Shown in pieces: positions 1 through 64,000 of a stretch of DNA of 64,000 nt. Each line of letters starts with the position of its first letter. Within the stretch, counting starts at the first letter, position 1. The DNA is from Natrinema salifodinae (GTDB taxonomy: Archaea; Halobacteriota; Halobacteria; Halobacteriales; Natrialbaceae). The notes beneath the pieces were generated by a model that had not been told where the DNA came from, did no database searches, and was given only the letters and a program-made list of their open reading frames with translations. Made by a program: the position numbers and the translations under genes. The stretch covers positions 372,001 through 436,000 of the forward strand of contig NZ_FOIS01000001.1 of NCBI RefSeq assembly GCF_900110455.1, given 5' to 3'.

Positions 1-2
1 AG

Positions 3-1682
3 TATCCGATCCGCATTATCGAGGACGAAGACCGCTGGGTCTGTCTCGAGGGGCGCATCTACGATCGCGACGACGAGGGCCTCGAAGCGGAACTGCTCGA
101 GGTCGCGGAGCACGTCCTCGCGACCGACGCCGACGACGAGTTCCTGACGGAGTGGCTCCTCGAGACCGACGGCGAGTTCCTGCTGGTCGCCGCCGACAAG
201 GACACCGGCCGGCTCGGCCTGCTCAACGATCCGCTCGGCCGGCTGCCGACCTACTACTTCCACGACGGAGAGACGTTCGTATTCTCGCGGGAGCTGCGCT
301 ATCTCATCAACGAGGCAGCGGTCGAGGACTTCGACCCGATGGGCGTTGCCCAGTGTCTCCTCTTCGGGTACTCGCTCGGCGCGCGGACGCTCGTTCAGGG
401 GGCAAACCGACTCCGTCCCGGCACGAAGCTCACTGTCGATCCGGATCACGGCGTGATCACGGAGACCGCGCTCCACCGATTCGACTTCGGGGATCCGGCC
501 CACGCCGATCGGAGCCAGTCGCGAAACGCCGCCGAACTCGTCGACCGGTTCGAGCAGGCGTGTCAGCAGCGCTCAGGCTGTGGCAGCCGCGACGTGATCT
601 CGCTGAGCGGCGGCCTCGACTCTCGGTCGGTGCTGGCCGGCTACCACGCCGAGGGAATCCCGGTGACCGCGGCGACGATGGCCTCCGAGGACTTCGTTCC
701 GCCGTCGGACGTCGATATCGCCCAGCGCCTGGCGTCGGCGCTCGACGTCGAGTGGCGCCGATACGAGGTCGGGCCGCCGAACGGTTCCGATCTGGACCGC
801 ATCATCAAGACGAAAAACGGTCAGATCGGCCTTCTGACGTCGTTCATTCTCGATTTCTTCCGACAACTGCGCGAGACGTACGACCCCGCGCTCACCTACG
901 TCACCGGCGACGGCGGAGACAAGGTCCTTCCCGATCTGACGCCCGCGCGGTCGATCGACGACGAGGAGGGCCTGGTCGACTACGTCATCGCGGAGAACAG
1001 CTTCCTCTCGCTCGACCAGGTCGCCCAGATCACGGGGCTGTCGGCGGACGCGATTCGTCGGAGCGTGCGCGACCGGCTTCGGCTCTACCCCGAGAGCGAT
1101 CCCGCGGCGAAGTACGTCCACTTCCTGCTCTACGAGCGCGGCGTCAACTTCCTGTTCGAGGGCGAGGATCGCAACCGGTTCTTCTTCTGGAGCACGACCC
1201 CGTTCTACTCGATGGACTTCTTCCGCTATGCGATGAACTGTCCGCCCGAGCAGAAGGCCAGGTACAACCTCTATCGGTCGTTCCTCGCGGACCTCGAGCC
1301 CGCCGCCGCGGAGCTGCCGCATCCGGATTACGGGGTACCCGTCGACTCCGCGCGCCACGAAGCCGCGGCGTTCGTCGACGACGTGCTTTCGCGGTACCCG
1401 CGACTGTTCGACCTGGCGCGACCGATCGTCAAGTCGATCAACGGGCTCGATACGGGCTCGCAGCTCCAGCCGGACACGGTCGACTGCATTCGCGCCCAGA
1501 TCGAGCAGTGCGAGGCTGTCGACGACGTGCTCTCGTCCGACGAACTTCGCGCGTTCCTCGACTCGCACCCGGATCACGACCGGACGTCGGTCTATCGGCT
1601 CTTTACGATCACGAGCGTAATCGACGACATTCACTCCACCCAGAGCGTCCTCGAATCGCGGCGCGACGCCGTATTCGGCTGA
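3..1682 (+). CDS. Asparagine synthase-like amidotransferase (5' end outside window)
   Basis: The reading frame is open from base 3 to a TGA at 1680-1682, so the start lies upstream of the window. The first ~110 residues fit the end of an Ntn-type glutaminase domain (LNDPLGRLPTYYFHDGETFV). They are followed by an ATP-pyrophosphatase domain with the PP-loop SLSGGLDSRS at about residue 200 of the visible part. In the asparagine synthase B family, ATP activates a carboxylate for amidation with glutamine-derived ammonia. Enzymes of this type in polysaccharide loci often amidate or otherwise modify sugar acids, and the neighbours are surface-polysaccharide genes, so a role in asparagine supply is less likely. 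The true substrate cannot be told from sequence. Confidence 0.85.
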   Translation, partial: YPIRIIEDEDRWVCLEGRIYDRDDEGLEAELLEVAEHVLATDADDEFLTEWLLETDGEFLLVAADKDTGRLGLLNDPLGRLPTYYFHDGETFVFSRELRYLINEAAVEDFDPMGVAQCLLFGYSLGARTLVQGANRLRPGTKLTVDPDHGVITETALHRFDFGDPAHADRSQSRNAAELVDRFEQACQQRSGCGSRDVISLSGGLDSRSVLAGYHAEGIPVTAATMASEDFVPPSDVDIAQRLASALDVEWRRYEVGPPNGSDLDRIIKTKNGQIGLLTSFILDFFRQLRETYDPALTYVTGDGGDKVLPDLTPARSIDDEEGLVDYVIAENSFLSLDQVAQITGLSADAIRRSVRDRLRLYPESDPAAKYVHFLLYERGVNFLFEGEDRNRFFFWSTTPFYSMDFFRYAMNCPPEQKARYNLYRSFLADLEPAAAELPHPDYGVPVDSARHEAAAFVDDVLSRYPRLFDLARPIVKSINGLDTGSQLQPDTVDCIRAQIEQCEAVDDVLSSDELRAFLDSHPDHDRTSVYRLFTITSVIDDIHSTQSVLESRRDAVFG

Positions 1683-1819
1683 CCGATCCGATCGGGTCCG
1701 GATCCAGCCGCGGCCGGTCCGAACGGATCCGATGACTGTCCGTGACGGATGTCAAACACCAGAATCGTTAGGTCACTTTTCTGCTAACCGCGATTACCAA
1801 TGGTTTGGTGACAGTTTTG

Positions 1820-1833
1820 GATACGATAGTATC
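1820..1833. promoter_or_regulatory. Palindrome GATAC-N4-GTATC
   Basis: A perfect 5-bp-arm inverted repeat lies about 190 bp before the start of the first beta-helix protein gene. The other two paralogues also have AT-rich palindromes 225-295 bp upstream of their starts, with a different core sequence. A regulator-binding role is inferred only. Confidence 0.3.
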
Positions 1834-1987
1834 GTTTATCTCGCACCGAATCCGGGCGGAGAGATGAATCTCCCTGGCGCCGCCCCTCGATTATGAATAT
1901 AAAGAACTGTTGTTTTTCCGAATAAATAGATAACAGTTTAATAACGATACAATTATTCTCACGAAATCTTACTGATAATTGGGAAGG

Positions 1988-1997
1988 AAAGTTTATG
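1988..1997 (+). promoter_or_regulatory. TATA-type promoter AAAGTTTATG
   Basis: AAAGTTTATG ends 27 nt before the ATG at 2025, the spacing expected for an archaeal TATA box of a nearly leaderless transcript. The same 10-mer occurs at nearly the same distance before both paralogues (7804-7813 and 9395-9404). Confidence 0.65.
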
Positions 1998-2024
1998 GTT
2001 TGGTAGTGTTCTCTCTCAAATCGC

Positions 2025-4049
2025 ATGGCACGCGACGAACCGGTACGGGACGCCGATAGTCCCGGCAAGACGACTAGTAACGACGAACGCGGTCTACTCG
2101 ACCGACGGTCGTACCTGAAATTAGCCGGCGCGGCGGCGATCACCGCAGGCGCCGGCGCGGGCGCCGCGAACGCGGCCGGGGGCGACTACGAGGTCATCGA
2201 GGCCCGCGGCCAGACGATCCGGATCAGTTCGGGCGAGACCTGGGAGAACAAACTCATCGAACTCGGGAACGGCAACACGATCACGATCATCGCCAAGGGT
2301 ACCGACTGGACGATCCGGAATATCGGGTTCCGCGGGACCCTCGGCGCAACCGGCACGGCGCCGAACAGCGGCACCGTCTTCGGCATCGCCGACACCGGCG
2401 ACGGCACCTCCACGCTGGAGAACATCTTCTGGGAGCGCGGTAATCCGAGTCGACCGTCGAACGAGCGCCCCCTGTTGATGTGGGTCGACCCCGATCACAG
2501 CGGCCACCTCGACGTCCGCAACGTCAACTTCGGCCACGCCGGCTGTAACGGGATCTACGGCTCCGCCCCCGCGTACAACGGCAACGGCGGCACTGTCCAC
2601 ATCGACGGTTGTTACACCTACGACAACCACCACACGGGCCTTCGGATCGGCGATAACGGCTCCAAGATCACCAATTCCGTCGTCTACAAGAGCGGGTCCA
2701 GATCCGCGAGCCGCGGTATCTGGGTCTGGGCGGGCAACTACGGCAGCGGGGCCACGATCGAGAACACCCACGTCATCACCAACGGCGCCGGCAGCGGGAT
2801 CGCCAGGCGGAACGGCCCGTCGATCGACATGGACGGCGTCTACACCGACGACGGTTCCGGGACCGACGGTAGCCCCGAGCACTTCGTGCCCGACGGATGC
2901 CCCGAGAGCGCCGAGGAGGCGGCGAGCGGCGGATCATCGAGTCCGGAGGGGGGTGATGAACGCGAGGAAAATTTTCCAGCTAACACGCTGACGATCACCG
3001 GGACCGGTGATCCGACGGAGTACTACGTCGAGACCACCGACGAACTCGTCGCCGATCCCGACGCCGGTGAGCTCGAGACCCACGACGAGATCGACGGGAC
3101 GAGCGCGACCGGCTGGGTGACGACGTCCTCGAACGTCGACCAGTTCCTGTTCGACGGCGACCTCCACGAGGTCGCGTTCGCCCAGGGATCGGCCCGCGTC
3201 GAGGTCAACGGCGAGGAAATCGACCCCGACGAGTACAACGGCGACGACCCCGACCTCGAGAACACGCTGCTGGTCGACGGCGTCGGGACGTCCGGCAGCA
3301 CGCGCTACGAGTTCACGGCCTCCGGGGCGGTCGAAAAGGCGACAGTCGAGGGCGCGTCGATCGACGACGAGGACGCCGTCGACGGCGGTCACGTCACGGG
3401 CGCCGTCGCCAGCTGGCGCGACGGCTTCCGGTTCGGCGGTGACCTCGAAGAACTCACCGTCGACGGCGGCGCGACCATCTTCGTCAACGGTGAGCGGGTC
3501 GATCCCGCCGACTACGGCGAGGAACGGCCCCACGTGCTGACGCTGGTCGGCAACGGGACGACGGCGAACTACGAGATCACCGTCGACGGCGCGATCGAGA
3601 CGGTCGACGGCGACGAGTCCGCGGACGCCGCCACGATCGTCGACGAGCACACGGTCGAAGGATCGATCGAGCGCGGCGCCCAGCGGTTCCGCTTCTCCGG
3701 GGCCCTCACCGACGTCACCTTCCTCGACGGCTCGGCCCACGTCTACCTCGACGACCGGCGGATCGACCCCGACGAGTACGGCGATCAGGAACTGCTCCCC
3801 AACGCGATCGTGATCGACGGCACCGACACCGACGGCGAGACGAGCTACGAGTTCGCCGTCGACGGCGAAGTCATCACGTCGAGCTACCGCGACGCCTCGG
3901 TCGACGGCGACGACGAGATCGACGGTCGCTCGGTCAGCGGCAGCGTCGACGACGAACTGGACGCCTACTGGTTCGACGGCGACATCACCGACTTCCGGCT
4001 ACACGGCGCCGCGAGCGTCGACGTCGAGTACAACGCCCGGAGCAACTGA
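2025..4049 (+). CDS. Tat-exported right-handed beta-helix protein with four C-terminal repeats
   Basis: This is a 674-residue secreted protein. Residues 1-50 form a twin-arginine signal (DRRSYLKLAG followed by an Ala-rich stretch). Residues ~53-290 look like a parallel beta-helix (polysaccharide-lyase or pectate-lyase-like fold: repeated short Asn/Gly-rich turns, DHSGHLDVRNVNFGHAGCNG, GNGGTVHIDGC). After a linker containing SAEEAASGG come four repeats of 79-94 residues (about 320-413, 414-504, 505-595, 596-674). Their pattern is YEFxVDGxVE ... D-x-F-RFSGDL-x-DVTxDG-x-A-x-VxVNGEEIDPDEYG. No catalytic residues can be assigned. It could be a polysaccharide-modifying enzyme or a structural matrix protein. 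It stands alone, next to the flippase gene. Confidence 0.85.
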   Translation: MARDEPVRDADSPGKTTSNDERGLLDRRSYLKLAGAAAITAGAGAGAANAAGGDYEVIEARGQTIRISSGETWENKLIELGNGNTITIIAKGTDWTIRNIGFRGTLGATGTAPNSGTVFGIADTGDGTSTLENIFWERGNPSRPSNERPLLMWVDPDHSGHLDVRNVNFGHAGCNGIYGSAPAYNGNGGTVHIDGCYTYDNHHTGLRIGDNGSKITNSVVYKSGSRSASRGIWVWAGNYGSGATIENTHVITNGAGSGIARRNGPSIDMDGVYTDDGSGTDGSPEHFVPDGCPESAEEAASGGSSSPEGGDEREENFPANTLTITGTGDPTEYYVETTDELVADPDAGELETHDEIDGTSATGWVTTSSNVDQFLFDGDLHEVAFAQGSARVEVNGEEIDPDEYNGDDPDLENTLLVDGVGTSGSTRYEFTASGAVEKATVEGASIDDEDAVDGGHVTGAVASWRDGFRFGGDLEELTVDGGATIFVNGERVDPADYGEERPHVLTLVGNGTTANYEITVDGAIETVDGDESADAATIVDEHTVEGSIERGAQRFRFSGALTDVTFLDGSAHVYLDDRRIDPDEYGDQELLPNAIVIDGTDTDGETSYEFAVDGEVITSSYRDASVDGDDEIDGRSVSGSVDDELDAYWFDGDITDFRLHGAASVDVEYNARSN

Positions 4050-4359
4050 ACCGAGCCGACGGTTTTCCAATTCGATCGACCGGTCGCCTGGTGGCGTTGT
4101 GATCTCGGCTTTGCACGGATCGTTCAGCGGGTATGGCCCGTGAAACGGAGGGTACGCGGTCGATTACAATGACTGTCTTCGGTCTGAGACAGTTAGTGAC
4201 AATGCCTTCGTCGCCGCGTCCTCGTCGATCGAATCGCCCGTCGACCGAACGGAGTGGGGAGTGCCGATCCACCTGCTTGCCCTCCCGACGGCTCCCGTCG
4301 AACGCTGCGGACGGTGCCTCGCGCTCGAAACCGTCGCTGTCGGCCCCCGGTCGGTGAGC
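4050..4359. other. Intergenic region before flippase gene
   Basis: This 310 bp gap has only weak ORFs with arginine/serine-rich translations typical of non-coding haloarchaeal frames. A longer in-frame extension of the downstream gene to 4261 is open, but its translation is unlike flippase N-termini. I see no clear promoter motif. Confidence 0.4.
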
Positions 4360-5823
4360 ATGTCGGTTACCGACCGGATCGTCAAGGGGTTCAAAGCGAC
4401 GTTCGGCGCGCGGATCACGAGCAACGTCGCCAACGGGCTGTTGATGCTCGTGCTCGCGCGCCTGCTGCTAACCCCCGACGAGTACGGGCTGTTGTTCCTG
4501 GTCATCTCGATCGTCGCCGTCGCGCAACTCGGCGCCGACCTCGGCATCGCCCGCTCGGCCGCGCGGTACGTCTCCGAACGGAAGGAGTCCGAGCCGTCGA
4601 CGATTCCCTTCATCCTGCGGACGTCGCTGCGCTACCGCCTGGTCCTCATCGGCATCGTCGGCGTCGGACTCGCGCTGGGCCGGGACCGCATCGCGGACGT
4701 GCTCGGCGAGCCGGCGCTCTCGCCGCTGTTGCTCGTCGGGGCGCTCTACCTCGCGGTCCAGTCGATCTACGCCTACTACCTGGCGCTCTTCCAGGGCTTC
4801 AATCGCGTCGACCTGAGCGCGACCATCGAAGTCGTCAACAACGTCGTCCGCCTGGCGTTCGTCGTCGGCCTGGCGGCGCTCGGCCTGGGGGTCGCCGGTG
4901 CGCTGTTCGGCTACGTCGTCGGCGCCGCCCTCGGGGTGGCCGTCGGCTCGGTCCTGTTCTACCGCCGCTACAAGAGCTACGAGGACGGCGGCGGCGATCG
5001 GTCGCTGCGCAACCGCATTCTGAAGTACAGCGTCCCGCTGACGGCGACCCACGGCGCGAGCGTCATCGACCAGCGCGTCGACACCGTTCTGGTCGCGTAC
5101 TTCGTCAACCCGGTGGCGGTCAGCTACTACGTCCTCGGGAAGCAACTCTCCGAGTTCATCATGGTGCCGGCGAGTTCGCTCGGGTTCTCCGTCTCGCCGA
5201 CCTACGGCGAACAGAAGGCCAACGAGGCGCTCGATCGGGCGGCCCGAATCTACGAGACGACCCTGCAGTACGTCTTCCTCCTGTACATCCCGGCCGCGGT
5301 CGGCATCCTCCTCGTCGCGGAGCCGGCGATCGAACTCATCTTCGGTTCCGCGTATGCCGGCGCGGGCCCCGTCCTGCAGGTGTTCGGCATCTACGTCGTC
5401 TTTCAGGCCGTGACGAAGGTGACGACCAACGGGCTCGACTACCTGGGTCGCGCGAACGCGCGTGCGGTCGCCAAGGGGACGACCTCGGTCGCCAACGCCG
5501 GCCTCAACGTCCTCCTGATCCCGCTGTACGGCGCGACCGGCGCGGCCGCCGCGACGGTCATCACCTTCGGCACCTACACGCTGGCCAACTGCTACGTCAT
5601 GCACCGCGAACTCTCGCTCGACCTCGTCCGGATCGCTCGCTCGCTTTGCCTGGCGAGCGCCATCGCGGGCGGGATGGGTCTCGCGGTGGTGGTCCTGGTT
5701 CCGTACGCGTCGACCATTCCGTCGCTGGCCGGCGTGATCGCCGTCGGCGTGGCCGTCTGGGGCGCGTTGGCGACGCTGAGCGGGCTGGTGGATCCGCGAG
5801 AGACGATCGCGACGCTGACGTGA
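4360..5823 (+). CDS. Polysaccharide flippase (Wzx/MATE-like, oligosaccharide export)
   Basis: This is a 487-residue protein with about 12-14 hydrophobic segments spread evenly along it, typical of the polysaccharide biosynthesis/MVF branch of the MOP exporter superfamily. The N-terminus MSVTDRIVKGFKATFGARI precedes the first membrane helix. The ATG at 4360 was chosen because the open frame upstream (from 4261) lacks family-like sequence. Such proteins flip lipid-linked oligosaccharides across the membrane, so this is the likely export step for the glycan made by this locus. It is flanked by beta-helix protein genes on both sides. Confidence 0.88.
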   Translation: MSVTDRIVKGFKATFGARITSNVANGLLMLVLARLLLTPDEYGLLFLVISIVAVAQLGADLGIARSAARYVSERKESEPSTIPFILRTSLRYRLVLIGIVGVGLALGRDRIADVLGEPALSPLLLVGALYLAVQSIYAYYLALFQGFNRVDLSATIEVVNNVVRLAFVVGLAALGLGVAGALFGYVVGAALGVAVGSVLFYRRYKSYEDGGGDRSLRNRILKYSVPLTATHGASVIDQRVDTVLVAYFVNPVAVSYYVLGKQLSEFIMVPASSLGFSVSPTYGEQKANEALDRAARIYETTLQYVFLLYIPAAVGILLVAEPAIELIFGSAYAGAGPVLQVFGIYVVFQAVTKVTTNGLDYLGRANARAVAKGTTSVANAGLNVLLIPLYGATGAAAATVITFGTYTLANCYVMHRELSLDLVRIARSLCLASAIAGGMGLAVVVLVPYASTIPSLAGVIAVGVAVWGALATLSGLVDPRETIATLT

Positions 5824-5955
5824 GTCGGCGTCGCGCGGAGCGTCCGCGGAGGGACTTCCGGACCGTGTTCAGATGATCCAGACGCCGGTTTCGGGCCCTG
5901 AATCGGGTAAAACGAAGTCGAGACGGATCGGGCGGATCGAAACGCCGAGTACTCG

Positions 5956-7776
5956 TTACTGATTGCGCGCGTTGTACTGGACGTCGACCGCTGCGGTCCC
6001 GCGCAGCCGGAAGTCGGTGATGTCGCCGTCGAACCAGTAGGCGTCGAGCCAGTTTCCGACGGTCCCGCGAACGGCGCGGTCTTCGACGACGTCCTCGTCG
6101 TCGATCGAGGCGTCACGGTAGTCCGACTGGACGACCGTCCCGTCGACCTCGAAGGAGTACGCGGTCGGGCCGTCGGCCTCGGTGCCGTCGATCACGATCG
6201 CGTGGGGGAGCAGTTCGTGGTCGCCGTACTCGCTGGGATCGATCTCCTCGCCGTCGAGCGTGACGTCCGCGTCGCCGTCGGTGAACGTCACGTCCGTCAG
6301 CGCGCCGGAGAACCGGAACGTCTGGGTCCCGTCGGTGATCGAACTCTGGACGGTCGTTCCGGAGACGGTCGTCGCCTCCGTCGCGGCCGCTTCGTCCGAC
6401 GCGAGTTCGATCGTGCCGTCGACCGTGATCTCGTAGCTCGTCGGCGTGCCCCGTCCTGCGATTTCGAGGACGTTGGGCAACTCTGCGCCGTAGTCGGCGG
6501 GGTCGACTTCCTCGCCGTTGACGAGCACCGAGCCGGGCCCGTCGACGGTGAGTTCTTCGAGGTCGCCGCTGAACCGGAAGGCGTCCATCCAGTCCGCAAC
6601 GCTTCCGGCGACGGTGCCGCCGTCGATGGCGTCCTCGTCGTCGATCGACGCGCCCTCGTCGTTCGAGTGTTCGACCTCGCCGTCGACGGCGAACTCGTAG
6701 CGGGTCGCGTCCGACGTGCTGCCGTCGACGAGGAGAAGGTTCGGGAGGTGTTCGCTCTCGTCCTCATCTTCTTCGTCCGCCTGGCTCCCGCCGTTGTCGC
6801 TCTTACCGCCCGCGGCGGCCTCTTCGGCGGAGGTCGGCACGCCCTCGGGGATCGAGAGATCGGGATCGTTCGAGACGTCGTCGGCCAGGCTGACCGTCGA
6901 TCCGCTCGCGCGCTGGATCTGACCGCTGATCCCGCCGCTCTGGAAGTCGACGCTGCCAGGCGAACCGTTCGCGCCGGCCACAAGCGCATACGAGTACGGC
7001 CCGTCGGCGAACTGCGAGTCGCGGATCGTCACGGTGCCGCCGTTCCAGACCCAGACTGGGCGACCGCTGGTCTCGCCGTAGCCGCCGTAGCCGGAGCCGT
7101 AGTTGGTGTTGTCGTTGTAGGCGACGCAGTTGACGATCTCGTCGGCCGCGCTGCCACACCGGAAGGTGGAGACGCCGTTGTTCTTGCCGAAGCAGTTTTC
7201 GAAGCGGACGCTGCCGCCGTAGGGCGTATTGGAACAGTAGAAGCCGTTGTTCGGGTATCCCTGTACGTTGCAGTTCCGGAAGGTGATGTCGGCTTCGCTG
7301 CCGCGGTGCATGAAAACGCCACCAGGGCCGTGGACGAAGCTCGAGCCTTCCTTCGTCGCGCCGTCGCCGAGGTAGACGTTCTCGACGAGAATATCGCCTT
7401 GGCCGGCCTTGATCGAAATCATGAACTGGTCGCCGCGGTACAGTCCTTTAAAACCGATGTTGCGGATGACCGAATTCGCGCCCTCGACGTAGATCAGGAA
7501 ATTTCCGCCGGTCGTCAGGTCGATCAGTTTGTTCTCGTACGTCTCGCCGCGGCCGACTCTGACCGTTTGACCGCGGGCCTTGACGACCTCGTAGTCGTCG
7601 CCGGCGGCGCTCGCGGCTCCCGTCAGCGTCGCCGCCGCCGTCGTCGCGCCGGCGAGTTTCATGTACGATCGCCGGTTGAGTAAATCAGTATTACCGTCGT
7701 TGCTACCGTCGTCAACCGCCTCCTCGTTGTCAGCGGCGGTCGACTCGTCATCCAGTATCGAAGGGTCGCGTGCCAT
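5956..7776 (-). CDS. Tat-exported right-handed beta-helix protein with three C-terminal repeats
   Basis: This 606-residue paralogue of the protein at 2025-4049 starts with the same MARD and a Tat signal LNRRSYMKLAG near residues 33-43. The beta-helix region (~65-320) has many GG/NN turns and aromatic-rich strands. The linker VPTSAEEAAAGG leads to three repeats (about residues 347-606) closely matching repeats 2-4 of the paralogue, including FRFSGDLEELTVDG, VNGEEVDPADYG and a final YWFDGDITDFRL. The ATG at 7776 was preferred over one 10 codons upstream because of the matching N-terminus and the promoter spacing. It is likely cell-surface or extracellular; its enzymatic role is unknown. Confidence 0.85.
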   Translation of the reverse strand: MARDPSILDDESTAADNEEAVDDGSNDGNTDLLNRRSYMKLAGATTAAATLTGAASAAGDDYEVVKARGQTVRVGRGETYENKLIDLTTGGNFLIYVEGANSVIRNIGFKGLYRGDQFMISIKAGQGDILVENVYLGDGATKEGSSFVHGPGGVFMHRGSEADITFRNCNVQGYPNNGFYCSNTPYGGSVRFENCFGKNNGVSTFRCGSAADEIVNCVAYNDNTNYGSGYGGYGETSGRPVWVWNGGTVTIRDSQFADGPYSYALVAGANGSPGSVDFQSGGISGQIQRASGSTVSLADDVSNDPDLSIPEGVPTSAEEAAAGGKSDNGGSQADEEDEDESEHLPNLLLVDGSTSDATRYEFAVDGEVEHSNDEGASIDDEDAIDGGTVAGSVADWMDAFRFSGDLEELTVDGPGSVLVNGEEVDPADYGAELPNVLEIAGRGTPTSYEITVDGTIELASDEAAATEATTVSGTTVQSSITDGTQTFRFSGALTDVTFTDGDADVTLDGEEIDPSEYGDHELLPHAIVIDGTEADGPTAYSFEVDGTVVQSDYRDASIDDEDVVEDRAVRGTVGNWLDAYWFDGDITDFRLRGTAAVDVQYNARNQ

Positions 7777-7803
7777 GCAATACGGGTAATCTGCTACTAC
7801 CGG

Positions 7804-7813
7804 CATAAACTTT
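7804..7813 (-). promoter_or_regulatory. TATA-type promoter AAAGTTTATG
   Basis: Read on the minus strand, AAAGTTTATG ends exactly 27 nt before the ATG at 7776, as in the paralogue at 2025. Confidence 0.65.
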
Positions 7814-7830
7814 CTCCATTTCCATACCTA

Positions 7831-7842
7831 AAATTTACAGAC
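7831..7842 (-). promoter_or_regulatory. Shared upstream element GTCTGTAAATTT
   Basis: On the minus strand this 12-mer lies 17 bp upstream of the TATA-type element. An identical 12-mer lies 18 bp upstream of the TATA element of the third paralogue (9423-9434). The position suits a BRE-proximal or activator site; the regulator is unknown. Confidence 0.5.
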
Positions 7843-8000
7843 AGTAGATATTATCTGTACGATTTACACATGAATGTCTGAATATGACCGCATGAATTAT
7901 ACGGCCGAAATACACCGGACCTTCCGTTTGTAAGTGTCTATTACTCGCTAATTGGCGGCGAACGCTGGTCTCGATCCGTCGGAAATTAGCTCGTTTCGCC

Positions 8001-8017
8001 GGTAATAGAGTATTACC
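8001..8017. promoter_or_regulatory. Palindrome GGTAATA-GAG-TATTACC
   Basis: A perfect inverted repeat with 7-bp arms, about 225 bp upstream of the beta-helix gene start at 7776. Related GTAAT/ATTAC palindromes occur at 9663-9677 and 20868-20880. Confidence 0.45.
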
Positions 8018-8179
8018 TGTAGCTGAACGTCATCTCGCCGTCGCCTCGATTCGGTGGCCCAACAGCTGCACGTCTCGGATCGAAATCGTCCAGTTGCCCG
8101 TGGTGGGCCGTTGTTCTCCGAGAGCACACCGGCTCCCGACGCAAATCGCGCGTGCACGAGACGGGAGATCAGAGCGGGA

Positions 8180-8234
8180 ACGGACTGAAAACAGACTGAA
8201 AACGGACTGAAAATGGATCGAAAACGGACCGACA
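8180..8234. repeat. Five tandem 11-bp repeats (ACGGACTGAAA)
   Basis: Five consecutive 11-mers start at 8180, 8191, 8202, 8213 and 8224. Units 1 and 3 are identical, and units 2, 4 and 5 differ at one to three positions. Each of the first four ends in an A-tract, giving A-tracts phased close to one helical turn. The stretch is non-coding. Confidence 0.7.
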
Positions 8235-8417
8235 ATAGAGGCGTCGGGGCGGAGGGCCGCGTCAACGGGGAGGGGCGAAATCGGTTCGCGGCGGAACCGA
8301 CGTCAGCGGGGTGTCGCGTGGTGAGTGGAGGTGGGTCAGTGCGTCAGGGGGACCGCGGCAGGTCGCGTCGCGCCAGGCGGGGGAGACGAGCGGACGGGGA
8401 GGGGACGTCAGTGCGGC

Positions 8418-9368
8418 TCAGTTCCCGGCGCCCGAGGCGGCTTCTTCGGCGGAGGTCGGCGTGCCCTCGGGGATGAAGGCTTCGGGGTTGGTGCCGACGT
8501 CGTCGCCGAGCTGGACTGACGAGCCCGCGTGTTCGGCGATGTCGGCCTGGTCGTCGTAGTCGGAGTCCTTGACGACGACCTCGGTCGGGTTACCGTTCGC
8601 GCCGGCGTCGATGGCGGTGTTCTGGCCGTTCATCTGAATCTGGCAGCCCTCGATCTCGATCGTGCCGGGGGCCCAGGCCCAGATACCGCGGCCGGCGTAG
8701 CCCTCGCTGCCGTCGACGTAGACGCTGGAGTTGGTCACCTTGCTGCCCTCGGTAGCCAGTCGGAAGTGAGAGACGTAACAGTTCGCGGCGAAGCAGCTGT
8801 CGATGTGGATCGTACCGCCGCCCTTGTTCCCGGGCGCGGAGCCGTAGATCGCGTTGTCCGCGAAGTTCTGGATGTTGACGTTCTTGAAGTCGATGTGACC
8901 GCTGTGGTCCGGGGCGACCCAGAAGGCGGTCTGGCCGTGCCCGTTGGGGTTGCCGTTACCCGTGCTCGAGCCGTCACCGAGGTAGACGTTTTCGACGGTG
9001 CTCGTTTCGCCGCCAGTGTCGGAGATGCCGAAGGTGGCCGTGCCGGTGCCGGAGGTGTTCTCGCCTTTGAATCCGACGTTCCGGATCGTCCAGCCGCTCC
9101 CGTGAGCGGTGATGATGATGTCCTGGCCGGTCGTCATGTCGATGAGCTTGTTCTCCCAGGTCTCACCGGAGTCGACGGTGATCGTCTGCCCTTCGGCTTC
9201 GATAACCTCGTAGTCGTCCTGGGCCGCAGCGGCACCGGCCCCGCCGAGTGCGGTCGTCGCGGTCGCCACCGCGGCGAGCGAGCGCACGTAGTTTCGGCGA
9301 GTTAATCCGGTGTTACGGCCTGTAGTCGGAGTAGATTCCGTCTCGGACGTACGGGGATTCTGCGCCAT
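8418..9368 (-). CDS. Tat-exported right-handed beta-helix protein, short form
   Basis: This 316-residue third paralogue has a Tat signal LTRRNYVRSLAAVATATTAL (about residues 23-42) and a beta-helix domain whose strands align closely with the protein at 2025-4049 (GQTITVDSGETWENKLIDM, WTIRNVGFKG, DHSGHIDFKNVNIQNFADN, GGGTIHIDSC). It ends right after the conserved linker IPEGTPTSAEEAASG and so lacks the repeat module of the other two. The sharp end at the linker suggests modular gain or loss. It is probably extracellular. Confidence 0.85.
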   Translation of the reverse strand: MAQNPRTSETESTPTTGRNTGLTRRNYVRSLAAVATATTALGGAGAAAAQDDYEVIEAEGQTITVDSGETWENKLIDMTTGQDIIITAHGSGWTIRNVGFKGENTSGTGTATFGISDTGGETSTVENVYLGDGSSTGNGNPNGHGQTAFWVAPDHSGHIDFKNVNIQNFADNAIYGSAPGNKGGGTIHIDSCFAANCYVSHFRLATEGSKVTNSSVYVDGSEGYAGRGIWAWAPGTIEIEGCQIQMNGQNTAIDAGANGNPTEVVVKDSDYDDQADIAEHAGSSVQLGDDVGTNPEAFIPEGTPTSAEEAASGAGN

Positions 9369-9394
9369 ACATGTCCGTAACTCCGCCTTACGCC

Positions 9395-9404
9395 CATAAA
9401 CTTT
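9395..9404 (-). promoter_or_regulatory. TATA-type promoter AAAGTTTATG
   Basis: The minus-strand AAAGTTTATG ends 26 nt before the ATG at 9368, nearly the same placement as in both paralogues. Confidence 0.65.
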
Positions 9405-9422
9405 TTCTTGTCATCATGGCTT

Positions 9423-9434
9423 AAATTTACAGAC
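9423..9434 (-). promoter_or_regulatory. Shared upstream element GTCTGTAAATTT
   Basis: Identical 12-mer to 7831-7842, 18 bp upstream of the TATA-type element. Confidence 0.5.
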
Positions 9435-9662
9435 TATATTTCTAACACTAGGAAGAGAGCCACAATCTACCGGGAATAAGCCACGAATATACGAATGACT
9501 GGAACAATGATACCGGCGCTCGTAACCGCTTCTTAGACGAGGAAATACGATACTGTCGGCTCGAAATCGTGGTTTCCGAGCGGAATCGGACGGTCGACGG
9601 CGAGCGACGGCCCCGCGGAAGACCGTACCGTTTCGCCGGCCCATGATCGTATTTCTCGGCCC

Positions 9663-9677
9663 GTAATAGCCTATTAC
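9663..9677. promoter_or_regulatory. Palindrome GTAATAG-C-CTATTAC
   Basis: A perfect 7-bp-arm inverted repeat about 295 bp upstream of the gene start at 9368, related to the palindrome at 8001-8017. Confidence 0.45.
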
Positions 9678-10002
9678 CGGCCGTTTTGCGGCTCGACAGC
9701 GGTTCTTCGGTTACTGACGAGCAGCGAGGACGGGTTCGACCGACGAAGCGGTGATCCGCCGATCCGACCCGACGATCGTGATCGAGGTGCAGCGAGGTGT
9801 CCGCTCGGTGCGGACGCTCGCGGGTTCGGCTCGCGATCACCGGTCTGCTCGCGCGCCGTTACGCGCGCGATGATCCATTATGTCGTCCGGTCGGTGTACC
9901 AGGCGAACCTGCAGGGCGATCAGAACGGCGAGCGCATCGAGTTCCGTCCCCGCGTCCGGCCCGGCTCCCGGCGGCCCGAGACGATCGGCGACCGGCGGGT
10001 CG

Positions 10003-11790
10003 CTACGATTCGCTGCTGATCGCGTACATCTCGAACTCGTCGTTCGAGACGACCTTGTTCGTCCCCGGATCGGCGTCGAGGCCCCGCAGTGCGGCGTTGC
10101 TGTAGCGGAGTTCCTCGTAGACGCCGACCTCCTTCGTCCTGTCCCACTCCGTCATGACGAAGTAGTACTCGTCGGTCGGATAGGCCCCGCTGTAGTTGCC
10201 GTCGTTGAATTCGTCGCGGTCGACAGTCCCGGTCGACGCCGAGGCGCCGCTGATCCCGTTGCCCGGCAGTCCGTTGAGCCCGTGATCGTACCGGTAGGGA
10301 TCGTATCCCATCCCGGCGTAGGGCACGCCGTCGGCCTGGTGCTCGAAGCCGTCCTCGTAGCCGCTCATCATCTGCGGGGTGACGTGCTGGCCCGGATTGT
10401 AGATCAGCGGCGACGTGAACACCGTCATCAGCCCGAGGATGAGACAGATCCCGACCACCAGCGCCGTGACCGCGTTCGCGCCGGACGGCGAAATCGCGCT
10501 CGAGAGCCCGCCCGCGAACTGCGCGAGGGCGATCCCGGCCAGGATCGTCAACAGTACGTAGATGAACCCGACCTGGCGAAACGCCATGGTCGGCGTCCCG
10601 ACGAAGTAGACCGCGAACATCCCGCCCAGCGGGACCAACGCGAGCGCGAAGTAGTTGACGAAGGACGTGGTCTCGCGGTCGAGGCTCGACCGGCCGAGCC
10701 AGACGAGCAGGACGAAGACGGCGACGACCAAGCCGATGATCGCCGCGTCGAGGAAGAGTTTGACGAACAGTTCGGCCAGACTTCCGCCGATCTCGGTCAG
10801 CGACCCCCCGCGCTGGTCGACCTCGGTCCCGGCGCCGACGTCCTGAGCGACCAGGCCGGTGAGGAGGCCGCTGAAGGCGTCCCGGAACCGTTCGTTGCCG
10901 AGCGCCCAGAGCCCGAACAGGCCCCCGAGCGAGAGCGTGTGCGCGTACGTCGTCGGATGCTCGAGCATGGGGTGGTCGTCGAAGCGCCGGCGGGCGAGGT
11001 ACTGGATCCCGCTGATCGCGCCGACGAGAACGACGATGTTGAACATCTGCTGGGGGTGGACGAACAGGAGCGCCAGACCGGTCAGGAAGAGCAGGGCACT
11101 GAACGGCGAGAGGCCAAACGGGAGCCGTTCGATCGTCGCCCGCCGGTGGAGGTAGGCGACGATCGCGAAGAGCACGGGCGGGACGAGAAACAGCGCGTTC
11201 GAGTTGGTGTGGACGCCCATGTGCGTCGCGATGTTGTTGACCGGCAGCACCATCCAGGAGACGATCGCGGCCAGGCCGACCGCCGGGCCGCTCCCGGCCA
11301 TGTCGCGGACGACCAGCGGGACGAAAATCACGAACGGAGCGAAGAGGACGACCATGCCGATCAACAGCCCGCGCTCGATCGGCACGCCGCCGACGAAGTA
11401 CAGGACCGTCGCGATGGTGTGGAGACCGGGGTAGAACAGCTCGTGGGGCGCGGTCACGCCGGTGACGATATCCCGCGTCCAGCCCAGGTGGGTGAGCGCG
11501 TCGCCCATCCCGGCGAAGTGGTAGTTTCGGACGACGGGCAGGCTCACGGTGGCCGTGACCGTCAGCCCGCCGAGGGCGATGCCGAGCCCCTGAAGGCGAC
11601 CGCGGCAGGTGAGGCTGGTGCCGACCGCGATCGCCAGCGCGAGCGCGAACCCGGCCCAGGTGACTAGCGGCGTCCCCGCGAAGACCGAGGACTCGTAGGT
11701 CGTCGCCGGATTCGCTCTCGCCACGAGGATCCCGGCCGCAACCGCGAGGAACCCGACCGCCATCGTCGCGTCGAGCGTGGATCGTCTCAT
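10003..11790 (-). CDS. Multi-pass membrane protein, possible GT-C glycosyltransferase or polymerase
   Basis: This 595-residue protein has roughly a dozen membrane helices, then a soluble C-terminal region of about 110 residues (from GYEDGFEHQADGVPY to the end). Between the early helices lies an outward loop with GMGDALTHLGWTRDI and HELFYPGLHTIA. Acidic/His residues in such a loop recall GT-C glycosyltransferases and glycan polymerases. I do not recognise a named family. Its place among a flippase and glycosyltransferases suggests glycan polymerisation or transfer on the outer face of the membrane. A GGTGAG ribosome-binding site lies just before the ATG, and an ATAACAAAC element lies 70 nt upstream. 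Confidence 0.7.
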   Translation of the reverse strand: MRRSTLDATMAVGFLAVAAGILVARANPATTYESSVFAGTPLVTWAGFALALAIAVGTSLTCRGRLQGLGIALGGLTVTATVSLPVVRNYHFAGMGDALTHLGWTRDIVTGVTAPHELFYPGLHTIATVLYFVGGVPIERGLLIGMVVLFAPFVIFVPLVVRDMAGSGPAVGLAAIVSWMVLPVNNIATHMGVHTNSNALFLVPPVLFAIVAYLHRRATIERLPFGLSPFSALLFLTGLALLFVHPQQMFNIVVLVGAISGIQYLARRRFDDHPMLEHPTTYAHTLSLGGLFGLWALGNERFRDAFSGLLTGLVAQDVGAGTEVDQRGGSLTEIGGSLAELFVKLFLDAAIIGLVVAVFVLLVWLGRSSLDRETTSFVNYFALALVPLGGMFAVYFVGTPTMAFRQVGFIYVLLTILAGIALAQFAGGLSSAISPSGANAVTALVVGICLILGLMTVFTSPLIYNPGQHVTPQMMSGYEDGFEHQADGVPYAGMGYDPYRYDHGLNGLPGNGISGASASTGTVDRDEFNDGNYSGAYPTDEYYFVMTEWDRTKEVGVYEELRYSNAALRGLDADPGTNKVVSNDEFEMYAISSES

Positions 11791-12111
11791 GCGTTCTCAC
11801 CGGGCTCGCCCGGGCCAGTCTCCGTACGCATACGTTGCTCGTCTCGTCGGTCCTGTCGGGGTTTGTTATACGGCTCTTACCCGCGAACTCGATGCGCAGC
11901 GGTAGCACGGCCGTCTCAGTCCCGTAGCGCGCAGCCGTTTCGCTCGCCGTCACCGACCGTCGAACGGCCGACGGTATGCGGTCCCTGCGGTCCGTTGATC
12001 GGCCGTTGCCGCTCGGCTACGGATCGCTTTCTCGATTTCCGAACGATCAACGGTTCTGATGGTTTTTGTAGGCGGTCGTGATGCGATCGGCCGACGACCG
12101 TCCACGTTACT
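11791..12111. other. Divergent intergenic region
   Basis: This 321 bp gap carries the ATAACAAAC promoter element for the leftward membrane protein gene (11861-11869). The rightward PP-loop gene has no obvious copy of that element. I found no small gene or RNA. Confidence 0.5.
11861..11869 (-). promoter_or_regulatory. ATAACAAA-type element
   Basis: The minus strand reads ATAACAAAC, 70 nt before the membrane protein gene start. It is one of nine such elements placed on the coding strand of genes in this locus. Confidence 0.55.
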
Positions 12112-13419
12112 ATGTCATCGATCATCATCGACGAACTCTCCGCCGCCGACGGGACCCTCGAGTGCTCGGTCCGGACGTCCGCCGACCTCGAGCGGTTCTT
12201 CACCGACGAACCGTTCCGAACCAGCTACGACGTGTCGATCGCGGACGTCCCCGACGGGGTGCTCGCGATCCCCGTCCTGGCGCAGATCTGCCCGGTCGCC
12301 TGGGCTAACGGGGCCGACATCTACGTCGACGAGGTCGACGCCACCTTCGCCCGCGCGCTCGAGGACGTTCGGGAGTCGCTGTGCGAGATGCACGACTTCC
12401 TCGAGGGCGGGACGCTCTACGCGAAGCGGACGATCGAGCCCGACCCCGAGACGACCGACGAGAGCGGGCTGCTGTTTACCGGCGGCGTCGACTCGACGTG
12501 TTCGTACGTCCGCCACCGCGAGGAGGACCCGACGCTGATCAGCATCCGCGGGTGGACGGTCACCCCCGACCCGTCCGACGACGAGAAGTGGGACGTCCTC
12601 CGCGATCGCATCTCGGGGTTCGCCGACGACCGCGGGCTCGAGACCGCCTTCGTCGAGTCGAACATGCTCTCGTTTCTCGACCACCCCATGCTGCTGGCCC
12701 ACTACAAGCGCTACGTCGACGGCGGCTGGTACAGCTCCGTCGGCCACGGCCTGGGCCTGCTCGGTCTCTGCGCGCCGATGGCCTACGCCCGCGGGATGGA
12801 CGACCTCTACGTCGCCGCGACCCACTGGGACGGCATCGACCTCGAGTGGGGCTCCCGTCCCGACGTCGACGAGCGCGTCCGCTGGGCCGGTACGCGGTGT
12901 CACCACGACGCCTACGAGCTCACCCGCCAGGAGCGGATCGACGCCATCGCCGACTACGTCCGCGACGAGGAGTCCGCCCTCCAACTCCAGACCTGCAACG
13001 ACCGGATGGACGGCAACTGCGGCGAGTGCGAGAAGTGCTACCGGACCGCCGTCGGCCTCCGCCTGGAGGGCCTCGACCCGTCGGACCACGGCTACCCGTT
13101 TACGGACGCCGACTACCACGAGCTCCGCGCCGCGCTCGAACGCGGCGACTGGGTCCTCGGCGAGGACGAGTACCACATGTGGGCGGACATCCGCGAGCGC
13201 GTCCGCGAGACGGAGCCGGCGACCCCGGCCGAGCGGGCCTTCTTCGAGTGGCTCGACGACGCGGATCTGGATGGCCTGGTCTCGGCGTCAGAGCCACCGC
13301 TAACCCACCGGCTCTTCTGGGTCGGTGCGAGAAACGCGCCGAACACCGTCTACAACGCGGTCTATCCGGCCTGGACGGCGGCGAAGGCCGGACTTCGACT
13401 CGTCCGATCCGATCGATAG
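12112..13419 (+). CDS. PP-loop ATP-pyrophosphatase family protein (QueC-like C-terminal Cys cluster)
   Basis: This 435-residue protein has a PP-loop LFTGGVDSTCSYV at residues 121-133, the ATP-binding signature of the adenine-nucleotide alpha-hydrolase fold. A Cys-rich motif TCNDRMDGNCGECEKCYRT near residues 292-310 resembles the structural zinc site of QueC/ExsB-type enzymes. Members adenylate a carboxylate or carbonyl and then add N or S. Within a polysaccharide locus, modification of a sugar acid is plausible, but queuosine or archaeosine chemistry is not supported by the neighbours. The protein has an N-terminal region of ~110 residues I do not recognise and a C-terminal ~100-residue extension. 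Confidence 0.75.
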   Translation: MSSIIIDELSAADGTLECSVRTSADLERFFTDEPFRTSYDVSIADVPDGVLAIPVLAQICPVAWANGADIYVDEVDATFARALEDVRESLCEMHDFLEGGTLYAKRTIEPDPETTDESGLLFTGGVDSTCSYVRHREEDPTLISIRGWTVTPDPSDDEKWDVLRDRISGFADDRGLETAFVESNMLSFLDHPMLLAHYKRYVDGGWYSSVGHGLGLLGLCAPMAYARGMDDLYVAATHWDGIDLEWGSRPDVDERVRWAGTRCHHDAYELTRQERIDAIADYVRDEESALQLQTCNDRMDGNCGECEKCYRTAVGLRLEGLDPSDHGYPFTDADYHELRAALERGDWVLGEDEYHMWADIRERVRETEPATPAERAFFEWLDDADLDGLVSASEPPLTHRLFWVGARNAPNTVYNAVYPAWTAAKAGLRLVRSDR

Positions 13420-13685
13420 CGAGTTCGAGACACGGTTCTGCGCTCTGCTTCCACTTCTCCCGTCCGTCGACGCCACAGTCGCTCACTCGGCCGTAGCCGA
13501 TCGCGCGGCGATCGGATCGATGGCTGGTCAGACGCGGGCGACGCTCCCGAGCGGGTAACGAGCAACGGAGAATCGAACTCACGGTCACAGTCACGGTTAC
13601 CGGTCACCCGGATACACCCCCTCCACGGACGCTCCGCGCCCTGTGAGCACTCAATACCGTCGGTCCGCCAGGAATCGTCCGCCGT

Positions 13686-15278
13686 TCACTCCATGTAGCC
13701 GAGGCCCTTCAGCCGGTCCTCTACGTCGTCGAAGTCCTCGTCGACCTCTTCGTCGCTCCGGGTCTTGGTCACCGTCGTGCGGTCGACCTTCGTCATCGCG
13801 GGCGTGGCCTCCTCGGCGAAGGCGTCGAACAGTACCCGCCCGTCGGCGTTCTCCGGAACCGGCTCGCCGATACCGTGCAGCAGCGTCGGCGCGACGTCGA
13901 CCACGCGGGCGCCGCGAAGCGTCGCGCCGGCGTCGATCGACGGGCCGCGACAGAGGACGATCCCCTCGCTGCGGTGGCTCGCGTCGTAGGGCTCGGTGTC
14001 GCCGAGGACCTCCTCCGCGACCGTACTGCGCGCCTCGTAGGTCCCCTGTCCGGTGACGACCAGGTCCGGCGACTCCTCGTCGGTAGGGAACAGTTCGTCG
14101 CCGTCGTGGACCTCGAGCAGCGGCTCGCCGTCGGCGTCGGTCGCCGACTCCAGAGCGGCGGTGATGTCGGCTTTCAGCTCCGGAATCTCGGCCGGCGAGA
14201 CGACGCCGTCGTCGAAGCGATCGGTGTCGTTGATGTAACAGTTGCCCGTGTCGTGGATGAACGCGACGGTGCGGTCGAAGTCGACGTCGTAGAGGGCGTG
14301 GTCGCCGGGAATCTGTTCGGCGACGGAGTCGACCAGGCGCCGAGGGAGCGACCGGACGAGCGTCTCCTCGGTGATCCCGACGCGATTGAGCGCGCCGGTG
14401 ATGGAGTCCTTGGAGATGCCGAGGCTCGCGAGCGCGCCGCGGGTGCCGTCGTCCTCGCGCCGGAAGAGGTAGCCCTCGTTCTCGAGGATGCGGTTGACGT
14501 AGACCAGCTCCTCGATCGGGCCGAAGCCGTGGTCGGAGACGACGTAGAGGTCCGCGTCGTGGTCGTCCGTGTACTCGATGACCTCGCCGAGGATCGCGTC
14601 GAGTTTCTTGTAGTGGGCGAGCAGCCGGTCCTCGTCCCAGATGAGGTGCTGGAAGCGGTCCGGTGCGGTGAAGACGAAGAAGAACAGCTGCCAGTCGTCG
14701 CCGGCCCGGTCCATCTGGACTTGCAACAGTTCGCGGCGCTTCGCGAGCATCTCGTCGACGGCTACCTCGAAGTCGTCCAACCGGTCCGCATACTCGGGAT
14801 AGTCGAGGCTAATCTCGTAGTCGGGAATCCGCGAATCGATCTCGTCCTGGAGATCGGGCGGATGGGCGAACTCTCGGTCGGTCGAGGGCGTCATCATGCC
14901 CGTGACCATCGAGCCGTCAACCTCGGTGGCGGGATAAGTCATCGGGACATTCCCGACGTGGGCCGGGCCGAGTTGCTCCCAGAGGGCCGGCTGCTGGAGA
15001 TCCCGGCTCGTGTACATCTCGTGACTGTATTCCGAAGAGAGGTTCTGGAAGCCGTAGATTCCGTGCTTATCCGGCCACACCCCGGTGGCGATCGACGGCC
15101 AGGCGAGTGGCGTCGTCGGCGGGCGAGTGCTCTCGAGTGTTCCGGACGCGCCCTCCTCGCGCATCCGGGCGAAGTTAGGGAGTTCGCCCTCGTCGCTCCA
15201 TTGCTCGATGAGTCTCCACGGCACGCCGTCGAGTCCGAGCACGAACGCTCGCTCGGAGGGGGTTGTAGATCCGCTCAT
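13686..15278 (-). CDS. Alkaline-phosphatase-superfamily phosphodiesterase/nucleotide pyrophosphatase
   Basis: This 530-residue protein starts with the metal-binding segment FVLGLDGVPW (Asp17). The nucleophile region RPPTTPLAWPSIATG (Thr55/56) follows, with TAPDRFQH (Asp207, His211) and VVSDHGFGP (Asp249, His250). This order of metal ligands matches the type I phosphodiesterase branch of the alkaline phosphatase superfamily. No signal peptide is visible, so it probably acts in the cytoplasm, perhaps on nucleotide sugars or lipid-linked intermediates. It diverges from the deacetylase gene, and both promoters carry ATAACAAAG. Confidence 0.85.
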   Translation of the reverse strand: MSGSTTPSERAFVLGLDGVPWRLIEQWSDEGELPNFARMREEGASGTLESTRPPTTPLAWPSIATGVWPDKHGIYGFQNLSSEYSHEMYTSRDLQQPALWEQLGPAHVGNVPMTYPATEVDGSMVTGMMTPSTDREFAHPPDLQDEIDSRIPDYEISLDYPEYADRLDDFEVAVDEMLAKRRELLQVQMDRAGDDWQLFFFVFTAPDRFQHLIWDEDRLLAHYKKLDAILGEVIEYTDDHDADLYVVSDHGFGPIEELVYVNRILENEGYLFRREDDGTRGALASLGISKDSITGALNRVGITEETLVRSLPRRLVDSVAEQIPGDHALYDVDFDRTVAFIHDTGNCYINDTDRFDDGVVSPAEIPELKADITAALESATDADGEPLLEVHDGDELFPTDEESPDLVVTGQGTYEARSTVAEEVLGDTEPYDASHRSEGIVLCRGPSIDAGATLRGARVVDVAPTLLHGIGEPVPENADGRVLFDAFAEEATPAMTKVDRTTVTKTRSDEEVDEDFDDVEDRLKGLGYME

Positions 15279-15335
15279 GATTACGTAGGTGAGACGTCGA
15301 AGACGCCTACTGTCCTGCAGGTCGCCCGACGGAGG

Positions 15336-15344
15336 CTTTGTTAT
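15336..15344 (-). promoter_or_regulatory. ATAACAAAG element
   Basis: The minus strand carries an exact ATAACAAAG, 57 nt before the phosphodiesterase gene start, in the divergent region shared with the deacetylase gene. Confidence 0.6.
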
Positions 15345-15485
15345 AGAGATGTTTCACGCGGTTCCCGGGCCGGGTCGCACCTGTTCGGTCGGGTTAACCC
15401 GTCGGTCGGTCCCGCCGGGACCGCAAGCGGGCGGTAGCCGGCCGTGAACCCGTCGCTTCTCGCCGTCGAGTCTCTCAGGTGATCC

Positions 15486-15494
15486 ATAACAAAG
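15486..15494 (+). promoter_or_regulatory. ATAACAAAG element
   Basis: Plus-strand ATAACAAAG. An ATG follows 24 nt downstream at 15519, close to the leaderless spacing seen at 16551-16586. That ATG is in a frame that ends after 14 codons, next to the deacetylase reading frame. Confidence 0.6.
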
Positions 15495-15518
15495 TCATCC
15501 CAGAAGGACCGTCCCGAT

Positions 15519-15563
15519 ATGAAACGCATTCAACCGTGGTGGGATCTGTGGGCAGCGTCGTAA
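15519..15563 (+). other. 14-codon ORF overlapping the deacetylase start (possible frameshifted N-terminus)
   Basis: The ATG at 15519 is well placed after the promoter element and encodes MKRIQPWWDLWAAS then a stop. One extra G in the run 15550-15552 would join MKRIQPWWDLW to the deacetylase frame at GSVVISLDAELGWG. So it may be the true N-terminus split by a 1-bp deletion, or a genuine short upstream ORF. Confidence 0.45.
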
Positions 15564-16480
15564 TCTCCCTCGACGCCGAGCTCGGTTGGGGCTTTCACGA
15601 CCTGGCCGACCCGCCCGCCGAACGGGTCGAAGCGGGCCGTCGCGGCTGGTCGGTCATGGTCGAACTGCTCGAGGAGTTCGACGTCCCGGCAACGTGGGCG
15701 ATCGTCGGCCACCTCATGCTCGACGATTGCGACGGGACCCACGCCGAGCATCCGGCGCCGGACGGCTGGTTCGAACGCGAGCGAACCGAGTGGGCGGATC
15801 GCGACGATCTCCGGTTCGGACCCGACCTGGTGTCGGACGTCCTCGAATCGGACGTCGACCACGAGTTCGCCAGCCACTCGTTCTCGCACGTGCTGTTCGG
15901 CCGGCCGGAGACGGACCACGAACTCGCCGTCGCCGAACTCGATCGCTGTCACGAGATCGCGGACGCCTGGGACCAGTCGATCAGCTCCTTCATCTATCCG
16001 CGCAACGACGTCGGGCACCGCGACGTCCTCGCCGAGCAAGGGATCGCGGCCTATCGCGGGAAGTCGCCGACTCGTGACGGCGTTCGCGGCGTGTTCGATT
16101 CGACGATCCGGGACCAGTCGATGCTGGTCGAACCGTCCGTCGACGAGTACGGCCTGGTCAACGTGCCGGCCTCGATGTTCCTGTTCGGATTCGAGGGTCC
16201 GGCGCGGACGGTCGCCGAGTCGATCTGGGAGGATCCGATGGTCGTGCTGGCCCGTCGCGGGATCGAGGAGGCGGCGCGGACGGACGGGATCTTTCACATG
16301 TGGCTCCACCCGAATAACCTGACCCACGAGCGAGACGACCGGCGGATGCGAGCGATCCTGTCGCATCTAGAGCGCCAGCGGACGGCGACGGACCTCACCG
16401 TCGAGACGCTGGCCGACGTCGCAGAGCGAGTCGCGGGAGCATCGTGTCTCGACGAGCGGGCGACGGTCAGCTGGAGCTAA
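15536..16480 (+). CDS. Polysaccharide deacetylase (NodB/CE4-like)
   Basis: The protein is about 314 residues and carries NodB-homology motifs: SLDAELGWGF (motif 1 Asp), EFASHSFSHVLFG (motif 2 H-x3-H metal site) and IYPRNDVGH (motif 3 region). Members hydrolyse N- or O-acetyl groups on polysaccharide sugars. The start is unclear: the frame is open from a GTG at 15479, which precedes the promoter element, and later GTG codons are at 15536, 15539 and 15548. The annotated start is the first one after the promoter. The true N-terminus may lie in the other frame (15519-15563). No signal peptide is visible, so it may act on lipid-linked precursors in the cytoplasm. Confidence 0.82.
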   Translation: MVGSVGSVVISLDAELGWGFHDLADPPAERVEAGRRGWSVMVELLEEFDVPATWAIVGHLMLDDCDGTHAEHPAPDGWFERERTEWADRDDLRFGPDLVSDVLESDVDHEFASHSFSHVLFGRPETDHELAVAELDRCHEIADAWDQSISSFIYPRNDVGHRDVLAEQGIAAYRGKSPTRDGVRGVFDSTIRDQSMLVEPSVDEYGLVNVPASMFLFGFEGPARTVAESIWEDPMVVLARRGIEEAARTDGIFHMWLHPNNLTHERDDRRMRAILSHLERQRTATDLTVETLADVAERVAGASCLDERATVSWS

Positions 16481-16550
16481 CGGCCGATCGAAATCACCGG
16501 AATCAGCCGAAGGGATCCGCTACTCGCCCGAACGAGACGGTACGGCGACG

Positions 16551-16559
16551 ATAACAAAG
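16551..16559 (+). promoter_or_regulatory. ATAACAAAG element
   Basis: An exact ATAACAAAG ends 26 nt before the ATG at 16586, the position of a TATA box for a leaderless transcript of the three-gene operon. Confidence 0.65.
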
Positions 16560-16585
16560 CACGCAGCCGACCCGTTCTCGGGCAG

Positions 16586-17716
16586 ATGGCACCAGCGTTT
16601 CTGAATCGATTGACCGACTCGAGCGCGCTCTCGCTCGGCGTGCTCGGCGTCGGAAACATCGGCATGGTACACCTGAAGTCGGCGGTCGCGATGCCCGACG
16701 TCGAGGTCGTCGCCGCCGCCGACGCCGTCCCCGAGAACCGCCAGCGAACCGAACGGGCCGGCGTCCCCCGAACGTACGACGACTACGCGGCGCTGCTCGA
16801 CGCCGAGGACCTGGACGCGGCGGTCGTCGCCCTCCCGCCGTTTCTCCACGCCGAGGCCGTCGAACGGGCCGCCGAGGCCGGCGTCGACGTCTTCGTCGAG
16901 AAACCGCTCGCCAGGTCGACCGAGGAGGCCGACGAACTGCTCGAGACCGCCCGCCAGGCCGACATCTCGGTCGGCGTCGATCACACGCTGCGCTACCAGC
17001 CCGATATGGTCGGCGTCAAGGAGGCCTACGACGGGGGCAGCGTCGGTCACGTCCCCTTCGCCTCGATCACCAGGCTCAATGACCATCCGCTCGGCCGGCC
17101 GCCCGCCGACGAGGCGCCGCCCGGCTGGCCGCTGGACCCCGACGCCGCGGGCGGCGGGTCGCTGGTCGAACTCGGCGTGCACTGCTTCGACGTCCTCGAG
17201 TGGCTGTTCGGCGACCTCGAGATCCGGGACGCCGCGACGGGCAAGACGATCGAGACCGACGTCGAGGACGCCGCGACCGTGCTCATGGAGGCCCCCGAGA
17301 CGGGAACGACGATCACGCTCCACTGCGGCACCTATCAGTGGGAACAACTCCCCGAGGTCAACACCAGGCTGCGCCTCGAGGGCGTCACGGGAACGATCAG
17401 CAACGAGGATCACATGCCCGAGAACTTCTACGCGGGCGCGGCCAAATCCGCCCTCTCGAACGTCGCGAGCCGACTGACGAGCGACGAGCCGGCCGTCTTC
17501 GGCCCGACCTTCTACCTCCAGGCCCACTACGACGCCCTGGCCGACTTCTGCGAGGCGGTCCGCGAGGACGAGCGGCCCCCGGTCGACGGGGCGGTCGGCC
17601 GGCGCACGCTCGAACTCACCGAGCGGGCGTACGAACTGGCCGCGGCTGACGCCGACGCCGATGGGGTTGCGGACGACGAGGACGCCGACCCCGGGACGCC
17701 GGAGGTGACGCTATGA
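16586..17716 (+). CDS. Gfo/Idh/MocA-family NAD(P)-dependent oxidoreductase
   Basis: This 376-residue protein has an N-terminal Rossmann motif GVLGVGNIGMVH (about residues 18-29), the family motif VEKPLARS with the catalytic Lys, and HTLRYQPDM in the C-terminal alpha/beta domain. Such enzymes oxidise or reduce a sugar hydroxyl or keto group, often on nucleotide sugars. It is the first gene of a tight operon: its stop overlaps the next start by 4 bp. The last ~20 residues are a low-complexity acidic tail (DADADGVADDEDADPG). Confidence 0.88.
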   Translation: MAPAFLNRLTDSSALSLGVLGVGNIGMVHLKSAVAMPDVEVVAAADAVPENRQRTERAGVPRTYDDYAALLDAEDLDAAVVALPPFLHAEAVERAAEAGVDVFVEKPLARSTEEADELLETARQADISVGVDHTLRYQPDMVGVKEAYDGGSVGHVPFASITRLNDHPLGRPPADEAPPGWPLDPDAAGGGSLVELGVHCFDVLEWLFGDLEIRDAATGKTIETDVEDAATVLMEAPETGTTITLHCGTYQWEQLPEVNTRLRLEGVTGTISNEDHMPENFYAGAAKSALSNVASRLTSDEPAVFGPTFYLQAHYDALADFCEAVREDERPPVDGAVGRRTLELTERAYELAAADADADGVADDEDADPGTPEVTL

Positions 17717-18654
17717 GCGCGGACGCCGACCGGATCCGCGCCGCCGGCGTCGACGCCGCCGACCGCCGCGGCGGCTGGAACCCCGACGTGGACGCTCGGA
17801 TGGACGCCCTCGAATCGCCGGTCCGTGACGTGTTCGAGGCCGCCGTCGAGTCGGTCGCGGGCGCCGAGCGGATCACGGTCGTCCCCGACGCCCATTACCC
17901 GTTCCACCCCTCGTCGGGCATGGTGACCGACCCAGCCGTGGTCGGCTCGATCGTCGCCAGGCTCGAGCGACGAACCGACGCCGACGTCGCCGTCGCCGGC
18001 GCCAGCGACGAGCGGATCTCGTTCGACCGAACGGCGGCCTACCTCGGCTACGCGGACCTCCTCGAGCGGTTCGACGCGACGCTCGTCGACCTGGCGGACG
18101 ACGATCGAGTCGACGAGATCTGCAACGTCGACGGCAGCCCGGTCTCGGTCTCGGTTCCGACTCGCCTGGTCGACGACGCCGTGATCCCCGTTCCCTCGCT
18201 GCGGCCGACTGAGAGCGGCCCGGTCGCGGGCGCGATGCGCACGCTCGCGTCGCTCGTCGACTGCGCCGACGAGCCCGAGCGGGTCCCGGTGGCGGCGACG
18301 CGCGCCGTCGAGCCCGCCGTCGCCGTCCTCGACGCGACGACCGCCTACGGGGGCGACCCCGTCGCCGCGGACGCGCTGTTCGCGGGCGGGGCTCCCGCCG
18401 TCGACGCCGTCGCGACCTCGCTGCTCGGCCGCTCGCTCGACGGCGATCCGGCGCTCGAGCTGGCCCGCGGGCCCGACGCGGAGCCGGTCGCCGTCGAGGG
18501 GACCGGGATCGACTTCGACCGGCTCCGGGAGCGCTTGCCCGACGGCGACGTACCGCCCGCGGACGATCCCCATCCGGCCGTCACGACCGCCTACCGCGTC
18601 TACGCGGCGGTGGCCGGCGACGCCGTCCCGCCGCAGCTCGAGGGGGGCCGATGA
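17713..18654 (+). CDS. DUF362-type protein
   Basis: This 313-residue protein resembles the DUF362 family: VVPDAHYPFHPSSGMVTDPAVVGSIV, then DADVAVAGASDE and VDDAVIPVPSLRPT. It lacks the CxxCxxC ferredoxin cluster found in some members. The biochemical function of the family is poorly known. It lies between an oxidoreductase and an epimerase with 4-bp overlaps on both sides, so it probably acts in the same sugar pathway. High GC and repeated GAD codons match its neighbours, and I see no sign of recent transfer. Confidence 0.7.
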   Translation: MSADADRIRAAGVDAADRRGGWNPDVDARMDALESPVRDVFEAAVESVAGAERITVVPDAHYPFHPSSGMVTDPAVVGSIVARLERRTDADVAVAGASDERISFDRTAAYLGYADLLERFDATLVDLADDDRVDEICNVDGSPVSVSVPTRLVDDAVIPVPSLRPTESGPVAGAMRTLASLVDCADEPERVPVAATRAVEPAVAVLDATTAYGGDPVAADALFAGGAPAVDAVATSLLGRSLDGDPALELARGPDAEPVAVEGTGIDFDRLRERLPDGDVPPADDPHPAVTTAYRVYAAVAGDAVPPQLEGGR

Positions 18655-19649
18655 CGGTGACGGCGACCGACTCCGAGACGCCCACGGCGGCGGTCACCGG
18701 CGCGACCGGGTTCCTCGGCACGAACCTCTGTGAACGCCTGGTCGCCGAGGGCTGGGACGTCCGCGGACTCAGCCGGCCGACCTCCGACCGAGGCGATCTC
18801 GCGGGGCTCGATATCGACTGGTACGTCGGCGACCTCTCCGACGGCGAGACGCTGCGGTCGCTCGTCGACGGGGCCGACGTCGTCTTCCACCTCGCGGGGA
18901 TCGGCCTCTGGAGCGCCGGCCCCGAGACGGTCCGGGAGGTCAACCGCGACGGCACCGCGCGGGTCCTCGACGCCTGCCGCGACGTCGACGCGGGCCGGGT
19001 CGTGTTCACCAGCACGGCCGGTACGCGCCGCCCGCAGGGCGATGCCGACGTGGCGGACGAGACGGACCTCGCCGAACCCATCGGCGCCTACCAGGCGTCG
19101 AAGGCCGACGCCGAGCGCCTGGTCGACGAGTTCGCCGCCGAGGCCGAGGGCGACGCCGTCACGGTCCACCCGACCTCGATCTTCGGTCCCGGCGACGAGG
19201 AGTTCACGGCCCAGTTACTCGCGATGGGCGTCGAGCGAACGATGCCCGCCCACCTGCCAGGTGGCGCGAGCATCGTCGGCGTCGAGGACGTGGTCGACGG
19301 CATCGTGGCGGCCGCCGAGCGCGGCGCGAGCGGCGAACACTACGTCCTCGGCGGCGAGAACCTCACCTACAACTGCGCGGTTTCTCGGATCGCCGAGGCC
19401 GTCGACGGCTCGCCGGCGCGGATCCGCGTGCCCGCGACGGCCATCCGGGCCGCCGGGCCGGTCGCCGAGGCCGTCGACGCCGTCGCCGGCCGGCGGGTGT
19501 TCCCCTTCAACCGGAAGATGGCTAAGCTCGCGACCGAGCGGCTGTTCTACACCTCGCGGAAGGCGCGGGACGAACTGGGCTACGAGTACCGGCCGCTCGA
19601 GGAGCACTTGCCGGCCGCGATGGAGTGGTATCAGCAGGAAGTGCGGTAG
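18651..19649 (+). CDS. NAD-dependent epimerase/dehydratase (extended SDR)
   Basis: This 332-residue protein has the NAD-binding motif TGATGFLGTNL near the N-terminus, the catalytic Tyr-x3-Lys in GAYQASKADAE, and TSTAGTRRPQG in the substrate region. Extended SDR enzymes epimerise, dehydrate or reduce nucleotide sugars; some act on other substrates. It is the last gene of the 16586-19649 operon, starting 4 bp inside the DUF362 gene. The exact reaction cannot be set from sequence. Confidence 0.85.
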   Translation: MTVTATDSETPTAAVTGATGFLGTNLCERLVAEGWDVRGLSRPTSDRGDLAGLDIDWYVGDLSDGETLRSLVDGADVVFHLAGIGLWSAGPETVREVNRDGTARVLDACRDVDAGRVVFTSTAGTRRPQGDADVADETDLAEPIGAYQASKADAERLVDEFAAEAEGDAVTVHPTSIFGPGDEEFTAQLLAMGVERTMPAHLPGGASIVGVEDVVDGIVAAAERGASGEHYVLGGENLTYNCAVSRIAEAVDGSPARIRVPATAIRAAGPVAEAVDAVAGRRVFPFNRKMAKLATERLFYTSRKARDELGYEYRPLEEHLPAAMEWYQQEVR

Positions 19650-19713
19650 CGGAGAACCGACGACTCGTTTCGTGGTCGGCGGTACTCTGTCGGTCCGACG
19701 CGACTCGCAGTCG

Positions 19714-20682
19714 TTATCGGCTTACGGGCGCGGCGGGCGGTTCTTCGGTCTCGACGGTGCGATCCGCGACTCGCTCGTAGACCGCGAGCATCCGCTCGGC
19801 CGTCCGCTCGATGCTCACCTCGCGGGCCGCCCGGCGACCGTTCGATCGCTCACCGCGTCGGAGGACGTCGATCAGTCCCCTGACCAGGCCCTCGTCGTCC
19901 GTCGCGACGCGGGACGGATCGACGCCGGCCAGGCGCTCCCGGACGTCGCCGACGTCGACGGCGACCACGGGAAGGTTACAGGCCAGGGCTTCCTTGACGG
20001 AGTTGGGCGACCCCTCGCTATCGGAGGTCAACAGGAGCGCGTCGGCGGCGTTCATGTAGTCCGGCACGGTATCGTGGGCGACGCCGTAGACGGTCCGCAA
20101 GCGGACCGGTTCGTCGAGGAGGTTGTCGACCACGGCTACAACGCGCTCGGCCCGCGGGTAGTTCTTCACCTCGCGCGCGGGCGAGTAGGGAAAGAGCACG
20201 TCGTAGCCCTCGTCCGCCTCCCAGCCGACGGTCTTTCGGGCACGGGCCTGGGGCTCCGGTCGGAACTTCGCTAAATCGACCCCGTCGGGGATCACCGTGC
20301 AGTCGCGGCCGAGCTCCGTCCGCATCTCCTCGGACATGACGACGACTTCGTCGCAGAACGGCGTGCACGCCTTACTGACCGGCGCGATGGGGCCGTGCAC
20401 GTCCGATCCCCACAGCGAGAGGACGACCGGCTTGCGAAACTGGGCGAGCGCCATCGGTCCCGTCAGCCCGTAGTGAGCGTGGATCAGGTCGTAGCCGTTC
20501 CCCGCTTCCCTGACGACCTCCGGGATCGTCCGGAGGTAGTCGGCCGGGCTCCGATCGGTGTCGGCGTCGACCTCGCCGGCCACCGACACCGTCGAAAAGG
20601 AGACGCCGCGGTCCTCGAGCGCGTCCATCTGCTGGGTCATGAAGGGGGCATCGGCGTTCGTCGTAAGCGTGAGAACGTGCAT
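19714..20682 (-). CDS. Glycosyltransferase family 4 (GT-B)
   Basis: This 322-residue protein has DLIHAHYGLTGPMALAQF in the N-terminal domain, VIPDGVDLAKFRPE at the domain junction, and the donor-binding segment TSDSEGSPNSVKEALACNLP with the family's conserved Glu near the C-terminus. It is predicted to transfer a sugar from a nucleotide donor to a lipid-linked glycan in the cytoplasm. It runs convergent to the oxidoreductase/DUF362/epimerase operon and divergent from the DUF354 gene. Confidence 0.88.
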   Translation of the reverse strand: MHVLTLTTNADAPFMTQQMDALEDRGVSFSTVSVAGEVDADTDRSPADYLRTIPEVVREAGNGYDLIHAHYGLTGPMALAQFRKPVVLSLWGSDVHGPIAPVSKACTPFCDEVVVMSEEMRTELGRDCTVIPDGVDLAKFRPEPQARARKTVGWEADEGYDVLFPYSPAREVKNYPRAERVVAVVDNLLDEPVRLRTVYGVAHDTVPDYMNAADALLLTSDSEGSPNSVKEALACNLPVVAVDVGDVRERLAGVDPSRVATDDEGLVRGLIDVLRRGERSNGRRAAREVSIERTAERMLAVYERVADRTVETEEPPAAPVSR

Positions 20683-20713
20683 CTCGCGTACGAGGGCCGA
20701 CGTATCGGGGCCG

Positions 20714-20722
20714 TTTTGTTAT
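20714..20722 (-). promoter_or_regulatory. ATAACAAA-type element
   Basis: The minus strand reads ATAACAAAA, 31 nt upstream of the glycosyltransferase start at 20682. Confidence 0.55.
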
Positions 20723-20867
20723 CCACAGCGCAGCCCCGCCGACGCGGCGTTCAGGCTTCGTATACAGCCGTTCCCCGTCGACCAACCGACGCGCCGGCGC
20801 GGTTTTTCTTCACGTACTCGTACACGTCGATTCCATAGACGCCGGTTTCAGCCCGCGTTCCTCCGTA

Positions 20868-20880
20868 GTAATGCTATTAC
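20868..20880. promoter_or_regulatory. Palindrome GTAAT-GCT-ATTAC
   Basis: A perfect 5-bp-arm inverted repeat that overlaps the ATTACAAAG element of the DUF354 gene promoter. It is related to the palindromes before two beta-helix genes. Confidence 0.4.
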
Positions 20881-20884
20881 AAAG
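20876..20884 (+). promoter_or_regulatory. ATTACAAAG element (variant)
   Basis: One mismatch to ATAACAAAG. It ends 25 nt before the ATG at 20910, matching the spacing at 16551. Confidence 0.5.
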
Positions 20885-20909
20885 GTTCGACGACGGGTAG
20901 CCGGCATCG

Positions 20910-22010
20910 ATGCGGATACTCGTCTTGGCGAACACGCCCGCACACGTCCACCTGTATCGACACGCCGTCGACCGCCTGGCGGCGGCGGGACACGACGTGC
21001 TCGTCCTCACCCGAGAATACGCCTGTACGACCGACCTACTCGACTTCTTCGACATGCCCTACCGGGTGTACGGCAGCCACGGAACGGACGAGTTCTCGAA
21101 AGTCCAGTTCGCCCGCGAACTGGGCGGCCAGTTCTGCACGATCGGCACCGAAGCGGTCCGGTTCGACCCCGACGTGATCTTCGGTCGAGGGCCGTACGCG
21201 GCCTACGCCGGCACGCTCACGCGGACGCCGGTCGTGCTCGTGCTCGACGACGAGCCGGGCGATTTCAATCACACCGTCTCGAAACCCTTCGCCGACTGCA
21301 TCCTCTCGCCGGCGGTGACTCGCCGGAATCTCGGCGACGACCACTACACCTTCGACGGCTTCAAGGAGTGTGCCTATCTCCACCCCGAGGTGTTCGAGCC
21401 GCGCGGCGACGTCCGCGAGTACCTCGACGTCGATCCGGACGAGCCGTACGTTCTGGTTAGGTTCAACGCCCTGGACGCGCTCCACGACGCGGGTCTCGAG
21501 GGATTCCGTCCCGAGCAGCGCCGGGACCTGATCGAGCGACTGAGCGAGGCGGCGACCGTCTTCGTCTCCGACGAGGGTGGCGAGCTGAACTTGCGCGAAC
21601 TCCCCGCGCGCCCCTACGACCTCCACCCCGCCCTGATCCACGACGCGATGGCCGAGGCCTCGCTGCTGGTCGCCGACACCGGCACGATGGCCACGGAGGC
21701 CGCCCTGCTCGGCACGCCCGCCTTCCGCTACCGGGGCACCGACGACCACGAGTACGGCGAGTTCCGCGAACTCGAACGCGCCGGCCTGGCGGAGCAGTTC
21801 GACGACTACGAGCCGGTCCGGGATCGGTCGCTCGAGGTTCTGGGCGACGAGGACGCGAGCGACCGGTGGCAACAGCGCCGCCGGGAGTACGTCGGTGATC
21901 TCGTGAATCTCACCGATCTGCTCGTCGACGTGGCCCGGTCCCGCGGCACGATCGACCGACTCGACGGGTCGACGAAGCGAGTGCTCCAACCGCGGTCGCA
22001 GTCGCTGTAG
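20910..22010 (+). CDS. DUF354-family GT-B glycosyltransferase-like protein
   Basis: This 366-residue protein has a GT-B-like layout. The N-terminus MRILVLANTPAHVHLYRHAV and GRGPYAAYAGTLTRTPVV are typical of DUF354. The C-terminal half holds SLLVADTGTMATEAALLGTPAFRY, similar to the donor site of UDP-N-acetylglucosamine 2-epimerase and glycosyltransferase folds. DUF354 proteins are common in archaeal surface-glycan loci. It is probably a glycosyltransferase; the epimerase alternative is less likely. It stands alone, divergent from the GT4 gene. Confidence 0.8.
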   Translation: MRILVLANTPAHVHLYRHAVDRLAAAGHDVLVLTREYACTTDLLDFFDMPYRVYGSHGTDEFSKVQFARELGGQFCTIGTEAVRFDPDVIFGRGPYAAYAGTLTRTPVVLVLDDEPGDFNHTVSKPFADCILSPAVTRRNLGDDHYTFDGFKECAYLHPEVFEPRGDVREYLDVDPDEPYVLVRFNALDALHDAGLEGFRPEQRRDLIERLSEAATVFVSDEGGELNLRELPARPYDLHPALIHDAMAEASLLVADTGTMATEAALLGTPAFRYRGTDDHEYGEFRELERAGLAEQFDDYEPVRDRSLEVLGDEDASDRWQQRRREYVGDLVNLTDLLVDVARSRGTIDRLDGSTKRVLQPRSQSL

Positions 22011-22131
22011 TCCGCGCGGTCGATTCTCGGCGCCCCGTTCCTCAGTGGCCCGTTCGTCCGCTCTCTCCGTCCTCGAGCCGTCGTTCGGAACGACACTTCA
22101 ATATAATGATCAATAACGAATTACGAAACGC

Positions 22132-22145
22132 TTTTACCTATATTT
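22132..22145 (+). promoter_or_regulatory. TATA region of small zinc-ribbon gene
   Basis: TTTTACCTATATTT lies in an AT-rich stretch and ends 26 nt before the ATG at 22172, supporting that start over the in-frame ATG at 22106. Confidence 0.6.
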
Positions 22146-22171
22146 GGAAAAGAGCCGATCGACCCCGTTCT

Positions 22172-22390
22172 ATGAGTCTCTCCACGTTCCTCAGTGAACT
22201 TTTCTCCGACGCTGATTCCACGACGGAGTCGCCCGAAACGGCGACGGCCGAGGCGTCGGAGCACGGCGACGAGGTTCCCTCAGTCACGGTCGTCCACGAG
22301 TGTCGAGACTGCGGGACGAACGTCTCGGTCGGCACGTCCCAGTGTCCGACCTGCGAGAGCGAAGATATCGTGAGCTACTCGATAGACTGA
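22172..22390 (+). CDS. Small zinc-ribbon protein
   Basis: This 72-residue protein starts MSLSTFLSELFSD, has an acidic Ser/Thr-rich spacer, and ends with a zinc ribbon: ECRDCGTNVSVGTSQCPTCESEDIVSYSID (two CxxC knuckles). Small CPxCG-type zinc fingers are numerous in Halobacteria and mostly uncharacterised. The last 16 bp overlap the end of the convergent glycosyltransferase gene. A relative with the same ribbon is at 42889-43053. It may bind nucleic acid or protein. Confidence 0.75.
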   Translation: MSLSTFLSELFSDADSTTESPETATAEASEHGDEVPSVTVVHECRDCGTNVSVGTSQCPTCESEDIVSYSID

Positions 22391-23469
22391 GTCGGTGCTC
22401 GTTCGTCGCGGTCGCGATCGTGATCGCGGACCCGCTCCACCGTCGCCTCGCGTTCGTCACACGGACTCTCGAGGCTCTCGTTTTCCTCGGCGTCGAGTCG
22501 GATCGCCGTTCCCAGCGAAACGACGCCGAGCAAGGCGGCGACGAACGAGGCGATGCCGCCCGTAAAGCCCTCCTCGCCGCGCGCCGCTCGCGCGGCCGAT
22601 CCGACCAGGCCGGCCAGGCCGCCGGCCAGGCCGACCGAGCCGGCGGCGTAGTAGACGACGGCGGGGTTGAACGAGCGGGCCACGTACGTGGTCTTCAGCC
22701 GCCACAGGAAGCTCCGGAGCAACAGCATGGAGACGTACCGGACGAACGGCACGTACCGAATGCTGCTCTCCTCGTCGCCGTAGACGGCCGTCATCGGGAC
22801 GTCCGCCACCCGGAAGCCGGCGACGTTGAGGTGGGTCAGGATGTGGTTGAGGAAGCCGTACTGGTCGGTGATCTCGTCGAGGTCGAGCGCCTCGATCGTC
22901 TCGACCGAGATGGCGGTGTAGCCGTTCTGTGGGTCGCCGATCGACCAGTAGCCCGAGGCGAACTTCGAGAGCCCGGTGAGCAGGGCGTTGCCGACGAACC
23001 GGAACGTCGACATCTCCGCGCGATCCGTGGGGCTAACCAAGCGATTCCCCTTGGCGTAGTCGGCTTCGCCGGTGACGATCGGGTCGATAATCCGATCCAG
23101 AATGTCGGGATCCATCTGGCCGTCGCCGTTCATCACCGCGACGACGTCGAGTCCGTCCTCGGCGGCCCGCCGGTAGCCGGTCTTGACCGCGGCGCCGTAG
23201 CCGCGGTTCTCGTCGTGGCGGATCGGGACGACGCGCCGCTCGTCGCCGCCGTCGGTGACCGCCAACTCCACTTCGGCGTCCTCGGCGGCCGCCGCCTCGT
23301 TGATCCGGTCGGCGACCCGCCGGATCACGTCCCAGCTCTCGTCCGGCGAGGCGTCGTCGACGGCGTAGATCCGGTCGACGTAGTCGGGAACCGTTTCGAT
23401 GACGCGGCCGACGAACGCCGCCTCGTCGTAGGCCGTGACGACGACGCCGATCTGTTTGCCCTTATACAT
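22375..23469 (-). CDS. Glycosyltransferase family 2 with C-terminal membrane helices
   Basis: This 364-residue protein has a GT-A domain: VVVTAYDEAAFVGRVIETVP, VDDASPDESW and the metal/nucleotide motif MNGDGQMDPD, then GDPQNGYTAIS. The C-terminus has two hydrophobic segments (YYAAGSVGLAGGLAGLVGSA and GGIASFVAALLGVVSLG). This layout resembles polyprenyl-phosphate mannosyltransferase-type enzymes that start or extend lipid-linked glycans. It is the last gene of the leftward operon starting at 27841, with an 8-bp overlap with the dehydrogenase gene. Confidence 0.88.
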   Translation of the reverse strand: MYKGKQIGVVVTAYDEAAFVGRVIETVPDYVDRIYAVDDASPDESWDVIRRVADRINEAAAAEDAEVELAVTDGGDERRVVPIRHDENRGYGAAVKTGYRRAAEDGLDVVAVMNGDGQMDPDILDRIIDPIVTGEADYAKGNRLVSPTDRAEMSTFRFVGNALLTGLSKFASGYWSIGDPQNGYTAISVETIEALDLDEITDQYGFLNHILTHLNVAGFRVADVPMTAVYGDEESSIRYVPFVRYVSMLLLRSFLWRLKTTYVARSFNPAVVYYAAGSVGLAGGLAGLVGSAARAARGEEGFTGGIASFVAALLGVVSLGTAIRLDAEENESLESPCDEREATVERVRDHDRDRDERAPTQSIE

Positions 23470-25009
23470 CCTCGCCTCCGTCGGTGGTCACGTCCATCGG
23501 TCCCGAGTCCGGGTCCGGGTCCGACTTCGATCCCGATTCCGAGCCGGGGCCTCCGGTATCGGCTCCGACGGCTCCCTCGCGCGCCCCTCGTGGCGGCTGC
23601 CCGTCGCTCGCTCCCGCGAGATCGTACTCGCGGTGGTCGGTCTCCGCGAGGTCGACCGCGTCGCGGCCGTCGACGACGACCATCGACTCGAGGCTCGCCC
23701 AGTCGATCCGGTCGAACTCCTCGTGGGGCGTGACGACCACCGCGGCGTCGAACGACTCGTCCGCCAGGCCGTCGATCGCGACGGGGCGCGCGCCGTAGTC
23801 GGCCGGATCGACCAGCGGATCGACGCCCGCGACGTCCGCGCCGCGCTCGTCCAAGGCGTCGATGATCCCCAGCGCCGGCGAGGCGCGGGTCTCCTCGACG
23901 CCGGGCCGGTACGTGATCCCGAGGACGACGACCGACGCGTCCGCCAGATCGGTCCCCGTCCGATCGAGTTCTCCCTCGAGCCGGTCGACGACGACCGACG
24001 GCATCTCGTCGTTGACCCGGCGAGCGGTCCGCGTCACGGCCATCGGCTCCTCGGTCCGGCCGAGCAGGAAGTGCGGGTAGTAGGGGATGCAGTGGCCGCC
24101 GACGCCCGGACCGGGGTCGTGGAGCTGGCACATCGGCAGGTCGTTGGCCGTGTCGATCGCCTCGCGCACGGAGATGCCGAGCTCGTCGGCGAGCCGGCCG
24201 AGTTCGTTCGCCAGGCCGATGTTGACGTCGCGGTAGATCCCCTCGAACACCTTGACCGCCTCCGCGGTCGTCGCGTCAGAGACGGGGTGGACCTCGTTGT
24301 CCGAGAGCTCGTCGTAGACGATCGATGCGACGCGGGTACTTTCGTCGTCGACGCCGCCGACCACTTTCGGATACGCGCCGCGGATGTCCTGCAGGGCGCG
24401 GCCGCTCGACGTCCGCTCGGGGCAGAACGCGAGCCCGAACTCGTCGGTCGCCAGGCCGCTCTCGCTCGCGAGATGGGGCTCGAGCACGTCCCGGCAGGTC
24501 CCCGGCGGGAGCGTCGACTCGGCGATCACCAGGTCGCCCGGGGAGAGCCCGGCCGCGATGTCGTCGGCGACCGACTCGACCGTCGCCAGGTTCGGAGTAT
24601 CGTTCTCGTCGAGCAGCGTCGGGACGATGACGACGTGGACCCTGGCCTCGGCGGCCGCGTCCGGTCCCTCGGTCGTCGCCTCGAGCCGGCCGGCGGCGAC
24701 CTGCTCGGCCACCAGGTCGTCGAGCCCGGGTTCGCCGACGACGTGGCTCTCGCCGCCGTTGATCGTCTCGACGACGGCGGGATCGACGTCGACGCCAATG
24801 ACGTTCCCCGTCGTCTCGGCGTAGACCGCCGCGAGCGGGAGCCCCATCTTGCCGAGCCCGTAGACGGCGACCGGAATCTCGCCGTCGGCCAGGCGCTCGC
24901 GCTGGCGATCCGCGGGGAGGGCGGCGTCGTAGAGACCGCCGTCGGTGTCGGCGTCGGCGTCGGCGGCTGCCGCGGATCCGTCGGTCGGAGTCGGAGCGTC
25001 AGCCGTCAC
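23462..25009 (-). CDS. UDP-sugar 6-dehydrogenase (WbpA/WecC-like nucleotide-sugar dehydrogenase)
   Basis: This 515-residue protein has the NAD motif VYGLGKMGLPLAAVYAETT, the central substrate-binding region and the catalytic Cys in GVGGHCIPYYPHF. It oxidises the 6-hydroxyl of a UDP-hexose or UDP-HexNAc to the uronic acid in two NAD-linked steps. The neighbouring oxidoreductase, aminotransferase and acetyltransferase genes make UDP-GlcNAc the likely substrate (WbpA-type). Both ends carry low-complexity acidic tails, unlike bacterial relatives. The gene starts 4 bp inside the upstream oxidoreductase gene. Confidence 0.88.
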   Translation of the reverse strand: MTADAPTPTDGSAAAADADADTDGGLYDAALPADRQRERLADGEIPVAVYGLGKMGLPLAAVYAETTGNVIGVDVDPAVVETINGGESHVVGEPGLDDLVAEQVAAGRLEATTEGPDAAAEARVHVVIVPTLLDENDTPNLATVESVADDIAAGLSPGDLVIAESTLPPGTCRDVLEPHLASESGLATDEFGLAFCPERTSSGRALQDIRGAYPKVVGGVDDESTRVASIVYDELSDNEVHPVSDATTAEAVKVFEGIYRDVNIGLANELGRLADELGISVREAIDTANDLPMCQLHDPGPGVGGHCIPYYPHFLLGRTEEPMAVTRTARRVNDEMPSVVVDRLEGELDRTGTDLADASVVVLGITYRPGVEETRASPALGIIDALDERGADVAGVDPLVDPADYGARPVAIDGLADESFDAAVVVTPHEEFDRIDWASLESMVVVDGRDAVDLAETDHREYDLAGASDGQPPRGAREGAVGADTGGPGSESGSKSDPDPDSGPMDVTTDGGEDV

Positions 25010-26064
25010 GCTTCCACCTCCTGTTCCCGCTCTCGGTCCCGCTCGGGAGAGCGTTCGTCATCGGGCGTCTCGTCCGTCGGCCCCGACGCGAGCCGGTCGA
25101 TCAGCTGGACCGTCTCGAGGGCCGCGATGCCGTCCTCGGCGGTGACCTCCGGCTCGGACGCAGTCCGAGCCGCCTCGACGAACGACTCGAGTTCGTACCG
25201 CAACGGCTCGCCGGTGTCGACGTGGGGCCGCTCGACGACGCTCTCGTGGCGGTAGCGGGGTTGGCCGTCGTCCGAGAGGTACTCGGGGTAGGAATCGCGG
25301 TGGATCAACACGGACTGGTCGAGGTAGTCGACCTCGACGAAACACTCGCGGGCGGTCACCGCGAGCCGGCGCACCTTCTTCTGGGTGACCCGGCTCGCCG
25401 TCAGCGTCGCGACCGCGTCGTCGTACTCGACCGTCGCGGTGGCGTACTGCCCGTCGTCGGTTCCCATCGCGGCGACCGAGTGCGGCCGATCGTCGAGGAT
25501 CGATCCGACGACGTCTACGTCGTGGACCATCAGGTCGTGGACGACGTTGCCCGGTGCCATCCGATCGATCGGCGGGCCGAGCCGCTCGGCCTCGATGCTG
25601 ATCACGTCCAGGTCGTCGATCAACTCCTCGATCGTCTGAACCGCGGGGTTGAACCGCTCGATGTGGCCGACCTGAAGGACCAGGCCCGCCTCGCGCGCCT
25701 GGTCGGCCAGGCGCCGGCCCTGTTCGACGGTCTCGGCGATGGGCTTCTCGACGAGAACGTGGACGCCGGCGTCGAGACAGGTCGAGACCGTCTCGTAGTG
25801 GGCGTGGGTGGGGACGGCCACCGTCACGACGTCACAGCGGTCGAGCAGCGTCTCGAGGTCGAGTGATTCGGTCCCGTACTCGCCGGCGACCCGATCGGCG
25901 ACCGACTCGTCGTGATCGGTGACGCCGGCGAGCTCGACCCGGGGCAGTCCGGCGTAGACGCGCGCATGGTTCTCGCCCATGGAGCCGACGCCGATGACGC
26001 CGGCTCGGAGCTGTGCTTCGGTCGCTGATTCGGTCGTCGCGTCCGCTTTCGGATCCGTGCTCAT
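25006..26064 (-). CDS. Gfo/Idh/MocA oxidoreductase (WbpB-like UDP-GlcNAcA 3-dehydrogenase)
   Basis: This 352-residue protein has the Rossmann motif GVIGVGSMGENHARVY, the catalytic motif VLVEKPIAET and GHIERFNPAVQ, which is typical of the WbpB/WlbA subgroup. In that subgroup, C3 of UDP-GlcNAc uronic acid is oxidised to the 3-keto sugar, the substrate of the partner aminotransferase. Here the partner gene lies directly upstream with a 4-bp overlap. A short acidic/basic tail ends the protein. Confidence 0.85.
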   Translation of the reverse strand: MSTDPKADATTESATEAQLRAGVIGVGSMGENHARVYAGLPRVELAGVTDHDESVADRVAGEYGTESLDLETLLDRCDVVTVAVPTHAHYETVSTCLDAGVHVLVEKPIAETVEQGRRLADQAREAGLVLQVGHIERFNPAVQTIEELIDDLDVISIEAERLGPPIDRMAPGNVVHDLMVHDVDVVGSILDDRPHSVAAMGTDDGQYATATVEYDDAVATLTASRVTQKKVRRLAVTARECFVEVDYLDQSVLIHRDSYPEYLSDDGQPRYRHESVVERPHVDTGEPLRYELESFVEAARTASEPEVTAEDGIAALETVQLIDRLASGPTDETPDDERSPERDREREQEVEA

Positions 26065-27254
26065 TGAGTGGTGAAGTGGTCTCGCACTGCTTCGACGACA
26101 GTTCGGCTGTCGCGCTCGGAGAGGTTCGGGTGAACGGGGAGGGAGAGGACCTCGTCGGCCGCCCGCTCCGCCGCCGGAAGCCGCGCCGCCGCCGTGCTGA
26201 TCGTCTCGTAGGCCGGCTGGTGGTGGATCGGCGTATCGTAGTAGACGCCGGTTCCGACGTCGCGCTCCGCGAGGGTCGCCTCGAGGGCGTCCCGGTCCTC
26301 GGTCCGGACCGTGTACTGGTGGTAAACGTGGCGGTAGCCGGTCGGTTCCGTCGGCGTCTCGAGCGGGAGGTCGGCCAGGCGATCGTCGTAGAAGTCGGCG
26401 GTCTGGCGGCGCGCGCGGTTGAACGCCGAGAGCTGCTCGAGTTGTACGCGACCGATCGCCGCCGCGATGGAGGTCATCCGGAAGTTGTGCCCGAGATCGA
26501 CGTGGTCGTAGCCGCCGGTCCCGCTCACGTCGCGGCCGTGGTTGACGTAGCTCGCGGCGCGCTCGGCGACGTCGTCGCGGTCCGTGACGATCATCCCGCC
26601 CTCGCCCGTGGTCATGTTCTTCGTCGGGTAGAACGAGAAGCAGGCCGCGTCGCCGAATCCGCCGACGCGCGTGCCGTCGACGGTCGCCCCGTGGGCTTGG
26701 CAGGCGTCCTCGACGACGAACAGGTCGTGCTCGTCGGCGATTTCACAGAGGGCCGGCATGTCCGCGGCCAGGCCGTAGAGGTGGACGGGAACGATGCCGA
26801 CGATGTCCTCGCGCTCGGCGAGCACCCGTTCGACGTCGGCCGGGTCCAGCGTGTACGTCTCCGGATCGACGTCGGCGAAGACGGGTTTGCCGCCGGCCAG
26901 GCGGATGGCGTTCGCGCTCGCGACGAAGGAGAACGGCGAGGTGATCACCGCGTCGCCTTCCTCGAGCCCGATGGCCTCGAGGGCGGCGTGGAGCGCGGTC
27001 GTCCCGTTCGACGTTGCGACCGCGTCGTCCGTCCCGCAGTAAGCCGCGAATTCCTCCTCGAAGGCCCTGACTTCCGGCCCGTCCGCGAGCCGGCCGTCCT
27101 CGAGGACCGCCTGCACCCGCCGGACGGCGTCGTCGCTGAGTTCGGGATCGGCGATCGAGACCGACGTCACCTGTTCGACGTCGGCCGCTTCGTCCACGCC
27201 GGCGTCGGCGTCGACACCGCCGTCGGTCTCGGGGTTCGGCTCGGTGTCGGTCAT
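26061..27254 (-). CDS. DegT/DnrJ/EryC1/StrS aminotransferase (WbpE-like)
   Basis: This 397-residue PLP-dependent sugar aminotransferase has TSNGTTALHAALEAIG, EDACQAHGA and the PLP-lysine segment CFSFYPTKNMTTGEGG. It likely aminates the 3-keto sugar made by the WbpB-like enzyme, using glutamate as donor. The ATG at 27254 was chosen because it forms a 4-bp overlap with the acetyltransferase stop; the open frame continues upstream, but that part is antisense-like arginine-rich sequence. The first ~30 residues are an acidic extension. Confidence 0.88.
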   Translation of the reverse strand: MTDTEPNPETDGGVDADAGVDEAADVEQVTSVSIADPELSDDAVRRVQAVLEDGRLADGPEVRAFEEEFAAYCGTDDAVATSNGTTALHAALEAIGLEEGDAVITSPFSFVASANAIRLAGGKPVFADVDPETYTLDPADVERVLAEREDIVGIVPVHLYGLAADMPALCEIADEHDLFVVEDACQAHGATVDGTRVGGFGDAACFSFYPTKNMTTGEGGMIVTDRDDVAERAASYVNHGRDVSGTGGYDHVDLGHNFRMTSIAAAIGRVQLEQLSAFNRARRQTADFYDDRLADLPLETPTEPTGYRHVYHQYTVRTEDRDALEATLAERDVGTGVYYDTPIHHQPAYETISTAAARLPAAERAADEVLSLPVHPNLSERDSRTVVEAVRDHFTTQ

Positions 27255-27841
27255 GCGAGCTGGTTCGCTCCGTCGAGCGGTTCCGGGAGCGACTGCACGG
27301 TCGCCGGCGTCCCGACGGCCAGGCTGTTCGGTGGCACGTCCTCGGTAACGACGGCGCCGGCCGCGACGAACGCGTTTTCGCCGACGGTGACGCCGGGCAG
27401 CAGCGTCGCGTTCGCGCCGATCGACGCGCCGTCCTCGATCGTCGGCCCCTCGAGTTCGGTGTCGGCCCGAATCGGGTACTCGTCGTTGGTCAGGACGGCG
27501 CCGGGGCCGACGAAGACGTTGCTCCCGATCGTCGTCTGGGTCGGCACGTAGACGTTCGTCTGGATGCTGACGTGCGAGCCGATCGTCGTCTGGCCGTCGA
27601 TGACCGTCTTGGTTCCGACGAGCACGTCGTCGCCGATGGTCGTTCCCTCGCGGACCAGGACGTCGTGGCCCGTCGAGAACTCGTCGCCGATCGTCACGTC
27701 GCCGTAGACGATCGACCCGGTTCGAATCGTCGCGTCGTCGCCGATCCGAGTCGGCGCGTCGAACTCGCCGTAGCCGACCGTCGCCCCGTCGTCGATGGTA
27801 CAGCCGTCGCCGCGGACGACGTCGCGCACCGTTTCGCTCAT
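27251..27841 (-). CDS. Left-handed beta-helix N-acetyltransferase (WbpD-like)
   Basis: This 196-residue protein is built of hexapeptide repeats (IGDDATIRTGSIVYGDVTIG and many [IV]GxxVx turns), the left-handed beta-helix of trimeric acyltransferases. It includes GAVLTNDEYPI, a segment typical of WbpD/WlbB enzymes. It is predicted to transfer acetyl from acetyl-CoA to the 3-amino group of UDP-GlcNAc3NA. It is the first gene of the five-gene leftward operon. An SD-like GAGGTGA lies 6 nt before the ATG. Confidence 0.87.
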   Translation of the reverse strand: MSETVRDVVRGDGCTIDDGATVGYGEFDAPTRIGDDATIRTGSIVYGDVTIGDEFSTGHDVLVREGTTIGDDVLVGTKTVIDGQTTIGSHVSIQTNVYVPTQTTIGSNVFVGPGAVLTNDEYPIRADTELEGPTIEDGASIGANATLLPGVTVGENAFVAAGAVVTEDVPPNSLAVGTPATVQSLPEPLDGANQLA

Positions 27842-27847
27842 CGATGG

Positions 27848-27854
27848 TCACCTC
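27848..27854 (-). promoter_or_regulatory. Ribosome-binding site GAGGTGA
   Basis: The minus strand reads GAGGTGA 6 nt before the ATG at 27841. This marks a leadered transcript, unlike the leaderless genes nearby. Confidence 0.55.
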
Positions 27855-28017
27855 GGTCGCCGCGGCCGTGGTCGCCCCAGCTCCCGCTCGAGCGACCGCG
27901 ATTCGCTATCGTCGCACGTGTTCGAACCGCTAATCGGCGTCGTGGTCGGTCGCGTATTCGTTTCATAGCTAATCGATACCCGCGTGGGCAATCATGCTGA
28001 TACAGCCGGTAACGACG

Positions 28018-28026
28018 CTTTGTTAT
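28018..28026 (-). promoter_or_regulatory. ATAACAAAG element
   Basis: An exact minus-strand copy about 177 bp before the first gene of the sugar operon. If it sits at the promoter, the mRNA leader would be about 150 nt. Confidence 0.55.
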
Positions 28027-28329
28027 CCCCGCCCTGAGCGTCCTGTAGCCACGAACTACAGCGCCATCGAGACGCCGATCCCGCGACCGTCGCGCGACAC
28101 CCGGTCGCGCTCCCCATCGATCGATCGGGGTGGGTTCGATTCCCGAAATATTGGCGTAGACGTCTGTCACGGACGCTAACAGGTACAATTCCCTTTCGCG
28201 CGGGTAGCCGAGTGATAGTAAAGGGTCACAGTCTGGGAGTCGGTGCTGTGAGCTATCCGACCACGCCCGACCCCGCTCCAGACCGCGGGGAACGGACGCG
28301 GAACGCCAGCGGATACGACGAGGACACGC

Positions 28330-28866
28330 ATGACTGACATCGAACTCACGCAGGCCGAACTGTTCGACGTGTTCAGCAACGCACGTCGACGCCGAACGGT
28401 CCAATACCTGAAACGACAGGGCGGCTCCTGTGATCTCGCACCGTTAGTCGAGCAGGTCGCCGCCTGGGAGAACGATACCAACCCCGACGATGTCACCCGC
28501 ACCCAGCGCCGGCGGGTCTACATCTCGCTGTACCAGACCCACCTGCCGATGCTCGAGGACCACGGGATCGTCGATTGGGATCCAGACGGCCACGAGATCG
28601 AACTCCTCCCGAGCGAGGAACGGTTCGAACCGTACCTCGATCGCCACCTCGAGGATCGGTGGGAGTGGCACCGACTCTACGCGGCCGTGACGGCGCTCGG
28701 CGCCGTCGGGTTCGCGCTGACCTGGCTCGCAGTCGGCCCGCTGACGACGGCCCTCGCGCCGATCGTCGCGCTGGCCCTCTGCCTGGCCGTCCTCGTTCTC
28801 TCGGCGGCACAGCACGTCTCACGCCGCCCCGATCTGACCCTTCCGCTCGGCTTTGCGAGTCGGTAG
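28330..28866 (+). CDS. Winged-helix protein with C-terminal membrane helices (DUF7344-type)
   Basis: This 178-residue protein has an N-terminal winged helix: QAELFDVFSNARRRRTVQYLKRQGG, then VTRTQRRRVYISLYQTHLPMLEDHGIVDWD. Two hydrophobic segments follow (residues ~118-158). It is a membrane-tethered DNA-binding-like architecture frequent in Halobacteria and of unknown target. Relatives in this window are at 33128-33631 and 43959-44606. It is divergent from the sugar operon and could regulate it, but nothing beyond position shows this. Confidence 0.8.
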   Translation: MTDIELTQAELFDVFSNARRRRTVQYLKRQGGSCDLAPLVEQVAAWENDTNPDDVTRTQRRRVYISLYQTHLPMLEDHGIVDWDPDGHEIELLPSEERFEPYLDRHLEDRWEWHRLYAAVTALGAVGFALTWLAVGPLTTALAPIVALALCLAVLVLSAAQHVSRRPDLTLPLGFASR

Positions 28867-29052
28867 GCTCCTCCCACACTCACCGTCCCCGTCGTCGCCT
28901 TTTCCGTCCCGAGTCGGTTCTCTCCCGCTCTTTTTGGCCGTCATTCGGCTCGTCGTACCCGATACGCTCGTCCGTCCCTCTGCGATCCGAAGCCGAGCGA
29001 ACTAGTGCCCAGTCGAAACGATGAGGGCCACTGACCGATAAGCGGAACACAC

Positions 29053-29721
29053 ATGGCCGCTGTGGACACGGACCCCTCGACCCTGTACGTCGTTCGGAAC
29101 GAGGTCGACGCCGACTGCGAGTACCACTGCGACGCGGTCGCGTCGCGGTTCCCGGCCGCCGACGAGGTGGATTTCGTCGCGGGCGAACGGATCCCCCTCG
29201 ACGACGCCGACGGCGTCGTCCTCACCGGCAGCACCGCGGCCGTATACGAATCCGAGCGCCGGCCGTGGATCGACGACCAGGCGACCCTCGTTCGCGAACT
29301 CGTCGACCGCGAAATTCCCACGCTCGGCGTCTGCTTCGGACACCAGATCGCGAACGCGGCACTCGGCGGCACCGTCGAGCACGTCGGAACGACTGCGCGG
29401 CTCGTCGAGGCGACGCTCGCCGACGAGCCGCTGTTCGAGGGAGTCGCTCCGGTCGTCCCAGCCCTTCACGGCGACGCCGTGACCGAGCCGGGTGCGGAGA
29501 TGGAGGTCATCGCCTCGGCGGACCACGCCCGCGTGTTCGGCACGCGCCACCGCTCGGCCCCGCTGTGGACCGTTCAGTTCCATCCAGAAGTTACCGCTGC
29601 CCTCCGGGACCGTCTCGTCGAAGACTTCGGCTGGGAGCCGACGGCGTTCTCGTTCGACGACGTCTCCGCGGACCGCATTTTCGAGCACTTCGACCGATTC
29701 GTCGCGGAGGCGACGCCCTGA
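29053..29721 (+). CDS. Class I glutamine amidotransferase (GMP synthase-like, stand-alone)
   Basis: This 222-residue protein has the triad of a class I glutaminase: nucleophile Cys94 in LGVCFGHQIA, and His177 and Glu179 in VQFHPEV. VVLTGSTAAVYE forms the oxyanion region. It resembles the glutaminase of GMP synthase and uncharacterised stand-alone relatives. No synthetase domain or partner gene is adjacent, so its ammonia acceptor is unknown; gamma-glutamyl hydrolase activity is another option. Confidence 0.82.
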   Translation: MAAVDTDPSTLYVVRNEVDADCEYHCDAVASRFPAADEVDFVAGERIPLDDADGVVLTGSTAAVYESERRPWIDDQATLVRELVDREIPTLGVCFGHQIANAALGGTVEHVGTTARLVEATLADEPLFEGVAPVVPALHGDAVTEPGAEMEVIASADHARVFGTRHRSAPLWTVQFHPEVTAALRDRLVEDFGWEPTAFSFDDVSADRIFEHFDRFVAEATP

Positions 29722-29813
29722 TCGGATCGGTTCCTCCGGCGTCCCCGCCGATACCGACGCGATTTCCGTCGCCTGGTCTCCTGTTCCGCGCCGCCGCCGC
29801 CTCGTCCAGTCGC

Positions 29814-30818
29814 CTACTCGTCCGCCTCGCCGCCCGTCACCGTCACCCAGAAGTGGGTCTCCTCGGCGGCGTTCTCGTTCGTGGGAGTGGCCGGCGGCTC
29901 GTCGTGATAGAGCAACACGCTGATGCGGACTGTTTCGCCTGGCGCCGCCGTCGGCGCGATCGACCGTTCGCCCGTTCCCGTCGCGCCGTCGGACACGCTC
30001 GCGTCGATGCGTCGCAACTCCGCGCGCTCGGTCACCTCGCCGTCCTCGCTGACGACCTGCTCCTGGACGACGACCGTGTAGTCGCGGTCCTCGCCCTCCT
30101 GATTCTCGATCGCGATCGTGACCGGGATCGACTCGCCGGATTCCACCTCGCCGGGGAGGTTCCCGGCGACCAACTCGCCGTCGTCGGCCTCGCTGTAGAG
30201 CGCGAGTTCGGTGAAGCCGCCGGCCGACACGGGGAACAGAAAGCCCACGAGCAAGGCCCCGGCCGCGGTCGCGATCGCCAGCACGAGCACGATCGACGAG
30301 ACGGTCGCGACCGCGCCTTCGTCCCGGCGGAGCCGCCGGACGCCCGCCGTCAGCGAGACGGTAAAGCGCTCGGCGGCCGGCGTTCGGAGCCGTCGTACGG
30401 CACCGAGCTGTGCGACAGCGACCGTGACGAGCGCGAGCGCCGCCGCGATCGACGCGGTCGTCAGCCCCCACGACGTCAGCGGCAACGCCAGGACGACCGC
30501 CGGCACGATCGCGATCGAGAGGACGAACGCCAGGCCGAGATGTTCGACGGTATCGATCCCGCGGGGATGGGTCGCCGTCGCCGCCGTTGCGGTCTCCCGC
30601 GCGTCGCGCTCGCCGGCCGGAAACAGGACCGAGACGAGCGCGTAGCCCGGTAGAAACAATGCGAGCGGGAACGTCGCGAACAGCCGCGGCCCGCCGTCGA
30701 CCCCGCCAGCCGTCGCGACCAGATACGCGAGCAAAGCGCCGACCGAGACGGCCGCGAGATCGATCGGGTAGCGGCGAACGACCGCGAATCGAGTCAAGGT
30801 GCCGGTTTCGTGGCTCAT
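29814..30818 (-). CDS. DUF1616 membrane protein
   Basis: This 334-residue protein has four or five N-terminal membrane helices (YPIDLAAVSVGALLAYLV ... LFLPGYALVSVLFP, typical of DUF1616), another helix SSIVLVLAIATAAGALLVGF, then an outside domain of ~130 residues with beta-rich sequence (ELALYSEADDGELVAGNLP). DUF1616 proteins are common in archaeal surface-polysaccharide regions, with unknown function. Its promoter carries ATAACAAAG, which links it to the locus on its left. Confidence 0.82.
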   Translation of the reverse strand: MSHETGTLTRFAVVRRYPIDLAAVSVGALLAYLVATAGGVDGGPRLFATFPLALFLPGYALVSVLFPAGERDARETATAATATHPRGIDTVEHLGLAFVLSIAIVPAVVLALPLTSWGLTTASIAAALALVTVAVAQLGAVRRLRTPAAERFTVSLTAGVRRLRRDEGAVATVSSIVLVLAIATAAGALLVGFLFPVSAGGFTELALYSEADDGELVAGNLPGEVESGESIPVTIAIENQEGEDRDYTVVVQEQVVSEDGEVTERAELRRIDASVSDGATGTGERSIAPTAAPGETVRISVLLYHDEPPATPTNENAAEETHFWVTVTGGEADE

Positions 30819-30908
30819 CGCTGCTCCACCGTCGTTCGCTGCTCGAGAGCCGATCGACCGACGAACAGTACGGATCCCATTCTCGTCCGGTCGCTACACT
30901 CTCACGTG

Positions 30909-30917
30909 CTTTGTTAT
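30909..30917 (-). promoter_or_regulatory. ATAACAAAG element
   Basis: An exact minus-strand copy about 90 nt before the DUF1616 gene start at 30818. Confidence 0.55.
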
Positions 30918-31108
30918 GACCGCGTTACCGAGTGCGACCGGACGGCCGGGCGGCTGTGCGGGCCCGAGTAGGCCGCGGAATCGGGCCGAGAACGTGATCG
31001 GAATCGGGACTGTGACTGTGGCAGAATCCGGGATCGAGATCGGAGCCACGCCTGGCGATCGCTGGCGACGGTCGCTCACCGCGTTTCGTCGCCGCGAGTT
31101 CGATCGCG

Positions 31109-31384
31109 TCAGAAATCGACGTACTGCTCCTCCCACTCCCGGCGCTCTTCGATCTGCTGTCGACCGGCATCAGTGATCGCGTAGTAGTTCGTTCGCCTGT
31201 CGAGTTGTCCCTTCTCGACCAGTTCCTTGTTGACGAGCGTGTCCAGATTAGGGTACAGTCGGCCGTGATTGATCTCCGAACTGTAGTACTTCTCGACCTC
31301 GTCTTTGACGGTCTGTCCCGACGGTCGGTCAGCGCCCGCGATCACGTACAACAGATCACGCTGGAAGCCGGTCAGATCGTGCAT
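31109..31384 (-). CDS. PadR-family transcriptional regulator
   Basis: This 91-residue winged-helix protein has LTGFQRDLLYVIAGADRPSGQTVKDEVEKYY, INHGRLYPNLDTLVNKELVEKG and RRTNYYAITDAGRQQIEER. This is the PadR fold with the GRLYPNL recognition region. It has no C-terminal dimerisation domain, as usual for short haloarchaeal members. It lies at the right edge of the polysaccharide locus and has an ATAACAAAT element in its own promoter, making it a candidate regulator of that locus. Confidence 0.85.
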   Translation of the reverse strand: MHDLTGFQRDLLYVIAGADRPSGQTVKDEVEKYYSSEINHGRLYPNLDTLVNKELVEKGQLDRRTNYYAITDAGRQQIEERREWEEQYVDF

Positions 31385-31418
31385 TGCTCAATCACAGTGA
31401 CCGTTCCAGTGAGTAGAT

Positions 31419-31427
31419 ATTTGTTAT
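31419..31427 (-). promoter_or_regulatory. ATAACAAA-type element
   Basis: The minus strand reads ATAACAAAT, 34 nt upstream of the PadR start at 31384, partly overlapping an AT-rich stretch that could be its TATA box. Confidence 0.5.
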
Positions 31428-31609
31428 CCGTATCATACAGGATTGTCCCAGTTATTTTAAGCAATGTTACCGAACCGAAACGGACAGTTCCGGTGACGGT
31501 CACTCGCTGGTGGGGAAGTCCATCGTCCGCAGTCCAAATGAGCAGTCACTTATCTGAAACGAAACGGACGGCGCGACCGTTCGCAGACCTAATTTCGATC
31601 ACGCTCGGA

Positions 31610-31942
31610 TTAGTCCTCGGTATCCGAGACGGCAACTTCGATTCCGTCCGCGCCGATCCGAACGTGGAGGACGTCGACGGTCGCCTCGTATGCGGTCGTG
31701 TGCGACCCGTCGTCCTCGAACCGCACGCATTCCGCGAGGAGATCGCTCTCGAGGAGGTTGTTGATTCGTCGGTACACGGTGGCTGACGAACTGTCCGTTC
31801 GCTTCGTCAGTTCCTTCGCCGTCTTCGGGCCCTCGCTCGTCGCGATAAGGATCGTCCGGGCACAGTCGTCTCCGAGGACGTCGAGCTGGGCAGACGGGTC
31901 GGCAGTCGACTCCGATCGAGTGTTACTCGCTTGCGTTGACAT
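31610..31942 (-). CDS. Winged-helix (ArsR-like) regulator
   Basis: This 110-residue protein has LDVLGDDCARTILIATSEGPKTAKELTKR and SSATVYRRINNLLESDLLAECVRFEDDG, a helix-turn-helix domain, followed by a short beta region. Both the ATG at 31942 and one 4 codons upstream are possible. It is related in layout to the regulator at 59302-59649. No ligand-binding Cys cluster is visible. The target is unknown. Confidence 0.75.
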   Translation of the reverse strand: MSTQASNTRSESTADPSAQLDVLGDDCARTILIATSEGPKTAKELTKRTDSSSATVYRRINNLLESDLLAECVRFEDDGSHTTAYEATVDVLHVRIGADGIEVAVSDTED

Positions 31943-32487
31943 AGTCGTGGTCACCTGGTGGGGCAGGTCCGTTCGATCTCCGTGAGCGGTGACGATTCGG
32001 AACAGCGGGGAAAGACTACCACTGTCCGAGAGGCACCGTTACATTCCGGCACGACGATCGGTAAGCGATAGTGGTATTTTATAACGATGTACCTTATTCA
32101 CTGCCGCCAGTTCGTTCCGTGAGGTAAGATCGTATTTCGATCGAGAAACTACTGCTTTAGACCGGCTTGCGAAGCGATCAACTCGCTGTTTGACGACCCA
32201 AGACGCCCCAATACGAGTGAATTCGGATTGAGGTCGTTTGTTGGCTGATTATCGATTCGGTCTACTTTCGGCCTATTTGGGCATTCTCACCGGCTCCAGA
32301 GGCCAGAAATAGGCTGTTTCCAGCTTTCCGAGTGCACGTACCGGGTGAACGGTCTCCGTCCTTTATTCGCATCTGCTCCCCTCGGTACGATGATGCCCGG
32401 ACGAGCCCCACCGACACAGGACCGCTGTCCGCGGGCCGATCGGCGGCGCATCAGTTCGTCGCTCGTCCGAGTACACCCCCACAAACC
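31943..32487. other. Divergent intergenic region with inverted repeat
   Basis: This 545 bp gap lies between the leftward winged-helix gene and the rightward zinc-finger gene. It has AT-rich stretches near 32070-32100 suited to promoters and a long-armed inverted repeat at 32271-32314. No small ORF is supported. Confidence 0.5.
32271..32314. repeat. Inverted repeat GCCTATTT ... AAATAGGC
   Basis: Perfect 8-bp arms (32271-32278 and 32307-32314) flank a 28-nt loop. It could be a hairpin, terminator or regulator site. No T-tract follows, so a terminator is unlikely. Confidence 0.4.
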
Positions 32488-32682
32488 ATGACCCCTCAAC
32501 AGCAAGACTGGAAGCCCATGGAATCGTCGACGGCCGGCGCTCGCTGCCGAAACTGTGGCACGCACGTGACACAGCAGTTCGCTCGCGTCTTCGGTGACAA
32601 CGGTGACGTCGTCCACGGCTGTCCATCCTGTACAACCTATCGGGAGATGCAGTCCGGCGGCCATCTCCCCGGAAGCCGATAA
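32488..32682 (+). CDS. Small zinc-finger protein (DUF7563-like)
   Basis: This 64-residue protein has ARCRNCGTHVTQQFARVFGDN and VVHGCPSCTTYREMQSGG, two CxxC knuckles with the HVTxxFARVFGDN signature of a small haloarchaeal zinc-binding family. The ATG at 32488 is chosen because the upstream in-frame extension has no family-like sequence. Function is unknown. Confidence 0.75.
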   Translation: MTPQQQDWKPMESSTAGARCRNCGTHVTQQFARVFGDNGDVVHGCPSCTTYREMQSGGHLPGSR

Positions 32683-33127
32683 CTGATCCGGTCCCGACAC
32701 CGGTATTCGCGTCGCTTACACACGTCATCGTTTTCTGTCGCCCCGACTCAGTGACCGGCAGCCGTCGCCGTCGTCACCGAGGGGTGTCGTCGATCGTCGC
32801 GGCCGCGACGCGTGCGTCATCGTCCGTTCTCCCCTATTTTCCCCTTCTTCCCCGCTCTGTCCAACCCGGCGTCCATCGCCTGCTCGTTACTCCCGCGTCG
32901 TGCCAGCGTCGCAATATCGCGACGAGGTACTGCGAACCGTCGGTGACCCAACAGCGCGGTTAATTGTATCCTCCCCTTACGGCGATGCTCGCGTCCCTCG
33001 ATTTCACCCGCCGAAACGGACGATGGCGTAACCTGCAAAAGTTAAAGTTAGTGGTGGGAGAAGTTGGGGTACATGGTCACTGGTGGTGGACTGCCCCTCG
33101 AGAACTCTCCCCCTGTCTCCCCGATCG
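32683..33127. other. Intergenic region before winged-helix gene
   Basis: This 445 bp gap has an AT-rich AAAAGTTAAAGTTAG at about 33037-33051 that may be the promoter of the gene at 33128. The rest shows nothing that I can support. Confidence 0.45.
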
Positions 33128-33631
33128 ATGTCAGTTCAAACGGACAGAACTGAACCGCTCGAGGAGAGCGAGGTGTTTCACATCCTCGGTAACGATAGGC
33201 GGCGGGCTATCGTGCAGTTGCTCGCGAACGAAGGCGGCCAGGTCGACGTCTCCGACGTCGCGAGCGAGATCGCTGCCACCGAATCCGACACCACGCCCGT
33301 CCCGAACAACCTCTACAAGAGCGTCTACGTCTCACTCCAACAGACGCATCTCCCCCAGCTCGAGGAGGACGCCGTGATCGAGTACGACTCGGAGGCGAAG
33401 ACGATCCGGCCTGGCCGGCACTTCGACGACGTGCTCCGGTACGTCGACGGTCACAACGACGATCATTCGCAGGTCCTTCAACTCCACCTCGGGCTCTGCG
33501 TTCTCGGACTCGCGGTCATCGCGCTGGCCGGACTCGGCGTTCCGGTCGTCTCCGCGATCGATCCCGTGCTCTCGAGCGTCCTGGTGTTGCTCGCCGCCGG
33601 CGCCAGCAGCCTCTATCAGCTCCTCGCCTGA
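33128..33631 (+). CDS. Winged-helix protein with C-terminal membrane helices (DUF7344-type)
   Basis: This 167-residue protein has ESEVFHILGNDRRRAIVQLLANEGG and NNLYKSVYVSLQQTHLPQLEEDAVIEYD (winged helix), then two hydrophobic segments at about residues 115-165. It is a paralogue of 28330-28866. The ATG at 33128 was chosen over 33083 because the domain begins right after it. It likely couples a membrane-located cue to DNA binding. Confidence 0.78.
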   Translation: MSVQTDRTEPLEESEVFHILGNDRRRAIVQLLANEGGQVDVSDVASEIAATESDTTPVPNNLYKSVYVSLQQTHLPQLEEDAVIEYDSEAKTIRPGRHFDDVLRYVDGHNDDHSQVLQLHLGLCVLGLAVIALAGLGVPVVSAIDPVLSSVLVLLAAGASSLYQLLA

Positions 33632-33839
33632 GTCTCGGCCCGCCTCCCCTCACGAGCGACCCGCTTCGCCGCTCTTGCACTTTCCGCCGCTACGAGCGTT
33701 GGCCAGGCCGTGACGTGCGTCTCGTCTGCGTGCTGAACTCACCGAAAGAAGATCGCCGCTGTATTCGCGACGACGGGAAAAGACGCGCCGTCCGTTGGAG
33801 CCGATGCGTTCGTCGGTGGCGGTGCGATAGTCGAGGCCG

Positions 33840-36146
33840 TTAGGCCGCGACGTGACCGATCGACGACTCAACGTCGCCGTTCGTCAGATCATCGTCACCG
33901 TTGTCGGTCTCGTTGGTTTCGTCGGTCTCGATCTCTTCTCCCTCAGTTAGTTCGATGGTCGCGACCTGACCGGACTGTTCGGTCAGTACCATCTGGATGT
34001 ACGACCCGGGCGAGAAACTGCTCGTGTTGACCTGGAACTCGACGTTCGCGCTCTCGCCGCTTTCGAGCGTCACTTCCTCCCCGGTGACGAAGTCACCGTT
34101 GAGCCGGAACTCGACGGATTCGGTCCGTTCCTCATCCGTCGGATTCTCGATAGTTGCCGTCGCGATGAGCGGTTCACCGACTGCGACTTCCTCGGGCGCG
34201 TCGAATTCACTCACGACGAAGGACTCGGCCGTCACCTCTCCGTCGATCTCTTCATCGACATCGTCGGTCACGTTCTCGTCTTCGGTCGGCTCTTCGTCGG
34301 CGGGTTCGTCTTCGATGGCGTCAGTTTCGTTGTCCTCAGCAGGTTCTTCGTCCTCCACCGGTTCCTCGTCGACCGGCTCTTCATCGACATCGTCGGTCAC
34401 GTTCTCGTCTTCAGTCGGTTCTTCGTCCTCCACCGGCTCTTCATCGACATCGTCGGTCACGTTCTCGTCTTCAGTCGGTTCTTCGTCCTCCACCGGCTCT
34501 TCATCGACCGGCTCTTCATCGACGGGTTCGTCCTCAACTGGTTCTTCGTCGACCGGCTCTTCTTCAATCGGCATTTCATCGCCATCTTCGAGCACAACGA
34601 AGACGGTCGCCTCTTCGATGGTGATCTGGATTTGGTGACCGTCGCCCGCTTCGTCGCTCGCGCGGTCATCGTCTCCGTCCACATCGTCTTCGACGGGAGC
34701 GACGTCAGTATCGTCCGTCTCGTTCGTCTCGTTCGTCTCGTCTCCGATTCCGGCGGCCGTGTCGTTGTCCGCAGTTTCGGTGTCGGTATCGACATCGAGA
34801 CCGTCGTCGGTCTCGTTATCGTCAGTCGGCTCTTCCGCAGCCGATTCGTCCCCGAACATACCGAGGTGGCCAAGTGCGCCGTCAGCGCCCTGGATCTCGA
34901 GGTTCTCGACGGAGACGGTGATCGCCACATTCTCGAAGGACAGATCTCGGTCGCCGAACTCGGCTTCGGCATCCGTAGCGCTCTCGTTATCGTCAACCGG
35001 TCCGTCTTCGACGGGCTGCTCGTCGACCGGCTCTTCGTCAAGGTCGGTTTCGTTATCCTCGCCGTCTTCGATCGGCTGCCCCTCAACGGGTTCGTCCTCG
35101 ACGCCGTCAGTTTCGTTGTCCTCGCTTGGTTCGGCGTCGAGGCCGTTGTCAGCGGCCTCGTCCTCGCCGAACATGTCGTCCTGAGAGTCGTTGAGTTCGT
35201 CCTGCGTGACCAGGTGGACGTTGAGCTGTTCGACGATGACGTTGATCGTTAGTTCGTCGGCCGCGGCGGGCTCTTCATCGACCGGTTCTTCCGCAACGGG
35301 TCCTTCGTCGACGCCGTCGGTCTCGTTGTCGTCGATCGGCTGCTCGTCGACCGGTTCTTCGTCGACCGGTTCTTGAACGACGTCGCCGGTTTCGTTATCC
35401 TCGGTCTCGTTGTCCGCGACCGGTTCTTCATCGACGGTATCGGTTTTGTTCTCGTCGACCGGCTCTTGAACGACGTCGCCGGTTTCGTTATCCTCGGTCT
35501 CGTTGTCCGCGACCGGTCCCTCGTCAGTCCCATCGACGGAGACCACTGCGTCGTCGGTCACCGGCTCGTCGTCGGCCGTGAGGAACGGCCCGTCAGCCTG
35601 GCCTTCGGTCTCGACGAAGTCGTACTCCTGGTTGTCGTTCGTGTCGCGATGCGGCATCGCGATCAGCGTTTCATCCTCCTCAAGCGGCTCGTCGAGGGTG
35701 ACCTCGACGTTCTCGTGGGCCCCCGCTTCGAGGTATGCCGACGTGCCGATGACGCTCTCGAAGGCGTCACCCACCAGAAGGCTACTATCGTGGATCGTCA
35801 CGAAGCCCCCGCTCGCCATCGAGACGTTTTCGACGACGACCGTCTCACCGTCGGTCGCCTGGTCTTCAAACGTCACGTACGCGGACTGTTGCTCGCCGTC
35901 GTCGGCGACAGACTCGTTTTCGAGTCCGTCGTCATCGTCTGCCGTGGCGTTTTCGACGTCTCCGTCATCACCTACCGGTCCGTCCGTCGTCTCGTTGTCC
36001 GTTTGGTTCTGGTCGACCTCGTCGCCTTCGACCTCGTCGCTCTGCTCGACGGTCCCAGCGCCCGCCGCCGCTGTGACCATCGCCCCGCTCGAGCAGACGA
36101 GCATCAAGGCGACGACAAGTGTGAGTAACTGATTGCGTGCGTTCAT
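33840..36146 (-). CDS. Secreted acidic repeat-rich surface protein with DUF7282-like domain
   Basis: This 768-residue protein has a Sec-type signal peptide (MNARNQLLTLVVALMLVCSS). Residues ~88-200 match the DUF7282 pattern (AYVTFEDQATDGETVVVENV, FVTIHDSSLLVGDAF, LIAMPHRDTNDNQEYDF). A very acidic low-complexity region of about 450 residues follows, made of EPVDEEPVEDEEPTEDENVTDDV-type units and many N-E-T sequons. The C-terminal domain (VSEFDAPEEVAVGEPLIATATIENP) resembles a CARDB-like beta-sandwich. It is probably a glycosylated cell-surface or matrix protein. The repeats are nearly identical at DNA level in places. Confidence 0.8.
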   Translation of the reverse strand: MNARNQLLTLVVALMLVCSSGAMVTAAAGAGTVEQSDEVEGDEVDQNQTDNETTDGPVGDDGDVENATADDDDGLENESVADDGEQQSAYVTFEDQATDGETVVVENVSMASGGFVTIHDSSLLVGDAFESVIGTSAYLEAGAHENVEVTLDEPLEEDETLIAMPHRDTNDNQEYDFVETEGQADGPFLTADDEPVTDDAVVSVDGTDEGPVADNETEDNETGDVVQEPVDENKTDTVDEEPVADNETEDNETGDVVQEPVDEEPVDEQPIDDNETDGVDEGPVAEEPVDEEPAAADELTINVIVEQLNVHLVTQDELNDSQDDMFGEDEAADNGLDAEPSEDNETDGVEDEPVEGQPIEDGEDNETDLDEEPVDEQPVEDGPVDDNESATDAEAEFGDRDLSFENVAITVSVENLEIQGADGALGHLGMFGDESAAEEPTDDNETDDGLDVDTDTETADNDTAAGIGDETNETNETDDTDVAPVEDDVDGDDDRASDEAGDGHQIQITIEEATVFVVLEDGDEMPIEEEPVDEEPVEDEPVDEEPVDEEPVEDEEPTEDENVTDDVDEEPVEDEEPTEDENVTDDVDEEPVDEEPVEDEEPAEDNETDAIEDEPADEEPTEDENVTDDVDEEIDGEVTAESFVVSEFDAPEEVAVGEPLIATATIENPTDEERTESVEFRLNGDFVTGEEVTLESGESANVEFQVNTSSFSPGSYIQMVLTEQSGQVATIELTEGEEIETDETNETDNGDDDLTNGDVESSIGHVAA
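34381..34500. repeat. Perfect 60-bp tandem repeat inside coding region
   Basis: Bases 34381-34440 and 34441-34500 are identical, encoding two copies of a 20-residue acidic unit. Flanking sequence holds degenerate copies. Identity at wobble positions points to recent duplication or gene conversion. Confidence 0.85.
35371..35517. repeat. 54-bp direct repeat, 93-bp period, inside coding region
   Basis: Bases 35371-35424 and 35464-35517 are identical. They encode a repeated DNETEDNETGDVVQEP-type unit of the same surface protein, with N-x-T sequons in each copy. Confidence 0.8.
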
Positions 36147-36364
36147 GGTTGCCGTAGAGGCATCCGTTTTGTCGTGATTTCCGGGGATAAACCGGCAGAA
36201 CCATTACGCATAGAAATCGGATACTACGGCCAACGCGGGGCGTATTCAGTCGCTCGTTCGATCGCGGAAAACAACGATTGCTGATAGGAATGGCCCGGCT
36301 CGATCCGTTGTCAGCGTCGGTGACAGTGGCAGCAGTAGAAACAGTGCGAGCACCGCGACTGACA

Positions 36365-36847
36365 CTAGTCGTCGTTGGCTTGCTCCGGTGACTTCGAAGC
36401 CGTCGGCTCGTGTCCCGGCAGACAGACCAGGTTCTCCCGCCCGAGGCGGAGTTTCGTGATCTGGTCGTCTTCCTCGAGGTCGGCGAGCAGCCGGCTGACC
36501 TTCGCTTTCGACCAGTCGACGGAGTTGACGATGTGTGACTGTTTCATTCGACCGCCGTTATCCTGGAGGAGTTGCCGAACCCGTTCCCGATCGGTCATAA
36601 ACTCCTCGCGGTCCGGTTCCCGATCGGCGGCGAGCGAGTCCGGCTCCTCGTACCGGTTGCGAGCGACGAGGATCCCGCCGAGAAGCGCGAGCGCGAACAT
36701 CCCCACGAGGGCAGCGAGGTGCGCGCCCCCCTCCAGTTGGAGCGGCCGGACGGCGGTCGATTCCGCGACGATTTCGGACGCGATCGCTCCGTTAGTCGAT
36801 GGCGCGAGCGTCTCGACGGACGTGGCAACTCGGTGAAGGGAGCTCAT
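36365..36847 (-). CDS. Membrane-anchored helix-turn-helix protein (DUF7343-like)
   Basis: This 160-residue protein has one membrane helix (HLAALVGMFALALLGGILVA, residues ~43-62) and a C-terminal winged helix MTDRERVRQLLQDNGGRMKQSHIVNSVDWSKAKVSRLLADLEEDDQITKLRLGREN (marR/IclR-like). It lies upstream of, and on the same strand as, the acidic surface protein gene with a 218-bp gap, so it may regulate it. The N-terminus resembles a short outside segment. Confidence 0.8.
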   Translation of the reverse strand: MSSLHRVATSVETLAPSTNGAIASEIVAESTAVRPLQLEGGAHLAALVGMFALALLGGILVARNRYEEPDSLAADREPDREEFMTDRERVRQLLQDNGGRMKQSHIVNSVDWSKAKVSRLLADLEEDDQITKLRLGRENLVCLPGHEPTASKSPEQANDD

Positions 36848-37360
36848 GGCGCCTGGAGAGGGTTCTCGTTCACTCGATTCACGTCCTGTACCGTCGTGGC
36901 CGCTCTACAAATCGCTTTTTATCGGACATGGACTGTTAGCATTTTAGCTGTATTTCACGATGAGCGTTAATTCAATTCAACCGATATATCGCCGCGGACG
37001 GTGAGCAAGTTCACGGTGGGTCCACGCCGACTCAGTCGCTCCCTAGCGGGGGCGGAACGGCATTGGCCGTGATCGAGACCGGACCGGGAAGACAGTCGCT
37101 GGTCATGGTATGGGAACCCTTTGTTCGACGAGCCGAATAAACTCGACCGGACGTTCGAAATGGTTAGCGCGGATTCACTCCGGATTTAGCCGGTAAGTGA
37201 TCGCTTCGATGATGTTTCGGTAGGTGAACAGATGCGGAATACGTCGTTTCACTGCCGCCCGGCCCCCATTTCTCACCGACCGACCGTCCGACATCGTTCG
37301 ATGGCCAGGCGCGGGCGGCGCGCCGTCTGCCGTCGGGATGGCTGCCGGACTCGACGGGCG
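36848..37360. other. Intergenic region
   Basis: This 513 bp gap lies between the start of the membrane-anchored regulator gene and the stop of the epimerase gene. Apart from an AT-rich stretch next to 36900-36970, likely the regulator's promoter, I see no gene, RNA or repeat. Confidence 0.45.
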
Positions 37361-38350
37361 TCAACTGTACTGATTCGATTCGAGCGTAGGGCTCGGGTCC
37401 TCTCCGGTCGGCGCCGGCCGGGCATCGGACTCGCTGACCAGCGATCGAAGGCCGGACTCGAGACCGACGCGAGCCTCGAACCCGAGTTTGCGATCCGCCT
37501 TCGACGTATCCGCGCCGCTGTGTCTGATGTCGCCTGGCCTGGCGTCGCGGTGGACGATCGGCGAGGACGAGTCGGTCACGTCCCGGATCGTCTCGGCGAG
37601 TTCGAGGACGGTCGCGCGCTGGCCCGTCCCGATGTTGTACGCCTCGCCGACCGCGTCGGTCGTCGCCGCTCGCAGGTTCGCGCGGACGACGTCGCTGACG
37701 TGGACGAAGTCGCGGCTCTGCTCGCCGTCGCCCTCGACCGTGATCGGCTTGCCCGCCCACGCTTGCTCGAGGAACGTCGAGATGACGCCGCTGTAGGGGC
37801 CCTGCTGGCGCGGTCCGTAGACGTTGAAGTACCGCAGCGCGACGGTCGGAAGGTCGTACAGGTCCTCGTAGAGGCGCGCGTACTGGTCGAGTGCAAGCTT
37901 CTGGACGCCGTAGGGGGAGGTGGGCGCCGTCGACGCCGTCTCCGGCACCGGTAGCTCGTCGGGATGGCCGTAGACGGCCGCGCTCGAGGCGAGGACGACC
38001 CGGGCATCCTCCTGGCGGGCCTGTTCGAGAACGAGCAGGCTCGCGTCGAGGTTCGTGCGGTTGCTCTGGCGCGGTTCGTCGACGCTCCGGGAGACGCTGA
38101 CGACCGCGGCGTGGTGGAAGATCACGTCGACGCCGCGGGCCGCTTCCTGCAGCGCCATCGGGTCGCGCACGTCGCCCTCGATGACCGTCACGTCGTCGGG
38201 GAGGTTCGCTCGGTCGCCGGTCGAGAAGTTATCGAGGACGCGTACCTCGTTCTGCGGGATCAGCGCCTCGACCAGGTGACTGCCGATAAAGCCCGCACCG
38301 CCGGTCACGAGTATCGTCGTATCGCGGATCGCTGGCGAATCCATTGCCAC
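37361..38350 (-). CDS. NAD-dependent nucleotide-sugar epimerase (GalE-like)
   Basis: This 329-residue extended SDR has ILVTGGAGFIGSHLVEAL at the N-terminus, the catalytic Tyr-x3-Lys in SPYGVQKLALDQYARLY, and RYFNVYGPRQQGPYSGVISTF in the substrate region, typical of UDP-glucose/UDP-GlcNAc 4-epimerases. It supplies UDP-galactose-type donors for glycan synthesis. ATG codons at 38350 and 38344 are both usable. It is a single gene divergent from the amidohydrolase gene. Confidence 0.85.
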   Translation of the reverse strand: MAMDSPAIRDTTILVTGGAGFIGSHLVEALIPQNEVRVLDNFSTGDRANLPDDVTVIEGDVRDPMALQEAARGVDVIFHHAAVVSVSRSVDEPRQSNRTNLDASLLVLEQARQEDARVVLASSAAVYGHPDELPVPETASTAPTSPYGVQKLALDQYARLYEDLYDLPTVALRYFNVYGPRQQGPYSGVISTFLEQAWAGKPITVEGDGEQSRDFVHVSDVVRANLRAATTDAVGEAYNIGTGQRATVLELAETIRDVTDSSSPIVHRDARPGDIRHSGADTSKADRKLGFEARVGLESGLRSLVSESDARPAPTGEDPSPTLESNQYS

Positions 38351-38530
38351 GTTCCACCACCCCCTCGCTGTTTAGTATTCGATCGGTACCTCGGGGTATA
38401 CGGCACCTACGGAGCGAACGCGCGATATCTGACCGGCGGCGGATTCGATCGACGGTTCCTGTGTCGCGAGGAAGCAGCGGGGTTCAGGAATGGGGAAGCT
38501 ATATGCGCGGTCCTCGGCAATGCCACGGCA

Positions 38531-39898
38531 ATGACCGTCGAGCTCGTCGTGCGCAACTGCACCGTCGTCACGCCCGCGGATCGGACGCCCGACGCCGGCG
38601 TCGCCGTCGAGGACGGAACGATCGTCGCCGTCGGCCGGAGCGACCGTCTCCCCGACGCGGACCGCGTCCTCGACGCCGAGGGGATGGTCCTGGTCCCCGG
38701 GATCGTCGACTGTCACATTCACAACCGGGAGCCTGGCCTCGAGTACAAGGAGGACTGGGAGTCCGCGACCAGAGCGGCCGCGGCCGGCGGCGTGACGACC
38801 GTCGTCGGGATGCCGAACACGGACCCGGTCATCGATCGGCCCGAGCACCTCGAGTTGAAGTTCGAGCGCGGCGAGACTTCGGCCCACGTCGACTTCCAGA
38901 GCTACGCGGTCGTCACGAGCGAGAACCTCGATCTGATCCCCGACATCGACGAGGCCGGCGCGCTCGGCTACAAGATCTTCCTCGGCTCGACGGTCGGCGA
39001 CGTCCCGCCGCCGAGCGACGGCGAGATCCTCGAGGCGATGGAGCGGATCCGCGAGACGGGCAAGCGGCTCGGCTTCCACGAGGAGAACGGCGAGATCATC
39101 GACCACTACACGGAGCAGTTCAAAGCAGAGGGGCGGAACGATCCGATCGATCACTCCCACTCCCGGCCGGTGATCGCCGAGCGGGAGGCCGTCGAGCGGA
39201 TGATCACCTTCGCCGAGGAGACCGGCGCGAAGGTCCACATGTTCCACGTTTCGTCGGGGTCGGCCGCCGAGGCCGTCGCCCGCGGCAAGGACCGCGGCGT
39301 CGACGTGACCGCCGAGACGACGCCTCATTATCTCTGGTTTACCGAGGAGGTCATGCGCGAGAAGGGGAATCCAGCCAGAATTCAGCCACCGATCCGGGAC
39401 GCCGAGGAACAGGAGAAACTCTGGGACGTCGGCATCGAGCAGGGTGCGATCGATTGCATCGCGACCGATCACGCGCCCCACACCCCCGAGGAGAAGAAGG
39501 TTGACGACCCGTTCGGAAACACCTGGGACGCGATCTCGGGGTTCGTCGGTCTGGAGACCGAGGTGCCGGTCATGCTCACGTTCGTCGATCGAGGCCGGTT
39601 CACGCTCGAGGAGTGGGTCCGCCGCCACTCGACGCGGCCCGCCAAGGTCTGGGGCATGTACCCGCAGAAGGGGTCGCTCCAGGTCGGTACCGACGCCGAC
39701 TTCACCATCGTCGATCCCGACCTCGAGTGGACCCTTGAAGATCGGACGGACCTACACTCGAAGAACTGCGTGACGCCGTTCGAGGGCGAGTCGTTCCGCG
39801 GTAAGGCGGTCGCGACGGTCGTCCGCGGCGAAGTCGTCTACGAAGACGGCGAAGTCGTCGGCGAGTCGGGGTACGGAACGCGTGTGGACGTGGACTGA
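38531..39898 (+). CDS. pyrC: Dihydroorotase-like amidohydrolase
   Basis: This 455-residue cyclic amidohydrolase has metal ligands His62/His64 (DCHIHNREPG), carboxylated Lys148 (LGYKIFLGS), His183, His239 (FHVSSGS) and Asp313 (ATDHAPHT). Arg66 and Asn96 (GMPNTDP), which bind the carboxylate of dihydroorotate in type I dihydroorotases, are kept. Dihydroorotase would form dihydroorotate for pyrimidine synthesis, and dihydroorotate dehydrogenase lies 450 bp away, convergent. Allantoinase or hydantoinase activity remains possible, since those families share the scaffold. The ATG at 38531 was chosen over the longer open frame. Confidence 0.65.
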   Translation: MTVELVVRNCTVVTPADRTPDAGVAVEDGTIVAVGRSDRLPDADRVLDAEGMVLVPGIVDCHIHNREPGLEYKEDWESATRAAAAGGVTTVVGMPNTDPVIDRPEHLELKFERGETSAHVDFQSYAVVTSENLDLIPDIDEAGALGYKIFLGSTVGDVPPPSDGEILEAMERIRETGKRLGFHEENGEIIDHYTEQFKAEGRNDPIDHSHSRPVIAEREAVERMITFAEETGAKVHMFHVSSGSAAEAVARGKDRGVDVTAETTPHYLWFTEEVMREKGNPARIQPPIRDAEEQEKLWDVGIEQGAIDCIATDHAPHTPEEKKVDDPFGNTWDAISGFVGLETEVPVMLTFVDRGRFTLEEWVRRHSTRPAKVWGMYPQKGSLQVGTDADFTIVDPDLEWTLEDRTDLHSKNCVTPFEGESFRGKAVATVVRGEVVYEDGEVVGESGYGTRVDVD

Positions 39899-40032
39899 TT
39901 CTTCTCGCGACGCATTCCCGTTCGCAGGTCGAGAGACCGACCGCGGCCGTTCGTCTCTTCGCCATCGACGATCGTCGACCCTCGATCAGTCGATCCCCGT
40001 GACGATTCTCAATCCGTGAAAGTAGCGGCCAG

Positions 40033-40038
40033 TTTATA
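40033..40038 (+). promoter_or_regulatory. TATA box TTTATA
   Basis: TTTATA in AGTTTATATTTCGG lies 38 nt before the ATG at 40077, giving a leader of about 10 nt. Confidence 0.6.
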
Positions 40039-40076
40039 TTTCGGTGCCGTCCCACCGGTTCGACGAAGACCGCGCC

Positions 40077-40325
40077 ATGTCCGAATCAGACTCCGAGGAC
40101 GCCGAGATCGACGCCAGCGACGAGCCGGACGCGACGGACAAGACGGAACGACTCAGATCGGTCTACCTCTCTGTGACCGACGGCGAGGCGGAGCCGGTCG
40201 TCGAGTCCCAACGAGAGGACACCGACACGCGCGAGATCAGCGAGGCGCGCACCGACGAGGTCGTCGGGCCGGCCGAACACCACGGCCTCGACGACGCGAT
40301 CGGCGATCCCGAATCCGCGGACTGA
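40077..40325 (+). CDS. Small acidic haloarchaeal protein of unknown function
   Basis: This 82-residue, very acidic protein has a disordered N-terminal third (MSESDSEDAEIDASDEPDAT) followed by LRSVYLSVTDGEAEPVVESQREDTDTREISEA, which reads like a short ordered segment. The clear TATA box and GC-rich third codon positions support it as a gene. I do not recognise a function. It runs convergent to pyrD. Confidence 0.65.
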   Translation: MSESDSEDAEIDASDEPDATDKTERLRSVYLSVTDGEAEPVVESQREDTDTREISEARTDEVVGPAEHHGLDDAIGDPESAD

Positions 40326-40344
40326 TCGCGAGTCCGTTTTCTCC

Positions 40345-41415
40345 TCACTCGAGGTCCGCACCGACCGCTTCTTCGACCGACGAAAAGCCGTCGCGTTCGA
40401 GCAGGTCGACCAGGCCGCGGTTGATCCGCCTGGCCGTCGAGGGCCCCTCGTAGACGAACCCGGTGTAGAGTTGAAGGAGCGAGGCGCCGGCCCGAATCTT
40501 CTCGTAGGCGCTTGCCGCGGAGTCGACGCCGCCGACGCCGATAATCGGGAGGTCCCCGTCCGTATATTCGGCGAGGGTACGGATCACGGCCGTCGACCGG
40601 TTCTCGATCGGCTTGCCGCTGAGGCCGCCCCACTCGTCGCGGCGCGGCGACTCGAGGCCCTCGCGGCTCGTGGAGGTGTTCGTTGCGACGATGCCGTCGA
40701 GGCCGAACTCCTCGACGATGTCGACCAGATCGAACAGCGACTCCTCGGGTTCGTCGGGCCCGACTTTCACGAGGATGGGGACGTCAGCGTCGTTTTCGGC
40801 TTCGAGCGTCTCGAAGATCGAGCGCAGGTGGTCGGGCGAGGCCTCGTCGAACTCGTCGGGCGTGTTCGGGCAGGAGACGTTCACCACGACGTAGTCGGCG
40901 AACGGCGAGAGTCGGTCGAAGACGCGCCGGTAGTCCTCGATCGCCTCGCGCTCGGTCGAGGAGTTCATCTTCCCGACGTTGACCCCGAGCGGGACGCCGG
41001 GGGTGCCGTCGGCCTCGAGTCGCGACCTGACCGTCTCCATCCCCTGGCCGTTGAAGCCCATCCGGTTGACCATCCCCTCGTCCTCCCGGAGCCGGAAGAG
41101 CCGGGGGCGGTCGTTGCCGGCCTGCGGGTAGGGTGTGACGGTCCCGATCTCGACGAAGCCAAAGCCCAGCGCCTCGAGCGCGTGCGTCACTTCGGCGTTC
41201 TTGTCGAAGCCGGCGGCGACGCCGACCGGGTTCGGAAACGTCGACTCGAACAGATCGACCTCGAGGGCCGGATGCTCGTACCGGTACGCGTACGACAGCG
41301 CCGCTCGCGTCGGCCAGGTCGACTGGGCCGCCCGGAGCGTCCGCTTGCCGATCCCGTGGGCCGTCTCGGCCGGCAGCTTGAACGCGAGGGGGCGCACCCG
41401 AGAGTACAGCGTCAT
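40345..41415 (-). CDS. pyrD: Dihydroorotate dehydrogenase, class 2 type
   Basis: This 356-residue protein has the class 2 N-terminal extension (residues 1-55, MTLYSRVRPLAFKLPAETAHG), which binds membrane and quinone. FMN-site motifs follow: GVAAGFDKNAE, GTVTPYPQAGNDRPRLFRL, NRMGFNGQG and GVGGVDSAASAYEKIRAGA. It oxidises dihydroorotate to orotate. The catalytic-base position reads VNVSCPNT (Cys182), whereas class 2 enzymes such as E. coli PyrD have Ser there; Cys is usual in class 1A. It lies close to the thiolase gene on its 5' side. Confidence 0.92.
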   Translation of the reverse strand: MTLYSRVRPLAFKLPAETAHGIGKRTLRAAQSTWPTRAALSYAYRYEHPALEVDLFESTFPNPVGVAAGFDKNAEVTHALEALGFGFVEIGTVTPYPQAGNDRPRLFRLREDEGMVNRMGFNGQGMETVRSRLEADGTPGVPLGVNVGKMNSSTEREAIEDYRRVFDRLSPFADYVVVNVSCPNTPDEFDEASPDHLRSIFETLEAENDADVPILVKVGPDEPEESLFDLVDIVEEFGLDGIVATNTSTSREGLESPRRDEWGGLSGKPIENRSTAVIRTLAEYTDGDLPIIGVGGVDSAASAYEKIRAGASLLQLYTGFVYEGPSTARRINRGLVDLLERDGFSSVEEAVGADLE

Positions 41416-41460
41416 TGCCGGCCTATGGGAACGGCTGACGGGTAAACGTCTCGAACCTCG

Positions 41461-42648
41461 TCAGGCCCGCTCGAGCAGCGCCATGATCGCCCCGCCCCCG
41501 CCGATGCTCATGCCGACCAGGCCGCGGTCGACGTCGGAATCGGCCCGCAACTGGGAGGCCAGGCTTGCGGCGAGCATGCCGCCGGAGGCACCGATCGGGT
41601 GGCCGAACGCGACCGCGCCGCCCTGGGGGTTCATCTTCTCCCGCGGAATCCCGAGGCGGTCCATGACGTACACCGACTGCGCGGCGAAGGCCTCGTTGAT
41701 CCAGAAGGCGTCGACGTCGTCGACCGCCAGGTCGTTTCGCTCGAGCAGTTCCTCGACGACGTCGCCGACGGCCTCGTTGAACCGGTCCGGATCGCGGTAG
41801 GCGGTCGCGTAGTCGACGAGCGTCGCCAGCGGGTCGAGGCCGCGCTCCGCGGCCGTCTCGCCGTCGGCCAGCAGGACCGCGCCGGCCCCGTCGCTTAACT
41901 TCGAGGCGTTGCCGGGCGTGATGGTGCCGTCCTCGCGGAACGAGGTGGGGAGGTCGGCCAGGTCCGCCGGGGTCGACTCGGGTCGGGGGCCCTCGTCCTG
42001 ATCGACGGTTTCGCTACTGGTCTCGACGGGAACGATCTCGTCGTCGAACGCGCCCGATTCGATCGCTTCCGCGGCCAACTGGTGGCTCTCGAGCGCGTAC
42101 TCGTCCTGGGCCTCCCGGGGGACGTCCTCGCGGTCGACCAGGCGCTCGGTGATCTCGCCCATGTGGACGTCGAGGGTGACGTCCCACAGCGAGTCGAGGA
42201 GCATCGAGTCCTCGAGTTCGACGTTTCCGTACCGGCGTCCCTTCCGATAGCCCGGAAGGATCCACGGCGCGTTCGACATGGACTCGAAGCCGCCGGCGAT
42301 CGCGATCTCGGCGCGTCCGGCCGCGATCCGATCGGCAGCGAGCGCGATCGCACTCAGTCCCGATCCCGAGGCCTCGTTGATCGTCGTCGCCCGCGTGTCG
42401 TTGGGCAGCGACGATTCGACGACGACCTGGCGACCCGGCACCTGACCGATGCCGGCCTGGATGGCATTGCCGAGGCTCACCCAGTCGACGTCCGCGCCGG
42501 GAACGTCGATGCGATCGAGGAGTCCGTCGAGTGCCGTCCGTCCCAGTTCGACCGCGTCGACGTCCGCGAGCGATCCCAGCAACGTCCCGTGCGGCGTTCG
42601 CGCGCCGTCGACGAGAACGACCTCGGTGGCGGTGTCAGATCTTGCCAT
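41461..42648 (-). CDS. Thiolase-family acetyl-CoA acyltransferase with Ser at the nucleophile site
   Basis: This 395-residue thiolase has the order of thiolase motifs: INEASGSGLSAI (residues 90-101), AGGFESMSNAP, WINEAFAAQSV, GGAVAFGHPIGASG (His350) and GMSIGGGGA. The usual nucleophile Cys is Ser94, and the second active-site Cys is Ser381. A Ser-His-His triad has been reported for haloarchaeal beta-ketothiolases with an alpha/beta subunit make-up. No DUF35-type partner gene is adjacent here. It likely makes or cleaves acetoacetyl-CoA or a longer 3-ketoacyl-CoA. The ATG at 42648 begins the conserved domain. Confidence 0.88.
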   Translation of the reverse strand: MARSDTATEVVLVDGARTPHGTLLGSLADVDAVELGRTALDGLLDRIDVPGADVDWVSLGNAIQAGIGQVPGRQVVVESSLPNDTRATTINEASGSGLSAIALAADRIAAGRAEIAIAGGFESMSNAPWILPGYRKGRRYGNVELEDSMLLDSLWDVTLDVHMGEITERLVDREDVPREAQDEYALESHQLAAEAIESGAFDDEIVPVETSSETVDQDEGPRPESTPADLADLPTSFREDGTITPGNASKLSDGAGAVLLADGETAAERGLDPLATLVDYATAYRDPDRFNEAVGDVVEELLERNDLAVDDVDAFWINEAFAAQSVYVMDRLGIPREKMNPQGGAVAFGHPIGASGGMLAASLASQLRADSDVDRGLVGMSIGGGGAIMALLERA

Positions 42649-42808
42649 GAGGTTCGGATCCACGCGGAATCGAATCAAGGTTGGCGGTGGCGTTGACGAT
42701 CGCGACGAGAGCGCGCCGGCTCGTCGATCGAACGGATCGGACAGCGGATAGTATACTGCCGCTGATGTCGGAAACAATCAGATAATTCACTGGAAAAGGA
42801 CACAAATG

Positions 42809-42820
42809 TCTAGTACTAGA
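42809..42820. promoter_or_regulatory. 12-bp palindrome TCTAGTACTAGA
   Basis: A perfect palindrome in the AT-rich region 69 bp before the small zinc-ribbon gene start. Confidence 0.4.
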
Positions 42821-42847
42821 GTAATAAATTACACAAGTGGCGCAAGG

Positions 42848-42854
42848 TATTTAT
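42848..42854 (+). promoter_or_regulatory. TATA box of small zinc-ribbon gene
   Basis: TATTTAT in GGTATTTATTG lies 34 nt before the ATG at 42889. Confidence 0.6.
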
Positions 42855-42867
42855 TGAAATGACCGAC

Positions 42868-42883
42868 ACTGTCCGGTGACAGT
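42868..42883. promoter_or_regulatory. Inverted repeat ACTGTC-CGGT-GACAGT over the likely transcription start
   Basis: Perfect 6-bp arms lie between the TATA box and the ATG at 42889. An operator at this position would block initiation. As a 5' mRNA hairpin it would sit just before the start codon. Confidence 0.45.
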
Positions 42884-42900
42884 CACGAATGGCAGTACTA
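42880..42900. repeat. 21-nt sequence shared with 57870-57890
   Basis: Starts CAGTCACGA and ends GGCAGTACTA; 20 of 21 bases match the copy at 57870-57890. This copy covers the start codon of the zinc-ribbon gene. Confidence 0.6.
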
Positions 42901-43053
42901 GACGATCTCATCGAGTGGATCGGCGGCGGTCGAGGGACGGGGGAACGAACGCGCGTTCACTACGAGTGTCGCCACTGCGGGACGACGCTCTCGAAGCGTG
43001 ACACGACCTGTCCGACCTGCGGATCCGACGAAATAGCGGTCATTCCCCTCTGA
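42889..43053 (+). CDS. Small zinc-ribbon protein (54 aa)
   Basis: A short gene starting ATGGCAGTACTAGAC and ending TGA. It encodes a 54-residue protein with MAVLDDLIEWIGGG, a basic spacer and a zinc ribbon YECRHCGTTLSKRDTTCPTCGSDEIAVIPL. It resembles the C-terminal ribbon of the protein at 22172-22390. A TATA box and inverted repeat precede it. It is likely nucleic-acid or protein binding, with unknown function. Confidence 0.75.
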   Translation: MAVLDDLIEWIGGGRGTGERTRVHYECRHCGTTLSKRDTTCPTCGSDEIAVIPL

Positions 43054-43115
43054 CCGCACCCCTTGCGGTCTTCACGACGGGATCGCGGCCGTTCCGCTCC
43101 GGACGCGAGGCGCGG

Positions 43116-43715
43116 TCAGAGGTCCTCCGGTTGCGTGCCGATTCCCTCCGGCCACCCCGGCGGCTCGGCCGCGGAGGGCTGGGCGTGCTCGCGTTTCAGG
43201 ACCATCGGCGTCCGCTCGAGGGAGAGCACCAGGTCGCCGTGTTGGTTGTACGCCCGAAGTTCGGTCTCGACGATGCCGACGTGATCGCGAGACTCGAGGT
43301 CCCGCTTCGAGAGCACCTCGCTCTCGGCGAAGATGGTATCCCCGTGAAAAACCGGCTCGTGGTGGCGGACATCGTCGTAGCCGAGGTTCGCGGTGGCGTT
43401 GACCGAGACGTCGATGACGCTCATCCCGACGGCCAGGGCGATGACGAACGTGCCGTCGACCAGGCGCTCGCCGAACTCCGTCTCGGCGGCGTAGGCCTCG
43501 TTGAAGTGCATCGGGTTGAGATTCATCGTCAGGTTGGTCAGCCAGACGTTGTCCGTCTCGGTGACCGTGCGGCCGAAGGGGTGCTTGTAGATGTCGCCGA
43601 CCGCGAAGTCCTCGTAGTAGCGGCCGTGCCAGCCGGCGACGAGTCGCTTGTCGGTCGCGTCGTCGGCGCTATCGCTCGGTTCCCGTTCGGCCCCTTCCTC
43701 GGTATCGTCTGTCAT
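43116..43715 (-). CDS. MaoC-like hot-dog-fold hydratase
   Basis: This 199-residue protein has HGRYYEDFAVGDIYKHPFGRTVTETDNVWLT at the start of a single hot-dog domain. The helix LTMNLNPMHFNEAYAAE occupies the position of the hydratase-2 motif. The usual Asp before NPxH is Asn here, as in some mesaconyl-CoA hydratase-like members. Hydration of an enoyl-CoA is likely; mesaconyl-CoA or a related acid is possible. The thiolase gene about 470 bp away is on the same strand but separated by the zinc-ribbon gene. Confidence 0.78.
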   Translation of the reverse strand: MTDDTEEGAEREPSDSADDATDKRLVAGWHGRYYEDFAVGDIYKHPFGRTVTETDNVWLTNLTMNLNPMHFNEAYAAETEFGERLVDGTFVIALAVGMSVIDVSVNATANLGYDDVRHHEPVFHGDTIFAESEVLSKRDLESRDHVGIVETELRAYNQHGDLVLSLERTPMVLKREHAQPSAAEPPGWPEGIGTQPEDL

Positions 43716-43958
43716 GGATTCGGTTCGTGCATCGTGAACCGCGACCGTAGTCCCATCGGTCGGCCGCTCGCCCGTGTGGCGAGCTAGCAGACCGGAGCGT
43801 ATGAATGAGGAGCGACGCTCGGAGACCGCGGTGTGTCGCGCAGACGGTTGGCAGAAGGGTAGCAGAAGTCGGACAGCGGGCTGCTCTCGTTCGGACGAAC
43901 GAACGGAGTCGTCTCGTAAAGCCCCGTGTTCCTGTCTCCGCGATAGCGGATCGTCGCC

Positions 43959-44606
43959 TCACACGTCGGTCCGGTGCGGACCACTCGACCGCGTCGCAAG
44001 TCGCGCTCCGGCTCGGGTCGTGACGGCCGTCGCCAGCACGAACAGGAGCGTGATGAGCGACCCGAGGACCAGGCCGGAGAGCGTGAGGACGCCGAGTTGG
44101 GCGGCGAGCAACAGACTGAGGCTCGCGGCGGTTGCCGCGCTGTAGTAGGTTGTATCGGACCGAACGGCGGCGCCGTCCGCCTCGGATTCTCGCCGATCCC
44201 GGTCCGTTCGATGGGACTCCTCGCTCGACACTTCGAGATAGGGCCGGAACACCTCCAGCCGGTCGGTCGGTCGCACGATTCCGCGGGGTTTGTCGTACTC
44301 GATGACGTCCTGTTCGTCCAGTTTCGGCAGGTGCGACTGGTACAGCGGGATGTACACGCGCTGGCGCTGCGTGGACGTCAGGTTCGCCACTGTCGTCTCG
44401 TTTTCCTTCGCCGCGACGTATTCCGCGACGTCGCGCATCTTTACGGGGTTGTCTTTCTCGAGTAGATACCTGATCGCGTCCCGTCTCCGATTCGTCTGGA
44501 GGACGTGAAAGATATCGTCCGGTGTGAGCTCGGATGGCTCGTCGGCTCCCGCCGTATTGGAGGATGACTCGGAAGAGCGGGGGTGACTGTCAGCTTTCAG
44601 GGTCAT
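43959..44606 (-). CDS. Winged-helix protein with C-terminal membrane helices (DUF7344-type)
   Basis: This 215-residue protein has DDIFHVLQTNRRRDAIRYLLEKDNPVKMRDVAEYVAAKENE and STQRQRVYIPLYQSHLPKLDEQDVIEYD (winged helix), then two hydrophobic helices near residues 155-200. It is a third paralogue of 28330-28866. A GTG 3 codons upstream is an alternative start. AAAAGTTTACG about 33 nt upstream is a good TATA element. Confidence 0.78.
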   Translation of the reverse strand: MTLKADSHPRSSESSSNTAGADEPSELTPDDIFHVLQTNRRRDAIRYLLEKDNPVKMRDVAEYVAAKENETTVANLTSTQRQRVYIPLYQSHLPKLDEQDVIEYDKPRGIVRPTDRLEVFRPYLEVSSEESHRTDRDRRESEADGAAVRSDTTYYSAATAASLSLLLAAQLGVLTLSGLVLGSLITLLFVLATAVTTRAGARLATRSSGPHRTDV

Positions 44607-44945
44607 GCGCTGCACTCGGAGAGGGAAACTATGCCATCGTAAACTTTTCGCAACTAAATTCTAACTAATACATCCCATAACGTTCTCTGTGCCAACACAT
44701 ACAGGACCATTATTTTATTGCAAGTACAAAAACAAGTATTCAGGTCCGCTGCTCGCCGCACCGCGAGGGGACCGTAATCGTCGTCTCGGACCGCGTCGTC
44801 CGTCTATCCTGAGAGTCTAACTTGAGCGTGATAACCGTATTCCCAACAGTATTTGGTGCGAGAGGCTCTCCCTCCCGAGAGCAATTCGAGAACTCGACGA
44901 ACGCAAGCGGCCGTCAAAATCCCGACAAACGGGCGTTCGAACCGT
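44607..44945. other. AT-rich intergenic region
   Basis: This 339 bp gap includes the promoter of the winged-helix gene and a long AT-rich stretch (44640-44740), then the 3' flank of the ferredoxin-like gene. Nothing else is supported. Confidence 0.5.
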
Positions 44946-45275
44946 CTATTCGTCGTCGACGCGATTGGCGTTCGGCCCGAACGCTGACGCGAGCAGTTCG
45001 GGGACGTCGCCGGGCGTAACGTCGGAGTACCAGGCGTCGTGGGGCTGGATCGAGAGCGCGGTTCCGTTCTCGCTGCACAGTCCCAGACACGACGTCGTGC
45101 TGACGGAGACCGCCGTCCAGAATGCGTCCCGTTCGCGCAACCAGTCTTTGACCGCGGCGACCGTCTCGTCGGCGCCGGCCCCGCCGCAGGCCGCGTGCTC
45201 CGACTCGCGCTCGTTCGCACAGACGAACACGTGTGCGTCGAGGCGCTCGCGGTGGTGTTCGGTTCGATCCTTCAT
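44946..45275 (-). CDS. Thioredoxin-like [2Fe-2S] ferredoxin domain protein
   Basis: This 109-residue protein has a four-Cys pattern (HVFVCANE ... AACGG ... TTSCLGLCSENG, i.e. Cys-x(n)-Cys ... Cys-x3-Cys) and WYSDVTPGDVPELLASAFG, matching thioredoxin-like [2Fe-2S] ferredoxins. It starts 4 bp inside cbtA. In Halobacteria such proteins often accompany cobalt/cobalamin genes, which suggests redox support for cobalt or corrin handling. That role is inferred from position. Confidence 0.8.
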   Translation of the reverse strand: MKDRTEHHRERLDAHVFVCANERESEHAACGGAGADETVAAVKDWLRERDAFWTAVSVSTTSCLGLCSENGTALSIQPHDAWYSDVTPGDVPELLASAFGPNANRVDDE

Positions 45276-46054
45276 GGGCTGGTCAGCAGGTCCTCGTGTC
45301 GTTCCGCAGCGGCCCGTACGTCGGCCCGCGTCTGGAGCCATCCGAAACAGCCGGCGACCAGCGCCCAGAGCGCGGCCTGGCTGAGCGCGGTTAGCCCCCG
45401 GAACGCGGTCACGAGGGCGGCCGGCAGCGCGCCGGCGTCCACGATGGTCGGCGCCGCGATCGACGTCGCGGCGACGAGAACGACGATCGGGACCGCCGCC
45501 GTCACTACCCCGACCCGGCGGCTTCGCGCCGCGCCGCGCCCGTAGCCGTAGATCGACGCCGCGGCGACGAGCGTGCCGACGGCCATCATGCCGACGTAGA
45601 TCGCGATCCGGGTCGTCGGATCGAACGCTTGATCGGCGCCTGGCGTCGCCGGCGGGAGCACCAGCCACGGCGCGACCGAGACCGCGAGAAAGCCGGCACC
45701 GGCGAGTACGTAGGCCTTGAGACTCCCGCGGCCGGGCAGAGCCGGCTCGAGGAAGTAGAAGGCCAGCGCGAACGCGCCGCCGAGCAGGATACCCCAGAGG
45801 ACGCCGCTACCGACGCTGACGAGCGCGGTCGTGGTCTCGCTTACCGCGTGGGCGTGGTCGCCGGCGGCGTGTGCGTGTTCACCGGCCGCGTGCGCATGAT
45901 CGGCGGCGTGTGCGTGCTCGTGACCCGAACCGGCCTCGGCGAGGTCCTCCATGTACCCGACCAGCGGGTTCGCGACCAGCGCCATATACGCGCCGTAGGC
46001 GAGTCCCCCGATCGCGCCGGCGAGGACGCCGCGCTCGAGGTAGTCAACGAACAT
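45272..46054 (-). CDS. cbtA: Predicted cobalt transporter subunit CbtA
   Basis: This 260-residue membrane protein starts MFVDYLERGVLAGAIGGLAYGAYMALVANPLVGYMEDL, the typical CbtA opening. Five or so helices follow. A His-rich loop between helices 1 and 2 (GHEHAHAADHAHAAGEHAHA, with further repeats) has more than ten His and could bind metal. CbtA and CbtB are predicted to form a cobalt uptake system for cobalamin synthesis. It is preceded by cbtB with a 5-bp gap. Confidence 0.88.
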   Translation of the reverse strand: MFVDYLERGVLAGAIGGLAYGAYMALVANPLVGYMEDLAEAGSGHEHAHAADHAHAAGEHAHAAGDHAHAVSETTTALVSVGSGVLWGILLGGAFALAFYFLEPALPGRGSLKAYVLAGAGFLAVSVAPWLVLPPATPGADQAFDPTTRIAIYVGMMAVGTLVAAASIYGYGRGAARSRRVGVVTAAVPIVVLVAATSIAAPTIVDAGALPAALVTAFRGLTALSQAALWALVAGCFGWLQTRADVRAAAERHEDLLTSP

Positions 46055-46059
46055 CGTGA

Positions 46060-46245
46060 TCAGTGGCAGGTCACGCCGGCCGCGTGCCGGAAGTTGTGCA
46101 TCGCGTCGTGTGCCAGCGGTTCCTGCAGGAAGAGCAGCGTGAACGAAAGCGCCGCGACGAACGCGAAGACGGCCAGCAGCTGGCCGGTCGTCAGCTCGTC
46201 ACGTGCGGTCCCGAGTCGATCGTGAACGGTGTCGGTCGTCGTCAT
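46060..46245 (-). CDS. cbtB: Predicted cobalt transporter subunit CbtB
   Basis: This 61-residue protein has one membrane helix (LLAVFAFVAALSFTLLFLQ) followed by PLAHDAMHNFRHAAGVTCH, the conserved His-rich tail of CbtB. It is the first gene of the leftward cbtB-cbtA-ferredoxin operon. The tail probably captures Co(II) for the CbtA channel. Confidence 0.9.
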   Translation of the reverse strand: MTTTDTVHDRLGTARDELTTGQLLAVFAFVAALSFTLLFLQEPLAHDAMHNFRHAAGVTCH

Positions 46246-46273
46246 GCAAGTAAGATTTCTCTACTGAAACTGC

Positions 46274-46283
46274 GATTGTAAAA
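46274..46283 (-). promoter_or_regulatory. TATA-type promoter of cbt operon
   Basis: The minus strand reads TTTTACAATC, 28 nt before the ATG of cbtB at 46245. Confidence 0.55.
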
Positions 46284-46453
46284 CTACCGGTCGGACGTCG
46301 GCGGCGCGAACTCGACTTCCGTCGACTACCCGGCGGAAAGACGAATCGAATGTCACGAGCAGTGCCAGCGAAATCGCGGAAACGAATGCCGGCCGGCGGA
46401 TAACGAAATCGTTTTCCTACGGCTACCGCTTGAATCGACTAACAACGAGAGCC

Positions 46454-46501
46454 ATGAGTACCGAACGACGGTCACCAGGAGGGAGACGCTGTGGCGGTTG
46501 A
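46454..46501 (+). other. 15-codon upstream ORF overlapping the mrpE start
   Basis: ATG at 46454 opens MSTERRSPGGRRCGG and stops at 46499-46501, past the GTG start of mrpE at 46491 in another frame. Translation of this ORF would end right at the mrpE start region and may couple to it. Confidence 0.35.
46477..46483 (+). promoter_or_regulatory. Strong Shine-Dalgarno AGGAGGG
   Basis: AGGAGGG is 7 nt before the GTG at 46491 and fixes that start codon. Confidence 0.7.
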
Positions 46502-47525
46502 ACGCCTGCTCGTCCCGCTGTCGGACACGGTGACCGTCCGGCAGACGGTCGGCTACGCCGTCCAGTCCGGCCTCGAGCGGGCCGATTCGTTCGAGTGCCA
46601 CCTCGTCGTCGCGCTGCCCTACGACGCCAACGCGCCCGAGAGCGACCTCCATCGCGAGGACGCCGAGGAGCTACTTTCGCGGGCGCGAAACTGGGTCGAG
46701 GAAGACGCCGGCGACGCCAACGTGACGATCGAAACCGCGACGCTGGGCGCCGACGAGTACCTCTTCGGCCCCCGCGACTACGCCGAACTCTTCGACGACT
46801 ACGCCGACGACCACGGAATCGATCGCGCGATCATCGATCCCGAGTACCAGCCGGGCGTCACCGCCCAGATGCTCCAGCCGCTCGAGCGCGAACTCGATCG
46901 CGTCGGCCTGGCCTACGACGAGGCGCCGGTCGAGCGGCCGGCCCGCCACGGGCGACTCGTCTGGAATCGCGAAGGGTTCGACCGACTGTTCGCGACGTTC
47001 TGGATCTCGTTCGGATTCTACCTCGTGCTCGGAGATCCGTTCTACTGGTTCGACCTCGTCACCGGCGCGGCCGTCGCCGCGATCGTGGCCGTCTCGCTGG
47101 GCCACGTGACGTTTACGGTGCCGCTCGATCGCGTCGAGTCGCCGCTCCGGACCCTACGCTTTGCGGTCTACATCCCGTATCTACTCTGGGAGATCGTCAA
47201 GGCCAACATCGCGGTCTCGGCCGTGATCCTCCGCCCGTCGATGCCGATCGAACCCACGCTGACGCGGGTCAATTCCCGCGTCCGCGGCGGGCTACCGCTG
47301 ACCGCCCTGGCCAACAGCATCACGCTCACGCCGGGAACGCTGACGGTTCGGGCAACCGATCAGCAGCTGCTCGTCCACACGCTGATCCCCTCCGCCCGCG
47401 AGGACCTCTTCGACGGGGGGCTCGAGCGCGCGATTCGGTTCGTCTTCTACGGTCGCGATTCGGCCGCGATTCCGTCGCCGCGCGAGCGCGACGACGCGGA
47501 GATCGTCGGAGGTGACGAGCTGTGA
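46491..47525 (+). CDS. mrpE: UspA-like domain fused to Mrp antiporter subunit E
   Basis: This 344-residue protein starts at GTG. Residues ~1-150 look like a universal-stress-protein domain (VERLLVPLSDTVTVRQTVGYAVQSG, with the Rossmann-like order). Residues ~165-344 match MrpE: ATFWISFGFYLVLGD, IPYLLWEIVKANIAVSAVILRPSM and NSITLTPGTLTVR. MrpE is a structural subunit of the multi-gene cation/H+ antiporter. The fused domain may bind nucleotide and sense energy or stress. It is the first gene of a nine-gene operon whose members overlap or abut. Confidence 0.85.
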   Translation: MAVERLLVPLSDTVTVRQTVGYAVQSGLERADSFECHLVVALPYDANAPESDLHREDAEELLSRARNWVEEDAGDANVTIETATLGADEYLFGPRDYAELFDDYADDHGIDRAIIDPEYQPGVTAQMLQPLERELDRVGLAYDEAPVERPARHGRLVWNREGFDRLFATFWISFGFYLVLGDPFYWFDLVTGAAVAAIVAVSLGHVTFTVPLDRVESPLRTLRFAVYIPYLLWEIVKANIAVSAVILRPSMPIEPTLTRVNSRVRGGLPLTALANSITLTPGTLTVRATDQQLLVHTLIPSAREDLFDGGLERAIRFVFYGRDSAAIPSPRERDDAEIVGGDEL

Positions 47526-47803
47526 CGCCGGCGTCGATTCCGGACATCTTCATGGCCGCGGCCGCGGCCTTCGTCGTCCTCGCGATCGCGATGTTCTACC
47601 GCGCCATCGCGGGGCCGACGGCTCAGGACCGGCTGCTGGCGGTCAACGTCCTCGGGACGAACACGGTCGTCATCCTCGCCCTGCTGTCCGTAGGGCTCGA
47701 CGAGCCGTGGTTCCTCGACGTGGCGCTGATCTACGCGCTACTGAACTTCCTGATGTCGATCGCGATCTCCAAGTTCACCGTCGAGCGAGGTGGGGTCCTG
47801 TGA
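47522..47803 (+). CDS. mrpF: Mrp antiporter subunit F
   Basis: This 93-residue protein has three helices and the MrpF motif IAMFYRAIAGPTAQDRLLAVNVLGTNTV. It starts at a GTG that overlaps the mrpE stop by 4 bp and overlaps the mrpG start by 4 bp. Confidence 0.9.
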   Translation: MTPASIPDIFMAAAAAFVVLAIAMFYRAIAGPTAQDRLLAVNVLGTNTVVILALLSVGLDEPWFLDVALIYALLNFLMSIAISKFTVERGGVL

Positions 47804-48195
47804 TCGAGACGATCCGCTTCTGGGCGATCGTCAGCCTCGTCGGGCTCGGCGTGTTCTTCACGTTCGTCTCGACGGTGGGCGTGCTCCGGCTGCCCGACGT
47901 CTACGCGCGGGCCCACACTGCGTCCCAGACGGACACCCTCGGGGCCGGCCTGGCCCTGGCCGGGGTTGCCCTCGCGCTCGGCTGGCAGCACGCGGCGGTT
48001 TACACCGTCTTGCTGCTGTTTTTCATCTTCGTCACGAACCCGACGGCGGCCCACGCGATCGCTCGCTCGGCCGCCGAGACGGGCGTCGAGCCGCAGCTGG
48101 ACGAAGAAGCATCCGACGCGGCGGGCGGCAAGACGGGGACCGGGTCCGGATCTGAAACCGGAGCCGAAACCGACACGGGAGGTGAGCCGCGATGA
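47800..48195 (+). CDS. mrpG: Mrp antiporter subunit G
   Basis: This 131-residue protein starts at GTG 47800 in a 4-bp overlap with mrpF. It has three membrane helices and the MrpG signature GVLRLPDVYARAHTASQTDTLG, ending with a low-complexity acidic Gly/Thr-rich tail of about 35 residues not seen in bacterial members. Confidence 0.9.
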   Translation: MIETIRFWAIVSLVGLGVFFTFVSTVGVLRLPDVYARAHTASQTDTLGAGLALAGVALALGWQHAAVYTVLLLFFIFVTNPTAAHAIARSAAETGVEPQLDEEASDAAGGKTGTGSGSETGAETDTGGEPR

Positions 48196-48731
48196 ACGCG
48201 TTCGTCTTCTCGCTCGCGGTCTTCGTCCTCGCGTCCGCCGTCGCGACGGCGCTGTTCCGCGACGTGCTGTCGTCGATCATCGTCTTCGGCGCCTACAGCC
48301 TTGGGATGGCGATCCTCTACACGTTCCTGCTGGCGCCTGACGTGGCGATGACCGAGGCCGCGATCGGCGCCGGCGTGACGACGCTGCTGCTGTTACTGAC
48401 GATCGCGCGGACGACCCGACCGGCGACCGACGGACTGTTAGAGCGGATCCACCTGCCGGCGGTCGCCGTCGTCGGCGCGTTCGTCCTCGTGCTGTGCGTC
48501 GCTGTCCTCCCCGAGATGTACGCGATCGGGGGAACGGAGACGCCGGTCTGGTCGAACCCCGACGTGACCCAACACTACATCCAGGAGACCTACGAGCAGA
48601 CCGGCGTCCAGAACGCGGTGACATCGGTGCTTGCCGCCTACCGTGGGTTCGACACCTTCGGCGAGGCGGTCGTCGTCTTCGCCGCCGGCGTCTCGACGCT
48701 GCTCGTGTTGAAACGCGAGGTGTTCGCCTAA
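48192..48731 (+). CDS. DUF4040 subunit (split MrpA C-terminal part)
   Basis: This 179-residue protein has about five helices. FRDVLSSIIVFGAYSLGMAILYTFLLAPDVAMTEAAIGAG is the DUF4040 region that forms part of MrpA in bacteria. Here it is a separate gene, as in the Mbh/Mrp-type complexes of other archaea. The GFDTFGEAVVVFAAGVSTLLVL segment at the end is the usual MrpA/MrpB junction sequence. Confidence 0.85.
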   Translation: MNAFVFSLAVFVLASAVATALFRDVLSSIIVFGAYSLGMAILYTFLLAPDVAMTEAAIGAGVTTLLLLLTIARTTRPATDGLLERIHLPAVAVVGAFVLVLCVAVLPEMYAIGGTETPVWSNPDVTQHYIQETYEQTGVQNAVTSVLAAYRGFDTFGEAVVVFAAGVSTLLVLKREVFA

Positions 48732-49277
48732 ATGTCCCACTCCGTCGACGATACCTACACCGAGAGTCAGGTGATCATGACCGCCGTCAAGATCATCGCA
48801 CCGTTTACGCTCACCTACGGGCTGTTCATGACCTTCCACGGGGGCGACGCCCCCGGCGGCGGCTTCCAAGGTGGGACGATCATCGGCGTCACGGTCCTCA
48901 TGCTGGCCTTCGCATTCGGGATCGAGCCAACCCGCCAGTGGCTGCGCAACTCCCTGCTCGTCGGCCTGGTCACCGGCGGCGTCCTCATCTTCGGCGCGGT
49001 CGGCCTGGCGATGATCGCCCTCGGCGGCAACTTCCTCGAGTTCTACCAGCTCAAGGAAGTTTTCCACGTCAAACCGAAGTGGGGGCTCGAGGCCATCGAG
49101 ATCGGCGGCATCGCGCTGATCGTCTCGGGGGTCATCATCACCCTGTTTTTCGCGATGGCGGCCGGGTTCACGCCCGAACGCCGGGCCGGGCGCGGCGGAG
49201 CCGGCACGGCCGACGATCGGCCGACGTCGCCGCCCGCCGACGCGAATTCGAACGCGGAGGTGAGCGACGATGATTGA
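48732..49277 (+). CDS. mrpB: Mrp antiporter subunit B
   Basis: This 181-residue protein has VKIIAPFTLTYGLFMTFHGGDAPGGGFQGGTIIG, the MrpB signature, four helices and a hydrophilic tail. It begins directly after the TAA of the DUF4040 gene and overlaps mrpC by 8 bp. Confidence 0.9.
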   Translation: MSHSVDDTYTESQVIMTAVKIIAPFTLTYGLFMTFHGGDAPGGGFQGGTIIGVTVLMLAFAFGIEPTRQWLRNSLLVGLVTGGVLIFGAVGLAMIALGGNFLEFYQLKEVFHVKPKWGLEAIEIGGIALIVSGVIITLFFAMAAGFTPERRAGRGGAGTADDRPTSPPADANSNAEVSDDD

Positions 49278-49641
49278 ACTGCTCGCGAGCCGTTACCTCT
49301 ACGCCCTGCTGTTCGTGTTGCTCGGCGTCGGGCTCTACATGGTGATCGCCAACGAGAACCTCGTGAAGAAGTTGATCGGGGTGAACCTCTTTCAGACGGC
49401 GATCTTCCTGTTCTTCGTCGCGATGGCCTACGTCGAGGGCGGCTCGGCGCCGGTCGTCCCCCACGAGGAGAACCCGGGGGAGCTGCTGGTCGCCAGCCCG
49501 CTGCCGCAGGTCATCGTGCTTACCGCCATCGTCGTCGGCATCGCGCTGACCGCGGTCGGCCTGGCGCTGATCATTCGCATCTACTCGGAGTACGGGACGC
49601 TCCGCGAGGACACCCTCAGGGAGGTGCGTGCCGATGAGTAG
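49270..49641 (+). CDS. mrpC: Mrp antiporter subunit C (NuoK-like)
   Basis: This 123-residue protein has three helices: LYALLFVLLGVGLYMVIANENLVKKLIGVNLFQTAIFLFF, PLPQVIVLTAIVVGIALTAVGLALIIR. This is the NuoK/MrpC family pattern with conserved Glu residues. It overlaps the next gene by 8 bp. Confidence 0.9.
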   Translation: MIELLASRYLYALLFVLLGVGLYMVIANENLVKKLIGVNLFQTAIFLFFVAMAYVEGGSAPVVPHEENPGELLVASPLPQVIVLTAIVVGIALTAVGLALIIRIYSEYGTLREDTLREVRADE

Positions 49642-51211
49642 CGTCGACTTGCTTCCGCCGCTGCTGATCGCCGCACCGATCCTCGCGGCGACGCTGCCGA
49701 TCGCGCTCGGCCTCTGGTTCGACCGCACCGGGTGGTCCGTCGCGGGGATCACCTCGCTCGGACTGTTCGCCGGCGCAGCGGTCCTCGCGAACGAGGTCTA
49801 CGCCAGCGGCGAAGCGGTGACCCACAAACTCGGCGGCTACCCCCGCACGTACGGGATCGAACTCGTCGCTGACCAGTTCTCGATGCTGATCGTTCTGCTC
49901 GTGACGGGCGTCGCCCTCGGCGTCCTCGCGTACACGCGTCGGGGCGGTCCGCGCGGGAACACGTTCTACACCGCGTACCTGCTGCTGATCGGCGGGCTGC
50001 TCGGCATCTCGCTGACCGGCGACGTGTTCAACCTGTTCGTCTTCCTCGAGATCACGAGCATCGCGACCTACGCCCTCGTCGCGAGCGGCGACGGCCCGGA
50101 AGCGGCGGTTGCCGCACTGAAGTACCTGATCCTGGGGACCGTCGCCGCGTCGATGTACCTGATCGGCGTCGCATTCGTCTTCATGGCGACGGGGACGCTC
50201 AACATGGTCGAACTCGCCGATGCGATTCCGGACGCGGAACGGCTCACGCTGCTCCGTGCCGGCTTCGCGTTCATGGTCGTCGGCTTCGCCGTCAAGGTCG
50301 CCCAGTGGCCGCTACACACCTGGCAGCCGAGCGCCTACAACCGGGCTCCCGACGGCGTCACGCCGCTGATCGCGGCGCTCGTCTCGACCGCCTCCGCGTA
50401 CGCCTTCGGGCGGGTGATCGTCACCGTCTTCGAGGTCGACTACATCTCGTCGACGATGCCCCGGGCGGCCGCGATCGTCGTCACGATCGGCTGCGTGAGC
50501 GTCCTCGCCGGCACGGTGCTGGCCGTGATCCAGTCCGAAGTCAAGCGGATGCTTGCCTACTCGTCGGTCTCGCAGTTCGGCCTGGTGATCGCCGCTTACG
50601 GGGTCGTCATCGCGGGCAACTCTGAGACGGCCTTTATCGGCGCCGCGATCCACCTCGTCGGCCACGGCCTGCTGAAGGCCGGGCTCTTCCTCGGGGCCGG
50701 CCTGGTCGCGATCAGCTACGACGCCCGCACCGTCGATGAGTACGCCGGCCTGGCGAAAGACCGGCCGATCGCCGCCGGCACGATGGCCGTCCTCCTGCTG
50801 GCGCTGGTCGGCGTCCCGCCGGGGGTCGGCTTCGTCGGCAAGTGGTACATCGCCGTCGGCGCCGTCCAGTCCGAGCTGTGGCCCGTCGCCGCAGTGATCT
50901 TTCTCAGTACCATGCTCACGCTCGCGTACGCCGCTCGCCTGATAGAGAAGATGTACTTCACGCCGTCGTCTCCGGTCGAGCGATCCCACGCGTCCGGCGC
51001 GACCGGGGTGGCCGCAACTGACGGTGGAACCGGACCCGAATCCGGAACTGCCATCACCGCCGCGTTCCGCGGTCGGGGCTCCCCCGACGACGTCTCGGCC
51101 GGAATGCTCGCGATCGTTGTTGTCGCCGCGCTCGGCGCCGTCGTGCTCGGCTTTGCGGGCGGCACGATCGCCGACATGCTCGGTCCGTTCCTCACGGAGG
51201 TGTTTAACTGA
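49634..51211 (+). CDS. mrpD: Mrp antiporter subunit D-type 1 (NuoM/NuoN-like)
   Basis: This 525-residue protein has about 14 helices. It has FNLFVFLEITSIATYALVA (TM5 Glu) and VVGFAVKVAQWPLHTWQPSAY (TM7 Lys). The TM8 lysine of the TKVG-type segment is replaced (LVSTASAYAFGRV). The C-terminal third has a Gly/Thr-rich linker and a last helix pair. It is one of three D-type subunits predicted to carry protons or Na+. The ATG at 49634 is preferred to a GTG 6 bp upstream. Confidence 0.88.
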   Translation: MSSVDLLPPLLIAAPILAATLPIALGLWFDRTGWSVAGITSLGLFAGAAVLANEVYASGEAVTHKLGGYPRTYGIELVADQFSMLIVLLVTGVALGVLAYTRRGGPRGNTFYTAYLLLIGGLLGISLTGDVFNLFVFLEITSIATYALVASGDGPEAAVAALKYLILGTVAASMYLIGVAFVFMATGTLNMVELADAIPDAERLTLLRAGFAFMVVGFAVKVAQWPLHTWQPSAYNRAPDGVTPLIAALVSTASAYAFGRVIVTVFEVDYISSTMPRAAAIVVTIGCVSVLAGTVLAVIQSEVKRMLAYSSVSQFGLVIAAYGVVIAGNSETAFIGAAIHLVGHGLLKAGLFLGAGLVAISYDARTVDEYAGLAKDRPIAAGTMAVLLLALVGVPPGVGFVGKWYIAVGAVQSELWPVAAVIFLSTMLTLAYAARLIEKMYFTPSSPVERSHASGATGVAATDGGTGPESGTAITAAFRGRGSPDDVSAGMLAIVVVAALGAVVLGFAGGTIADMLGPFLTEVFN

Positions 51212-53214
51212 TGGTTGCTGATCTCCGACCGCTCGCCGCCGTGCTCGTCTCGGCGGTCGCGATCGTTCTGATCGTCGCGTCGCATCGTCGTCCGAACCTC
51301 CGCGAGAGCTGGTCCGTTCTGGCCGCGCTCGCGAAGTTCGGCCTCGTCGCCAGCATGCTCCCCGGGGTCATGGACGGGACCGTCTACACGTGGAGCCTCT
51401 ACGAGACCACGGGGATCCAGTTCCTCGAGGGGCTCGACTTCGCGCTGCGCGCGGATCCGCTGGGGATCTTCTTCGCGCTGCTCGCGAGCTTCCTCTGGAT
51501 CTTCACGTCCTTTTACGCCGCGGGCTACATGCGCGGGCTCGACGAGCACGCCCAGACCCGCTTCTTCGCGGCGTTCGCGGCCAGCCTCTCGACCGCTGTC
51601 GGGATCGCCTTCGCGGCGAACCTGGTGACGATCTTCGTCTTCTACGAGCTGCTGTCGCTGGTGACCTACCCGCTGGTCGCCCACAACGAGGACGACGAGG
51701 CCCGCATCGCCGGCCGGAAGTACATCACGTACACGTTCTTCGGCGGCGGCGTCTTCCTGCTCGCGGGGACCGTCATGGTCTACTGGCTAACGAGCCTGGT
51801 CGGTGAGCCGACACTGGCGTTCGAAGCCGGCGGAATGAGTGCGCTGGCCGAAGCGGCCCAGGCCGAGCCAGTCTACGCGCAGGTCGCCTTCTTCCTGCTG
51901 ATCCTCGGCTTCGGCGTCAAGGCCGCCCTGATGCCGCTGCACTCCTGGCTCGCGGACGCGATGGTCGCGCCGACGCCCGTTTCTGGGCTGCTCCACGCGG
52001 TCGCGGTCGTCAAGTCCGGCGCCTTCGGCATCGCGCGGGTCATCCTCGAGGTCTACGGCCCCGGGCTGATCCACGACCTGCCGCTCGACGTGCCGGGGTT
52101 CGGCGAGGTCGGGCTGAACATTCCAGTCGCCATCGTCGCCGCGTTCACGCTGACCGCGGCGAGCATCATCGCGATGCGGAAGGACCACCTCAAGCGTCGA
52201 CTCGCCTACTCGACGACGGCCCAGCTATCCTACATCGTGCTGGGGCTCTCCTTGCTCCATCCCTACGCGATCGTCGGGGCGCTGTTCCACATCCCCGCGC
52301 ACGCGTTCGCGAAACTCACCCTGTTCTTCTGTGCCGGCGCGATCCACGTCGAGACCCACACCGACTACATCAGCGAGATGGCCGGCATCGGGAAGCGCAT
52401 GCCACTGACGATGTCGGCGTTCACGATCGGCGCCGCCGGCATGGCCGGCCTACCGCCGATCGCCGGCTTCGTCAGCAAGTTCTACATGCTGATCGGCGCC
52501 GGCGACGTCGGCGCCAGCTACTGGCTGTTCGCCGGCGCCTTGCTGCTCTCGGCCGTGCTCAACATCGGCTACTTCTGGCCGGTCGTCTACACCGCCTTCT
52601 TCGAGAGCGAGGACCGCCACGACGCCAAGCCGCTCCTCGAATTCCCGCAGGGCGGCCTGGTCGAATCCTACGCCGGCACGGGCGAGGCGGACGACGGCGT
52701 CGCCGCCGACGGCGGTGAGCAGACCGACGGTTCGCGATCCTCGTCGGAGCGTCGCTCCGACGGCGGGAAGCCGACCGACGGCGAGACGGACCGTTCCGAA
52801 GCGCCCGACGCGGCGGATACGGCGGACGCGGAGCGACCGCCGGACGCGGCCGAACCGGACGAGGAGGACTACGACTACGCCGTCGACAAGTATCCCAGCG
52901 ACGCCGACGTGCCCGCCCAATCCAAGGGCGAGCGCGTCAGCACCGTCGACCACCACGGCGACCACGACGACCACCTCACCGGCGGGCCGCCGGCCGGCGC
53001 CTGGCCGCGTCACTCGCCGTTTACGGAGAGCACGTGGCTCATGCTCGCGCCCATCGCCGTGATCGCGACGGGCGCGGTCGTCCTCGGGATCATCCCGGAC
53101 TACGCGGTCTTCCTCGACCTGGCGACCCAGATCGTCGAGGGCGTCTTCGGGATGCCTTTCGAGGAACTGACTGACGTTCCGTTCGACGAACTCATGACGG
53201 AGGTGAACGAATAA
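51211..53214 (+). CDS. Mrp antiporter subunit D-type 2 with long acidic loop
   Basis: This 667-residue NuoL/NuoM-type subunit has TIFVFYELLSLVTYPLVAH (TM5 Glu), GFGVKAALMPLHSWLADAM (TM7 Lys) and LLHAVAVVKSGAFG (TM8 Lys), so all key charged residues are present. Between the last helices is an insertion of about 140 residues (about 465-605), acidic and low complexity, ending in a His/Asp cluster VDHHGDHDDHLTGG. The gene overlaps the previous stop by one base. Confidence 0.88.
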   Translation: MVADLRPLAAVLVSAVAIVLIVASHRRPNLRESWSVLAALAKFGLVASMLPGVMDGTVYTWSLYETTGIQFLEGLDFALRADPLGIFFALLASFLWIFTSFYAAGYMRGLDEHAQTRFFAAFAASLSTAVGIAFAANLVTIFVFYELLSLVTYPLVAHNEDDEARIAGRKYITYTFFGGGVFLLAGTVMVYWLTSLVGEPTLAFEAGGMSALAEAAQAEPVYAQVAFFLLILGFGVKAALMPLHSWLADAMVAPTPVSGLLHAVAVVKSGAFGIARVILEVYGPGLIHDLPLDVPGFGEVGLNIPVAIVAAFTLTAASIIAMRKDHLKRRLAYSTTAQLSYIVLGLSLLHPYAIVGALFHIPAHAFAKLTLFFCAGAIHVETHTDYISEMAGIGKRMPLTMSAFTIGAAGMAGLPPIAGFVSKFYMLIGAGDVGASYWLFAGALLLSAVLNIGYFWPVVYTAFFESEDRHDAKPLLEFPQGGLVESYAGTGEADDGVAADGGEQTDGSRSSSERRSDGGKPTDGETDRSEAPDAADTADAERPPDAAEPDEEDYDYAVDKYPSDADVPAQSKGERVSTVDHHGDHDDHLTGGPPAGAWPRHSPFTESTWLMLAPIAVIATGAVVLGIIPDYAVFLDLATQIVEGVFGMPFEELTDVPFDELMTEVNE

Positions 53215-55067
53215 TGGAAGCAGAATTCCTGTCGATGGCGTACCCGCCGCTTTTGGTCTTTGCGGCGGGGCTGCTCGTGCTCGTGTTACCGCGGCTCGCC
53301 GGCTTCGCCGTCGGCGCGCTCAGTCTTGCCGCCGTCCTGGCGATCTCGCTGATCGCGCCGGAGGGCCAGCACTTAGCCGGGACCTTCCTCGGGTTCGAGG
53401 TCGTCCCGTTCCTCGTCGACGACTTTTCCCGGATGATCGGCCTCGGACTGGGCTTCCTCGGGATCTGTAGCGTCATTTACGCCTACTCGAGCGAAGCGAG
53501 CGAGACGCTGACGGCCTTCGCCCTGATCTACGTTTCCTCGTCGCTCGGGGCGGCCTTCGCCGGCGACTGGCTCGTACTCCTGTTCATGTGGGAGCTGATG
53601 GCCGTGACAAGCACGCTCGTCGTCTGGCACTACGGCGGCGAGGCGGTCCGGGCCGGCTTCCGATACGCCGTCTTCCACGGCACCGGCGGGGTGCTCGTGA
53701 TGCTGGCGGTCGCCGTCCACTACGTCCAGGCCGGCACCTTCATCTACAGCGAGACCGGCATCGCTGACGGCATCCCAGCGCTGCTCGCGGTGCTCGGGAT
53801 GGGCGTCAACGTCGCCTTCATCGGGTTCCACACCTGGCTGCCCGACACCTACCCGCGACCGCACTTCGCGGCCTCGGTGTTCCTCTCCGTCTACACGACG
53901 AAGACGAGTGCGTTCATCCTCTACCGGGCGTTCCCCGTCGACGCCCAGAGCGACCTGGGGATCTACATCGCGTACATGGGCGGCCTGATGGCCGTCTACG
54001 GCGCGAGCTTCGCCCTGCTGCAACACGACATGCGGGCGTTGCTGTCCTACCACATCCAGGCCCAGCTCGGATACATCGTCGCCGGGATCGGGATGGGCGC
54101 CTGGCTGGTGGAGAGCGAAATTGCCGTCGCCGGCGCCATGGGCCACCTGTTCAACAACATCCTGTTCAAGAGTCTGCTGTTCATGGCCGTCGGTGTCGTC
54201 ATCTACCGCACCGGCGAGGAGGACCTCTACGAGCTGGGCGGGCTCTGGCGCGAGATGCCGCTGACCGCGATCGGGTTCGGCCTCGGCGCGCTCTCGATCA
54301 CCGCGATTCCGCCGTTTAACGGGTACATCAGCAAGGGTATGGTCTTCGACGCCGCCGATCCTCACTACTACGGCGTCGCGGAGTTCGAGGCGCTGTACTG
54401 GCTGCTCTGGCTCGGCGCGATCGGGACCCTACTCTCCTTTATCAAGCTCGGCTACTACGTCTTCTTCCACGGCGAGAGCGACGTTTCGGTTCCCGACGCC
54501 AAACCCGGCCAGACGGTCGCGATGCTCGGCCTCGGCGGCGCCTGTCTCCTCTTCGGCGTCTGGTGGCAGGGCCTGGCCGACCTGGCGCCGACGCTGCACG
54601 CCCACGGCGGCGAGTTCGAGTTCGCCTACCCCGACGGCGGCGAAAGCCACCTCCATCCCTACAGTTCGAGTCACCTGCAGACCGCCGGCGTCCTGACGGC
54701 GATCGCGGCCGTCGCGTTCGCGATCGTCCGGAAGCCGCTCTCGAAACTCGACCTCGGCGACCCGGCGATGATCGTCTACCCTGCGACCTACCACGTCAGC
54801 CGCTGGACGATGCTGGCGGTCACCGAACTCTACGCCGCCGTCGACGCCGCCGTCGTCGGAATCGTCAAACGGTGCTACTGGCTCGGGAACAACCCCGTAC
54901 TCGCCGTCGACGCGGCCGCGCGCCGGCTCCCGCTGGTCGACGTCGAGGAGCGCCAGCCGACCGACGGTGGCCGCCCGTCGACGATCCACCTCCGGACGAG
55001 CATCGGCACCACCGTCTTGTTACTCGTCCTCGTCCTGACGGCGGTCCTGTGGCTCTTGGTCGTCTAA
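53214..55067 (+). CDS. Mrp antiporter subunit D-type 3 (divergent)
   Basis: This 617-residue NuoL-type subunit has VLLFMWELMAVTSTLVVWH (TM5 Glu) and, at TM7, LGMGVNVAFIGFHTWLPDTY, where the proton-channel Lys is Asn. TM8 keeps a Lys (VYTTKTSAFILYR). The C-terminal region adds soluble segments. It is the last gene of the operon, starting with a 1-bp overlap. It may be a structural or non-pumping subunit, or one using another channel residue. Confidence 0.85.
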   Translation: MEAEFLSMAYPPLLVFAAGLLVLVLPRLAGFAVGALSLAAVLAISLIAPEGQHLAGTFLGFEVVPFLVDDFSRMIGLGLGFLGICSVIYAYSSEASETLTAFALIYVSSSLGAAFAGDWLVLLFMWELMAVTSTLVVWHYGGEAVRAGFRYAVFHGTGGVLVMLAVAVHYVQAGTFIYSETGIADGIPALLAVLGMGVNVAFIGFHTWLPDTYPRPHFAASVFLSVYTTKTSAFILYRAFPVDAQSDLGIYIAYMGGLMAVYGASFALLQHDMRALLSYHIQAQLGYIVAGIGMGAWLVESEIAVAGAMGHLFNNILFKSLLFMAVGVVIYRTGEEDLYELGGLWREMPLTAIGFGLGALSITAIPPFNGYISKGMVFDAADPHYYGVAEFEALYWLLWLGAIGTLLSFIKLGYYVFFHGESDVSVPDAKPGQTVAMLGLGGACLLFGVWWQGLADLAPTLHAHGGEFEFAYPDGGESHLHPYSSSHLQTAGVLTAIAAVAFAIVRKPLSKLDLGDPAMIVYPATYHVSRWTMLAVTELYAAVDAAVVGIVKRCYWLGNNPVLAVDAAARRLPLVDVEERQPTDGGRPSTIHLRTSIGTTVLLLVLVLTAVLWLLVV

Positions 55068-55160
55068 GCACCGGTACGCCACTGGGACCGCACCGACTCC
55101 GACGCACAATCGCGCTGTGACGATTCTCCGTTTTCCGTCGCGTTCCGTCGGTCGTCCCCC

Positions 55161-56327
55161 TTAGTCGTTCTCCGTCGGCTCGTCGCGCCGTCCGTTTCCA
55201 TTGTCGCCGCCGGTCGTCTCCACGATCGGCGCCTGATGCTCCGGGACGGCGATCGACTGTTCGAGAACCGACGCGCGCAGCGTCGGCTTCGATGCCGTCG
55301 CCTCGCGGCGGGCGGGTTCGTCCGCGCGGTTCTGGTCCTGCCCTCGTCGAACGCCTCGGGGCGTCAGGTAGTCGCCGTCGACGTCGACGGCGGCCGCCCG
55401 ACAGAGCCGTTTCAGCACCGACCGCGCTCCTTCCGTGGTGATCGCCGGCGGCGCGATCGACCGCTCGCGGGCGAGTTCCGTCGCCGTCGCGTCCTCGAAC
55501 AGCGCCTCGATCGCTTCCTCGTCGTACCCTCGCTCGCGAAGCGCCGATCGGACCCGCCTGGCGATCGACGGCGCGTGGCCGGTCGGGAACAGCGGCCAGT
55601 CGTTCGACGGCGGGTCGAGCACGACCCGGTAGCGACGCAGCGGCGTCCGGGCCCGCGCGGGCAACGGGACGTCCTCGAGTCGCTGGGACTTTCCTAAAAC
55701 GCGGATCGTCCCCGTGTAGAAATCGATGTCGTCCCAGGTCGCGCCCGTCCGGCGGTCGTCGTCGGGCACCCGGAACAGCTCGGAGCCGCGGACGGTCGAG
55801 TGGGCGAGGACGGCTACCATCGCGTACTCGCGCAGCTTCGCGCGCCGGTCGCGGGTCGAGCACTCGCCCGGCGCGGCCTCGAGCGCTCGGTCGCGGACGT
55901 AGCACTCGAGTTCGCGTCGCTGGTCGGCCGTCCAGAAGTCGCTGTCGGGCCGGTCCTCGGCGCTGGGGAGTGCGGTTTCGGCGCGGTCGGTCGCGGCGGG
56001 GTTGTCCTCGCGGATGCCGCCGCGGACGCACCACGAGAGGAACGCGCGGACGACCGCGTAGTAGGTGCCGGCGGTCGAGGGAGTGTACTCCCCGCGGTCG
56101 GTCCGGTGCCGGAGTTCGGCGGCGTAGGCCCGCATGTGTGCGACATCGAGTTCGCCGATCGACTCGACGCCGTGTTCGGCCGCGAGCCACTCGATCCACC
56201 GGCGGAGGATGGATTCGGCGTTGGACGCGTAGGTGCCCGCGCCCGAGCCGTCGGGGTCGCCGACAGCCTTTCGCTGGAGGTAGGCGTCGACCGCGTCCGC
56301 GATCGCGACCGACCCGTTCGCGGTCAC
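55161..56327 (-). CDS. Tyrosine-recombinase (XerC/D-like) family protein, catalytic Tyr missing
   Basis: This 388-residue protein has a SAM-like N-terminal core-binding domain (residues ~5-105, VDAYLQRKAVGDPDG ... FLSWCVRGGIREDNPA) and a catalytic domain with Arg180 (HSTVRGSELF) and Lys213 in the beta-hairpin (RVLGKSQRL). Box II reads LTPRGVRRG, with Arg instead of His. After residue 320 there is no Tyr at all and no LxHxxxxTT-Y motif. It therefore looks inactive as a recombinase or highly diverged. An upstream small gene may be in operon with it. Confidence 0.7.
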   Translation of the reverse strand: MTANGSVAIADAVDAYLQRKAVGDPDGSGAGTYASNAESILRRWIEWLAAEHGVESIGELDVAHMRAYAAELRHRTDRGEYTPSTAGTYYAVVRAFLSWCVRGGIREDNPAATDRAETALPSAEDRPDSDFWTADQRRELECYVRDRALEAAPGECSTRDRRAKLREYAMVAVLAHSTVRGSELFRVPDDDRRTGATWDDIDFYTGTIRVLGKSQRLEDVPLPARARTPLRRYRVVLDPPSNDWPLFPTGHAPSIARRVRSALRERGYDEEAIEALFEDATATELARERSIAPPAITTEGARSVLKRLCRAAAVDVDGDYLTPRGVRRGQDQNRADEPARREATASKPTLRASVLEQSIAVPEHQAPIVETTGGDNGNGRRDEPTEND

Positions 56328-56473
56328 GGTGCGATCACCTGCTCGGTGGCCACCGCTCCGTCAAATGTCGGGTAGTGCGACGGATAGTGAACGCCGCTCC
56401 GGTCGGTACTCGGGTTCGCGAGCGGGCCGCTGTCGCGGCCGTCGCGGATCGCGAGGGTGACGCCGCGGTGCAT
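56324..56473 (-). CDS. Small protein upstream of the integrase-like gene
   Basis: A possible 49-residue protein (MHRGVTLAIRDGRDSGPLANP ... HYPTFDGAVATEQVIAP) whose stop overlaps the integrase-like start by 4 bp, an operon-like arrangement. A longer open frame reaches 56569. The sequence has no family match that I recognise. Confidence 0.4.
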   Translation of the reverse strand: MHRGVTLAIRDGRDSGPLANPSTDRSGVHYPSHYPTFDGAVATEQVIAP

Positions 56474-56664
56474 CACTCGTGCGATACTGTTCCACGATCC
56501 TAAATCCGTGTTTCGGTTGAACGGGTCGGAACACACGCGGTTCGTCGATTCGCATGGGTGTCGCCGCACCCGCCTCGCTTCGTCCCGGGTGATCCGCGGC
56601 TACTGAAACGCCGACCGGTCTCGGTGATCGGCGCGATCGACGCGGAGTACGATCGGTACCGGAC

Positions 56665-57744
56665 TCAGTTCATCGATCCGAACCGAAGCACGTCCGAGTG
56701 ATCGGCGATGAGTCCGTCCACGCCGGCCGATGCGAGTCGCTCCGCCTGGTACCAGGTTTCGAGGGTGAAGACGTTCACGTCCCGTCCCTCCTCGTGGGCG
56801 ACCGCGAGGAGGTCGATCTCCTCCCAGCCGGCGCCCTCCTCGTAGCGCTGGTCGGCGTAGAACGGCGTCCCCCGGATCATGTCGTAGGGCGGGTGGACCG
56901 CCTCGGCGTCGTACCGCCGCGCGATCTCGACGCCGTCCGCGACGGAACTCCACAGCAGGGGCGCGACCGGGTAGTCGGACGCGTCGCGAGTCGTCGCCAG
57001 GGCCGCCTCGTAGAACGAGGAGAAGAGATACTCGTGGTCGAAGTCGTCGACGACGGCGAGTACGTCGGCGACGAACGGCTCCCATATCGCCGTCTGCTCC
57101 GCGAGTTCGTTCCCGGAGAGCGACTCGGCGAACGCCACGTCGAACGATCCCGGGTTCTTCAGTTCGACGTTCACGCCGACGCTCGTCGGAATCGCCTCGA
57201 GAACCTCCCGGAGTCGGGGGACGGTGTCACCGCTCGCGAGGACTTCGGCGCTCGTGACGGTGGCCGTGTCCGTCTCCCAGACGACGCCCTCGGCGTTCGT
57301 CAACCCGCGCTCGCCGCCGTCGCGCCCGGCCAGGCGGTCGTCGTGGAAGACGACGACGTCGCCCTCGGCCGTCGGGACGACGTCGATCTCGATCATGTCG
57401 GCGCCGCGGGAAGGAGCGTGTGACGACTGTCCGCCGCGGGCCGCGGCTTCGACGGCGCCGACGGTGTTTTCGGGGTACAGCCCGGCGAATCCGCGATGAG
57501 CGATCAGCGCCGGATCGCCGGCCCGACCGCGGAATCGCTCCCGGTCCAGATCTCGCTCGGAATCGTGTTTCGGGCCCTTGCCCTCGGAACCGGTGCCGTT
57601 TCCGCGCCCCCGATCGGCACTCGCCGCGCCGGCCAGGCCGGTCGCCGACGCGCCCGCGGCGACGATGAACGATCGTCGGCGGAGCGCGGTGCCGGTGGTG
57701 TCTGGGTGGCCGGTGCGTCTCTCGTCGTCGTTCGGCTTCGACAT
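56665..57744 (-). CDS. Tat-exported glycerophosphodiester phosphodiesterase
   Basis: This 359-residue protein has a Tat signal ALRRRSFIVAAGASATGLAG and a GDPD TIM-barrel domain: LIAHRGFAGLYPENT (catalytic His), MIEIDVVPTAEGDVVVFHDDRL (metal Glu/Asp and second His), GVNVELKNPG and VDGLIADHSDVL. It hydrolyses glycerophosphodiesters outside the cell to glycerol 3-phosphate and an alcohol, for phosphate or carbon use. It is a single gene with an AT-rich promoter directly upstream. Confidence 0.9.
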   Translation of the reverse strand: MSKPNDDERRTGHPDTTGTALRRRSFIVAAGASATGLAGAASADRGRGNGTGSEGKGPKHDSERDLDRERFRGRAGDPALIAHRGFAGLYPENTVGAVEAAARGGQSSHAPSRGADMIEIDVVPTAEGDVVVFHDDRLAGRDGGERGLTNAEGVVWETDTATVTSAEVLASGDTVPRLREVLEAIPTSVGVNVELKNPGSFDVAFAESLSGNELAEQTAIWEPFVADVLAVVDDFDHEYLFSSFYEAALATTRDASDYPVAPLLWSSVADGVEIARRYDAEAVHPPYDMIRGTPFYADQRYEEGAGWEEIDLLAVAHEEGRDVNVFTLETWYQAERLASAGVDGLIADHSDVLRFGSMN

Positions 57745-58095
57745 GGACAGATCGGCGGACGTGAGAGTCGGGCATAACCGATTATAATACCATTTTATAT
57801 TCGCATGCGCGTTTGTCCGTGTGAATAGTGCTCAGTGGAGTGGTTCTAGCGGTTACGTGCTCGCCACGGCAGTCACGACTGGCAGTACTATTCGAGGGCC
57901 GAGGAGTCGGTCCCAATTCGGTATATCGATAATTGGTTTACTACGGTTGATGGCGGACGAACGAGACGGATCGTACGGACGGTAGCCAGGTCGCCTGGTC
58001 GTTGACGCTACCGGACGCTGTAGCGGCGAGCCGACTCCCAGTAGCGAAAGCGTTCGACCGCAACGGCCCGAACCCGAGAAATCTCGAGTCAGAGA
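57745..58095. other. AT-rich intergenic region
   Basis: This 351 bp gap has the AT-rich promoter of the phosphodiesterase gene (57780-57800), the 21-nt sequence shared with 42880-42900, and AT-rich sequence around 57920-57945. No gene is supported. Confidence 0.5.
57870..57890. repeat. 21-nt sequence shared with 42880-42900
   Basis: Matches 20 of 21 bases; here the ATG of the other copy reads CTG, so it does not start a gene. The flanks are not alike. Confidence 0.6.
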
Positions 58096-58260
58096 TCAGG
58101 ACGGGTGCTGGTGTCTGATCTTTTCGGCGGTAATCCCCGGCACCGGCGTCCCGCAGTCTTTGCACTTCCAGTTCGGCGTCGGGATGCCCGGTTCCTTCTC
58201 GAGGTCCTGTTTGAACTCGATGTGTGCACCACACGGACACCGGTAGGTCGTGCGGGTCAT
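58096..58260 (-). CDS. Small zinc-ribbon protein (54 aa)
   Basis: A 54-residue protein beginning MTRTTYRCPCGAHIEFKQDLEKEPGIPTPNWKCKDCGTPVPG. It has CxC and CxxC knuckles, consistent with a zinc ribbon. The ATG at 58260 is chosen over 58308 because the ribbon starts right after it. It is likely nucleic-acid- or protein-binding and diverges from the alpha/beta hydrolase gene. Confidence 0.72.
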   Translation of the reverse strand: MTRTTYRCPCGAHIEFKQDLEKEPGIPTPNWKCKDCGTPVPGITAEKIRHQHPS

Positions 58261-58398
58261 GAGCGAGATAACCCGGTCGGAGCCGATAAACCGTTCGCCG
58301 GGACTCACGGGGCTAAGACTCCGAACTCGGAACTGACTCGACGGGCGAACCGATACCGAGCGATATCAAGGGCACGGGAGCCGTCCGTACACGAACGA

Positions 58399-59136
58399 AT
58401 GCCCGATACGCATCGGATCCCGATCGACGCGGCGACCGGGGTGGACGCGACGCCCGACGTCGTCGCCGTGCACCACGAGGCCGATTCCGACGCCTGGCTG
58501 GTCTTCTGCCACGGCCTGCGAAGCGACAAGTCCGGCAGCTACGAGCGACGGTGTCGACGCGCCGTCGAAGCGGGGTACAACGCCGTCCGGTTCGACTGCC
58601 GGGGCTGTGGCGAATCCGACGGCGAGTTCGCCGCGTCGACGCTCGCGGCGCGACTGACCGATCTCCGTCACGTCGTCGACTACTTCGATCCCGAGTCGTA
58701 CGCGCTGTTCGGTTCGAGTTTCGGCGGGAAGGCCGCCTTCCACGCCGCGGCCGACGACGACCGCGTCGACGCGGTCGCTACGCGTGCGCCCGTGACGACG
58801 AACGGGGCGTTCGACGACTACCGATCTGCCGTCGATCGCGACGGAACGTGGACGTTCGACACCGGCGAGCGGATCGACCGCTGGTTCTTCGACGCGCTCG
58901 ATCGCTACCCGTTCGACCACGTCGTCGATGCACTCGATGTTCCGGTCGCGATCTTCCACGGCGGCGACGACGCGGTCGTCGACCCGACCGATAGCTTCGA
59001 CGCCGCCAGGCGACTCGAGACCGACGTCCTCCTCGAACGGTTCGCGGGGGAAGGCCACCGGTTCTCCCGGGCCGCCGAAGAACGGCTTCTGGATCGGCTG
59101 TTCGAGTGGCTCGAGTGGGCGTACGGACCGGCGTAA
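58399..59136 (+). CDS. Alpha/beta-fold hydrolase
   Basis: This 245-residue protein has the order of an alpha/beta hydrolase: VFCHGLRSDKSGSYERR (oxyanion loop), the nucleophile elbow FGSSFGGKAA, IFHGGDDAVVDPTDS (acid) and AGEGHRFSRAAEE (catalytic His). This subgroup, with RFDCRGCGESDGE, includes esterases and dipeptidyl-peptidase-like enzymes. No signal peptide is visible. Substrate unknown. Confidence 0.85.
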   Translation: MPDTHRIPIDAATGVDATPDVVAVHHEADSDAWLVFCHGLRSDKSGSYERRCRRAVEAGYNAVRFDCRGCGESDGEFAASTLAARLTDLRHVVDYFDPESYALFGSSFGGKAAFHAAADDDRVDAVATRAPVTTNGAFDDYRSAVDRDGTWTFDTGERIDRWFFDALDRYPFDHVVDALDVPVAIFHGGDDAVVDPTDSFDAARRLETDVLLERFAGEGHRFSRAAEERLLDRLFEWLEWAYGPA

Positions 59137-59214
59137 CGACCATCGGCGGGATCGCGGTCGGATCGATCAAAGCCCGCGATCTTTCCTGATAAACTTCTTG
59201 GCGCTATATGGAAT

Positions 59215-59226
59215 GGGGGGGGGGGG
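59215..59226. repeat. G12 homopolymer
   Basis: Twelve consecutive G lie 76 bp before the GTG start of the winged-helix gene, upstream of its TATA-like element. Long homopolymers are unstable and could alter promoter spacing. Confidence 0.85.
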
Positions 59227-59238
59227 TGCGGCGAGCGT

Positions 59239-59258
59239 GTTTTCTCACCCAGAAAAAC
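59239..59258. promoter_or_regulatory. Inverted repeat (TTTTCT-CACCC-AGAAAA) upstream of winged-helix pair
   Basis: The core 59240-59256 has 6-bp perfect arms. Its reverse complement GTTTTTCTGGGTGAGAAAAC is nearly the same as the inverted repeat at 60262-60280. Confidence 0.55.
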
Positions 59259-59266
59259 CGGACTGC

Positions 59267-59275
59267 TTTTCATAG
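59267..59275 (+). promoter_or_regulatory. TATA-type element of the winged-helix gene
   Basis: TTTTCATAG ends 26 nt before the GTG at 59302, consistent with a leaderless transcript. Confidence 0.5.
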
Positions 59276-59301
59276 CGATACCGGAACGAACGGTTATACC
59301 A

Positions 59302-59649
59302 GTGAGTGAGGACACCAACTTGTCGACCCTGCTTGCGGTCCTCGACGACGAGTACGCACGGGATATCCTCACCCACACGAGCGTCGAACCCATGTCTGCT
59401 AGTACACTGAGCGAACGGTGTGACGCGTCCCTCCCGACGATCTATCGACGGCTCGACCGGCTCGAGGAGTGTAACCTCGTCACCGAAGAGACCGAACTCG
59501 CACCCGACGGCAACCACTACAGCGTTTACAGTGCGAACCTCGATCGGCTGGAACTATCGCTCAACGAGGGCTCGTTCACACTCGAACTGACGTACCGTGA
59601 GGAAGACGTCGCCGACAAGTTCACCCGCATGTGGGAGGGCATGCGATGA
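59302..59649 (+). CDS. Winged-helix (ArsR-like) regulator
   Basis: This 115-residue protein starts at GTG. LLAVLDDEYARDILTHTSVEPMSASTLSERC and SLPTIYRRLDRLEECNLVTEETELAPDG form a winged helix, followed by a beta-hairpin and an amphipathic end. It overlaps the membrane protein gene by 4 bp, a pairing common in Halobacteria in which the DNA-binding protein and a small membrane protein are co-made. It is the likely user of the inverted repeat upstream. Confidence 0.82.
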   Translation: MSEDTNLSTLLAVLDDEYARDILTHTSVEPMSASTLSERCDASLPTIYRRLDRLEECNLVTEETELAPDGNHYSVYSANLDRLELSLNEGSFTLELTYREEDVADKFTRMWEGMR

Positions 59650-59957
59650 CCCGGAGCGTCGTCCGAGTCGACGAAGCGACGCTGTTCGAACTGCTGACCG
59701 TCGCGAGCCTCTTTCTCGTCGCACTCTTCGGGACGATCATCGCCTACCAGGCCTACCGGGGTTACCGGCGCAACGACGCGACTTCGATGCTCTATCTCGC
59801 TGTCGGCCTCCTTTTGCTGACGCTGTTCCCGTTCCTGCTCAACGTCATCGTGACGACGCTGGTGAGCCCTGAGCGGATTGTCATCGCGCTGCTGGAGAAT
59901 ATCAGCCGCCTGGTCGGCCTGGTCGCAATCACCTACTCTCTGTACGGACAGCACTGA
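59646..59957 (+). CDS. Small membrane protein (DUF7521-like)
   Basis: This 103-residue protein has three membrane helices (LLTVASLFLVALFGTIIAYQA, MLYLAVGLLLLTLFPFLLNV, IALLENISRLVGLVAITYSLYG). The ATG lies in the ATGA overlap with the winged-helix gene. A sensor or anti-regulator role is possible from the pairing but not shown by the sequence. Confidence 0.78.
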   Translation: MTRSVVRVDEATLFELLTVASLFLVALFGTIIAYQAYRGYRRNDATSMLYLAVGLLLLTLFPFLLNVIVTTLVSPERIVIALLENISRLVGLVAITYSLYGQH

Positions 59958-60356
59958 AAACGATCGTCTCCCGTCCATGGTCGGTTCCGGTCTGGTTTAG
60001 CTCGGTAACTCGTTCTCGGTCGATACGAGCGGGAGGGCCGAAGCGGTGCGCGGTACAAGCCGCGTGCGCAGCGATTCCCGTCAGCGGCGGGAGGTGGGTC
60101 GATCGACGCGGAACGGCTCCGTCGAGGGGATCGCGGGGCCGGAGTGGTAGCGTCGCGACCCTGGGATGATCGGATGCGGGGGACCAACGAGGCGTGCGGG
60201 GCTGGCGTACCTCGTCCCCCGTGCGTTCTTTTCCGCGTGTTCGTATTAGTATTGGAAGCGCGTTTTCTGGGTTGGAAAACACTGTGCCGAGTCGTTCGGT
60301 TTCGCGTCCATCGTCGGTCCCACAGGTTCTTTGGGATCGCCGTCGAGAGGCCCGCT
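59958..60356. other. Intergenic region before UspA gene
   Basis: This 399 bp gap holds the inverted repeat at 60262-60280 and AT-rich sequence near 60240-60300 that may be the UspA promoter. No other feature is supported. Confidence 0.5.
60262..60280. promoter_or_regulatory. Inverted repeat GTTTTC-N7-GAAAAC before UspA gene
   Basis: GTTTTCTGGGTTGGAAAAC lies about 77 bp upstream of the UspA start. It shares TTTTCTGGGT and GAAAAC with the element at 59239-59258. Confidence 0.55.
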
Positions 60357-60752
60357 ATGCACTATTTGGTCGGGACCGATTCGATCCACACGACGGCCTC
60401 GATCTGCGATTATCTCGGCGAGCGAGCGACCGCCACCGATGCCGTGACCGTCGTCGCCGTCGCGCCGAGCGACGATCCGACGGCCCGCCGAGACGCCGAG
60501 GAAGCGCTAACCGTCGCCCCCGTTCGCCTGGCGACGGTCGGCGACGTCGAGACCGAGTTGCGGGAGGGCGAGGGATCGCCGGCGGACGTCCTCCGCGCCG
60601 CCGCGGCGGACAGCGACGCTGACGAGTTCGTGATCGGCTCCCGCGGCGGCGATCCCGACGCCGCTGCGACGCGGGACCTCGGCTCGACCGCGCGGGAACT
60701 GCTGGCAGCCGCCGACCGGCCGGTGGTCGTCGTTCCGGGTCCCGAATTCTAA
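60357..60752 (+). CDS. Universal stress protein A-family protein
   Basis: This 131-residue single-domain protein has YLVGTDSIHTTASICDYL at the N-terminus and the nucleotide-binding C-terminal motif VIGSRGG ... GSTARELLAAADRPVVVVPG (G-2x-G-9x-G-S type). Many UspA proteins bind ATP and act in stress adaptation. It is a single gene. Confidence 0.85.
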   Translation: MHYLVGTDSIHTTASICDYLGERATATDAVTVVAVAPSDDPTARRDAEEALTVAPVRLATVGDVETELREGEGSPADVLRAAAADSDADEFVIGSRGGDPDAAATRDLGSTARELLAAADRPVVVVPGPEF

Positions 60753-60867
60753 GTTGTACTCCGGCGGCGACACTCAGCCCTGTCGCTCGCACGGGTTCTC
60801 GCGGACTCTTACGGACTAAATCTCGAAAACGAACGGCGGTGGGTGCGGGGAACGAAACCGGTACGGC

Positions 60868-61662
60868 TCAGAACGGGAACAGCGAGTCGGCCTCGAGATC
60901 GCGCTCGATCAGTTCGATCTCGTGGCCGTCCTGATCCTTCGTGAACGCGTACATGTTGTCGTTGCTCTCGGGGTCGCGGTAGTCGTCGGCATCCCGCTCC
61001 AGCAGCGCCTCCCAGTCCTCGGCGAGGTCGTCGACGCGGATACAGAGGTGGCCCCAGGCGTCGCCCGCGTCGTAGCTACGGCCGTCGTAGTTGTAGGTGA
61101 GCTCGACGGACATCGCCTCGGGAGCGGCGTCTCGGGGCTCGACGAAGTAGTTCGCGAAGGTGTCGGCCTCCCAGCGGCCGACCTCGTCGTACTCGAATTT
61201 CCGGGTCCAGAAGCCCAGCGCCTCGTCGGCGTCCTCGACGCGGATCATGGTGTGGTCGAGCGACCACAGCGCGCCCTCGTCGGGGTCGCGCTGGACGATC
61301 TCGACCTCGTGGCCGTCGGGATCTTTGACGAAGGCGTAGTCGCCGCCGCAGGACTCGGGGTCGCGATAGTCCTCGACACCCTCGTCCATGAGCTGCTGGT
61401 AGTAGTCCTCGAGTTCGCCCTCGGGAACGCGGACCGCGATGTGCCCCCAGGCGTCGCCCAGTTCGGGCACCTCGCCCTCGTTGTGGGTGATCTCGAGCAT
61501 CGCCCCGTCCTCGTGCATGTCCTCGGGTCCGAGGTAGACGATGGTGAAGCCGTCGCCCTCGTAGCGGTCCTTCTCCTCGTACTCGAGGTGGGTCTGGTAC
61601 CACTCGAGGGACTCCTCCAGATCCGCGACGCGAATCATCGTGTGGTCGAGCGTTCCGTCCAT
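60868..61662 (-). CDS. Two-domain VOC-family (glyoxalase I-like) protein
   Basis: This 264-residue protein has two tandem VOC domains of about 125 residues, each starting LDHTMIRVxDxxE and ending YAFxKDxDGHEIEL-type. The metal-binding His/Glu pattern of glyoxalase I (HTMI ... EIE) is present in both. It likely isomerises a methylglyoxal-thiol adduct or a related substrate. The ATG at 61662 is preferred over one 9 codons upstream because the domain begins right there. Confidence 0.85.
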   Translation of the reverse strand: MDGTLDHTMIRVADLEESLEWYQTHLEYEEKDRYEGDGFTIVYLGPEDMHEDGAMLEITHNEGEVPELGDAWGHIAVRVPEGELEDYYQQLMDEGVEDYRDPESCGGDYAFVKDPDGHEVEIVQRDPDEGALWSLDHTMIRVEDADEALGFWTRKFEYDEVGRWEADTFANYFVEPRDAAPEAMSVELTYNYDGRSYDAGDAWGHLCIRVDDLAEDWEALLERDADDYRDPESNDNMYAFTKDQDGHEIELIERDLEADSLFPF

Positions 61663-61710
61663 GCGCGAAACAAGGCCTGCGGGCAGCAAAAACGTGGCGA
61701 AGGCGGCGGT

Positions 61711-63426
61711 CTAGTCGAGGTCTTCCGGCGCCGACCCGGCCTCGGCGTCCGTCCCGCGACGAGCGAGGTCAGCGTCGATCGCGGAGGCCTTGGGAGCGAC
61801 GCCCTTGCGGCGGGCGTCGAATTCGGAAAGTCCGTAGACGAGACCGACGAGCAGGACGACGCCCAGCGGCAGGAAGACGACGGGCGGGACGCCGAGGAAG
61901 CCGTAGAGCGCGTAACAGACGATCACGACGAGCAGGACCGTGCCGGCGTAGTACAGCTGCGTGCGGATGTGATCGATGAGGTCCGCCCCGGTGAACGTCG
62001 AGGAGAGGACCGAGGTGTCCGAGATCGGCGACGTGTGGTCGCCGAAAATCGCGCCCGAGAACACCGCGCCGACCATCACCGGCATGAGTTCGAACGTACC
62101 GGTGAGTTCGTAGGCGACGCGGATCGCGATCGGCGTGACGATTCCCATCGTCGCCCACGACGACCCCATGGTGAACGCGACGAACGCGGAGACGAGCAAC
62201 ACGACGATCGGGAGAACGGCCGGCGAGACGATTCCCTCCGCGACGCCGGCGACGTAGACCCCCGTTCCGAGATCCTCGGCGACCGCGCTGATCGACCAGG
62301 CGAGCACCAGGATCGTCACCGCGGTCAGCATGAGGTCGAATCCCTCGAGCGCCGTCTCGACGCCGTCGCCGAGGTCGAAGAGGTCGTAAGCCAGGCCGAT
62401 GAGGATCGCGGTCGCGACCATCGCGAACGAGCCCCAGACGAGCGCGGCCGCGAAGTCGCCGGCGCCGATGACGTCGACCAGAACCTGTACGACGCCGCCG
62501 TCACCGATGGCCCCCTCGAGCGATGTCGGCGCACCCGCGTCGGCCTGATCGGCGACCCAGGACTGGTAGCCGGTCCGGAAGGCGCCGGCCAGCGTGACCG
62601 CAATCAGAACGACGATCGGCACGAAGAACGTTCGGAGCATCGGTCGGTCCTCGATCGGCGCACCCAGGTCCTCCTCGACTTCCTGGAGCGGCTGCGCGTC
62701 GTCGCGGTTTACCTTCCCCGTCCGCCAGGCGCGGTGCTCGGCGTCGAGCATCTCGCCGTAGTCGCGCCGCGACAGGATGATGACGCCCACCATGACGATC
62801 GCGAGCAGCGAGTAGGTGTTGAACGGGATCGAGCCGACGAACGTCTCGAACGTCCCCGGCGTGTCGGCCGCGGCGACGTCGTAGTCGTTGCTCTCGACGA
62901 GCGCGGCGTATCCCTCGTCGATCATCGACAGCTGGAACGCGACCCAACTCGAGAGGCCGATCGTCGCGACGGGCGCGGCCGTCGAGTCGACGATGTAGGA
63001 GAGTTTCTCCCGGGAGATGCGCATCTGATCGGAGATCTCGCGCATCGTGCTGCCGACGATGGCCGTGTTGGCGTAGTCGTCGAAGAACAGGAGCATTCCG
63101 AGGACCCACGTCGCCAGGCCGGCGTTGCGCTGGGTCTCGAGCCGATTCGTCGCCCAGTTGCGGACGGCGGTCGCGCCGCCGAGGCGCCAGATCAGCGCCA
63201 CGCCCGATCCCAGCAACAGGGTGAAGATCAGGATCTGGGCGTGGAACACGTCCGCCATCGACTCGGCGATCCAGTCGAACGCTTGTCCGAGGCCAATACT
63301 ACCGGTTACGATGACGCCGCCCGACCAGATCCCGAGGAACAGCGACAGGATCGGCCGACGCGTCACGATCGCGAGCCCGATCGCGAGCAGCGGCGGCAGG
63401 AGCGAGAGCGCGCCAAATTCTGCCAT
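61711..63426 (-). CDS. nhaC: Na+/H+ antiporter NhaC family
   Basis: This 571-residue protein has 11-13 helices. Motifs include LLLGSGVALIWRLGG, LLFFDDYANTAIVGSTMREI, STAAPVATIGLSSWVAFQ and SGAIFGDHTSPISDTSVLSS (conserved Asp/Thr/Ser in the ion path), typical of the NhaC/IT superfamily. It probably exchanges Na+ for H+, possibly with an amino-acid or dicarboxylate cargo in some relatives. The C-terminal tail is hydrophilic. Confidence 0.88.
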   Translation of the reverse strand: MAEFGALSLLPPLLAIGLAIVTRRPILSLFLGIWSGGVIVTGSIGLGQAFDWIAESMADVFHAQILIFTLLLGSGVALIWRLGGATAVRNWATNRLETQRNAGLATWVLGMLLFFDDYANTAIVGSTMREISDQMRISREKLSYIVDSTAAPVATIGLSSWVAFQLSMIDEGYAALVESNDYDVAAADTPGTFETFVGSIPFNTYSLLAIVMVGVIILSRRDYGEMLDAEHRAWRTGKVNRDDAQPLQEVEEDLGAPIEDRPMLRTFFVPIVVLIAVTLAGAFRTGYQSWVADQADAGAPTSLEGAIGDGGVVQVLVDVIGAGDFAAALVWGSFAMVATAILIGLAYDLFDLGDGVETALEGFDLMLTAVTILVLAWSISAVAEDLGTGVYVAGVAEGIVSPAVLPIVVLLVSAFVAFTMGSSWATMGIVTPIAIRVAYELTGTFELMPVMVGAVFSGAIFGDHTSPISDTSVLSSTFTGADLIDHIRTQLYYAGTVLLVVIVCYALYGFLGVPPVVFLPLGVVLLVGLVYGLSEFDARRKGVAPKASAIDADLARRGTDAEAGSAPEDLD

Positions 63427-63655
63427 ATCTACCTAGTCGTCGAGCGGTCGGATATTTTTCACCGTTCCGATTCGAATACCGTCCAGTCAGAAAACGTACG
63501 TGTCGTGTGCGCGCGAATTGGGCGGAATCCGTGCACTTCTGATCAAATAGTTGACTTCTGTCGGGCAAAAATAAAGGCCGTCAGCGGCCGATACCAGTTG
63601 GGTCAGCCGCTAAACCGGATGACGCCGGATCGAACGTATCCCGGTGGCTGCCCGG

Positions 63656-64000
63656 TTACCGACGCAGGATCAGCTTGAGCACGTCCTCGTCCTGAAGGAC
63701 GTGATCGCGCCCGACCTGCTGTTCGTCGTGGGTCGCGCTGGGGCCGGTGACGCGGGCGAAGCGGAACCGCTCTTCCATCTCGCCGCCGAGCTTCTCGAGC
63801 GCGTCGTCGACGGACGCGCCCTCCTCGATCACGAGCGGCTCCTCCCAGTCGATACCGCGGCCTGGCTTGTCCATGTAGACCCGGATGAGCCCGAGATTCT
63901 CCCAGATCCGGTCCTTGAGTGCCTCGAGACCCTTCTCCTTCTCGGCGCTGATGAAGGTGACGTCCGCCGGATCGAGGTCCCGGTCGCGAAGTTGCTCGTC
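63656..64000 (-). CDS. TGS-domain GTPase, DRG/Obg family (3' part only)
   Basis: The reading frame is open to the window edge, so the start lies beyond base 64000. The visible 114 residues begin with DVTFISAEKEKGLEALKDRIWENL, the G5-type SAxxGxG region of a small GTPase. A TGS domain follows (VYMDKPGRGIDWEEPLVIEEG ... FARVTGPSATHDEQQVGRDHVLQDEDVLKLILRR), as in DRG proteins. DRG GTPases act in translation and ribosome stress. The stop codon is TAA. Confidence 0.85.
   Translation of the reverse strand, partial: DEQLRDRDLDPADVTFISAEKEKGLEALKDRIWENLGLIRVYMDKPGRGIDWEEPLVIEEGASVDDALEKLGGEMEERFRFARVTGPSATHDEQQVGRDHVLQDEDVLKLILRR

Follow-up and report, generated by a model that had tools for sequence, protein, structure and literature searches.

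Conserved operator-like repeats around a winged-helix regulator gene of Natrinema salifodinae and a predicted small-RNA link to rosR

Introduction

In Haloferax volcanii, OxsR, a single-domain TrmB-family regulator whose redox-active dimer-interface cysteine is C24, is described in the accessible text as activating transcription where its site lies upstream of the BRE/TATA elements and repressing it where the site lies downstream; the word sRNA is absent from the main text of that paper (PMC9426492). Accessible parts of other papers describe archaeal small RNAs that are tied to transcriptional regulators. NrpR of Methanosarcina mazei, a nitrogen repressor, has a palindromic operator (GGTA-N6-TACC) in the promoter of the sRNA154 gene (PMC3177094). 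In H. volcanii, RosR controls hvo_1211s, an intergenic RNA convergent to a gene (PMC13286277). In M. mazei, the constitutively transcribed sRNA162 pairs through a single-stranded stretch over the translation start of the mRNA of an ArsR-type regulator, a target with both a leader and a ribosome binding site (PMC3510493).

We analyzed a stretch of 64,000 nt from Natrinema salifodinae (contig NZ_FOIS01000001.1, positions 372,001 to 436,000; hereafter the window), where two near-identical inverted repeats, site 1 and site 2, had been noticed. The original prediction was that a winged-helix protein encoded next to site 1 binds both repeats and controls its own gene as well as a UspA gene. The locus resembles the OxsR system in its small single winged-helix protein, its semi-palindromic site upstream of a BRE/TATA element and its conserved cysteine (PMC9426492), but the OxsR motif is CG-rich whereas the Natrinema motif is AT-armed, and the Natrinema regulator falls below the Pfam TrmB gathering score (21.0 bits versus 25.6). 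As with NrpR and sRNA154, a palindromic operator would sit in the promoter of a small RNA gene; as with RosR and hvo_1211s, a haloarchaeal regulator would control an intergenic RNA convergent to a gene, except that RosR is the controlling protein there and the rosR mRNA is the predicted target here. The predicted pairing over the translation start of a regulator mRNA recalls sRNA162, but differs from it in that the RNA would be under regulation and the target leaderless. Our favored reading, to which we assign a probability of about 0.7, is that the repeats are operators of the winged-helix regulator, serving its own operon, a minus-strand RNA (RNA1) and a second RNA encoded elsewhere (RNA2), and that RNA2 blocks translation of rosR.

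Results

The repeats are rare in the genome and conserved among relatives

The minus strand at 59239-59258 reads GTTTTTCTGGGTGAGAAAAC and the plus strand at 60262-60280 reads GTTTTCTGGGTTGGAAAAC, in agreement with the original prediction, and the segments 59237-59256 and 60263-60282 are inverted copies that match over 20 nt with 90% identity (Table 1). Both repeats had also been said to precede start codons; this holds for site 1, which lies 45 nt before the GTG at 59302, and only loosely for site 2, from which the usp ATG at 60357 is 77 nt away.

Table 1. Features of the locus, in window coordinates.
Feature	Position	Strand	Remark
Site 1 operator TTTTCTGGGTGAGAAAA	59240..59256	-	Ends 10 nt before the operon's TATA box
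Predicted TATA box TTTTCATA, winged-helix operon	59267..59274	+	TTTTSATA aligned across relatives
Winged-helix regulator (HTH_20 / ArsR-like fold), 115 aa	59302..59649	+	Candidate operator binder
DUF7521 small hydrophobic protein	59646..59957	+	Pfam DUF7521, 60.3 bits
Conserved element CGCUUCGGCCC	60035..60045	-	Distal RNA1 or plus-strand 3' UTR
RNA1, predicted structured RNA	60096..60220	-	Predicted 5' end 60220; covariance model match G000:C1:432096-432220 (own sequence in model)
Predicted RNA1 TATA box ACTAATAC	60243..60250	-	12 nt after site 2, 22 nt before RNA1
Site 2 operator TTTTCTGGGTTGGAAAA	60263..60279	+	Promoter position for minus-strand RNA1
UspA-like gene	60357..60752	+	Pfam Usp, 39.4 bits; originally proposed target

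The genome-wide search suggested along with the prediction found the motif to be rare. The exact 17-mer TTTTCTGGGTNNGAAAA occurs at two places in the 4.27-Mb genome, sites 1 and 2 alone, and TTTTCYNNNNNRGAAAA, which comprises the arms and flanking Y/R bases (TTTTCY-N5-RGAAAA), occurs at three places against none in the reversed control; all three have a promoter assignment. The looser TTTTCN7GAAAA gave three places versus two in the reversed control, and with one mismatch allowed the genome held 12 operator matches versus 7 in the control, which is near noise, so that only the exact sites are informative in this genome. Within the window, arms with at most one mismatch gave three matches against 0.26 expected, a number reached in 1 of 100 shuffles.

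Among 199 related genomes, 46 contained the exact 17-mer, the reversed control being 0 in every row. The 29 Natrinema genomes held 69 TTTTCYNNNNNRGAAAA sites against 0 in the reversed control; read by their coordinates, 49 are site 1 or site 2, 4 lie before RNA2/nreA, 3 lie before sppA and 13 are unexplained. To follow each repeat, we chose 59 genomes that contain a close orthologue of the winged-helix gene and compared a single locus per genome (30 + 29 loci). Allowing one arm mismatch at most, we found site 1 60 to 62 nt before the start codon in 54 of the 59 genomes (offsets -62, -61 and -60 in 28, 3 and 23 loci, respectively), and site 2 was present in 56, its best match being sought over a 760-nt span, in which the single-mismatch cases L115, L117 and L118 may be chance. 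Judged by sequence, both repeats are conserved operators.

Two further observations concern operators and their surroundings. In L024, L025 and L063 (genomes G010, G027 and G013, respectively), an exact operator lies 43-44 nt before the start of a gene that, reading the sequence by eye, we take to encode an SppA-like signal peptide peptidase, with a geometry equal to that of the other promoters. In N. salifodinae itself, a 12-G run at 59215-59226, 13 nt upstream of site 1, was not seen in the aligned relatives.

Site 1 and the regulator operon

The promoter at site 1 reads operator, 10 nt, TTTTCATA, 27 nt, GTG, which fits a winged-helix gene that is probably leaderless, with the operator just upstream of its BRE/TATA element. 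The encoded regulator scores above the Pfam HTH_20 (PF12840) cut-off (38.7 bits versus 27) and below that of NCBIfam HTH_metalloreg (26.3 bits versus 55). Its structural model (pLDDT 84) has the helix and strand order of a winged helix, and Foldseek matched it best to the Pyrococcus furiosus heat shock regulator 2p4w and then to ArsR-type proteins. The protein is 90-95% identical in the 28 other genomes of the genus, and Cys40 is invariant in 27 homologues. The DUF7521 start overlaps the regulator stop by 4 nt, an overlap found in all 59 loci; our literature search, within the texts that it covered, found no publication on DUF7521. The neighborhood order is alpha/beta hydrolase, winged-helix gene, DUF7521, a 399-nt gap, Usp, a glyoxalase-family gene and a Na+/H+ antiporter family gene. 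In Natronorubrum bangense (L149) and Natribaculum breve (L166) the winged-helix locus lies on a plasmid record.

Outside Natrialbaceae, the palindrome is kept at -57 to -59 in 7 of 11 scanned homologues (Haloarchaeobius, Halobellus, Halorubrum, Halopenitus), and no second site was found in these 11. In Halorubrum and Halopenitus the outer operator bases are changed to GCTTC..GAAGC, and the recognition-helix region of the regulator changes in parallel with the operator bases. A different regulator might bind the sites, the winged-helix gene being only one of its targets, and several similar proteins are indeed encoded, with 4-10 matches per Natrinema genome. We consider this improbable: site 1 stays with the gene in Haloarchaeobius, Halobellus and Halorubrum, operator and recognition helix change together, and the exact 17-mer was found in no genome of the other families within the order among the 199. 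The winged-helix protein, put forward originally as the natural binder, is still the best candidate, since site 1 stays at -57 to -62 across several haloarchaeal families, and autoregulation of its gene is plausible.

Site 2 is placed for a predicted minus-strand transcript

On the minus strand, the order after site 2 is 12 nt, ACTAATAC, 22 nt and GGGGGACGAG. Counting the G-run on this strand at a fixed offset from site 2, we found GGG exactly 42 nt after the site in 45 of 56 loci; the length between operator and G-run is fixed and the intervening sequence variable. This arrangement bears on the proposal that site 2 is a uspA operator, through which the winged-helix protein would control UspA in addition to itself. 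The usp gene is the plus-strand neighbor in most relatives, its start lying 60-152 nt from site 2 (sd 21) in 37 of the 59 loci, and the AT-rich box next to site 2 might be used in both directions. By contrast with the fixed RNA1 spacing, however, the distance to usp varies. By tblastn, usp is absent from 20 of the 59 loci; site 2 is perfect in 12 of them, and the G-run start is retained in 10 of the 12. The usp gene also has a conserved promoter-like element of its own, CAGG.TT.TT.G, whose distance to the usp start is constant (70% consensus of 37 loci). We rejected UspA as the main target on these grounds, and the part of the original prediction that had site 2 controlling UspA is not supported. 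Usp is probably not the main target of site 2, although a side effect on it may occur; the uspA operator reading as a whole is unlikely, if somewhat less so than a different regulator. We continue with the reading in which site 2 serves the promoter of minus-strand RNA1.

RNA1 is a conserved structured element

The predicted fold of RNA1 begins with a 5' hairpin and continues through a C-rich linker to a long two-part stem. In a plain alignment of 24 sequences, 88.8% of the cells pair, against 40.8-51.3% when the structure is slid, and covariation is 0.147 versus 0.104 in shuffled alignments, a value attained in 0 of 500 shuffles; double-change pairs (7 versus 5.1, attained in 71 of 500 shuffles) were not exceptional. 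In a model-fitted alignment of 33 sequences (32 distinct), which leans to the structure, double-sided changes were seen in 26 of 35 pairs, one pair occurring as UA, GC, CG, AU, GU and UG, and covariation was 0.268 versus 0.113 shuffled, none of 500 shuffles attaining any of the measures.

The covariance model, built from 24 Natrinema loci so that most genus-level matches are by construction, had matches with E values up to 1 in 37 of the 119 genomes. It matched 27 of the 29 Natrinema genomes, with no match in G003 and G023. Outside Natrinema, it found RNA1 at the same locus in G049, G050, G039 and G053 (E 2e-4 to 4.5e-3), and weak matches occurred in G051, G004 (a second match), G079, G088, G038 and G097 (E 0.02-0.83). 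A match in G063 (E 8.6e-6) has no operator in the fetched stretch and looks protein-coding; we treated it as chance. Rfam gave no hit at gathering in the window and, at lax E-values, nothing on RNA1, RNA2 or a further candidate, RNA3, described below. A coding role for RNA1 was rejected, as a start-codon column is common to at most 18 of the 24 aligned sequences and the lengths fall into all three classes modulo 3.

Between DUF7521 and the long stem, amid variable sequence, 45 of the 59 loci carry GCTTCGGCC (also GCUUCGGCC). TTTT within 130 nt after this conserved 11-mer was present in only 15 loci, and we do not claim a T-run terminator. Another view of the region is that the conserved structure is the plus-strand 3' UTR or terminator of the regulator-DUF7521 mRNA, in which case site 2 would be incidental or act on the plus strand. 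A hairpin can form from both strands, and the region is directly downstream of DUF7521. Yet the operator-TATA-G-run spacing is fixed on the minus strand despite the variable sequence between, and the same arrangement upstream of nreA sits between other genes. In addition, G-U cells outnumber A-C cells on the minus strand (44 versus 23, p=0.007), a modest excess that favors this strand for RNA1. The 3' UTR view is, if anything, slightly less probable than binding by a different regulator, and we keep RNA1 as a candidate minus-strand RNA.

As to what RNA1 may do, its presumed function is not indicated by a target in Natrinema: we found no recurrent start-codon target for the complement of its 12-nt linker, and the complement of the distal 11-mer, GGGCCGAAGCG, was not enriched (11 versus 11 in the control). 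The Natrinema RNA1 is without the rosR-complementary tail described below.

A third operator precedes the predicted RNA2 upstream of nreA

The third exact operator, at G000:C1:484360, is 48 kb outside the window and precedes nreA, whose Haloferax orthologue is described in the accessible text as a DNA repair gene (PMC7776575). Of 30 loci, 27 could be read, and all of these but G039 have an nreA-upstream operator with at most one mismatch (26 of 27), against 2-4 mismatches in the reversed control; it is exact in G008 and G015, and G025 has the RNA2 tail together with the exact 17-mer. We tried nreA as a plain third target and rejected it, as the alignment placed a hairpin RNA where the RNA is predicted to start and gave nreA a TATA-like element of its own.

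The layout is operator, 12 nt, TATA, 22 nt, the hairpin GAGGUUCGGU...ACCGAACCUC and a near-invariant tail, UGCCUCUGACAU, so that the RNA2 start has the same operator offset as that of RNA1. In all these promoters, the distance from the operator end to the transcript or coding start is about 42-45 nt. Covariation in the RNA2 hairpin is weak (0.208 versus 0.171, attained in 13 of 500 shuffles). RNA2 could instead be the 5' leader of nreA; we infer from the sequence arrangement that the third operator drives RNA2 as a member of the winged-helix regulon.

The third copy also weighs on the notion that the repeats are the terminal inverted repeats of a small mobile cassette made up of the regulator and DUF7521 genes. 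Inverted copies with a 20-nt match about 1 kb apart would suit such a cassette, but the same gene pair and sites recur across the genomes of one family, no transposase gene lies between the repeats, and the copy at nreA comes without the cassette. We regard this notion as very improbable, far more so than any other alternative considered here, and retain the interpretation of the repeats as operators.

In two genomes of two other genera, G029 (G029:C1, about 1982854-1983759) and G033 (G033:C1, about 3510192-3511121), nreA lies beside the winged-helix gene in divergent orientation, an adjacency that suggests an old link to DNA repair.

The RNA2 tail is complementary to the start of rosR

The RNA2 tail is complementary to AUG UCA GAG GCA, the leaderless start of rosR, and in the N. 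salifodinae genome the match extends to 14 nt. Across the 29 Natrinema genomes, DTGTCAGAGGCA had 103 matches versus 31 in the control (summed); among those read, the matches that recurred lie in RNA2, in RNA3 and at the start of one protein gene. The protein is a RosR orthologue, as shown by its matches to the solved structures of hsRosR and its halophilic relative (PDB 6qfd, 6ez1; E 1.7e-44 and 5e-45). In 28 of the 29 genomes (19 + 9) rosR starts with ATGTCAGAGGCA, and TTAAATA lies upstream at the leaderless position.

In the 29th genome, G016, rosR has ATGTCAGAGGCT and RNA2 has AGCCTCTGACAT: both sides are changed and pairing is restored, the rosR change being a silent one in codon 4. The rosR change was looked for after the RNA side alone had been seen, and we estimate the coincidence by chance at roughly 1 in 29 times 1 in 3. 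RNA2 shows the features expected of a base-pairing sRNA, namely a conserved unpaired seed, a conserved mRNA site and a compensatory change, the last being a single event. The sequence case for rosR as the target of this sister RNA is strong. Covariation of the tail with the start-codon base (CAU, CAC and CAA tails versus AUG, GUG and UUG) was tried and rejected, since Natrinema genomes with a CAC tail keep ATG in rosR.

In some members of the family, the hairpin of the site 2 RNA itself ends with the rosR tail, with at most one mismatch, as in eight loci (L042, L043, L105, L108, L110, L112, L116 and L168); genera of the family in which the site 2 RNA has this tail include Natribaculum and Halostagnicola. 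RNA1 and RNA2 would then be paralogues that have diverged, their target specificity having been re-aimed in Natrinema.

The same tail occurs in other contexts. RNA3, a candidate in L277 (G000:C3 near 544860), consists of the hairpin GUGUUCACUCUGGUGGGUGAACAC, followed by UACGUGCCUCUGACAU, which is the same rosR-complementary tail, and a GC-rich hairpin. It is highly conserved, with homologues in L246, L252, L255, L260, L265, L266, L272, L280, L289, L291 and L294, and lacks the operator studied here, having instead a conserved CCTAA-N5-TTTARCCC-like stretch upstream. In L264 (G010) and L281 (G011), a gene that we take, by eye, to encode a transporter of the OFA/MFS type also begins with ATGTCAGAGGCA behind an AT-rich box; in some species the RNA tail may also target this transporter gene.

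Discussion

According to our favored reading, a signal, possibly acting via DUF7521 or the invariant Cys40, would lead the regulator to activate its own operon and the RNAs. Site 1 would act from just upstream of the BRE/TATA element of the leaderless regulator-DUF7521 operon; site 2 would be placed likewise with respect to the TATA box of minus-strand RNA1, between DUF7521 and usp; and the third operator would drive RNA2, the related small RNA upstream of nreA. Activation is proposed with moderate confidence because the operator lies upstream of BRE/TATA, the position from which OxsR activates. RNA2 would then pair with the leaderless AUG UCA GAG GCA of the rosR mRNA and block ribosome loading, and hence translation.

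Taken further, these elements may form a stress circuit of Natrialbaceae, in which the regulator activates itself and sister RNAs from promoters of identical geometry, the RNAs cover the leaderless rosR start, and RNA1 and RNA2 are diverged paralogues re-aimed in Natrinema. We see the chances of this wider proposal as evenly balanced. Within the texts that they covered, literature searches on RosR and sRNA found no sRNA that pairs with the rosR mRNA start, and those on Natrinema small RNAs and leaderless sRNA seeds found no report of the circuit.

Many haloarchaeal mRNAs are leaderless, which raises the question of how small RNAs could control their translation. RNA2 and rosR would provide a genetically testable case, combining an exact match of a conserved seed to the leaderless mRNA start of a major oxidative-stress regulator, a compensatory change in one genome, and RNA genes that are apparently wired to one transcription factor. 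The analysis would also give the uncharacterized regulator-DUF7521 pair a defined operator, promoter geometry and regulon across an archaeal family.
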